Source of the DNA: Candidatus Cloacimonas sp.
GTDB taxonomy: Bacteria; Cloacimonadota; Cloacimonadia; Cloacimonadales; Cloacimonadaceae
DNA: 36,023 nt
Reading direction: 5' to 3'
NCBI GenBank assembly: GCA_039680785.1
Contig: JBDKSF010000009.1
Location: forward strand, 1-36,023
The notes under the pieces are model-generated. The model was not told the DNA's origin. It worked only from the letters and a program-made list of their open reading frames with translations, and made no database searches. Position 1 is the first letter of the stretch. Each line of letters starts with the position of its first letter. Positions 1 to 36,023 of the stretch are shown here, one piece after another. A program made the translations under genes and the position numbers.

Positions 1-790
1 CCATAAAAGTATGGGTGAAATGCAAAGTTTGGCAAATGGAGTGGGTGACCTCAAAAAGGCGCTTACCAATGTTAAAACGCGGGGTGTTTTAGGCGAAATT
101 CAGCTGGGCAATTTGCTGGAAGAAATACTAACTTCGGAACAGTATGAAAAGAATTTCCGTCCCAATAAAAATCGGGAAGAAAGAGTAGAATTCGCAATTC
201 GCTTGCCTGGTAATTCAGAAGAGCAAGAATCTGTCTATTTGCCTATAGATGCAAAGTTTCCGATTGAGGACTATCATAGAATTATGGATGCTTATGATTC
301 GGGAGACCTGGCGGCGGTGGAAAGTGCGCGTAAAAATTTGGTGCAAAGGATAAAAAACTGTGCCAAAGATATATTTGACAAATATTTGAATCCACCTGTC
401 ACAACTGACTTCGGAATGCTGTTTTTGCCTTTTGAGGGACTCTATGCGGAAGTTCTTAGAAATGCGGGACTTTTTGAATCCGTTATGCGCGATTATCATA
501 TTATTATTTGCGGTCCTACAACTACCGCAGCCGTGATAAACAGTTTACAAGTCGGGTTCAGAACTTTGGCGATCCAAAAAAAGACCTCCGAGGTCTGGAA
601 AATACTTGCTTCCATCAAACAAGAATTTGGCAAATTCGGAACTATTTTGGAAAAAACCCAAAAGAAATTACAAGAGGCCTCCAATAACATTGAAGAAGCA
701 AGTCACCGGAGTCGTCAAATTGAAAAACGCCTGGATAAAGTGCAGGAATTACCGGTAGAAGATAGTGAACATATTTTGGACATAATGTAG
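1..790 (+). CDS. rmuC: DNA recombination protein RmuC, 3' part (truncated by window edge)
   Basis: The frame is open through the first base, so this is the C-terminal part of a longer gene; RmuC proteins are usually about 400-500 residues and roughly 260 are visible. The visible part matches the conserved RmuC core, a predicted nuclease-like fold, around the GVLGEIQLGNLLEEIL segment, with YLPIDAKFPIEDY and the CGPTTTAAVINSLQVGF segment after it, then a C-terminal helical, coiled-coil-like tail (EEASHRSRQIEKRLDKVQ). RmuC is linked to limiting DNA rearrangement, but its exact biochemistry is not settled. The ATG at position 11 is an internal methionine, not the start. The TAG stop lies inside a dispersed palindromic repeat that begins at 787. 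Confidence 0.9.
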   Translation, partial: HKSMGEMQSLANGVGDLKKALTNVKTRGVLGEIQLGNLLEEILTSEQYEKNFRPNKNREERVEFAIRLPGNSEEQESVYLPIDAKFPIEDYHRIMDAYDSGDLAAVESARKNLVQRIKNCAKDIFDKYLNPPVTTDFGMLFLPFEGLYAEVLRNAGLFESVMRDYHIIICGPTTTAAVINSLQVGFRTLAIQKKTSEVWKILASIKQEFGKFGTILEKTQKKLQEASNNIEEASHRSRQIEKRLDKVQELPVEDSEHILDIM

Positions 791-885
791 CCGGAGGACG
801 CTGTTCCTCCGCAAGAAAAAAAATGCGGAGCTTCAGCGAGCTCCGGCTACCCAAAATGCAGAGCTTCAGCGAGCTCCGACTACAC
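787..885. repeat. 33-bp palindromic repeat cluster (copy 1 of 3 loci)
   Basis: GTAGCCGGAGGAC starts on the rmuC stop codon and forms an inverted GGAGGA/TCCTCC hairpin. It is followed by two tandem 33-bp units starting at 824 and 857, each with the self-complementary arms GGAGCT and AGCTCC (first G of the second unit changed to A) around TCAGCG. The same unit recurs at 6011-6165 and 15535-15629. The tract fills the gap between rmuC and thiN, where it could also act as a convergent transcript end. Confidence 0.8.
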
Positions 886-908
886 AAAAACTGTTTTCTG
901 ACAACTGT

Positions 909-1577
909 TTAGTTTGTTAGAACCGCTAAACAGATGCCTTCTTTTTTAATTATATTTGCCCGGTCGGAAGTAATCACATTACTAACTCCCCGGGATTGAT
1001 AATTCCTAATTATCAGGTCTGTTAGAGGATATTTCAGATTCTGAGAAAAAGCAAATTCTATTTTGGGGGAAAGTGGCAACAAAGAAAGCAATTTTCCGCT
1101 GCAATTAACAAATTCAATGCTATCGGGCAAAATAAAGACGGTCTGATTTTCACTTTCCACGCGATAAGGAGTAGGAAACGACATTTTTACGGCAAAAGGA
1201 AGTTGCCTTTTCAATAGAAGCAAGGCAACGGACAAAGAATGGTCAAATCTACCCTGAAAATCGTTACAGATAATTATGTCACTATCTGGAAAGTGTTTAT
1301 GACACCAGTCAAAAGCAAGTTCCGTATCGGTTTCATTTTTCTCGGAGGGGAAAAGATAAGTGGGTGTTTGGCTATATTTTTTTAGCAAAGCTGGCTCTAC
1401 GGAATCTTGATCTCCTACTAATATCTCTGGCTTCAAACCCAGTTCATCAAGGTGTTTCAATCCATTATCTACGGCAATTATATGATCGGTAGTTTTGATG
1501 TTATGATAACCGGAAACGATATCCCGGGGAGAATGATTGGTAAAAAGATATGCCTTTGAATTTTCACCGTAGGGCAT
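909..1577 (-). CDS. thiN: Thiamine diphosphokinase
   Basis: A 222-residue protein of the thiamin pyrophosphokinase family, which transfers a pyrophosphate group from ATP to thiamine to make thiamine diphosphate in the cytoplasm. Visible signatures are the metal-binding VGDQDS motif near residues 54-59 and the NETDTELAF motif near 81-89, both typical of the catalytic domain, followed by the GRFDHSLS segment near 109-116. The C-terminal half matches the beta-rich thiamine-binding domain in length and position. Its start overlaps the end of the M23 peptidase gene by 14 bases, so the two are probably translated from one mRNA. I see no TPP riboswitch upstream of the pair. The stop is TAA. Confidence 0.88.
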   Translation of the reverse strand: MPYGENSKAYLFTNHSPRDIVSGYHNIKTTDHIIAVDNGLKHLDELGLKPEILVGDQDSVEPALLKKYSQTPTYLFPSEKNETDTELAFDWCHKHFPDSDIIICNDFQGRFDHSLSVALLLLKRQLPFAVKMSFPTPYRVESENQTVFILPDSIEFVNCSGKLLSLLPLSPKIEFAFSQNLKYPLTDLIIRNYQSRGVSNVITSDRANIIKKEGICLAVLTN

Positions 1578-2463
1578 AGAGCGGTTCCTCTATGCGATTT
1601 AAATAAGCGACGGGATTCACTTTTTCTTGATTTAGATGCACTTCATAATGTAAATGAGGTCCGGTCGAAAGCCCTGAAGTGCCTATCAAACCAATAATCT
1701 GACCCTTAATAACTTGCTCTCCAGATTGAACCATATAACTGTAAAGATGAGCATAAAGGGTTTCATAGCCATTGCCATGATCTATTTTGATTCTTTTCCC
1801 ATAATTAGTGTCATAATCAGTAGTTATAACTGTTCCCGCGGCGGTGGCGTAAACAGGTGTTCCGGTTTGATTGGCTATATCCATTCCACTATGAAATTCA
1901 ATGTCGTTGTAAATAGGATGCACTCGTAAGCCCCAGCCATCCGAAATTCTACCAAAAGTAGGATAGATGGAAGGAATGAACTCATCCGTTGTATTTTCCG
2001 TAGAAATGGGATTGGATGCTGCAACTGGTTCAGAAATCGCCGTTAAAATAGTGGCAAGCTTAATTTCCAGGTTATCCATTTTTTCGCGTAAAGCAGGTTC
2101 AAAAGTAACTTTTTGTTTGCTCCCTTGCTTTAGATCCAAGGCAGGATAATCTTTGGCATCCTTAGAGATATTTACCTGTAAAGTATCTAACCTCTGATAG
2201 ATGGAATCAACCGTGGCGGCGTAAAAATCAAGCTTCCAACGCATATTTTTGTTTTCCGTTTCCAAACGCTTGAGCTGTTCATTTCTGCTGGCGTTTCCAC
2301 TTACCGTAATAAACATTATAAGAGTGGAAACCACTAAAAACAGCAGTAAAACAGCTATCAAAATCAAGGCATAATGAGGCATTATGAAACTGTGTTTAGC
2401 TCCATCCATTCCAACTTGATAGCTGATTTGCATTTTCCCTTTGCTTATATAATCGTTATTCAA
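1564..2463 (-). CDS. Membrane-anchored M23 family metallopeptidase
   Basis: A 299-residue protein with a short cytoplasmic N-terminus, one transmembrane segment at about residues 31-55, a coiled-coil stretch at about 60-100, a linker, and an M23 (LytM/peptidase family) domain at about 165-290. The zinc ligands are intact: H191 and D195 in HSGMD, and H272 in GPHLHYE, with H239 in YAHL as the usual catalytic histidine. A complete active site suggests a real peptidoglycan endopeptidase rather than a degenerate EnvC/NlpD-type activator. The architecture resembles the coiled-coil plus M23 proteins that act in cell division or cell shape. It sits 57 bases downstream of the tRNA-Glu(CTC) gene on the same strand with no obvious promoter of its own, so it may be transcribed with the tRNA cluster. 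Confidence 0.87.
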   Translation of the reverse strand: MNNDYISKGKMQISYQVGMDGAKHSFIMPHYALILIAVLLLFLVVSTLIMFITVSGNASRNEQLKRLETENKNMRWKLDFYAATVDSIYQRLDTLQVNISKDAKDYPALDLKQGSKQKVTFEPALREKMDNLEIKLATILTAISEPVAASNPISTENTTDEFIPSIYPTFGRISDGWGLRVHPIYNDIEFHSGMDIANQTGTPVYATAAGTVITTDYDTNYGKRIKIDHGNGYETLYAHLYSYMVQSGEQVIKGQIIGLIGTSGLSTGPHLHYEVHLNQEKVNPVAYLNRIEEPLYALR

Positions 2464-2520
2464 TTTATTTCTCGATATTTAGTTTTATAATGCAAGATAT
2501 GAACCAATAAATCAGTAATT

Positions 2521-2596
2521 TGGCATCCCGTAGGGGAATCGAACCCCTGTTGCATGACTGAGAATCACGAGTCCTAGGCCACTAGACGAACGGGAC
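2521..2596 (-). tRNA. tRNA-Glu (CTC)
   Basis: Read on the minus strand the gene folds as a cloverleaf. The acceptor GTCCCGT pairs with ACGGGAT, with a G-U pair at 1:72. The anticodon stem CGTGA/TCATG closes the seven-base loop TTCTCAG with anticodon CTC. The T arm GGGGTTCGATTCCCC is canonical. The discriminator is G and the CCA end is encoded. It is the last of three tRNAs in the minus-strand cluster. Confidence 0.93.
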
Positions 2597-2632
2597 ATAG
2601 ATTGCATAATTTATTTTATACTCTAACTTTTA

Positions 2633-2707
2633 TGGCGACCCCTAGGGGAATTGAACCCCTCTTGCAAGAATGAAAATCTTGAGTCCTAACCAATAGACGA
2701 AGGGGTC
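2633..2707 (-). tRNA. tRNA-Glu (TTC)
   Basis: The minus-strand cloverleaf has acceptor GACCCCT paired with AGGGGTC, anticodon stem CAAGA/TCTTG and loop TTTTCAT with anticodon TTC. The T arm is GGGGTTCAATTCCCC, the discriminator is G and CCA is encoded. D arm and T arm are nearly the same as in the neighbouring tRNA-Glu(CTC), which suggests an old tandem duplication. Confidence 0.94.
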
Positions 2708-2713
2708 GCAAAC

Positions 2714-2788
2714 TGGTGATCCAGGTTGGACTCGAACCAACGACTCTCTGCTTAAAAGGCAGATACTCTTCCGCTGAGTTACTGGACC
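2714..2788 (-). tRNA. tRNA-Lys (TTT)
   Basis: The minus-strand cloverleaf has acceptor GGTCCAG paired with CTGGATC (one G-U), anticodon stem TCTGC/GCAGA and loop CTTTTAA with anticodon TTT. The T arm is GTTGGTTCGAGTCCAAC, the discriminator is A and CCA is encoded. It is the first tRNA of the cluster, with a TTGACA box about 50 bases upstream. Confidence 0.94.
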
Positions 2789-2813
2789 CTAATTATTGTT
2801 TACATTATTGAGC

Positions 2814-2842
2814 TAACTTTTGAAGAGCTGCTTTTGTGTCAA
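2814..2842 (-). promoter_or_regulatory. Candidate promoter of the tRNA cluster
   Basis: On the minus strand GCTTGACA (TTGACA at 2842-2837) is followed by a 17-base spacer and AAGTTA. This places a start site about 20 bases before tRNA-Lys. The -35 box is perfect and the -10 is weak, as in the other candidates in this window. Confidence 0.5.
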
Positions 2843-2869
2843 GCAAAATTCCTTGCCCTTATGTGTTAT

Positions 2870-3271
2870 CTATTTCTCCATATATTGAAAGAGCTGCTCA
2901 AAAACATCTACCGGTAATCGTTTTGCTTTGCCTCCTGAAGCAAAAACGATGATCAAGGATGCCTCAAAGCATTTTTCGCCTTTCCCATTATATATTTCTT
3001 GAACCCATTTCCCTTTGATGCGATTCATTTCTGTAAAGCAGCTTTTGATGGTTACCATTTCATCGTGGTCTATGGATTTCAGATAATTCAATTCCACATA
3101 GCGGATTAACAGTTGAATTCCTTTTTCCTGTAAAGTGGATTGGGCAAGATTCATTTCGAACAATGCTTCACTGCGTGCCGCTTCCAATAATTGCAGATAG
3201 TTGGCATTATTTAAATGGCCGTAAATATCGCATTCATAGCCATAGATTCTTTTCGTAAAAGTCCAAATCAT
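2870..3271 (-). CDS. Acyl-CoA thioesterase, 4HBT/YbgC-like hotdog fold
   Basis: A 133-residue single-domain protein of the 4-hydroxybenzoyl-CoA thioesterase type. The signature YECDIYGHLNNANYL at residues 12-26 holds the catalytic-type aspartate D15 and the GHxNNxxY loop; E30 in LLEAARSEAL follows as in the family. Such enzymes hydrolyse acyl-CoA or acyl-ACP thioesters in the cytoplasm, but the substrate cannot be told from sequence. The length is typical. GAGG lies 9 bases before the ATG. It is divergent from the YfhO-like gene. No Tol-Pal genes are nearby, so the YbgC name should not be taken as function. Confidence 0.82.
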   Translation of the reverse strand: MIWTFTKRIYGYECDIYGHLNNANYLQLLEAARSEALFEMNLAQSTLQEKGIQLLIRYVELNYLKSIDHDEMVTIKSCFTEMNRIKGKWVQEIYNGKGEKCFEASLIIVFASGGKAKRLPVDVFEQLFQYMEK

Positions 3272-3312
3272 TATTCTTTATCCTCATAGATATATAGGGA
3301 GCGGAAATTTGC

Positions 3313-3341
3313 TTGACCGATATACCTGTTTATATTATTAT
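3313..3341 (+). promoter_or_regulatory. Candidate promoter of the YfhO-like gene
   Basis: GCTTGACC is followed by exactly 17 bases and TATTAT, then GG. This is the best -35/-10 pair in the window. The predicted start is about 20 bases before the ATG at 3370, leaving room for GAGG at 3361-3364. Confidence 0.65.
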
Positions 3342-3369
3342 GGAAAAAAATACCTAAGTAGAGGATATT

Positions 3370-5856
3370 ATGGCAGCAAAAAATGTCAATCAGAAAATAA
3401 TCCAGAATAAAAGAAAGCCGAATATACCATCGACTGCAACCAAGGTAAAACAACCATCCGCTTTCAGTAAACATCTTCCGTGGATCTTAGTGTTTATTCT
3501 TTTTCTTTTGTTAAGTTTAATTTATTTCCCTGTTGCCTATCAGGGAAAAGCACCTCAGGCATCAGACATAAATCAATGGCAAGGTGCTGCTAAAGCTATT
3601 ATTGACTACAATGCAACTCATAAAGACAACGCTCTTTGGACTCCTTATATGTTTTCCGGTATGCCAACTTATATGATTTCCTTTCCCAATCGTTATCCAT
3701 TTTTGGAAAGCATAACTAAGCTGACCGATAAAATTATCAACTGGCGTATTTTCTTGCTGTTTATTGGAGGTCTGGGTATCTTTTTGCTTTTAAGGCAGCT
3801 GAAAATGGATCCCTGGATTGCCTTTTTTGCCGCCATTGCTTTCACTTTTTCCTGCCATTGGGTGGGTTTATTGGATATTGGCCATAATACCAAATTTCGC
3901 GCTTTAATGTATATTCCTTGGGTTGTTTGGGCTCTCTTGCGTTTAAAAGAAAAGCCCAATATGCTCAATTTGGGCTTGCTGGCAACTTTTCTGATTACGC
4001 AATTAAGGGAAAATCATCCTCAGATAACCTATTATCTTTATTTGTTCATTGGAATGTTTTGGATTTACGGCTTAATTGAAGCAATTAAGGCAAAGCAATA
4101 TAAAAAGTTTGGGAACTGGACAGGGCTAATTATTATTGCTTTTGTTTTAACCGCTATGGCGGTGATGAATCCTTATCTATCTACTTGGGAATATAGTCAT
4201 TACACAATGCGGGGAGGAACAGCCGGACTGGAAAAAAGTTATGCTCAGGCATGGAGTTTTCCTCCTATGGAAATAATCGCACTGCTAATTCCCAATTTCT
4301 TTGGGGGCATTAATGAATATTATTGGGGTGCGATGCCTTTTACGCAAATTTATAATTACTTTGGCATAGTTGTTTTAGCTTTGGGAGTGATGGCTCTTTT
4401 TGGCAAGCATAGAAAGTTCTCCCTCTTTTTGTGGATTGCTTCCGCTATCTTTATGCTGCTAAGTTTTGGCAGTTTTGCGCCTGTGCTTTCTGATTTCTTT
4501 TTTAAATATCTTCCAATGTTCAATAAATTCCGGGTGCCTTCTATGACGCTAATAATGGTTCAATTTATTGCTGTTCTTCTGGCTGCTTTGGGTTTGGATA
4601 CAATTGCTTCCCTGGAAAATAACAGCAAGTGGCAGAAGAAATTATTTACGGCTTTTTGGGTTAGCGGCGTGGTTTTTATCCTGTTCTTGATTTTGGGTAA
4701 AAGTATTTGTAGCGGTCTGCCTTTTACTAAAGCGGAAGAAATTGCCCGTTATAAAGAACAAAATGCGCTTAGCCAATTAGCATCGCTTAAGACAATGCGT
4801 CTTAATATGCTTTACAAAAGCGGGATAATGAGTTTGCTATTGCTGACCGTTTCGATTGGGTTATGTTATCTTGCCAGCGTAAAAAAAATAAAGAAAGTTG
4901 CCTTGATCTTGCTGATCACCCTGATTACTTTCATTGACCTCTATATATACACTGGCAAGCATTTAAAAGACCTCTATCCGGCAGATGAGAGAGCAGCGCG
5001 TTTCGTGACTCAGGATTTTGATCAATTTTTACTTGAGGATAAAGACAACTATCGCATTTATCCTTTTAATATGGGGCGAGTTAGAACTGCCGGAGAATGG
5101 GCTTATTATCATCAAACCATTGATGGTTACAGCGCTGCCAAACTAAAACGCTATGATGATATCTGGAAATTGATTCAGGGAGATGAAAAAAATGATGGCG
5201 AGTTTCTTCGCTATTTAAAAGGTGTCTATGCAAAAGGTGGAATTGAAACACCTACACCCATTTTGGATATGTTGGCTACCAGGTATATTGTCTTTCCTGA
5301 TTCATTACCCTATGCCTCACTTTTAAATAAAATCAAGCCCGTTTTTAGCAGTTATACCGGTGCCAATATCTATCAAAATTTAACCGCTTACCCGCGGGCT
5401 TGGTTTGTTGACTCGCTGTCCGTAATTTCGGATCAGAATAGGCGTTTGCAAAAAATGCGTGACCCATACTTTAATCCGCGTTCTTTGGCTATTGTGGAAA
5501 GTAAAATAGAAGGCGTTTCTAAACCAGATAGCTGTTTTGCAAAAGAGACATTGTTTGATATGCACAATGTGAAATATGATGTGGCAACTGATAAGAATTC
5601 ATTTCTGGTTGTTTCCGAAATTTATTATCCTGCTGGCTGGAAGGCCTTTATAGATGGCAAAGAAACCGAGATTTATCCTGTAAATCATATTTTGAGGGGA
5701 GTTAAAATCCCTGCGGGCAAACATACTTTGGAAATGAAGTTTATCTCCAAGACCTATAACCTTAGCTTGATTTTAAGTTTAACAGGTATCCTGGCAACAG
5801 TTGTTCTTCTGGCAATAGGAATTGGCTGGGAAATGAAAAAAGTCGAGAGGTCTTGA
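3370..5856 (+). CDS. YfhO-family polytopic membrane protein
   Basis: An 828-residue integral membrane protein. After a basic cytoplasmic tail, the first transmembrane helix is at about residues 37-55. A first extracytoplasmic loop follows with an acidic residue (D66 in ASDINQW) placed as in GT-C glycosyltransferases. Many hydrophobic helices run to about residue 530, then comes a soluble domain and a final helix near 795-820. This is the layout of Pfam YfhO, proteins thought to transfer sugars from lipid carriers on the outer face of the membrane; Bacillus YfhO glycosylates lipoteichoic acid. No substrate can be assigned here. GAGG lies five bases before the ATG. The last four codons (VERS) and the TGA stop come from a 16-bp tandem repeat that begins at 5840. 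Confidence 0.85.
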   Translation: MAAKNVNQKIIQNKRKPNIPSTATKVKQPSAFSKHLPWILVFILFLLLSLIYFPVAYQGKAPQASDINQWQGAAKAIIDYNATHKDNALWTPYMFSGMPTYMISFPNRYPFLESITKLTDKIINWRIFLLFIGGLGIFLLLRQLKMDPWIAFFAAIAFTFSCHWVGLLDIGHNTKFRALMYIPWVVWALLRLKEKPNMLNLGLLATFLITQLRENHPQITYYLYLFIGMFWIYGLIEAIKAKQYKKFGNWTGLIIIAFVLTAMAVMNPYLSTWEYSHYTMRGGTAGLEKSYAQAWSFPPMEIIALLIPNFFGGINEYYWGAMPFTQIYNYFGIVVLALGVMALFGKHRKFSLFLWIASAIFMLLSFGSFAPVLSDFFFKYLPMFNKFRVPSMTLIMVQFIAVLLAALGLDTIASLENNSKWQKKLFTAFWVSGVVFILFLILGKSICSGLPFTKAEEIARYKEQNALSQLASLKTMRLNMLYKSGIMSLLLLTVSIGLCYLASVKKIKKVALILLITLITFIDLYIYTGKHLKDLYPADERAARFVTQDFDQFLLEDKDNYRIYPFNMGRVRTAGEWAYYHQTIDGYSAAKLKRYDDIWKLIQGDEKNDGEFLRYLKGVYAKGGIETPTPILDMLATRYIVFPDSLPYASLLNKIKPVFSSYTGANIYQNLTAYPRAWFVDSLSVISDQNRRLQKMRDPYFNPRSLAIVESKIEGVSKPDSCFAKETLFDMHNVKYDVATDKNSFLVVSEIYYPAGWKAFIDGKETEIYPVNHILRGVKIPAGKHTLEMKFISKTYNLSLILSLTGILATVVLLAIGIGWEMKKVERS

Positions 5857-5997
5857 AGTCGAGGGGTCGAGAAGTCGAGGGGTCTTGAAGTCGAGAGGGC
5901 TTAAAGTCGAGAGGTCGAGAGGTCGAGGGGTCTTGAAGTCGAGAGGGCTTAAAGTCGAGGGGTCTTAAAGTCGAGAGGTCTTGAAGTCGAGGGGAAG
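5840..5997. repeat. 16-bp tandem repeat array, ten units
   Basis: Ten head-to-tail 16-bp units of the form AAGTCGAGRGGTCTTG start at 5840, 5856, 5872, 5888, 5904, 5920, 5936, 5952, 5968 and 5984. Units vary at a few positions (GTCTTG, GTCGAG, GGCTTA); the last is 14 bases. The first unit overlaps the 3' end of the YfhO-like gene and provides its stop. The open frame on the other strand is a by-product of the repeat. Confidence 0.95.
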
Positions 5998-6010
5998 ATA
6001 GCAAGTTTGG

Positions 6011-6165
6011 GTAGCCGGAGCTCGCTGTAGCTCCGCTTTTGGGGTAGCCGGAGCTCGCTTTTTTTTCATGCGGAGGAACGGCGTCCTCCGGCTACACGCC
6101 GGGTTTCACTTTTCCACCTTTCCACTTTTCCACTTTCTTGTGGAGGAACCGCATCCTCCGGCTAC
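6011..6165. repeat. 33-bp palindromic repeat cluster (copy 2 of 3 loci)
   Basis: Degenerate and complete copies of the family seen at 787 and 15535: GTAGCCGGAGCTCGCTGTAG at 6011, a second partial copy at 6044, and a full hairpin GGAGGAACGGCGTCCTCC at 6072-6089. A final copy at 6142-6165 is read on the minus strand as GTAGCCGGAGGATGCGG, and its TAG is the valS stop. Between them lies a small CACTTTTCCA-type tandem tract (about 6107-6138). The segment separates the convergent yfhO-like and valS genes. Confidence 0.8.
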
Positions 6166-8813
6166 AAAAGTTCTTCCAGGAGATTTTTCAGCAGTTCCAG
6201 CTTAGTATTTACTTCGGTAAATTTCTCTTTTTCTTTGGCGACAATTTCCTCTTTGGCATTATTCAGGAAATTGGGATTAGTCAGTTTTGCCTGAATACCG
6301 TTTAGTTCTTTAGCCAACTTTTCAATTTGTTTGCTGAGGCGATTTTTTTCACTTTCAATATCCACCAATCCGCTTAAGGGCAAAAATATCTCTATATTCC
6401 TAACTACGGAAGCAATTGCAGCTTTGGGTTTGGCAATATTCACCCCGCCGGAGAGAGTTTTCACTTTTGCCAAACGCCGGAAGTAAGCCATATAATTTTC
6501 AAAGAGTTCCGTTTGCGAACTTTCGGCAAAGCGAATAACAACATCAATTTCCTGAGCGGGAGCTAAGTTAATTTGTTTCCGCAAGTTCCGAATGGCAGTT
6601 ATGCTTTCCTGCACAAAGCTCATATTATTATCAATATCATTATCTATCAGGGTTTCATCTGCCTCAGGAAAAGCGGCCACAATTAGCGCATCTTCTTCCA
6701 TCGGGAAGATTTTTTTAATGTTCTGCCAGATCTCTTCCGTAATAAAAGGCATAATTGGATGCAGCAAACGCATTCCATTTTGCATTACATTCAGCAGAAT
6801 ATATTTTGCCGTTAAGCTGCTTTCCTTTTCGGCAGAAGGATTTAAACGATCTTTACTCAGCTCAATATACCAGCTGCAAAATTCATCCCACATAAACTTG
6901 AAGATAGCGTTGGCAGCATCGTTAAACCTTAAATTTTCATAGTGTTCGCGCACTTCGTTTATTACTTCCTGCAGACGAGAAATTATCCATCTATCGGCAA
7001 GTTCCAGCTGCAATTCATTTTCTGAGGGCAATCCTTCAATATTTTCCGCATTCAGCATAATGAATCTATAGGCATTCCACATTTTATTGGCAAAGTTGCG
7101 TCCTGTTTCCAAAATGCTTTCGCTGAAAATAACATCCGCACCTTTCGGAGTGCCAAAAATCATACTGAACCTTAAAGCATCGGCACCCACGGTTTTAATT
7201 AAATCAATCGGATCAGGAGAATTACCCAAGGACTTGCTCATTTTGCGTCCGATGTCATCTCTCACGGTTCCATGAAGCAAAACAGTGTCAAAGGGAATTT
7301 TATCCCTAAAATGGAGAGTGCTCATAATCATTCTGGCAACCCACAGGTAGATAATTTCCGGAGCCGTAATTAACACATTGGTAGGAAGATAGTATTTAAG
7401 ATCTGCTGTTTCGTCAGGCCAACCCATTGTAGAAAATGGCCATAACCAACTGGAAAACCAAGTATCCAGCACATCGGAATCCTGAGTGAATTTCGTTCCG
7501 CCACATTGAGGACACTTTTCCGGCATTGCTTTTGCCACAATCATATTGTTACAATTATCACAATAATATACAGGAATGCGATGTCCCCACCAAATTTGCC
7601 GTGAGATACACCAGTCCCGAATATTGTTCATCCAGTGCATATAGACCTTTGTCCAGCGTTCTGGTTGAAACTTAACTTCTCCCTTTTCCACAACTTCTAT
7701 GGCTTTTTTGGCTAAGGGAGCCATTTTTACAAACCACTGATCGGAAAGATATGGCTCCACTATTGTATTACAACGATAACAACGACCTACGGAATAAGGA
7801 TGTGTTTCCGTTTTTTCCAAAAGATTCTGTTCGGATAGCATTTGTAAAACTTTTTCCCGGCAGGCATAGCGTTCTAAACCTTCAAAATCCTTTCCTGCAT
7901 TTGCATTCATAATTCCGGTTTCATCCATCACCAAAATCTGCGGTAAATTGTGCCGGATGCCAATTTCAAAATCGTTGGGATCGTGGGCGGGAGTCACTTT
8001 CACGCAACCAGTTCCAAAATCACGATCAACATATTCATCCGCAATAATAGGTATCTTTCTATCCGTTAAGGGCAACAACAGTTCTTTTCCAAGTAAGGAT
8101 ATATAGCGTTCATCTTTTGGATTTACGGCAACAGCAACATCTCCCAACATTGTTTCCGGACGAGTTGTAGCCACCGTTACATAACCATTTCCATCAGCAA
8201 AAGGATAATGAATATACCAAAGGTGACCATTTTCATCCGTATGCTCCACTTCGTCATTCGCCAAAGCGGTAACGCAACGCGGACACCAGTTGATAATATA
8301 TTTCCCTTTATAGATCAAGCCCTCTTCATATAAAGTTACAAAGACCTCTTTCACAGCTCGCGAAAGCATATCATCCATCGTAAAACGCAAACGCTCCCAA
8401 TCGCAACTTGCGCCTAAAAGCTTTAACTGATCTATGATTATATTGCCTTTTTCATTTTTCCACTGCCAGATTTTTTCCACCAGTTTTTCTCTACCCAATT
8501 CCTGACGCGTGATACCCTGTTTGGCAAGATCTTTTTCCACCATATTTTGAGTGGCAATTCCAGCATGATCTACGCCCGGTAACCAAAGAGTTGGTTCACC
8601 CTTCATTCGATGATAACGAACAGCAACATCTTGCAAAGTATTATTGAGAACATGTCCAATATGCAAAATTCCCGTTACATTAGGAGGGGGCATCAGAACG
8701 GTGAACGGTTTTTGAGCTGAGTTTTCTCGGGGCTTGAAATAGCCGTTTTCTTCCCAAAATTTATACCATTTCTTCTCCAAATCCTGTGGTTCATAAGCTT
8801 TACTTATTTCCAT
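6162..8813 (-). CDS. valS: Valyl-tRNA synthetase
   Basis: An 883-residue class I aminoacyl-tRNA synthetase that charges tRNA-Val with valine. The HIGH motif is at residues 51-54 within PPPNVTGILHIGH. The CP1 editing domain, which clears mis-charged threonine, lies between about 190 and 350 with the expected TTRPETMLGD and TPAHDPNDFEIG segments. KMSKS is at 524-528 in GRKMSKSLGNSPDP. The anticodon-binding helical domain follows, and a C-terminal coiled coil at about 810-883 carries the VDIESEKNRLSKQIEKL start typical of ValS. A Cys4 zinc-ribbon-like insertion (CDNC and CPQC) is present in the 410-440 region. The length is typical. The TAG stop falls in a dispersed palindromic repeat. It is a single-gene transcription unit with a TTGACG box about 90 bases upstream. 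Confidence 0.98.
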   Translation of the reverse strand: MEISKAYEPQDLEKKWYKFWEENGYFKPRENSAQKPFTVLMPPPNVTGILHIGHVLNNTLQDVAVRYHRMKGEPTLWLPGVDHAGIATQNMVEKDLAKQGITRQELGREKLVEKIWQWKNEKGNIIIDQLKLLGASCDWERLRFTMDDMLSRAVKEVFVTLYEEGLIYKGKYIINWCPRCVTALANDEVEHTDENGHLWYIHYPFADGNGYVTVATTRPETMLGDVAVAVNPKDERYISLLGKELLLPLTDRKIPIIADEYVDRDFGTGCVKVTPAHDPNDFEIGIRHNLPQILVMDETGIMNANAGKDFEGLERYACREKVLQMLSEQNLLEKTETHPYSVGRCYRCNTIVEPYLSDQWFVKMAPLAKKAIEVVEKGEVKFQPERWTKVYMHWMNNIRDWCISRQIWWGHRIPVYYCDNCNNMIVAKAMPEKCPQCGGTKFTQDSDVLDTWFSSWLWPFSTMGWPDETADLKYYLPTNVLITAPEIIYLWVARMIMSTLHFRDKIPFDTVLLHGTVRDDIGRKMSKSLGNSPDPIDLIKTVGADALRFSMIFGTPKGADVIFSESILETGRNFANKMWNAYRFIMLNAENIEGLPSENELQLELADRWIISRLQEVINEVREHYENLRFNDAANAIFKFMWDEFCSWYIELSKDRLNPSAEKESSLTAKYILLNVMQNGMRLLHPIMPFITEEIWQNIKKIFPMEEDALIVAAFPEADETLIDNDIDNNMSFVQESITAIRNLRKQINLAPAQEIDVVIRFAESSQTELFENYMAYFRRLAKVKTLSGGVNIAKPKAAIASVVRNIEIFLPLSGLVDIESEKNRLSKQIEKLAKELNGIQAKLTNPNFLNNAKEEIVAKEKEKFTEVNTKLELLKNLLEELL

Positions 8814-8880
8814 TTTGATAGTTACCTCGCTTTAATGTCGTTGTTGCTGCTTTTGCTAAATATAATTTATCTATTTTAAA

Positions 8881-8909
8881 CCAATTCTGAAAAGAGGATT
8901 TGGCGTCAA
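8881..8909 (-). promoter_or_regulatory. Candidate valS promoter
   Basis: Minus-strand TTGACG (8909-8904), a 17-base spacer and AATTGG. The -35 box is good and the -10 is weak. It lies about 70-95 bases before the valS ATG, leaving a leader of about 60 bases in which I see no T-box structure. Confidence 0.4.
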
Positions 8910-8922
8910 GGAAAAGCTGTTT

Positions 8923-8997
8923 TGAGTGAGGTGGATTGATTTTACACCGAAAACACCGAAAAAACCGAAAATACCGAAAAAAAGGGGAGCACACAGA
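8923..8997. repeat. Left flank repeat of the R-M cassette with 9-bp CCGAAAA array
   Basis: Four 9-bp units (CACCGAAAA, CACCGAAAA, AACCGAAAA, TACCGAAAA) run from 8945 to 8980, preceded by GAGTGAGG and TTTTACACC and followed by GGGGAGCACACAG. A decayed copy with the same order of blocks is found at 12449-12519 on the other side of the R-M genes. Confidence 0.75.
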
Positions 8998-9018
8998 TAA
9001 AAAAGATTATAGGCCTGG

Positions 9019-9050
9019 GATGAACAGGATGAACAGGATTTACAGGATTT
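9019..9050. repeat. Short CAGGAT tandem tract
   Basis: GATGAACAGGAT, GAACAGGAT and TTACAGGAT follow each other, giving three CAGGAT cores about 9-10 bases apart. This is a small low-complexity intergenic repeat; no function is visible. Confidence 0.6.
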
Positions 9051-9080
9051 CTAATTTTAGTTTCATCAGGAATGATACAT

Positions 9081-9240
9081 ACTAACGACAGGTTTTAACC
9101 CGTTGCAAAATAGGATAAATAATAAGTCCCAGCGGGACGACAGGTACTAACGACGGGTTTTAACCCGTTGCAAAGTAGGATAAATATTAAGTCCCAGCGG
9201 GACGACAGGTATTAACGACGGGTTTTTAACCCGGCGCAAA
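9081..9240. repeat. 65-bp tandem repeat with two hairpins per unit, 2.5 copies
   Basis: Units start at 9081, 9146 and 9211 (period 65), the third truncated. Each unit holds ACGGGTT-TT-AACCCGT (first arm changed in copy 1) and GTCCC-AGC-GGGAC, both able to form short hairpins, separated by TGCAAARTAGGATAAAT. The regular spacing is repeat-like, but there are too few copies and no cas genes, so this is not a CRISPR array. Confidence 0.85.
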
Positions 9241-9244
9241 ATAA

Positions 9245-9486
9245 AGGAGGGTTGATTTCCTCGTCAACCACAACAAACAAACTTTCAAGCTGTCATAGAA
9301 TTTAGTGGAAACTGCATAATTTAGTTGTCAGAGGAACGACGAGGATTTCGTTCTTCCTTTTCCATAGTTTCAACAGATTTGGTATTAGAAACAAGAATAA
9401 CTACGCCGCAAAAATACAGGAGGGTTGATTTCCTCGTCAACCACAACAAACAAACTATCAAGCTGTCATAGAATTTAGTGGAAACT
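9245..9486. repeat. Pair of 69-bp direct repeats
   Basis: Copies at 9245-9313 and 9418-9486 differ at one position. Each begins AGGAGGGTTGATTTCC, contains the hairpin GGTTGA/TCAACC and ends in TTTAGTGGAAACT. The 104 bases between them include a further dyad GAACGA/TCGTTC. Similarity continues weakly after each copy to GTTGTCAG. No gene is visible in the whole stretch 8814-9658. Confidence 0.9.
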
Positions 9487-9593
9487 TGATAACTCGGTTG
9501 TCAGCATTTATCCTCTGTATTTACACAATTGTGATGTATTCTATGGATAGCAAAATAAGGCAGAAGTAAAAAAATACAAAGAAAAAAAAGAAG

Positions 9594-9622
9594 TTGACAC
9601 TAAATAGAGAGTAATAATGAAT
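9594..9622 (+). promoter_or_regulatory. Candidate promoter of the R-M operon
   Basis: TTGACA at 9594-9599 is followed by 17 bases and ATGAAT, which would start transcription near 9629. That fits the ATG at 9659 as start of the methyltransferase and argues against the ATG at 9617, which would lie inside the promoter. Confidence 0.45.
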
Positions 9623-9658
9623 AGTCCTAAATTTATTGTGTGGAGCGTTAGCTACATT

Positions 9659-11605
9659 ATGAGTCAGGAAACCTTATTATCTCTGAAACAAGCTGCCTCA
9701 GAGTTAAATGTATCAGAAGCTACAATCCGTAATTGGATTAAACTGGAACTTATTACACCGTTTAATATGAGAAAGAATATAATTGCCAAAAATGAAGTTA
9801 TCAGAATAAGAAATCAAATATTGAATGGTGACATTAGTAAATTAAGATCAAGAGCAAATAAGCTTAGCAGTTCTAATTCTTTTGTCCCAAATGAATATAT
9901 TTCCACTCAGCTTGGCGATATTTTAATTAAAATCAATGCTATTTGCCAAAAAGCGGAACTATCTATTAGTGATGCAATGTTTTATTCTACTCTGCTGATT
10001 CTTTTGCATCAGCAGGAAGTTACTATTATAAAATGTAGTAAACCACATACAACTAAGTTTTGTTTTAGAAGAAAGAATGTTGAACTTATTATGTTAGAAT
10101 GGGAAAAGGAATTATCTGAAAACTATAATGAAATTATCACTAAACAATTGCTTGAAGGTGTTTGTTTTAATATAGACAGCTGTAAAGTTGACTTACTTGG
10201 GGCATTATATCAGGTTATTATGAAAGAAGGTAATAAATCATCAAAAGGGTCTTATTTTACCCCTGCCTTCATTATTGATGATATAATTTCCCGATATTAC
10301 AAAGAAAATGATAAAATTCTTGATCCTTGTTGTGGCTCAGGTCAATTTCTACTGAGGTTTGCCAAGCAAAGTAAGTGCTCTTACGAAAATTTATTTGGCA
10401 TAGACATTGATAAAATTTGCGTTAGAATAGCAGCTATCAATCTTTTACTCTGGTATAATAACGCAGATTTCACTCCGCATATATATCATCTCAATACTCT
10501 TCAAGATATTGACCCGAATTCATTCTTTGATGAACATAGTTTCTTATATGATACTTTTGATATTGTAGCTACTAATCCTCCTTGGGGTTCTGTTATAGAT
10601 AGATACAGATATAAGAATAAATTCCCTCAGATATCTTCAGGTGAATCATTCTCTTACTTTCTTGTTATGTCGCACCTTTTTGCTAAGCACAAAGGTATTG
10701 TTTCCTTTGTGCTGCCTGAATCCATACTTAACATTCATATACATAAAGATATAAGAAAATACATCTTAGAACATTTTAATATTATTCAAATTACTGACTT
10801 AGGAAAAGTATTTACTGGTGTCTTTACCAAAGTATATCGTCTTGACCTGAAGAAAGAAACTCCTTTTCCTGAGCATTTGGTTCAAATTCAAAGAGACAAT
10901 AATATTTTTAGCCAAAATCAATCGGTTTATTTCGCTAATTCAGATTATATATTTAATCTCCAATATCAAGAAGATGTTTCAGATATTATTAACAAAGTGT
11001 ATGCTAAAAATCACTTAACTCTTAAAAACAACGCAGATTGGGCATTAGGAATTGTTACCGGTAATAATGATAAATATATTAGCAAAGAATGCAAAGCCGG
11101 ATATGAAGAAATTTATCGTGGCAAAGATGTATTTCCTCTCTTTTTGGATAAAGCAAATGAATATATCCTATTCCAACCAGAAATATTTCAGCAAGTTGCT
11201 CCTGAATGGAAATATCGTGCCAAGGAAAAGCTTGTCTACAGGTTTATATCTAATCAACTAATCTTCGCTTATGATAATAGACAAGTGCTTACATTAAACA
11301 GTGCAAATATTTGTATTCCTAAGTTTTCTGGTATTTTAATGCAGACCATTGCAGTAATATTCAACACCCAAATATATAATTTTTTGTTTTCTTTCCTTTG
11401 TAACACTCATAAAGTGTTAAGGTCAGACCTGGAAAAATTACCAATCCCTCTAGATTTTCTGAAAACTAACGCTGAGATTCACGATATAACAAGAGCAATA
11501 TTCGCGGGAAATAGTTCTTTGGAAAGTATGGATAGTTATCTTTTCCGTTATCTTGAAATTACGGAAGAACAGCAGCAAAAAATACATAATTACAGGAGAA
11601 AATAA
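9659..11605 (+). CDS. HTH-fused N6-adenine DNA methyltransferase of a type II R-M system
   Basis: About 648 residues from the chosen ATG. Residues 7-34 form a MerR/excisionase-like helix-turn-helix (LSLKQAASELNVSEATIRNW). The catalytic domain has motif X GSYFTP at 197-202, the SAM-binding motif I DPCCGSGQF at 222-230, GIDID next, and the catalytic motif IV NPPW at 306-309, which marks amino-methylation of adenine. The last 200 residues resemble the TaqI/Eco57I-type target-recognition region (TGNNDKYI, YRGKDVFPLF). The start at 9659 has GGAG 13 bases upstream and fits the TTGACA box at 9594; a longer start at 9617 exists. The next gene overlaps by one base (TAATG), as is usual for a methylase-endonuclease pair. 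The gene is AT-rich with many AGA and ATA codons relative to its neighbours, suggesting transfer. The target sequence is unknown. Confidence 0.85.
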   Translation: MSQETLLSLKQAASELNVSEATIRNWIKLELITPFNMRKNIIAKNEVIRIRNQILNGDISKLRSRANKLSSSNSFVPNEYISTQLGDILIKINAICQKAELSISDAMFYSTLLILLHQQEVTIIKCSKPHTTKFCFRRKNVELIMLEWEKELSENYNEIITKQLLEGVCFNIDSCKVDLLGALYQVIMKEGNKSSKGSYFTPAFIIDDIISRYYKENDKILDPCCGSGQFLLRFAKQSKCSYENLFGIDIDKICVRIAAINLLLWYNNADFTPHIYHLNTLQDIDPNSFFDEHSFLYDTFDIVATNPPWGSVIDRYRYKNKFPQISSGESFSYFLVMSHLFAKHKGIVSFVLPESILNIHIHKDIRKYILEHFNIIQITDLGKVFTGVFTKVYRLDLKKETPFPEHLVQIQRDNNIFSQNQSVYFANSDYIFNLQYQEDVSDIINKVYAKNHLTLKNNADWALGIVTGNNDKYISKECKAGYEEIYRGKDVFPLFLDKANEYILFQPEIFQQVAPEWKYRAKEKLVYRFISNQLIFAYDNRQVLTLNSANICIPKFSGILMQTIAVIFNTQIYNFLFSFLCNTHKVLRSDLEKLPIPLDFLKTNAEIHDITRAIFAGNSSLESMDSYLFRYLEITEEQQQKIHNYRRK

Positions 11606-12360
11606 TGGAACAACTTGAACAATTTTTGAAGGAACAAATATCATTTCTTAGCGATAAAGAACATAATGAGCTGGTTGGTAGGTTAGCTAATTTGATATCT
11701 GCGTATCCCTTTAATCAATATGAATTTATAATTTCCACTCTTTTAGGATTAGATAAACTTACTACTGAAGATTACTATGCTTTAAGAGATGACTATATAG
11801 GAAGAAATATGTTTTTATACCTATATGAAATCAGTGCTCCAAGAGGATTTGGTGAGACATGGGGTCAAAGCCATCTTAAGGAGTTAGTTCCGCAATTAGA
11901 AAAACCTTCTAAAAAAAAGGACCCTAATTATTCAGGAGAATATGATTTTCTTTTAGACGATATAGTTAAGATTGAAGTGAAAGCATCTCGGGCAGTAGAT
12001 TTTAATAGTGATGAACCTCTATACATAAAGGCATTATCCTCAAATTCGCGTAAGCGTTTTGATATGAATTTTCAACAGATAAAACCCTATTGCTGTGATG
12101 TATTTGTCTGGATTGCAGTTTGGCGTGATCTGATTAGGTATTGGGTTCTATCTTCTAAAGAGGTCTTTAGTGATAAAAACTATTCTACTGGGCAACATAG
12201 AGGAAATCACAATGAAGGACAACTTCATATTAACGAAAGAAATATAAAACAATATAACAAGTATTTATCATCTCCCGATAAATTATTGAAAGCGTTAAGA
12301 AATGCATATAAGCGACAGATAGGTATTATGGGTAAAAAACGCAATCCCTCAAGAATATAG
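11605..12360 (+). CDS. Restriction endonuclease, PD-(D/E)xK type, partner of the upstream methyltransferase
   Basis: A 251-residue protein that I do not recognise as a named enzyme. A PD-(D/E)xK-like core is visible: the acidic segment GEYDFLLDD at residues 111-119 followed by the hydrophobic strand IVKIEVKAS at 120-128 gives D114 (or D118/D119), E124 and K126. The region after it (FVWIAVWRDLIRYWVLS) continues as a beta strand, and GQHRGNHNEGQLHI near 195-208 may be a recognition or scaffold element. AGGAG lies just before the ATG, which overlaps the methyltransferase stop as TAATG, so translation is probably coupled. The position and size fit a type II endonuclease whose sites are protected by the upstream methylase. 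Activity and specificity are inferred only from context and the motif. Confidence 0.72.
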   Translation: MEQLEQFLKEQISFLSDKEHNELVGRLANLISAYPFNQYEFIISTLLGLDKLTTEDYYALRDDYIGRNMFLYLYEISAPRGFGETWGQSHLKELVPQLEKPSKKKDPNYSGEYDFLLDDIVKIEVKASRAVDFNSDEPLYIKALSSNSRKRFDMNFQQIKPYCCDVFVWIAVWRDLIRYWVLSSKEVFSDKNYSTGQHRGNHNEGQLHINERNIKQYNKYLSSPDKLLKALRNAYKRQIGIMGKKRNPSRI

Positions 12361-12448
12361 ATTATAGTGTCCAAAGAAAAATAATTCACTTTATTTAGCA
12401 ATGTGTTAGCTAAAAATATGCGAAAGTTGAACTAAAATTGTTTTAGCA

Positions 12449-12519
12449 GTGAGGAGAAAATTTTTACACCAAAAACACCGTAAAACCGATAATACCAAAC
12501 AAGATGGGAGCACTCAGGA
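12449..12519. repeat. Right flank repeat of the R-M cassette (decayed copy of 8923-8997)
   Basis: CAGTGAGGAG, TTTTTACACC, CAAAAACACCGTAAAACCG, AATACCAAACAAG and TGGGAGCACTCAG occur in the same order and spacing as the blocks at 8923-8997, with point changes and small indels. The two copies are about 3.5 kb apart and bracket the R-M genes. Confidence 0.6.
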
Positions 12520-12575
12520 TTGCTTTTAGAAACAAGGATTTTTAAGATTTTCCAGAGAGAGGCGAATATAAACAG

Positions 12576-12633
12576 GTCATAAGATATCAATTAACTTACT
12601 ATAAATAAGTCATAAGATATCAATTAACTTACT
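12576..12633. repeat. 25-bp perfect direct repeat
   Basis: GTCATAAGATATCAATTAAC followed by TTACT occurs at 12576-12600 and again at 12609-12633 with an 8-base spacer (ATAAATAA). It lies just past the 3' end of the minus-strand peptidase gene and 215 bases past the endonuclease stop. Nothing else is visible in 12361-12652. Confidence 0.92.
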
Positions 12634-12652
12634 CAATTTAGGGAAGGAAGAA

Positions 12653-13489
12653 TCAATGTATCTTGATTATTTTGGTAATTACTTTTTCCTTGCCTGAGGT
12701 TACTTTAACAAAATAAACTCCGGAGCCAGTGATTTTTCCTGCATTATCTTTTCCGTTCCAGATAAATTGCAGGTCTTTATGAGGATAGCCATTAAATACG
12801 CTTTGCACGATTTGTCCTTTCAGATTGTAGATTTTAACATCCATCAATTTGCTCGGATCAGCATTTTCTACAGTTAATGTCGTTTCATTCACGAAGGGAT
12901 TAGGATAATTGGGAAGTACCTTTAGTCCTATATTAGGAGGGGGAATATCGGGTTTGGTTGTTTCCTGGAAAAGGTTAGCAAACACATATTTAATTAAATT
13001 TGTAGCCGACTCAGCTTGCATATTGTAAAGTGGAAAACTTAAACATACTGTTTGACCTTCTGCATAGTTGTGATGAATACCTACACTTTTCCCATTTAAG
13101 GAACCCTGATTGCTATCAGAACCATAATCGGAGCCATACTGATAAATACTTTCCTCAGGATTCACCGGTTCCAATCCTTCCACACCAAAGATATGACCAT
13201 TCCAAGTGGACAATGTTTTTAAACTATCAACTTGGAGAGCCGGATAATTTTCATCATTGGGAATTGCATATTTAAAGCGTGCTTGTCCACTATAATTTAC
13301 ACCCCCGATTCCCAAAACTTCATAAATAAAACTATCTGCAGAAAATAATGCTGGATAGCCAGCATTCATTTCAAATGCCTTACCCGGATAATAGACAGTA
13401 ATAAATAAATTACCTCCCAACCGGATATATTGTTCTAAAGCATCACGAATCTCGTAGGGATATGTGTTATCACTCATATCATTGCCATG
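12653..13489 (-). pseudogene. C-terminal part of the M28 peptidase, cut off by an in-frame amber codon
   Basis: This segment is in the same frame as the upstream peptidase piece and is separated from it only by TAG at 13492-13490, followed at once by the codons HGND and then ATG at 13477. It continues a partly started domain (YPYEIRDALEQYIRLGGNLFI, a Rossmann-like, amidotransferase-like pattern). It ends with a FlgD-like secretion or sorting domain: PNYPNPFVNETTL, then VKIYNLKGQIV, WNGKDNAGKITGSGVYFVKV and a basic terminus. No ribosome-binding site is evident before ATG 13477 and there is no signal peptide, so independent expression would give a non-exported product. The likely ancestral codon is TGG, giving SILWHGND. 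It could also be a sequencing error or a strain-specific mutation. Confidence 0.75.
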
Positions 13490-15139
13490 CTACAAAATAG
13501 AAGAATAAATACCAATATCTGCCATTTTCAAGATACTGGTTTGTTCTTCCAAATCCAAATGGGAGACATTTTCAAAGTTCTCCAATAGATCATTGTAAAA
13601 ATCATCAACTGCTTCATCAGTCGGTTGAAAAGGAGATGTTCCGCTAAAATTTTTGCTTTCGTCTATCACATAAATACCTCTGTCCATTGAAATTATCCTA
13701 CTTGCCAAAGGAGCGGAAAATTGACTTTGATTTCCCTCTAAATCATTGGCAGTAATGCTATAGTAATAATATTCCTCATTACTTTCCACATTCGCATCAA
13801 TATAAGCAGTATCAGAGAAAGAAACAGTTGCAATCAGTGTTTTTGTTCCGTTTAAGCCGAGAGAGCGATAGATACTATAACTGACAATATCCAGTTCCGG
13901 ATTAGGCAGCCATTTGATAGTTATAGAGGTTGTATCCGGAAAATCAGCAATTAAATTGGGTGTGGTTGGAACCGAAAAAGGAATTCCACTTGCAAATTTT
14001 CGCATACTTACAAAGCCAGAATCATTTACCGCACAAACAGCTATGTTATAATATAGTCCTTCTTCAAGCCCACTAATAGAACACTGGTTAGCATTCACAT
14101 ATTGCCAGAAAGTTAGAGAATCAATTTCTGTTCCGTAATATACCGCGTATTTAGTAACTTCCGGATCGGAGGAAATATCCCATTCAGCCAATAAGGAGTT
14201 TCCTGTTCCAGGATCATAGACCTTTAAATTTTCCACCAATATTGGCTGATTGGCAAAAACAGCAACGGTTGCAGTGGCTGCTTTAACTATTTCAGCTTCA
14301 TACTGAAAATCCAGATAATCAATTAAATCCTCGTTGCTATGATAATAGGAACTGATATATCGTTCAAAGAAAAATACGGCATTAAATCCGTTTCTTGAAA
14401 AAATAGAGCTATCAGAGCCCATACCTGTAACTCCCAAAACCGGTTGATAGGAACTATATAATTCTGCTATTCTCATCGTTTCATAACTATATTCCTCACA
14501 ACCTAAATATGGCATAACCCGAAACTCTTGACTAACCTCCAAATTATTAGCTACCATATCCAGGTTTATCATCACTCTGATATTTTGGTTTTCAGCGATA
14601 GCATAATCGCAATATGTTTCCGATCCCCAGGCGGAACCTTCTTCTGCACTAAAGGCAATAAAACGAATTGAACATTTTGGTTGATATCCTGTAGCCATCA
14701 TCACTCTGGCAATTTCCAATACCCCAGCTGTACCACTGGCATTATCATCTGCACCGGGAGCAAAAGTAAAAAAATCAGAATTAAAGGAAATTGAATCATA
14801 ATGCCCTCCTACAATGATATAAATATCAGGATATAAGTATCCTGGAATAGTGGCAATTACATTATATTGAGTAGTATTATTATGTGGATATTCCTGCATC
14901 CAAGTATTGGTAAAGCCATAACTTTCAAATTTTCCCTTAATCCAATTTGCCACCTCTAAATGATTATCAGCCAAAGCATAACGCTTTTGATAATTCTGCA
15001 GGTGTTGAACATACGCTTTCAAAGTATCAGCATTCACCATAGATATCATATTTATAATATCTGGTTTCGGATCTGCAAACTGAGCGGACAGAAAACTGAT
15101 TGCAATTAAAAAAGCCAATAGAAAGCAGGTCTTTTTCAT
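13490..15139 (-). CDS. Secreted M28 family zinc peptidase with two Fn3 domains (prematurely terminated)
   Basis: From the ATG at 15139, which has AGGAG six bases upstream, the protein starts with a clear signal peptide (MKKTCFLLAFLIAISFLSAQ). The M28 domain keeps all metal ligands: H113 and D115 in GGHYD, D131 in PGADDN, E166/E167 in SAEEGS, D194 in NLDMV and H267 in YYHSNED. It is therefore likely an active aminopeptidase. Two fibronectin type III-like domains follow (about 320-400 and 405-490), then the beginning of a Rossmann-like domain. The frame ends at a TAG that interrupts that domain, so this piece lacks the C-terminal sorting domain found after the stop. Whole-gene length would be about 828 residues. 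An alternative longer start at 15160 adds seven residues before the signal peptide and lacks a good ribosome-binding site. Confidence 0.85.
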   Translation of the reverse strand: MKKTCFLLAFLIAISFLSAQFADPKPDIINMISMVNADTLKAYVQHLQNYQKRYALADNHLEVANWIKGKFESYGFTNTWMQEYPHNNTTQYNVIATIPGYLYPDIYIIVGGHYDSISFNSDFFTFAPGADDNASGTAGVLEIARVMMATGYQPKCSIRFIAFSAEEGSAWGSETYCDYAIAENQNIRVMINLDMVANNLEVSQEFRVMPYLGCEEYSYETMRIAELYSSYQPVLGVTGMGSDSSIFSRNGFNAVFFFERYISSYYHSNEDLIDYLDFQYEAEIVKAATATVAVFANQPILVENLKVYDPGTGNSLLAEWDISSDPEVTKYAVYYGTEIDSLTFWQYVNANQCSISGLEEGLYYNIAVCAVNDSGFVSMRKFASGIPFSVPTTPNLIADFPDTTSITIKWLPNPELDIVSYSIYRSLGLNGTKTLIATVSFSDTAYIDANVESNEEYYYYSITANDLEGNQSQFSAPLASRIISMDRGIYVIDESKNFSGTSPFQPTDEAVDDFYNDLLENFENVSHLDLEEQTSILKMADIGIYSSIL

Positions 15140-15164
15140 TGTTTCTCCTATAAAGTCCATTTAC

Positions 15165-15202
15165 CGGGCAGCTAAGCAATTGCTTTTATCTTAATCTGCC
15201 CG
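15165..15202 (-). promoter_or_regulatory. Hairpin in the M28 peptidase leader
   Basis: CGGGCAG (15165-15171) and CTGCCCG (15196-15202) form a 7-bp GC-rich stem. The enclosed sequence contains the palindrome AAGCAATTGCTT (15174-15185). The structure sits 16 bases upstream of the ribosome-binding site. No U-tract follows, so it is not a typical terminator; an effect on translation or mRNA stability is possible. Confidence 0.5.
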
Positions 15203-15291
15203 CTGCTTCTTGTCAGATGAGTGCCATATACAGGAGCAATATCTTTTGGGTTATCTAATTCACTTTCCGTAATTTTTCTTCTCCTAAATTA

Positions 15292-15319
15292 TAAATATTT
15301 ATGAATGCGGATTTGTCAA
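15292..15319 (-). promoter_or_regulatory. Candidate promoter of the M28 peptidase gene
   Basis: Minus-strand TTGACA (15319-15314), a 16-base spacer and TATTTA. The predicted transcript would have a leader of about 150 bases that includes a short open frame (15273-15172) and the hairpin at 15165-15202. Confidence 0.5.
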
Positions 15320-15390
15320 TAAAAATAATTACCATCCTTTTTTCGCCTCATCATACTTAGTGGGATGTCTTATGACTCAGTAACACTTCC

Positions 15391-15425
15391 GTAACACTTC
15401 TCTTATTTCGTTAGAGAAGTGTTAC
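15391..15425. repeat. Strong dyad GTAACACTTCTCT / AGAGAAGTGTTAC
   Basis: A perfect 13-bp inverted repeat with a 9-base loop, preceded by a partial copy TAACACTTCC at 15381 and followed by GTTACAGTGTTA. A related dyad occurs at 30072-30112. No U-tract is present on either side, so a simple intrinsic terminator is unlikely. Confidence 0.85.
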
Positions 15426-15534
15426 GGCATTGTTACAGTGTTATGAAAGGATTTGGCAAGCGGGAAGTGAAGATGGCTTGTAAATGGGGTAAAGATTTTG
15501 GGGGGGAGCAAAAGGTGGGGGAAAATAATTTTCT

Positions 15535-15629
15535 TGCGGAGGACCGGCGTCCTCCAGCTACACAAAATGCGGAGGATCGGCGTCCTCCGACTACACAAAA
15601 TGCGGAGGATCAGCGTCCTCCGGCTACAC
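15535..15629. repeat. 33-bp palindromic repeat, three tandem units (copy 3 of 3 loci)
   Basis: Units start at 15535, 15568 and 15601 with exact period 33. Each is TGCGGAGGAYCRGCGTCCTC followed by CRRCTACAC, and its centre GGAGGAC/GTCCTCC can form a hairpin. Open frames across this region on the plus strand are repeat artefacts. The remaining part of 15426-15534 shows no gene. Confidence 0.93.
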
Positions 15630-15655
15630 TTTTGGGGAGATAGGTTCAGCTATTG

Positions 15656-16300
15656 CTATTTATACAGCGTAACGAAAAAATCCCTGCCGATATTTTCTAT
15701 GCGGCATTGCCAGGGAGCAATATTGGCAAAAAGTTCTTGCAGTTGTTTTTCACTATAAAGGTAAAGCGGGCATTTAAATTTATAGCGAATTTGGCGTTGC
15801 CAAGCCAAAAAGCCCTTACTGGAGGGAAAACTGAAGAGAACTTTCTCGGTTGCCAAACGCATTGTTTTAGCTATAACCTGTTGGGGATTTTCCATATAGT
15901 CCATAAAACCCATTAGAATAAGGTAGTTATACTTTTTATCTTCCGGTAGAGTATTAAAATCGGCAAGGGCAAATTGGCAGATATTATCCATTCCCGTTTT
16001 TTGGGCTTCCTTTTTTGCCAGTTCGATCATCCCTGGGGCAAAATCTATGCCGTAAATTAGTGCGGGTGAATATTTTGCCAAAGTTAAATCATAAATTCCG
16101 GAACCACAACCGATATCCAGAATTGTCTTATCTTTTAAAGGTTTACATTCCTCTATGGTCTTCTGAAAGCGAATCCGCATTGTTTGCCGAAACCATTTAT
16201 TGATAAGGCGTTGAAAAGGTCCTGTCCCCGTTCCGTAAATGGCATTGAAATCGCCAGCATAGCCATCAAAAAAGGATGCTGTTTTTGCTTTATTTTGCAT
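15656..16300 (-). CDS. Class I SAM-dependent methyltransferase
   Basis: A 214-residue protein with a Rossmann-type SAM-binding fold: motif I ILDIGCGSGIYD at residues 60-71, the acidic end of strand 2 in YGIDFAPGMIELA at about 83-95, and the ALADFNTLP segment near 115. It belongs to the broad Methyltransf_11/25 group, so the substrate cannot be named. Its start codon follows the stop of the polysaccharide deacetylase gene with no gap (TAGATG), so the two are co-transcribed. That context suggests modification of a glycan, lipid or other envelope component. The length is normal for a stand-alone small-molecule methyltransferase. Confidence 0.8.
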   Translation of the reverse strand: MQNKAKTASFFDGYAGDFNAIYGTGTGPFQRLINKWFRQTMRIRFQKTIEECKPLKDKTILDIGCGSGIYDLTLAKYSPALIYGIDFAPGMIELAKKEAQKTGMDNICQFALADFNTLPEDKKYNYLILMGFMDYMENPQQVIAKTMRLATEKVLFSFPSSKGFLAWQRQIRYKFKCPLYLYSEKQLQELFANIAPWQCRIENIGRDFFVTLYK

Positions 16301-17149
16301 CTAATTATCCTTCATTGTTTTTATATATTCTTTACAGGTAACAAATTTGCCGCTGGAAAGAATTGCCTTTAGCTTGGGTTGCACCGTATTTAAGTTTACA
16401 TAACTTTTAAAATAGGCACGCCTATTCATTTTCAAGCGTGGATGTTGTGGCTCAATTTCCCGTGGGTGAATGTAATATAGAGTCGGTATTCCCTGTTGGG
16501 CAAGTTTTTTATGCATAGATAGTATAATCCGTTTGGGGAATAAACGCAAATATCCTCCACCGAAGAAACAAAATTCCTTCCCACATAAAGGCGCCACAGA
16601 AATCGGAAATTCACAGATATCACCCTTGGCGGTTTTTATCCAGAAGGGTTTTTTCTGCGTGGTTTTATACCCTCCGTAATCTCTTTTAACGGGAAAAACA
16701 GATGAATCGGCAGAAAAACCCGCTTCCGCAAGTGCATCAAAAAACCAAGGTATAGCTTCGGTGACGGAAAAACTGGGGCTTCTGAAAGCAGTAACTTCTT
16801 CGGAACAAATATCTTCCAATATTTTCTTGGAGGAAAGCAAATCGGCAATAAAATCCTCCCTGCTCATTTTATAGATCAGGCGATGATACATACTGTGCGA
16901 AGCAATTTCGTGCCCTCTTTTTTGGGCTTCTTTTACTAAATGGGGATATTTTTTAGCTACATATCCCAGAAAGAAGCAGGTTGCCTTAACTTGGTATGTA
17001 TCAAGCATATCCAGCAATTTTAAAAAACCGCTTTCTACTATGCTCGGTAGAGAATCCCATTCCGAAACAGGTGGCTCACCTCTTTCTTCGGTAACATTAT
17101 AATAGTCCTCTACATCTATTGTGAATATGGATTTAGGGTTTTCCATCAT
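16301..17149 (-). CDS. Polysaccharide deacetylase family protein (NodB fold)
   Basis: A 282-residue protein with the NodB homology domain: the first catalytic motif TIDVEDYYN at residues 10-18, the metal-binding GHEIASHSMYH at about 74-84, and AFRSPSFSVTE near 118-128. The end of the protein (YYIHPREIEPQHPRL) matches the DUF3473 extension of the subfamily often found in exopolysaccharide and exosortase-linked gene clusters. These enzymes remove acetyl groups from N-acetylated sugars. There is no signal peptide, which fits that subfamily. GGGAG lies 9 bases before the ATG, and a second ATG follows immediately. It is the first gene of a two-gene operon with a SAM-dependent methyltransferase. 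Stop codon TAG. Confidence 0.87.
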   Translation of the reverse strand: MMENPKSIFTIDVEDYYNVTEERGEPPVSEWDSLPSIVESGFLKLLDMLDTYQVKATCFFLGYVAKKYPHLVKEAQKRGHEIASHSMYHRLIYKMSREDFIADLLSSKKILEDICSEEVTAFRSPSFSVTEAIPWFFDALAEAGFSADSSVFPVKRDYGGYKTTQKKPFWIKTAKGDICEFPISVAPLCGKEFCFFGGGYLRLFPKRIILSMHKKLAQQGIPTLYYIHPREIEPQHPRLKMNRRAYFKSYVNLNTVQPKLKAILSSGKFVTCKEYIKTMKDN

Positions 17150-17178
17150 ATTTTTTAGCTCCCTTGGTAGAAAAATTC

Positions 17179-17207
17179 CTTACTGCAATGAGAGGGAAAA
17201 ATGTCAA
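17179..17207 (-). promoter_or_regulatory. Candidate promoter of the deacetylase-methyltransferase operon
   Basis: Minus-strand TTGACA (17207-17202), 17 bases, then AGTAAG. The predicted start lies about 23 bases before the ATG at 17149. Confidence 0.5.
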
Positions 17208-17359
17208 TAGGTTTTTCAGCGCTGATGCTAAGTAAGGTATAATCCCAAAAGGTAACTTTGGCTTATGTAGCCGCTAATGGCATAAATATTTAAGGCGTGT
17301 CTTTTTTTTGGTGTTACTGGATTGACAACTTTGGTCGGTTTTCATTTCTGGGTTTTTAT

Positions 17360-19459
17360 ATGGAAGAAAAGAAAAAAAACACTGATCTCCACAGCGAGGT
17401 TAAATACCTGAAAGGAGTGGGAGAAAATCGTGCTCGCCTTTTAGGCAAACTTGGCATAAAGAGCATTTTGGATTTGATGGAGTATTTTCCCAAGGCATAT
17501 ATCAACCGCAAAGTGAATGTGGCTTTAACAGAAATTAAACCGGGTGATTTAATTGCTTTCACGGCAATGATATCCTGGGTTGATGTGCACAAATCGGCAA
17601 AAGGCAAAAATATCCTTAATGTGGGCGTTAGTGATGGAAAAGTAAGGTTAATTTGCTCCTGGTTTGCATATCCAACCATTTATGAAAAAATGTTCATTCC
17701 GGGTAGATCAGTGTGGTTGAATGGAACAATTTCAGAATTTAACGGTCAATTACAAATGATTCATCCCGAATTTGAACTGATTGATGATGAAGAAGAAGCA
17801 AAAGACGCTTTCTGGAAAAATCAGGAGGTCTTACCGGTTTATCCTTTAACGGAAGGGATTAACCAAAAATTGATGCGGCGGTTGATTTACGGTGCTTTTG
17901 GTCTTTATGCGGATCTGATAGAAGAAAAGCTGCCGGACTACATTTTGGCAAAACATAATTTTCTGCCGCGCAAAATTGCCTTGCAAAAAATGCACTTTGG
18001 TCAACATCCGAAAGAAATGGAAATAGTCCGCAGGCGTTTTGCCTACGAGGATTTTTTTTATTCTCAACTGTTATGGGCGCGGCATAAAATATATCATACC
18101 ACAAAAACGCAGGGTATTTCATTTATCAATAAAAAACAACTGACAACCGCTCTTTATAAAAAATTGCCCTTTACTTTAACTCGCGCGCAGAAAAAGGTCT
18201 TATGGGAAATTTTTGCCGATATGTGGTCTGAAAAACAGATGAGTCGTTTATTGCAAGGTGATGTAGGCAGTGGAAAAACAGTGGTGACTTTATTTGCAAT
18301 GCTTTTGGCTGTGGAAAATGATTATCAAGCGGTAATGATGGCGCCAACGGAAATTTTGGCGGAACAACATTATGAAACAATATCCTCTCTGCTAAAAGGT
18401 TTTGACCTTCAGGTTCATTTGCTTAAAGGGGGTGTTTATAAAGGTAAGGACGAAATCAAAGAGGCAATAGCCAGTGGTAAAGCTCAAATTGTGATTGGAA
18501 CGCATGCCCTTTTACAAAAAGACATTAAATTCAAACGGTTGGGTTTTGCTTGTGTTGACGAACAACATCGTTTTGGAGTGGAACAACGTGCCCAATTAGC
18601 GCGAATGGCTTTGCACCCTGATTTATTATATCTTTCGGCAACTCCCATTCCGCGCAGTTTGGCAATGACCGTTTATGGCGATTTGGAAGTGAGCATTTTA
18701 GATGAACTACCCCCTACCCGGAAACCGGTGACAACTATTATCCGCCCTGCCAATAAGATAGAAACCGTTTATAGTGAAATCCGCAAAGAGCTTGAAGCCG
18801 GCAGACAAGTGTATATTGTGTGTCCTTTGATAGAAGAATCCGAAAAAATCTCCCTCGTGGATGCCACGCAACTTTATGAATATATTTCTACGAAGGTCTT
18901 CCCTGAATATCCTGCTTGCCTTTTACATGGAAGAATGCCAGCCAAAGTAAAGGACTCTATTATGCTGCGTTTTAAGGCAGGCGAAATAAAAATTTTGGTT
19001 TCCACAACCGTGATTGAAGTGGGAGTGGATATTCCCAATGCCAGTGTGATGATCGTAGAACACGCCGAGCGATTTGGTTTGGCTCAATTACATCAATTGC
19101 GAGGTAGAGTTGGCAGAGGAAATGCAAAAGCATATTGTTATTTGATATATCACGAACCGGTGAATAAAATTGCCTGGCAACGCCTCGCCACAATGACTAA
19201 AACCACGGACGGTTTTATAATTGCTGAAAAGGATTTGGAACTACGCGGACCGGGCGATCTTTTTGGTTTTGAACAATCCGGTATGCCCCAATTTCATTTT
19301 GCCAATATTATGCGCGATCAGCAAATCCTGCAACAAGCAAGAAAAGATGCCTTTGAAATAATAAAAGCAGATCCCGATTTTAAGCTGCCCGAAAATGGCC
19401 TCGTAAAAAAACTGTATTTTAGCCAATATATTAAAAAAGAAGAGCTTATCTTATATTAG
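17360..19459 (+). CDS. recG: ATP-dependent DNA helicase RecG
   Basis: About 699 residues from the chosen ATG, the usual RecG length. The N-terminal wedge/OB region (YLKGVGENRARLLGKLGI, then the IAFTAMISWVDVHKSAKGKN strands) is followed by the helicase core. Walker A is GDVGSGKT at 300-307, the DExH-like box is DEQH at 400-403, then SATPIPRSLAMT. The second RecA domain has STTVIEVGVDIPNA and HQLRGRVGR. The end carries the TRG/wedge-linked GPGDLFGFEQSG segment. RecG remodels stalled forks and branches Holliday junctions. An in-frame GTG at 17297 would add 21 residues rich in Trp and Phe that RecG proteins do not have, so the ATG at 17360 is preferred, although no good ribosome-binding site precedes it. 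Confidence 0.97.
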   Translation: MEEKKKNTDLHSEVKYLKGVGENRARLLGKLGIKSILDLMEYFPKAYINRKVNVALTEIKPGDLIAFTAMISWVDVHKSAKGKNILNVGVSDGKVRLICSWFAYPTIYEKMFIPGRSVWLNGTISEFNGQLQMIHPEFELIDDEEEAKDAFWKNQEVLPVYPLTEGINQKLMRRLIYGAFGLYADLIEEKLPDYILAKHNFLPRKIALQKMHFGQHPKEMEIVRRRFAYEDFFYSQLLWARHKIYHTTKTQGISFINKKQLTTALYKKLPFTLTRAQKKVLWEIFADMWSEKQMSRLLQGDVGSGKTVVTLFAMLLAVENDYQAVMMAPTEILAEQHYETISSLLKGFDLQVHLLKGGVYKGKDEIKEAIASGKAQIVIGTHALLQKDIKFKRLGFACVDEQHRFGVEQRAQLARMALHPDLLYLSATPIPRSLAMTVYGDLEVSILDELPPTRKPVTTIIRPANKIETVYSEIRKELEAGRQVYIVCPLIEESEKISLVDATQLYEYISTKVFPEYPACLLHGRMPAKVKDSIMLRFKAGEIKILVSTTVIEVGVDIPNASVMIVEHAERFGLAQLHQLRGRVGRGNAKAYCYLIYHEPVNKIAWQRLATMTKTTDGFIIAEKDLELRGPGDLFGFEQSGMPQFHFANIMRDQQILQQARKDAFEIIKADPDFKLPENGLVKKLYFSQYIKKEELILY

Positions 19460-19483
19460 CGCCCTGCGTGAAGAAAAAAGAGT

Positions 19484-19512
19484 TTGACGAAATTACCATA
19501 ATTATAATGTGA
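19484..19512 (+). promoter_or_regulatory. Candidate promoter of the S8 peptidase gene
   Basis: TTGACG, 17 bases, then ATGTGA; a better looking TATAAT lies within the spacer at 19503-19508 but only 13 bases after the box. GAGG at about 19528 precedes the ATG at 19538. Confidence 0.35.
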
Positions 19513-19537
19513 GAAAAAAAAGACCTTTGAGGTATCA

Positions 19538-22500
19538 ATGAAAAAGCTGTGTATCCTTACAACCTTATTAATAATGAGTTGCCTGCTGATGGCAATCAAT
19601 TTTGATCCCGATTTATTCTACTCTAAAACTATAATTGCCTGTTTTACGAAAACTGCCGTTCCCAATATTGATGGAGTTGTTCCATTTACGATGGAGAACA
19701 ATGTGGTTCACACAGGAATGAAATCCTTTGACCAATTAGCCGAAGAGCTAAGAATAATAGATATGAAACAAATGCACCCTTATGTGAAAGCTCCCGAATG
19801 GAACGATAAAGGAATTTATCTACAAAATCACTATCGCCTCTTTCTGGATAGCGATGCAAATATGGATAAAGCATTGGAGCTGTTAGCTAAAGACCCCAAT
19901 CTTGTATATGCCGAATTTGAAGGGATTAACCGTCCCAGATTCGTTCCTAACGATCCTATGTTAAATTTGCAATATGCGCATTCGTTACTCCAAAGTTTTG
20001 ATGCTTGGGATTACACAATGGGTAGTCATGATGTTTTAGTGGCAATTACAGATTCAGGCGTAAAATGGAATCATCCTGATTTGAGAGCCAATATCTGGAT
20101 AAATCCTGCCGAATCACCCGGAATGACGATAAATTGGGATGCCGGAACAATCAGTGGTGGCAATGGAGTTGACGCCGGAGAAGGTGGAGGCAAAATTGAT
20201 GACCTGATGGGCTGGGATTTTTATAATTCCGATAATAATCCCTATCAAGATTTTTCTGCCAACGATCATGGAACCCATGTTGCAGGTTGTGCAGGAGCCG
20301 TTGGCAATAATGAAATTGGCGTGATCGGAACCTGCCCAAATGTTTCCATTCTTTGTTGTAAAGGAGCTCCCAATACTTCTGCTGCCACGGGTGTATCTTA
20401 TGCTTACGATCAAGTAAAATATGCCGGTGAAATCGGAGCCGATGTTATAAATGCCAGCTGGGGAAGTGTGGGAACAGGAACTTATCCTAATTCCATCGTT
20501 AATTATGTAACTGCCTTGGGCGCTTTGGTAGTTTCTGCCGCTGGTAATGAAAATACGGAACACAATAATTCCTATCAAGATTATCCTGCCGATTGTACTA
20601 ATGCCTTATGTGTGGCTTCCGTTGCTCAGGGTGATTTCAAATCATCCTTTTCGGATTACGGTGCACCCATAGATATTTGTGCCCCCGGTTCAGGAATTCT
20701 ATCCACTATTATAAATGGAAACGGATATGCAGCTTACGATGGAACTTCTATGGCGAGCCCTGTTGCCGCTGGTGTAGCTGCTTTGGTTAAATCTCTCAAT
20801 CCCAATTTAACTCCCAATCAGTTAATGCAGCGGCTGATGCTGACTGCTGATAATATTGATAGTATAAATCCTGATTTTGCAGGTATGTTGGGCGCAGGAA
20901 GAGTAAATGCTTACACAGCTACTATGTATGATAAAATACCCAATCTGCAAATTGAAGATTATATACTGGAAGCAGCAACGGGAGATAATGACGGAATTGC
21001 TAATCCGGGAGAAATAATCAATTTGAAGATAGCTCTTACCAATTATTTGAACCCGATTACAGGCCTGGGCTGGTTACAGGCGGAAAATGTAACCGTTAAA
21101 TTGCGCTGCAACTATCCCGGAGTAACCATCATTGATTCTGTAGCCACTTTTGGAACGATGTATGCCGGCACAACTTTATTGAATATTAACCAACCCTTTA
21201 AGTTTCAAACAGTGGCATCACTTCCTTCCGAACCCATACCTTTTCAATTTTATATGCAAGCAAATGCAAATTATACATATCCTTACAATAAAACCCTTGC
21301 TTTGGATATACCCCTTTCTTTAAATCAAGCAGGTTGGCCCTTCAATTCTGGTGCAGCCACAAATTCTTCACCCTTCTTAATAGACCTGGATGAGGATGGC
21401 AATAAAGAAGTTATTTTCGGGGGAGCAAATGGTAGTATTGAATCATTACTTATCAATGGCTCAACCAGTTACCCCGGTTTTCCCGTTCAGACCTCTTCCA
21501 ATATTCTTGGTTCTATGGCTATGGGAAATATCAATAGTGATGCCAACCGTGAGTTTGTCGCCTGTTTGCAAAATAATCAGGTTATCTGTTTTAATGATTT
21601 AGGCCAAATTAAATGGACAGTTCCTGCCGGAGGAACTTTACGAAATGGTCCGGTTATTTTCCGTCCCAATCCTGCTTCCGAACCCAAAGCCGCTTGCATC
21701 ACTCAAAACGGTGTTGTGAATGTGTTTAATGGCGACGGCACTAACTTTGCGAATTTCCCGGTTACCATTAGTGGCGCTTATTTAGCTCCTCTGGCTATCG
21801 GAGATATTAATAATGACGGTTATATGGATATTTTAGCCATTGCCTTGAATGGAACTCTTAATGCCATCAGTTCTCAAAATGGACAGGTCTTGGCCGGTTT
21901 TCCCATAACCCTTAATGGAGGCGGTTCTCAAAACGCCATTTGCATAGCCAATCTGGATTCAGACACTCTCCCTGAAATTCTGATCGCTTCAAGCAACGGC
22001 GGATATCTTTACGCGTTAAATAATGATGGCAGTATCCTTTTCCAAAAAAATATCGGAACGCAAATTAAAACCAGTCCCGTGGTAGCTGATGTCAATAATG
22101 ACAATATAAAAGAAATCGTGCTGATCGCCAATAACGGAACTATCTATATTATGAACGGTTTAGGAGCCGATCTTGCCGGAACGCCAATTAGCATTGAAAA
22201 CGCTGTGGAATGCACGCCTGTAATCGCAAGATTTGATGGTGATAACAATGCAGGCATTATTTTTGGAGATGCCACGGGTCTTTTCCATTCCGTTCGCATA
22301 GATGGAACTGAATCTGCTAATTTCCCCATCACGATTGGCGGAAATATAAAAATATCTGCCTCCCTTGCCGATATAGATGGTGATAACGATTTGGATATTG
22401 CTTTCCCAACTGATTCCGGACTGGCCATCATTGATGTTAAAAGAGGAGCTCAGGCAATGCTCTGGCCAACTTATCTGGGTGGTTTTGGAAGAACCAATAA

Positions 22501-22822
22501 TGCCTATCAACAAACCCCTATTACAGACCCATTGCTACCTGCTTTAGAAACAACGCTCTACGGTGCTTACCCCAATCCGTTCAATCCGGAAACGACAATT
22601 AGCTTTACTTTATCCACTCCGGATTTTACTGAACTGGAAGTTTATAATCAGAAAGGACAAAAAGTAAAAACCCTATTCAGTGGAAATCTGGAATCAGGAA
22701 ACCATAAATTTGTGTGGAATGGACAAGATGATAAGGGCAATGGCGTTTCCAGCGGATTATATTTTTACCGCATGAAATCAGGAAAATATAGCTCCACCAA
22801 AAAAATGATTCTAATGAAATAG
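19538..22822 (+). CDS. Secreted S8 (subtilisin-like) serine peptidase with beta-propeller and C-terminal sorting domain
   Basis: A 1094-residue protein with a signal peptide (MKKLCILTTLLIMSCLLMA) and an inhibitor-like prodomain to about 130. The peptidase domain spans about 145-460, with the catalytic triad D172 (AITDSGVKW), H244 (NDHGTHVAG) and S404 (DGTSMASPVA) and the oxyanion asparagine N337 (SAAGNEN). A beta-sandwich (about 470-640) follows. Repeated FG-GAP/VCBS-like blades lie at about 650-1000, several with DINNDGYMDI or DLDEDGNKEV type Ca-binding loops. The end (YPNPFNPETTISF, VYNQKGQKVKTL, WNGQDDKGNGVSSGLYFYRM) is a FlgD-like domain as used for type IX-type export in related phyla. 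It is probably an extracellular or surface protease for protein degradation. It is a single gene with its own leader; the stop is TAG. Confidence 0.95.
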   Translation: MKKLCILTTLLIMSCLLMAINFDPDLFYSKTIIACFTKTAVPNIDGVVPFTMENNVVHTGMKSFDQLAEELRIIDMKQMHPYVKAPEWNDKGIYLQNHYRLFLDSDANMDKALELLAKDPNLVYAEFEGINRPRFVPNDPMLNLQYAHSLLQSFDAWDYTMGSHDVLVAITDSGVKWNHPDLRANIWINPAESPGMTINWDAGTISGGNGVDAGEGGGKIDDLMGWDFYNSDNNPYQDFSANDHGTHVAGCAGAVGNNEIGVIGTCPNVSILCCKGAPNTSAATGVSYAYDQVKYAGEIGADVINASWGSVGTGTYPNSIVNYVTALGALVVSAAGNENTEHNNSYQDYPADCTNALCVASVAQGDFKSSFSDYGAPIDICAPGSGILSTIINGNGYAAYDGTSMASPVAAGVAALVKSLNPNLTPNQLMQRLMLTADNIDSINPDFAGMLGAGRVNAYTATMYDKIPNLQIEDYILEAATGDNDGIANPGEIINLKIALTNYLNPITGLGWLQAENVTVKLRCNYPGVTIIDSVATFGTMYAGTTLLNINQPFKFQTVASLPSEPIPFQFYMQANANYTYPYNKTLALDIPLSLNQAGWPFNSGAATNSSPFLIDLDEDGNKEVIFGGANGSIESLLINGSTSYPGFPVQTSSNILGSMAMGNINSDANREFVACLQNNQVICFNDLGQIKWTVPAGGTLRNGPVIFRPNPASEPKAACITQNGVVNVFNGDGTNFANFPVTISGAYLAPLAIGDINNDGYMDILAIALNGTLNAISSQNGQVLAGFPITLNGGGSQNAICIANLDSDTLPEILIASSNGGYLYALNNDGSILFQKNIGTQIKTSPVVADVNNDNIKEIVLIANNGTIYIMNGLGADLAGTPISIENAVECTPVIARFDGDNNAGIIFGDATGLFHSVRIDGTESANFPITIGGNIKISASLADIDGDNDLDIAFPTDSGLAIIDVKRGAQAMLWPTYLGGFGRTNNAYQQTPITDPLLPALETTLYGAYPNPFNPETTISFTLSTPDFTELEVYNQKGQKVKTLFSGNLESGNHKFVWNGQDDKGNGVSSGLYFYRMKSGKYSSTKKMILMK

Positions 22823-23201
22823 TGAACTTTATGGAAAAGTTTGAATCCTAAAATGAACATCCTATGAGATAGAATAATGTTATAAAATGGTGTAGAAGGG
22901 AAAACAAGAACCTTCTGCAAAAGAAAAGTCAGGAGCCATTATGCTTAAATATCTGTTACCTTAGTCAAAACCGTTTGGGCATATATGTTTCCTGACTTTT
23001 GTCTTTATGCTGTCCATAGCGTTTGTAGCTCCGTTATGAATATGCGCTGCCAAACAAACCGTAAGAATGTTAACGGATATTTTCCTAACTTTGAGGTAAT
23101 GGCAACTCTATCAACACTCTAAGCATTATCAGCCAGTAAACCTTTTTCGAATATTCAAATCAGGTTTCACATTATCTTCTTATTGTTTCAGCTACATTTG
23201 C
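22823..23201. other. Non-coding gap with a long-range inverted repeat
   Basis: No credible gene is present. The main structure is a perfect 11-bp inverted repeat, AAAAGTCAGGA at 22924-22934 and TCCTGACTTTT at 22990-23000, with a 55-base interior. The interior begins with an RBS-like AGGAG and a 7-codon ATG frame ending in TAG, which is too short to claim as a gene. Confidence 0.6.
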
Positions 23202-23230
23202 TTGACAAACAAACCCTTTTCACAATAGTG
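23202..23230 (+). promoter_or_regulatory. Candidate promoter of the oadB-like operon
   Basis: GCTTGACA (TTGACA at 23202-23207), a 17-base spacer and ATAGTG. The predicted start is about 25 bases before the ATG, upstream of CAGGAG at 23248-23253. Confidence 0.5.
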
Positions 23231-23261
23231 GCAAAAGCGATAAGAAACAGGAGTTGTATGG

Positions 23262-24362
23262 ATGGAGACACTGCTTTCCGGAATACTTAGCTTTCAACTG
23301 AAACAAATAATAATGATTTTGATCGGTTTGGTGTTGATTTGGTTGGCGATAAAACACAATTATGAACCAACATTGTTGTTGCCAATCGGTTTTGGCACAA
23401 TTTTAGCTAATATTCCACTTTCGGCTGCCATAGGCGAACATTCTCCCTTAGGGATTTTATTCAAGGCAGGAATTGATACGGAATTGTTTCCGCTCCTAAT
23501 TTTTGTAGCTATCGGAGCAATGATCGATTTTAGCCCCTTGCTGAAAAATCCTTTTATGCTCTTATTTGGAGCCGCCGCTCAATTAGGCATTTTTGTAACC
23601 ATTGTTTTAGCTGCCTCTTTGGGTTTTGACATTAAGGAAGCAGCCAGTATTGGCATTATTGGAGCCGCCGATGGGCCAACTTCCATTTATGTTGCCAATC
23701 GTTTTGCCCCCAATTTGTTAGGAGCAATTTCAGTTGCCGCTTATTCTTATATGGCATTGGTGCCGATTATTCAACCGCCGGTCATTCGCTTGCTTACGAC
23801 AAAAAAAGAGCGTCGCATAAGAATGGATTATCACAGCGGAGATGTTCCTAAAACGGTGAAAATTATATTTCCCATTGCGATAACGATTATAGCTGGCATT
23901 TTTGTCCCTGCCTCTTTGGCGTTAATCGGTTTTTTAATGTTCGGAAATTTAATTCGGGAGTCCGGTGTATTGGAAGGGCTTAGCAAAACGGCTCAAAATG
24001 AACTGGGTAATTTGGTTACCATCCTTTTGGGGATAACTATTGCATCCAAAATGCAGGGAGAACTTTTCCTGGTTCCCCAAACTATGTTGATTTTGGCATT
24101 GGGATTGGTTGCTTTTATTTTTGACACAGCGGGGGGAGTGCTTTTTGCCAAACTGCTCAATATGTTCAGAAAGGAAAAGATAAACCCAATGATTGGAGCT
24201 TGCGGAATTTCTGCCTTTCCAATGAGTGCCAGAGTAATACATCAAATGGGCTTGAAGGAAGACCCCTTTAACTTTTTACTGATGCCGGCCGTAAGTGTAA
24301 ATGTGGGAGGGCAAATTGGCTCTGTCATTGCCGGCGGAATAATTTTGGCTCTTTTAGCTTAG
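23262..24362 (+). CDS. Sodium ion-translocating decarboxylase beta subunit (OadB/GcdB/MmdB family)
   Basis: A 366-residue integral membrane protein with about nine or more hydrophobic segments. The family core is plain: FGTILANIPLS at about 45-55, VAIGAMIDFSPLL near 86-98, SIGIIGAADGPTSIYVANR at about 129-147, and the conserved C-terminal region GACGISAFPMSARV and MPAVSVNVGGQIGSVIAGG. These subunits move sodium out of the cell, driven by decarboxylation of a biotin-bound carboxyl group (oxaloacetate, methylmalonyl-CoA or glutaconyl-CoA types). Sequence alone does not tell which, because the alpha and biotin-carrier subunits are not in this window. CAGGAG lies eight bases before the ATG. It heads a run of five genes with gaps of 16 bases or less. 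Confidence 0.93.
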   Translation: METLLSGILSFQLKQIIMILIGLVLIWLAIKHNYEPTLLLPIGFGTILANIPLSAAIGEHSPLGILFKAGIDTELFPLLIFVAIGAMIDFSPLLKNPFMLLFGAAAQLGIFVTIVLAASLGFDIKEAASIGIIGAADGPTSIYVANRFAPNLLGAISVAAYSYMALVPIIQPPVIRLLTTKKERRIRMDYHSGDVPKTVKIIFPIAITIIAGIFVPASLALIGFLMFGNLIRESGVLEGLSKTAQNELGNLVTILLGITIASKMQGELFLVPQTMLILALGLVAFIFDTAGGVLFAKLLNMFRKEKINPMIGACGISAFPMSARVIHQMGLKEDPFNFLLMPAVSVNVGGQIGSVIAGGIILALLA

Positions 24363-24372
24363 AGGTATAAAT

Positions 24373-24774
24373 ATGCTGAACTTGTCACCGAAGGAAAAAG
24401 AACTGTTGGAGGAAGCAAAAAAGGCATCTACCAATGCTTATTCTCCCTATTCCAACTATAAAGTCGGTTGTGCCGTAAGAACCATTGATGGACATATCAT
24501 CACTGGTTGTAATGTGGAAAATGCCTCATATTCCTTAACTATATGTGCTGAACGCAATACCATTTTTAAAGCGATTAGCGAAGGACACAAAAATTTTGCC
24601 GAGATAGCCGTTTTTGTCGATAGCGAAGAAAGTTTTCCTCCCTGTGGCGCTTGCCGGCAGGTTATATATGAATTTGCACCAGATATCAACATCATTTATG
24701 CCAATCGTAAAACGGTTCGGTTGCTAAATATCAAAGACCTTCTGCCAGAGGCCTTCACGCTTAATAAGGCCTAA
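24373..24774 (+). CDS. cdd: Cytidine deaminase
   Basis: A 133-residue enzyme that converts cytidine or deoxycytidine to uridine or deoxyuridine in pyrimidine salvage. The zinc site is complete: C58 and the catalytic E60 in TICAERNTIF, and C91 and C94 in PPCGACRQV. The N-terminal YSPYSNYKVGCAV segment and the GCNVENASYSL nucleoside-binding loop also match the small tetrameric Cdd type. It starts 10 bases after the oadB-like gene and its TAA stop directly abuts the ATG of the next gene, so it is in the same operon, although no functional link to the neighbours is obvious. Confidence 0.95.
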   Translation: MLNLSPKEKELLEEAKKASTNAYSPYSNYKVGCAVRTIDGHIITGCNVENASYSLTICAERNTIFKAISEGHKNFAEIAVFVDSEESFPPCGACRQVIYEFAPDINIIYANRKTVRLLNIKDLLPEAFTLNKA

Positions 24775-25719
24775 ATGCAATACCCGCAAATGCTTTCCTG
24801 TAATATCTGCCCGCGTAACTGTGGGATTGATAGAACCATCCAACCAGGTTTTTGTGGAGTTACCCAGAACTTAAAAGTTAATTTGGTAACTAAGCATTTT
24901 GGGGAAGAACCACCTTTGACCGGAAATAGAGGTAGTGGCACTATTTTCTTTTCAGGATGCAACTTGCGCTGTGTTTTTTGTCAAAATTATGAGATCTCTA
25001 CAGGTGGCAAAGGAAAATACATCACCGAGGATAAATTAATTGAACTGATGCTGAACTTACAAAAAGAAGGAGCCCATAATATCAATCTGGTTACTCCTAC
25101 TCACTATACACCACAAATTAGAGAGTCGCTCATTACCGCCAAAAAAGAAGGTTTAACCATTCCGGTGGTTTGGAATTCTTCCGCTTATGAAAAAGTGGAA
25201 ACGCTGCAAACGCTTAAGGGCTTGATAGATATATATCTGCCCGATTTTAAGTATGCACACAAAATATATGCCGGCAAATATTCCTCCGCTTTAGATTATC
25301 CTTCCTTTGCCCTTGCCGCCATCAAAGAAATGTTTGCCCAAACAGGGCTTTTAGAAATTGACCAGCAGGGAATCGCCCAACAAGGAATGATAATCAGATT
25401 ATTGATTTTACCAGATGGTTTATCCGGGTGCAAAGAAAATTTACGCCTTTTGGCAGATGAACTAAATTTGAATATCACCCTCTCTCTTATGGGTCAGTAT
25501 TATCCAGCCGGCAAAGCAATGAATTATAAAGAATTAAGCAGAGGCATAACGGAAAAGGAATATCAGGATGTAGTTGACACTGCTTTAGAGCTTGGTTTTA
25601 CGAACATTTACACGCAGGAAATATCCCATTCGGATGTCTGGACTCCCGATTTTAGTAATGCCCCGGAAGAACTAAATCCTTGTTCCGAATTTAACCCCCA
25701 AAAGAAGCAAACACTATGA
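24775..25719 (+). CDS. Radical SAM protein, PflX-like (pyruvate formate-lyase activase homologue)
   Basis: A 314-residue protein of the COG1313 type. The radical SAM cluster motif is C62-x3-C66-x2-C69 in GCNLRCVFCQN. An N-terminal set of cysteines (C9, C12, C16, C27 in CNICPRNC and GFCG) could hold a second metal site, as is usual for this subgroup. The NLVTPTHYTPQI and VVWNSSAYE strands belong to the partial TIM barrel. True formate-lyase activases lack this N-terminal region, and no glycyl-radical enzyme is encoded nearby, so the substrate is unknown. Its ATG follows the cdd stop with no gap, and its TGA overlaps the amidase start by four bases (ATGA), which indicates translational coupling. 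Confidence 0.85.
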   Translation: MQYPQMLSCNICPRNCGIDRTIQPGFCGVTQNLKVNLVTKHFGEEPPLTGNRGSGTIFFSGCNLRCVFCQNYEISTGGKGKYITEDKLIELMLNLQKEGAHNINLVTPTHYTPQIRESLITAKKEGLTIPVVWNSSAYEKVETLQTLKGLIDIYLPDFKYAHKIYAGKYSSALDYPSFALAAIKEMFAQTGLLEIDQQGIAQQGMIIRLLILPDGLSGCKENLRLLADELNLNITLSLMGQYYPAGKAMNYKELSRGITEKEYQDVVDTALELGFTNIYTQEISHSDVWTPDFSNAPEELNPCSEFNPQKKQTL

Positions 25720-26837
25720 AAAATAAGATACTTACTACTTTAATGTTCTTCACTTGTTTGGCATTGCTCTTCGGCAATATCAGCATCCAAAAAACAGGTG
25801 AATCTCAACCCCAAAGCTTGCGGGAAACAAATATTTCCAAAATCGCTTATGTGAATTTGGATGATTTCTGTAATATCTTCAAAGCTATCTGTAAACAGGA
25901 TAGAGCGGACAATCGCATCTATTTGAACATCTACGATGAACAGTTTATCTTTCTGGAAAATTCGTCCTATTACACTCTGAAAGCTGTCTCTTATAATATG
26001 AACTATCCTTTTATCCGCAAAGGAGATTGTTTATATCTGCCTTCCATTTTTGTAACCGAACATTTACGAATGCAGTTCCCGAACCAGGTTAAACGCAAAG
26101 GTTATGCACTCCAAATTGCCAAACCAATCGATAATAGCGTAAAAACCATTGTTCTTGACCCAGGACACGGAGGTAAGGATCCCGGCGCAATAGGAAGAAA
26201 ATTGAACTCCAATGAAAAAGATGTTAATCTGGCCGTGGCTTTGAAACTGAAAAGCATCCTGGAAAAAGAACTTGGGATGAATGTTTTGCTAACGCGAGAT
26301 AACGATCGCTTCGTCTCTTTGCAGGATAGAACTCGCTTTGCCAATGAAAAAAAGGCAGACCTCTTTGTCAGCATACATTCCAATTCCAGTAGGGCAACCA
26401 GTTCAAGAGGAATTGAGACCTATTATTTATCTACGGCTCAGACCTCCGACGCCAGAGCTGTAGAAGCACTTGAAAATGGCGTTGTAGAACGATTTGAAGG
26501 TGGAACTGAAGCAAAAAAGAAATATGACGATCTGGATTTCATTCTCAGCGATCTGAGTCAGACAGAACATCTGGAAAACAGTAATAATATGGCTATCAGC
26601 GTGCAGCAAAATTTGATAGCCGGCACCCAAAATTTAGATAGAGGTGTTAAACAGGCAAATTTTTATGTTTTACGAGGCGCTTTTATGCCTTCCATCCTAA
26701 TTGAACTTGGGTTTATCAGTAATCCGGAAGAAGAACAGCTGTTGATCAACGAAGAATATCAGCAACAACTGGCACGGACTATTTTTGAAGGTATAAAGCG
26801 TTTCAAATTCCGCTACGATAGAATTAGAAATACATAA
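25716..26837 (+). CDS. N-acetylmuramoyl-L-alanine amidase (Amidase_3)
   Basis: A 373-residue exported protein: a signal peptide at residues 1-20, an N-terminal region of about 115 residues resembling a copper-amine-oxidase-like/AMIN-type binding domain, and an Amidase_3 catalytic domain from about 143. Zinc and catalytic residues are all present: H151 in LDPGHGGKDPG, E167 in NSNEKDVNL, H221 in VSIHSNSS and E330 in ILIELGFISNP. It cuts the amide bond between MurNAc and the stem peptide in the periplasm and probably takes part in cell separation. An insertion of about 45 residues between H221 and E330 resembles the regulatory helix of AmiA/AmiC-type division amidases. An M23 peptidase of the EnvC-like layout is encoded elsewhere in this window (1564-2463), but that link is only a suggestion. 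Confidence 0.9.
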   Translation: MKNKILTTLMFFTCLALLFGNISIQKTGESQPQSLRETNISKIAYVNLDDFCNIFKAICKQDRADNRIYLNIYDEQFIFLENSSYYTLKAVSYNMNYPFIRKGDCLYLPSIFVTEHLRMQFPNQVKRKGYALQIAKPIDNSVKTIVLDPGHGGKDPGAIGRKLNSNEKDVNLAVALKLKSILEKELGMNVLLTRDNDRFVSLQDRTRFANEKKADLFVSIHSNSSRATSSRGIETYYLSTAQTSDARAVEALENGVVERFEGGTEAKKKYDDLDFILSDLSQTEHLENSNNMAISVQQNLIAGTQNLDRGVKQANFYVLRGAFMPSILIELGFISNPEEEQLLINEEYQQQLARTIFEGIKRFKFRYDRIRNT

Positions 26838-26853
26838 AAGGAATAAACTGCCT

Positions 26854-28125
26854 ATGTCCGTAATTATCCAAAATGTCCTCCCGAAAAGTTTAGCAGCCAA
26901 AAATGGAATCCAAACCGGCGAGAAACTTATTTCCGTAAACGGGCAAGAAGTGCGTGATTTTTTAGATTTGGAGCTGCTTACTTCGGATTATATTTTTGAG
27001 CTGGAAATTATGTCTGCCACAGGAGATAAACGCATCGTCCAAATTCAGCGGGAGGAAAAAAGCTTCCTGGGAATTGACCCCGAGCCCTACAAAATTAGGC
27101 AATGTGAAAATTCCTGCATTTTTTGCTTTATCGACCAAATGCCTCCCTACCTAAGAAATACGCTTTATGTGAAAGACGATGATTATCTTTATTCCTATGT
27201 TTTTGGCAACTATATCACGCTTACCAACCTTAAGGAAGATGATTATAACCGCATTATAGAACAAAGGATCACTCCCTTGTATGTTTCCTTGCATACTACC
27301 GATAATGTTTTGCGACAGAAAATGATGCGTTCCGCCCAACAAGTAGATGCCTTATCAATTCTGAAACATCTCAGTTTTCACGGCATCAGTTTTCATCTTC
27401 AAATTGTTTGTGTGCCAGGTTATAATGACGGCGCAGCTTTAAAACGAACTTTGCAAGACATCCTAACTTCTCATTTAAATTGCCTTTCCATTGGAGTTGT
27501 CCCCGTGGGCTTAACTAAATACAGGCAAAATCTTTGCGAACTAAAACCCTTCAACCGTCAAAACTCCGAGTATGTTTTAGACCTGATAGAAGAAACAAGA
27601 AACGCTTATCACAGCGAAATCATCTATCCTGCCGATGAATTTTATATCCTTGCGGAGAGAGAAATTCCGGAAGAGTCCTATTATCTGGATTATCCTCAGT
27701 TGGAAAACGGAATCGGGATGTTGCGTTTATCCATTCAAAATTATAAACAGAAAAAAAGAGCGTTGTTGAAAGAGCTGCGTAAAAAACCGGTAAATTATCT
27801 GATGATTGGTTCTACAGCCGCACAAGAAATCATACTTAAAATTGCTGAAGACCTCAATAAGCGGCTGGAAAATCAAATGGTAAAAGTTCAAATAATTAAA
27901 AATGACTTCTTTGGCTCGGATATAACTGTTTGCGGATTGATTACTTATGCCGATTTATACGCTCAGCTTGCTCCTGAGCAAGATGACACCCTTATTTTGC
28001 CTTCCTGCATTTTTAATACTGAAGGTGAAACCTTGGATGGAAAAGGATTTTCTACATTTAAAGAGACCTGGAAAAACCCGATTTTACTGATCGACCAATT
28101 CTTTGAGGAATGGGATTATTTATAA
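26854..28125 (+). CDS. PDZ/radical SAM/DUF512 family protein
   Basis: A 423-residue protein with three parts: a PDZ-like domain at about residues 1-65 (LPKSLAAKNGIQTGEKLISVNG), a radical SAM-like core with C84-x3-C88-x2-C91 in QCENSCIFCFIDQMP, and the DUF512 domain in the C-terminal half. The segment RNTLYVKDDDYLYSY after the cysteines and the NGIGMLR segment near 285 are hallmarks of the family. The family is widespread in anaerobes and clostridia but has no agreed function. It lies 16 bases after the amidase gene and is the last gene of the operon; a new promoter-like sequence follows. Confidence 0.88.
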   Translation: MSVIIQNVLPKSLAAKNGIQTGEKLISVNGQEVRDFLDLELLTSDYIFELEIMSATGDKRIVQIQREEKSFLGIDPEPYKIRQCENSCIFCFIDQMPPYLRNTLYVKDDDYLYSYVFGNYITLTNLKEDDYNRIIEQRITPLYVSLHTTDNVLRQKMMRSAQQVDALSILKHLSFHGISFHLQIVCVPGYNDGAALKRTLQDILTSHLNCLSIGVVPVGLTKYRQNLCELKPFNRQNSEYVLDLIEETRNAYHSEIIYPADEFYILAEREIPEESYYLDYPQLENGIGMLRLSIQNYKQKKRALLKELRKKPVNYLMIGSTAAQEIILKIAEDLNKRLENQMVKVQIIKNDFFGSDITVCGLITYADLYAQLAPEQDDTLILPSCIFNTEGETLDGKGFSTFKETWKNPILLIDQFFEEWDYL

Positions 28126-28132
28126 TTTTTGC

Positions 28133-28161
28133 TTGACCTGAGAAAGCAGATAGAAAGATAG
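28133..28161 (+). promoter_or_regulatory. Candidate promoter of the phnD/phnC-like pair
   Basis: GCTTGACC (TTGACC at 28133-28138), 17 bases, then AGATAG. It begins eight bases after the DUF512 gene ends and is followed by AAGGAG at 28180-28185. Confidence 0.45.
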
Positions 28162-28194
28162 TTTTTTTATTTGATATAGAAGGAGATGATGCTT

Positions 28195-29121
28195 ATGTCA
28201 AAAAAATATATACTCCTTGCCTTTGCAGCATTATTGATACTGGGTTGTGGGAATCAAGAAAGTCGTTTGGAAAAAGCAAATCGCAAGCTTGGCGCCAAAC
28301 AAAATCCCGTTAAAATGTTTTTTGTTCCTTCTCTCGAAGCAGGAAAAGTAGTTTCCAGCGGTGAAGCAATTGCCAAATATTTGGAAGAAGAAACGAAACT
28401 GCATTTCAAAGTAGCCGTCCCTACAAGTTATGCGGCTGTTATAGAAGCACTGGGAACCTACCAAGCAGATATTGCTTGGCTTCCTACTTATGCTTATATT
28501 TTAGCTAAGCAGAAATACGATGCCAAAGTTCAATTAATGACGGTTCGCAATGGCTTGAACAAATATCGCGGACAATTTGTAGCACGAAGCGATAGTAAGA
28601 TAAAATCCATACAGGATATTCAAGGCAAAGTAATTGCCTATACGGATGCTGCCTCCACCTCCGGCTACATCTATCCTTCTGCCGTTCTTAAACAAAAGGG
28701 AATCACTCCCAAGGACTATTTTTTTGCCGGAGGTCATCCCCAAGCAATTTTAGCCGTTTATAGCGGCAGAGCAGATGTTGGATGCAGTTATTGGTCTCCT
28801 CCAGATTCTACAGGTAAGCCAATGGACGCCAGAGAAAAACTCTTAGAAACCAATTCGGACATTTTCGATAAGGTGAAAATTATTGGCTATACGGATTGGA
28901 TTCCCAATGACACTGTTACTTTTCGTAAAGACCTTCCTCCCGAACTGGAAGGCATAATTGTGCAAGCCCTACATCGCTTTGCTCAAAGTTCTGAAGGGAA
29001 AAAGGTTTTGAAAGCACTTTACGATATCGACGGTTTGGAATATGCCACGGATATGGATTATGAAGTAGTTCGCACCACTCTGAAAGCAATGAATATGGAT
29101 CCTGCCGATTTATTAAAATGA
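28195..29121 (+). CDS. PhnD-like ABC transporter substrate-binding lipoprotein
   Basis: About 308 residues. The start at 28195 is chosen because AAGGAG lies nine bases upstream and the protein then begins MSKKYILLAFAALLILGCG, a lipoprotein signal peptide with lipobox LILGC; ATGs at 28186 and 28189 are alternatives. The mature part is a periplasmic phosphate/phosphonate-binding fold: FFVPSLEAGKVVSSGEAIAKYL, ADIAWLPTYAYILA, AYTDAASTSGYIYPSA and AGGHPQAILAVYSGRADVG. These are the usual PhnD phosphonate-binding blocks, including the small-residue loop that grips the phosphonate group. The ligand could be a phosphonate, phosphite or another oxyanion. The gene is coupled to the ATPase gene by an ATGA overlap. 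Confidence 0.88.
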   Translation: MSKKYILLAFAALLILGCGNQESRLEKANRKLGAKQNPVKMFFVPSLEAGKVVSSGEAIAKYLEEETKLHFKVAVPTSYAAVIEALGTYQADIAWLPTYAYILAKQKYDAKVQLMTVRNGLNKYRGQFVARSDSKIKSIQDIQGKVIAYTDAASTSGYIYPSAVLKQKGITPKDYFFAGGHPQAILAVYSGRADVGCSYWSPPDSTGKPMDAREKLLETNSDIFDKVKIIGYTDWIPNDTVTFRKDLPPELEGIIVQALHRFAQSSEGKKVLKALYDIDGLEYATDMDYEVVRTTLKAMNMDPADLLK

Positions 29122-29870
29122 ATCCCGCTCCCAATCTGCTGGAAGTTCAAAACCTGAATAAAAGTTACGATGGACATCATCTTGCTTTAGATAACTTATC
29201 ATTACAAATTCAGGAAGGCGATTTTATTATTCTATTGGGGCTTTCAGGCAGTGGAAAATCTACATTTCTGCGTTGTCTCAATCGCCTTATCGAACCCAGC
29301 GGCGGCATAGTCCTGTTTCGCGGCCAAAATATCCTATCTCTTCAAGGAATGGAACTTAGGCATTATCGCAGACAAATCGGAATGGTGTTTCAGCAATTTA
29401 ACCTCGTTAAAAACTTGACCGTGCTTACTAATGTTTTAACCGGACGCCTTGGCTATCATTCATCTCTTTCACCTTTTAGCAAAGAGGACTACGAACTTGC
29501 CAGGCAAAACCTGCAAAAGGTGGGTTTACAGGATTTTGCCGATAAAAAAGTAAAATTCCTTTCCGGAGGACAACAACAAAGAGTTGGCATAGCTCGTGCC
29601 CTGATGCAAAAACCATCTTTAATTCTTGCTGACGAACCAGTCGCCAGTTTAGACCCTGCCACCGCAGATTCCATTATGCAATACTTGGGAGAAATTAACC
29701 AAGAAGGCATCACAATTATCTGCTCTTTACACTTTTTAACTTTGGCAAGAAGATATGGAAATAGAGTTCTTGCCCTGAAAGACGGAAAAAAGGTTTTCGA
29801 GGGTGTCCCAAATGAAATTGATAATATCCGCTTCAAAGAAATTTACGGACAGGATGCCGAAGAGATTTAA
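29118..29870 (+). CDS. PhnC-like ABC transporter ATP-binding protein
   Basis: A 250-residue ABC ATPase: Walker [10 protein letters not shown] at 41-49, the Q-loop in MVFQQFNLV, the signature [15 protein letters not shown] at 148-162, Walker B LILADEP at 168-174 and the switch histidine in CSLHFL. The insert between Q-loop and signature ([15 protein letters not shown]) is typical of PhnC. It would energise import of the ligand bound by the PhnD-like protein. A permease (PhnE) gene should normally follow, but no membrane-protein frame is found in the 875 bases before rimP, so the channel partner must be elsewhere or lost. Confidence 0.9.
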
Positions 29871-30416
29871 GATTAAAGAGTTAACGACTATATTTGGGAA
29901 TATCCTAAAAGCAATTTAGAATTTACTCTTAGGGACAAGATATTTTCGTAAAGACCTATTTACCGATTATCTCATTGGGGATATTTTAGTTTAGCTAAAT
30001 GCCTTATAGGTTTAAGCTATGGGGTCTGGTAATACTTTGCCTATTACAAGCTCTTATAATTCTGTAACAAATCTCTTACACTTCTCTTACGGGATAAGAG
30101 CAGTGTAAGAGAAGTGTTACTGGGTTATTAGCTAATCTACTTCGCAACATTCAATTATATCTCTAAAAGCAATACGGACAAAAAGACCCTTGCTGCACCC
30201 AACCATAAATTTATTCTGCGGCATTCATTTGTTCTCTAAAAAATGTTTTGTTTACTTTATTTTTCCAAAACATAAAGGGCATAAGTCCCGCTTGCCTGTT
30301 TCGGAGACATACTATTTTGCTGTGATGCCATAAAACTATCTCCGTAAAACTCTTTTTAATCTGCTTTCACTCTGCCGATTTCACGGGTGAGCTCTTGCTT
30401 GATTTGAAGATTTTGC
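29871..30416. other. Non-coding gap after the phnC-like gene
   Basis: No supported gene. It contains the dyad at 30072-30112, described separately. A minus-strand 24-codon frame (30331-30257, ending in YALYVLEK) has no convincing ribosome-binding site and a stop codon shortly upstream. I see no remnant of a permease gene. Confidence 0.6.
30072..30112. repeat. Long dyad related to 15391-15425
   Basis: CTCTTACACT (30073-30082) pairs with AGTGTAAGAG (30102-30111), and after one mismatch CTCTTA pairs with TAAGAG around a CGGGA loop. This gives an almost uninterrupted stem of 16-17 bp. The outer flank GAAGTGTTAC is shared with the dyad at 15391-15425. Confidence 0.85.
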
Positions 30417-30445
30417 TTGACATATTAAAGATGAATTTTCTTAAT
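30417..30445 (+). promoter_or_regulatory. Candidate promoter of the rimP-nusA-infB operon or its leader RNA
   Basis: GCTTGACA (TTGACA at 30417-30422), 17 bases, then CTTAAT followed by GG. The predicted start near 30452 lies just before the first of a series of hairpins. Confidence 0.5.
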
Positions 30446-30459
30446 GGATTTATAAATGA

Positions 30460-30514
30460 AAATCGATCATAAAATCGGTTTGATGGGAATAGTAACCGTT
30501 AACTACGGAAATAG
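30460..30514 (+). promoter_or_regulatory. Structured leader, two hairpins before a terminator-like stem
   Basis: Stem 1 is AAATCGAT/ATCGGTTT (30460-30467 with 30474-30481, one G-U). Stem 2 is CCGT/ACGG (30496-30499 with 30505-30508). Together with the terminator-like stem at 30515-30542 they would form a compact RNA of about 90 bases starting near 30452. It could be a small RNA or an attenuator of the downstream operon. I do not recognise it as a known riboswitch. Confidence 0.45.
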
Positions 30515-30542
30515 ATAGCTACTTTGGATAGCTATTTTTTTT
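30515..30542 (+). terminator. Intrinsic terminator-like hairpin in the rimP leader
   Basis: ATAGCTA (30515-30521) pairs with TAGCTAT (30529-30535) around a seven-base loop, and a run of eight T (30535-30542) overlaps the end of the stem. The stem is AT-rich, so strength is uncertain. It lies about 200 bases upstream of rimP on the same strand. Confidence 0.55.
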
Positions 30543-30604
30543 GAGTGAAATTGGCTTTAAAAGTAAGAGAAAAATAGTTAAAGATTGATAAATTTATAGG
30601 AAAT

Positions 30605-30717
30605 GGCAAAACAATGCTGCGGTTTTGCCCGTTTCCCAGAGCAGCGAAGGAAGTTATCGTAAGCTAAAAAGCGAAGAAGATAACTTGTTGATAACAAAAA
30701 CGATAGTGTGTCGTTTT
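30605..30717 (+). promoter_or_regulatory. Second structured part of the rimP leader, three hairpins
   Basis: GGCAAAAC/GTTTTGCC (30605-30612 with 30622-30629), AAGTTATC/GATAACTT (30651-30658 with 30679-30686) and AAAACGA/TCGTTTT (30697-30703 with 30711-30717) form three consecutive stems. They end about 30 bases before the rimP start. None is followed by a long T-run. Confidence 0.5.
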
Positions 30718-30745
30718 GGCAGTAATATAAGAATGAGGCAAAAAA

Positions 30746-31216
30746 ATGGAGTTTTACAGAGTTCAAATTGAAGAGATAGCGAAGAAGATCTGCCAGGAAT
30801 TACATCTTGCAGTGTATGACATCGATGAAAAGATTTCTGCCAAAGGGCGGATCATCACAGTATATCTTACCAAAGTGGGAGGAGTTTCCTTGGATGAATG
30901 TGCCGCCTTCAGTCGCTCTTTGAGTAACGAACTGGATACTTTTGACCTCATTCCGGAGCGTTATTTTTTGGAGGTCTCTTCTCCTGGACTGGAACGTCCC
31001 TTAAAACTTAAAAGCCATTATGTGAGCGCCATAAACGAAAAAGTGGCGGTTCAATATAATGTGGGAGAGGAAAAAAAATCCGTGATGGGGACATTGACGG
31101 AAGTAAATCAAGATACGATTGTGCTTGATGACCGAGGCACGGTGATGGAAATTCCGTTCAAATCCATCCTCCGTGCAAAGACAGTATATTTAGCCACAGA
31201 GAGGAGGAGGGGTTAA
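30746..31216 (+). CDS. rimP: Ribosome maturation factor RimP
   Basis: A 156-residue protein that helps assemble the 30S subunit. The N-terminal alpha/beta domain shows the family pattern: VYDIDEKISAKGRIITVYL, then GVSLDECAAFSRSLSNELD and the strongly conserved RYFLEVSSPGLERPLK near residues 71-86. The C-terminal SH3-like barrel follows. GAGG lies about 9 bases before the ATG. It is the first gene of the rimP-nusA-infB operon and is followed by nusA after 4 bases. Confidence 0.96.
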   Translation: MEFYRVQIEEIAKKICQELHLAVYDIDEKISAKGRIITVYLTKVGGVSLDECAAFSRSLSNELDTFDLIPERYFLEVSSPGLERPLKLKSHYVSAINEKVAVQYNVGEEKKSVMGTLTEVNQDTIVLDDRGTVMEIPFKSILRAKTVYLATERRRG

Positions 31217-31220
31217 GATA

Positions 31221-32456
31221 ATGAGTACAAATATAGTTGAAGCCCTAAGCAAACTGGCAGCTGTAAAACAGTTGGATAAGGAAGTGATTCAGAATATCAT
31301 TCTGGAATCCGTAACATCTACTTTACAAAAGCGTTTGACACCCGAGGCAGAATTAAAAGTGTATGTGGATGATTTAAGCGGAAGCGTAAAAGTTCAGTTC
31401 AAAAGTGTGGTGGTGGAAAGAGAAGAAGGTTTGGGACAGATATCTTTAATGGAAGCAAAAGCAGAATATAATCCCAATGCTCAGCCGGGAGAAATGATAG
31501 AAAAAACAATGTCACTCTACGAATTTGAGCCGAAATTGGTGAAGACCGTGCAGAAAATTATCCAAGATAAAATACGGATGCTGGAAGACGAGAAAATCCA
31601 AAACGATTTCAATAAACAAAAGCATACCATCGTTACCGGCAAAATAAAGGCAATTGATGATTTTGGCGGTTACATAATTGATATTGGCTATTCGGACGCT
31701 TTGCTGCCTCTTGATGAACAGATTGAAAATGAATTTTATCGAGTGGGAGAAAATATCAGAGCTTATGTAGTGAACATTCGCACTGGCAAAAAAGGGGTGA
31801 TCATTGTCCTCTCCCGCACTAATCCTGAATTTGTAAAAAAACTGTTTGAGGCGGAAATTCCCGAAATCTTCAGCGAAGAGATAAAAATTAGAAAAATCGT
31901 GCGTGAGCCCGGAATTAGAACAAAAGTGGAATTGGAAACGGATAACCCGAAAATTGATCCCATCGTTGCTTGTATTGGGCCCAAAGGAACCCGCATTGAT
32001 ACGCTGCGCAAAGAATTACACGGAGAACAAATAGATATCGTAGTGCATAGTGAAGATCCCGAAAAAATGATTGAAAATGCTCTTGGCATTTCTGGGATTA
32101 AACAGGTAATTATCGAAAGAAATCACTCTGCCAGCGTTATAGTTGATGAAGCAGATAAATTGACGGCGATCGGCAAACAGGGTAAAAATGTGAAGCTGGC
32201 TGCCAAACTGGTGGGAATGAAAATAGATATTTACACAATGCCCGAATTTGAAGAAAAGATGGCTAAAGAGCGTAGAACCGTTAGCCATATAACTGAATTG
32301 GATGGTGTAACTCCCAAACTTGCAGAGGTCTTAAAAAATGCCGGCTATACCAGCGTTCAAGATATTTTCACTGCTTCTCTGGATGAGCTTAAAAACCTGG
32401 AAGGTATGGGACAAAAAACAGCGGAACGGCTGAAAGAAGCAGCAAAGTATTTCTAA
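31221..32456 (+). CDS. nusA: Transcription termination/antitermination protein NusA
   Basis: A 411-residue RNA polymerase-binding protein that controls pausing, termination and antitermination. Domains in order are the N-terminal polymerase-binding domain (to about 130), S1 domain (VTGKIKAIDDFGGYIIDIG, about 137-200), and KH1 and KH2 (VACIGPKGTRIDTLRKELHGE and LTAIGKQGKNVKLAAKLVG). A single C-terminal helix-hairpin-helix segment (ILKNLEGMGQ-like NLEGMGQKTAERLKEA) replaces the two acidic repeats of Escherichia coli NusA. As part of this operon it is a natural candidate to regulate its own leader. Its TAA overlaps the next ATG by one base. Confidence 0.97.
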   Translation: MSTNIVEALSKLAAVKQLDKEVIQNIILESVTSTLQKRLTPEAELKVYVDDLSGSVKVQFKSVVVEREEGLGQISLMEAKAEYNPNAQPGEMIEKTMSLYEFEPKLVKTVQKIIQDKIRMLEDEKIQNDFNKQKHTIVTGKIKAIDDFGGYIIDIGYSDALLPLDEQIENEFYRVGENIRAYVVNIRTGKKGVIIVLSRTNPEFVKKLFEAEIPEIFSEEIKIRKIVREPGIRTKVELETDNPKIDPIVACIGPKGTRIDTLRKELHGEQIDIVVHSEDPEKMIENALGISGIKQVIIERNHSASVIVDEADKLTAIGKQGKNVKLAAKLVGMKIDIYTMPEFEEKMAKERRTVSHITELDGVTPKLAEVLKNAGYTSVQDIFTASLDELKNLEGMGQKTAERLKEAAKYF

Positions 32457-32701
32457 TGCCGAATAAAAATAGTAAAGCAATGCACCTTCCAATTAGAACT
32501 TGCGTGGTCTGCCAGAAAAAGATTGACCAGAATCGTCTGCTCAATTTTTTTCTCACACCAAGTGGAATTGTGTTTGATTGTAACCGCAAAATTCAGGTGC
32601 GTAAGCTTTATTTATGCCCTTCGGAAGAATGTTTTAACGGGCTATCAAAATGGTTGAAAAAAGCCAAAAAAAGAAAAAATGGGAGAAAAATTGAATCCTA
32701 A
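32456..32701 (+). CDS. rnpM: YlxR/RnpM family RNA-binding protein
   Basis: An 81-residue protein of the DUF448 family with the RTCVVCQKK motif at residues 14-22, GRK-like basic residues, and YLCPSEECF at about 52-60. In Bacillus subtilis YlxR was renamed RnpM because it binds and modulates RNase P RNA. The gene is coupled to nusA through TAATG and overlaps the next gene by 23 bases. This is the standard position for ylxR. Confidence 0.9.
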   Translation: MPNKNSKAMHLPIRTCVVCQKKIDQNRLLNFFLTPSGIVFDCNRKIQVRKLYLCPSEECFNGLSKWLKKAKKRKNGRKIES

Positions 32702-33020
32702 GATTATTACTTTGATGCAATTTGCCCGTAAAGCAGGAAAATTGGTTTCCGGTTTTGATGCCTGCGAACGCTCCCTGAACAAAAAAAACATAGCCCTGGT
32801 AATTTTGGCAGAGGATAGCTCGGAACGCACAAAAGAAAAAATTAAAAAATATGCTGAAACCACCGGAAACCGTAATAAAATTATTGAAACGGGAAACCAG
32901 ATAGAAATAAGCGCCGCTTTGGGTTTGCCTCTAACAGGGGTGTTTGGCATAACGGACAAAAGTTTTGCTGGTAAAATTATGGAATATTGGCTCTCTGAAA
33001 CAGAGAGGAGGAAACATTGA
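32679..33020 (+). CDS. L7Ae-family ribosomal-type protein YlxQ
   Basis: A 113-residue RNA-binding protein of the L7Ae/L30e/Gadd45 fold, as in YlxQ encoded between rnpM and infB in many bacteria. The family pattern is FARKAGKLVSGFDAC at residues 15-29, then a central VILAEDSSERTKEKI and the C-terminal LPLTGVFGITDKSFA. It probably binds a kink-turn RNA, though the biological target is not known. The start overlaps rnpM by 23 bases; the TGA stop overlaps the TTG start of infB. Confidence 0.88.
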   Translation: MGEKLNPKIITLMQFARKAGKLVSGFDACERSLNKKNIALVILAEDSSERTKEKIKKYAETTGNRNKIIETGNQIEISAALGLPLTGVFGITDKSFAGKIMEYWLSETERRKH

Positions 33021-35593
33021 CAGTAAGAGTTTATGATTTAGCCAAAGAGCTGAAAATAAGCACTATGGCACTAAAAAAACATCTAACGGACCTGGGTGTG
33101 TCCGTTAAAAGCCATATGAGCTTAATTGATGAAGAAGTCGCAGATAAAATACGCCTGAAATATAAAGAACAAGAAGATGCCGAAAAAAGAGCGGAAAAAG
33201 ATCGCAAACGCTTGATAGAAATGCGTCAAGCCGCCAAAGTCAAACAGGAAACACCCGAGCCGGAAGTAAAAAAAGAACCGGAACCCGCTCCTCCTGTTGT
33301 AGAAACAGTTGTAACTCCTCCTCCTAAAGAAGAAATTAAAATAGCCCAAGAAGAGGAAATAAAACCTCCTATCCCTGAAAAACCAAAGCCCGTAGTGGAA
33401 AAACCGGTGGAAAAACCAGTGGAACAACCCCCCAAACCAGTTTTCGAAAAGCCAAAAACAGCTCAGAAACCAAGAACGGAAACAACTGCTCCCAAACCAG
33501 GAGTAGGCCCCAAACCGGGATTACATAAAAAAGAATATCACAGAAATCAACCGCCTCCAAGCACGGTTGCCAAACCTGTTGTTGTTCCTGCAGTTACCGA
33601 GCCGGGTAGAGAAAGTGAACCCAAAAAATTCGGTAAAGCCAAAATCAGCCATGAAGAACTCGGCGATAAAAGCAAACATAAAAAAGCCATTATCTCCAGC
33701 ACCAAAAAAACCAAACAAAAATTGGTGGAAACGGTAGAAATTGACGAAGCGGAAATTTCCCGCAATATAAAAAAGACACTGCAAAAAAGCTCCAAACGCA
33801 AAAAATACCATCGCGAAGCACAAAATGTAGAAAACCGCAGCAATGAAATTGTGATTAGAGAATTTACTTCCGTTAGTGAGCTTGCCAAAATTATGAATGT
33901 CCCTCCTTCGGAAATTATTTCCAAATTCTTTATGATGGGTCAGCTGGTTACGATGAATCAAAGATTGGATAAGGACTCCTTGGAGATGATCTGCGATGAA
34001 TTTAAGGTGGACTACCGTTTTGAAGATGAATACGGAATGGATATCATAGATAAAGAACACGAACAATTTAACGAAGTTAAAGAAGAAAAACGCCCGCCGG
34101 TAGTTACAATTATGGGTCATGTGGATCATGGCAAAACCTCCATTTTGGATTATATTCGCAATTCAAATGTGGTGGCAGGTGAATCGGGTGGCATCACTCA
34201 ACACATCGGAGCTTATCAGATTGAAATTAACAAACATAAAATAACCTTTTTGGATACTCCCGGTCACGAAGCATTTACGGCAATGCGAGCCAGGGGTGCA
34301 AATGTAACTGATATAGCCATAATAGTGGTTTCAGCCACAGAAGGCATTAAAGCTCAAACCCGCGAAGCAATAGATCATGCAAAAGCCGCTCAAGTGGCTA
34401 TGATTATCGCGATCAATAAAGTTGACCTCCCGGAGGCAAATGTAGATAAGGTCATATCCCAACTTTTAGATGCAGGTGTCTTTCTGGAACAATATGGTGG
34501 CGATATCCCTTGGTGTAGAACTTCAGTCGTAACCGGAGAAGGCATATTAAATCTGATAGAACTTATTCTCTTAACGGCAGAATTGCTCGATTTGAAAGCC
34601 AAGCGCGAAGTTCCTGCCTCAGCTGTAGTTATTGAAGCCGGTATGGATGCCAGAATGGGACCTTTTGCTACAATTTTAATGCAGGAAGGAACTCTGCGTA
34701 AAAGTGACATTGTGGTTTGTGGAGCAGTGCATGGCAGAATTAGAAAAATGGAAAATGAGCGGGGCAGTGAGCTTAAAGTTCTTTACCCTTCAGATGTAGC
34801 CCGTATTTATGGTTTATCCGACACACCCAAGGCAGGTGATTTCTTAAATCAGGTAGATACTGAAAAGATGGCTCGCAGCATTAGTGTGGAACGACAACAG
34901 ATTCGTCTTGAGCGCGAAAAATATCTGAATAAGAGTTCTCTGCAAAATATATATGCCCGCATCAAAGAAGAGCAGATAAATACTCTGAATGTAATCTTGA
35001 AGACAGATACAGATGGATCTGCCGAAGCACTTGCCGATAGTTTTCAAAAGCTTTCCAACGATGAAGTAAGCGTTTCCATCATTCATAAAAGCGTAGGCGG
35101 AATAAGTGAAGCGGATGTTTCATTGGCTGCCGCTTCGGATGCCATAATTATTGGCTTTCATGTTCGCGCTTCCCATCTGGCAAGAAAGCTGGCAGAAGAT
35201 GAAGGCGTGCAAATAAAAATTTATCAAGTGATTTATGATGCTATGGAAGATTTGCGGAGCGCCTTGGAAGGAATGTTGAAACCGGAATATGAAGAACAAG
35301 TTATTGGCTCCGCCACAGTGCGCCAAGTATTTAAAATCAAGAAAGTGGGAACCATTGCCGGTTGCCAAGTTGACAAAGGAATTATGCAGGCAAATTGTAA
35401 AATTCGTTTATACCGAGACGATGTTTTGGTGACCGAAGATACCGTTAGTTCTTTAAAACACTATGCGGATGATGTAAAAGAAGTCCGTGCCGGTTCTGAA
35501 TGCGGCATTTCTTTGGCAAACTACACTGATATCAAAGAAGGCGATATCCTGGAAGCGTTTGTGGTTAATGAGGTTAACAAAAAGCTGCAATGA
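33017..35593 (+). CDS. infB: Translation initiation factor IF-2
   Basis: An 858-residue GTPase that brings initiator tRNA to the 30S subunit. Translation most likely starts at TTG 33017, with GAGGAGG about six bases upstream; no ATG fits as well. Residues 1-45 are an IF2_N module and a second one lies at about 280-340. Between them is a Lys/Pro/Glu-rich low-complexity linker (about 55-250). The G domain has GHVDHGKT at 367-374, DTPGHE at 413-418 and NKVD at 467-470, followed by domains II, III and the tRNA-binding C2. The gene overlaps ylxQ by four bases and rbfA by four bases, so the operon is tightly coupled. Confidence 0.98.
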   Translation: MTVRVYDLAKELKISTMALKKHLTDLGVSVKSHMSLIDEEVADKIRLKYKEQEDAEKRAEKDRKRLIEMRQAAKVKQETPEPEVKKEPEPAPPVVETVVTPPPKEEIKIAQEEEIKPPIPEKPKPVVEKPVEKPVEQPPKPVFEKPKTAQKPRTETTAPKPGVGPKPGLHKKEYHRNQPPPSTVAKPVVVPAVTEPGRESEPKKFGKAKISHEELGDKSKHKKAIISSTKKTKQKLVETVEIDEAEISRNIKKTLQKSSKRKKYHREAQNVENRSNEIVIREFTSVSELAKIMNVPPSEIISKFFMMGQLVTMNQRLDKDSLEMICDEFKVDYRFEDEYGMDIIDKEHEQFNEVKEEKRPPVVTIMGHVDHGKTSILDYIRNSNVVAGESGGITQHIGAYQIEINKHKITFLDTPGHEAFTAMRARGANVTDIAIIVVSATEGIKAQTREAIDHAKAAQVAMIIAINKVDLPEANVDKVISQLLDAGVFLEQYGGDIPWCRTSVVTGEGILNLIELILLTAELLDLKAKREVPASAVVIEAGMDARMGPFATILMQEGTLRKSDIVVCGAVHGRIRKMENERGSELKVLYPSDVARIYGLSDTPKAGDFLNQVDTEKMARSISVERQQIRLEREKYLNKSSLQNIYARIKEEQINTLNVILKTDTDGSAEALADSFQKLSNDEVSVSIIHKSVGGISEADVSLAAASDAIIIGFHVRASHLARKLAEDEGVQIKIYQVIYDAMEDLRSALEGMLKPEYEEQVIGSATVRQVFKIKKVGTIAGCQVDKGIMQANCKIRLYRDDVLVTEDTVSSLKHYADDVKEVRAGSECGISLANYTDIKEGDILEAFVVNEVNKKLQ

Positions 35594-36023
35594 AAAATTA
35601 TCGTATCCCTCGTTTGCAAGAGGAATTGAAAAAAATCTGTAATATTGCACTCTCCCAAAAATTGAATGACCCTAAACTGGTTTGGGTGCAAATAACGGAT
35701 GTAGTCCTTTCGAAGGATTTACATTATGCCAAGTTGTATTTTTCACATTATAACAATCCCGCCAGTCATAACCAAATCAGGGAACTCCTGATTAAGTCAT
35801 CTGGCTTTATAAAAAAACAAATAGCAGGAGCACAAATTATGAGAACCATCCCCGAACTCTCTTTCTACTATGATGAGACAGAAGATCGCGCCGCAAAAGT
35901 GGATTCCCTTCTTGCCTCGCTTAAAGATGATTTTGACGATGACGATGATGAAGACCAGGATATCGATCTGGACGACTATTTGGATGATGATGACGACTTC
36001 TTTGGTTTCGATGAGGACGAAGA
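35590..36023 (+). CDS. rbfA: Ribosome-binding factor A with acidic C-terminal extension (cut by window edge)
   Basis: At least 144 residues, open at the window end. The start overlaps the infB stop (ATGA). The KH-like RbfA domain is plain in the first 110 residues: YRIPRLQEELKKICNIAL, then DPKLVWVQITDVVLSKDLHYAKLY and RTIPELSFYYDETEDRAAKVD. RbfA binds 16S rRNA in the maturing 30S subunit. The family normally ends soon after this point. Here a tail of more than 30 residues made almost only of Asp and Glu follows and is still open at the last base. Such a tail is uncommon and could change rRNA binding. Confidence 0.92.
   Translation, partial: MKNYRIPRLQEELKKICNIALSQKLNDPKLVWVQITDVVLSKDLHYAKLYFSHYNNPASHNQIRELLIKSSGFIKKQIAGAQIMRTIPELSFYYDETEDRAAKVDSLLASLKDDFDDDDDEDQDIDLDDYLDDDDDFFGFDEDE

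Follow-up and report, generated by a model that had tools for sequence, protein, structure and literature searches.

Among DNA methyltransferases (MTases), those of the SsoII/Ecl18kI type are known to carry an N-terminal helix-turn-helix (HTH) and to repress their own gene; these are cytosine-5 enzymes, and in Ecl18kI the modification (M) and restriction (R) genes are divergent (PMC3874152). A regulatory HTH can also be fused to a restriction–modification (R-M) enzyme in the C-REase fusions (NsoJS138I and PvuII relatives), where it is the endonuclease that bears the C protein (PMC3850674). Here, we analyzed a window of 36,023 nucleotides from Candidatus Cloacimonas sp. (contig JBDKSF010000009.1), which holds a locus that resembles M.SsoII and M.Ecl18kI (PMC3874152; PMC3978073, PMC3695355) in that an N-terminal HTH is found on a Type II modification enzyme. 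However, it differs from them in that the enzyme is an adenine MTase, the HTH is winged, and M and R form a tandem operon. It also departs from the C-REase fusions, since it is the MTase that bears the HTH, which does not belong to the Cro/C1 type, and from C proteins proper, which are separate, small, and of the Cro/C1 type, whereas this HTH is fused and of the winged Xis/RacA type. For an adenine MTase bearing a MerR-type HTH, no relevant report was found in the open-access literature. The two enzymes strongly match the PADLOC families REase_II (PDLC03414, 2e-68) and MTase_II (PDLC03348, 3e-96), of which the locus is a diverged member; with an MTase gene adjacent to a separate restriction endonuclease (REase) gene, it is a real but ordinary Type II R-M system, and its family is already catalogued. 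Its features are the following, in window positions:

9505–12612, no strand: inserted cassette (left edge about 9505, right edge within 12361–12612, from the comparison with G001 and L001)
9505–9658, plus strand: 5′ non-coding leader of the cassette, including a TTGACA block at 9594–9599 (76% identity to L001 over 161 columns)
9659–11605, plus strand: gamma-class N6-adenine DNA methyltransferase P0001, 648 aa (Pfam, PADLOC, AF2, PDB folds)
9674–9823, plus strand: winged HTH of the Xis/RacA/MerR superfamily, residues 6–55 (PDB profile hits, AF2 secondary structure, core conservation in 12 homologues)
9713–9742, plus strand: recognition helix SxATxRNWxK, residues 19–28 (A21, T22, N25, and W26 invariant in 41/41 aligned MTases)
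9839–9862, plus strand: KLxxRANK motif, residues 61–68 (N67 invariant; L62, R65, A66, and K68 at least 90% conserved)
10247–10264, plus strand: MTase motif X region, GSYFTP, residues 197–202 (G197, Y199, and T201 invariant)
10322–10351, plus strand: MTase motif I, DPCCGSGQFL (D222, P223, C225, and G226 invariant)
10574–10585, plus strand: MTase motif IV, NPPW (N306, P307, P308, and W309 invariant)
11108–11446, plus strand: TaqI_C-type target recognition domain, residues 484–596 (Pfam TaqI_C, 1.6e-16)
11594–11599, plus strand: AGGAGA, likely ribosome-binding site of the REase gene (from the sequence)
11603–11607, plus strand: TAATG, overlap of MTase stop and REase start (from the sequence)
11605–12360, plus strand: Type II restriction endonuclease P0002, 251 aa, PD-(D/E)XK (PADLOC, AF2, Foldseek)
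11944–11982, plus strand: catalytic core D114 ... E124-V-K126 (conservation across 70 homologues)

The edges of the cassette are given by a sister genome (G001), whose valS is 95% identical to that of the window and in which valS and a peptidase gene lie about 1.7 kb apart, without R-M genes between them: homology between the window and G001 breaks off at about 9504 and is picked up again at 12613. L001 is another locus, and an occupied one, whose match to the window sets in at this left edge as well. Compared with G001, the cassette looks like a recent and compact insertion, placed between valS and the peptidase gene, with no visible integrase of its own, because only the two R-M genes lie between the edges. 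Within the phylum, the MTase is patchily distributed, being present in 5 of 125 genomes (E 1e-60 or better).

The surroundings of the cassette show further peculiarities. At its right edge, a 33-base direct repeat occurs twice (12567–12633) and might be connected with the insertion. To its left, a 65-base tandem repeat of 2.5 copies occupies intergenic DNA (9080–9243), and sequence related to it is present at the empty site of G001. The peptidase-like gene is split on the minus strand within 12653–15160 (ORFs 12653–13477 and 13490–15160), through either a frameshift or an assembly error, its G001 counterpart being a single open frame of 835 aa.

The first gene product, P0001, has the motif order X, I, IV followed by a C-terminal target recognition domain, the NPPW motif, and the N6_Mtase and TaqI_C domains of a gamma-class N6-adenine MTase. 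Its Pfam matches (N6_Mtase 9e-25, Eco57I 7.5e-16, TaqI_C 1.6e-16) all stand well above cut-off, in line with its assignment to PADLOC MTase_II, and its AF2 model (pLDDT 89) finds CamA, M.BseCI, and M.TaqI as top PDB folds, although these closest structural matches share just ~15–18% identity with it. The MTase of L001 is 77% identical. We place the start codon at 9659, because in L001 the equivalent ATG is preceded, at a distance of two codons, by an in-frame TAA; this stop rules out an upstream in-frame ATG at 9617, which would have given a protein of 662 aa.

The earlier note on this DNA had described a compact R-M cassette in which an N6-adenine methylase with motifs X, I, and IV and a TaqI-like recognition region is coupled by TAATG to a small second gene with a D...ExK core, and here Pfam, PADLOC, the conserved motifs, the M–R arrangement, and the overlap at 11603–11607 all agree with it. 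Its remark that no endonuclease could be recognized for the second gene is not borne out, as P0002 matches PADLOC REase_II at 2.2e-68 over profile positions 35–243 of 244. Among 70 sequences, D114 never varies and conservation reaches at least 90% at E124 and K126; in the AF2 model (pLDDT 90), this D...ExK core lies on a mixed sheet, as in PD-(D/E)XK endonucleases. A non-nuclease fold, which had been named as grounds for abandoning the R-M reading, is not what the model shows: in Foldseek, the only PDB matches with E <0.001 are chains of NhoI (6e-4); the homing nuclease I-Ssp6803I comes next, and PvuII and EcoRV match weakly. These PD-(D/E)XK nucleases resemble the model by fold but share only 8–16% identity with P0002 at low TM-scores, so that what they support is the fold class rather than any particular nearest relative. 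By sequence, the REase profile retrieved from the PDB nothing but chance Ras matches. At least 104 relatives of P0002, from many phyla, were found among 137 candidate stretches (one genome per species), and none in plasmids, phages, or viral contigs.

The arrangement of the two genes is a property of the family. In all 76 assessable relatives, M comes directly before R on one strand, and in 75 of them the gap, taken from the aligned start, is about −77 to +25 bases. The MTase ahead of the REase belongs to one of two classes, being either gamma-class and P0001-like or an unrelated beta-class enzyme of ~340 aa (N6_N4_Mtase, with M.RsrI as the closest solved structure by sequence), and since the tight M-then-R order is seen in 75/76 relatives with either partner class, it is general and independent of the HTH. 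The beta/gamma label changes twice on the REase tree; the M.RsrI-like partner occurs in about half of the REase loci (L002–L008, L011–L020, and others).

Turning to the N-terminus of P0001, HTH_17 is matched at 3e-4, under its Pfam cut-off. A profile built from 12 homologous N-termini nonetheless retrieves from the PDB the winged HTHs of phage Gp37 (2.9e-6) and RacA (3.3e-5), the AF2 secondary structure (strand–helix–helix–wing–helix) is that of a winged HTH of the Xis/RacA/MerR superfamily, and the homologue L021 passes the HTH_17 cut-off (1e-10). The HTH is genuine on the strength of this profile match and of L021, and the MerR/excisionase-like fusion proposed earlier stands. Confidence in this segment of the model is moderate (pLDDT ~70–78, and <50 at residues 60–67), and the docking of the HTH is not visible in it. 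L021 also covers positions 2–718 of the 727 in PDLC03348; the catalogue model hence already takes in the HTH, and the fusion, though genuine, is implicit in it.

Among the relatives, we distinguished three N-terminal forms: the winged HTH, a bare helix near the start codon, and a Cro/C1 domain (HTH_26, E ~1e-16) placed ahead of the bare helix, the last only in Clostridia and related Firmicutes (L036, L043, L044, L048, L055, L058, L064, and L068). With few exceptions, all three keep SxATxRNWxK and RANK. In an alignment of 41 MTases from many phyla, comprising 12 with the winged HTH (the window, L001, L021, L030, L035, L038, L039, L056, and L086–L089) and 29 of short or Cro type without a wing, helix 2 and RANK are fixed, whereas helix 1, the wing, and helix 3 vary or are missing; A21, T22, N25, and W26, on the face of the recognition helix, are identical in every protein, including those without helix 1 and wing. 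With hhalign, the long N-termini match the short ones (9e-15) through both the RNW and the RANK block, the wing region appearing as a deletion, which shows that these blocks are homologous between the two. The twelve winged proteins maintain a hydrophobic core at positions 18, 23, 27, 32, 47, 50, and 54, and mostly at 16 and 42, residues 23 and 27 being always hydrophobic, as an HTH core needs. In the short and Cro forms, by contrast, residues 23 and 27 vary and are often polar (at 27: E10 N5 D4 K4), and residue 29 is an invariant Leu; the helix therefore seems to pack differently there, yet its conserved face is retained without the HTH fold.

Taken together, these observations make it likely, in our view, that the locus is an acquired Type II R-M cassette of ~3 kb in which the N-terminal helix and RANK are core to the MTase and the HTH scaffold is optional. 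On this account, the cassette arrived horizontally; its first gene encodes a CamA/BseCI/TaqI-like N6-adenine MTase predicted to shield host sites, and its second, translationally overlapping gene a PD-(D/E)XK endonuclease predicted to cleave unprotected DNA. Both enzymes would share one recognition site, and the M-first order and the overlap would jointly set their relative dose. During methylation, the SxATxRNWxK helix and RANK would most likely touch DNA or the MTase body, the scaffold surrounding the helix being dispensable. Because its most conserved part persists in relatives without the remaining domain, the HTH is probably part of the enzyme, not a timer, and we read the N-terminal helix mainly as a DNA-engaging element of the MTase; its fixed residues could instead be structural, and a dual role in methylation and operator binding, by analogy with M.SsoII, is possible.

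How the helix came to be shared by proteins with and without an HTH is a more tentative matter. The REase family is accompanied by beta-class MTases and by gamma-class ones with a winged HTH, a bare helix, or a Cro fusion. On the REase tree, the winged form is scattered over deep branches, and the bare and Cro forms mostly cluster together in a single well-supported group (21 rows), with L010 and L063 outside. Loss of the wing followed by gain of the Cro domain would fit this distribution, the root of the tree not being fixed. We might accordingly picture, without leaning toward it, a recognition helix of a winged HTH that turned obligatory for DNA handling by the MTase and outlived its HTH, with a Cro/C1 regulatory domain added later in Clostridia.

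The winged HTH may alternatively make the MTase an autorepressor, which would bind an operator over its own promoter and lower both M and R after establishment, as in M.SsoII/M.Ecl18kI. Self-repression by MTases with an N-terminal HTH is an established class (PMC3874152), which made the autorepression idea of the earlier note a reasonable one; the winged HTH is real and of the Xis/RacA type, an N-terminal HTH on the MTase is what self-repressors of the SsoII type have, and ~150 bp of 5′ DNA moves with the cassette. However, the promoter proposed at 9594–9622 was not recovered by a consensus scan, only its TTGACA block being conserved with L001, and promoter-like sites in the region are at chance level (18 vs. 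17.9 in shuffles). The 161-column alignment of the window and L001 leaders likewise revealed no common dyad, a weak test since it involves one close relative only. Moreover, an operator reader would be expected to co-evolve with its site, unlike this helix face, which does not vary from phylum to phylum and persists in proteins that lack the HTH. Because the two genes form a single, overlapping operon, a self-repressing MTase acting at the M promoter would bring down M and R together, and this cannot alone delay R relative to M. The suggestion that the fused HTH gives C-protein-like timing is not supported, in view of this point, of the leader results, and of the family-wide fixity of the helix face, which extends to the 29 wingless proteins. 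All in all, we regard autorepression by the window MTase as unlikely. The Cro/C1-fused relatives are better candidates for controller–MTase fusions: in four of six tested, an ATATC-N10-GATAT dyad lies just upstream of the likely −35, a suggestive lead given that its score was equalled in 3 of 40 shuffles, and one that also speaks for the autorepressor reading.

That the HTH is a leftover domain with no present function, kept only because MTase folding needs the helix and RANK, would agree with the variability or deletion of helix 1, wing, and helix 3 next to a fixed helix 2 and RANK; we find it doubtful, as the hydrophobic core kept in the twelve winged proteins implies a fold that is still maintained. 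Finally, a decayed or inactive R-M system is very improbable, both ORFs being intact, full length relative to their relatives, and equipped with all catalytic residues, while in its favor there is nothing direct, only the seemingly split neighboring peptidase gene.

From the earlier reading, the architecture (cassette, HTH, and nuclease-like gene) is thus retained; the lack of a match for the endonuclease is not upheld, and the timing role is not supported. What stays of most interest is that the conserved recognition helix outlasts its HTH, and the fusion of an HTH to an MTase is by itself no evidence of a controller. The locus adds a clean R-M insertion with a known empty site for a Cloacimonadota-type genome. 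It also belongs to a natural series in which a winged HTH, a bare helix, a Cro fusion, and a beta-class MTase all occur with one endonuclease family, and which lets one ask what sets R-M dosage and by which routes DNA-binding modules are swapped.
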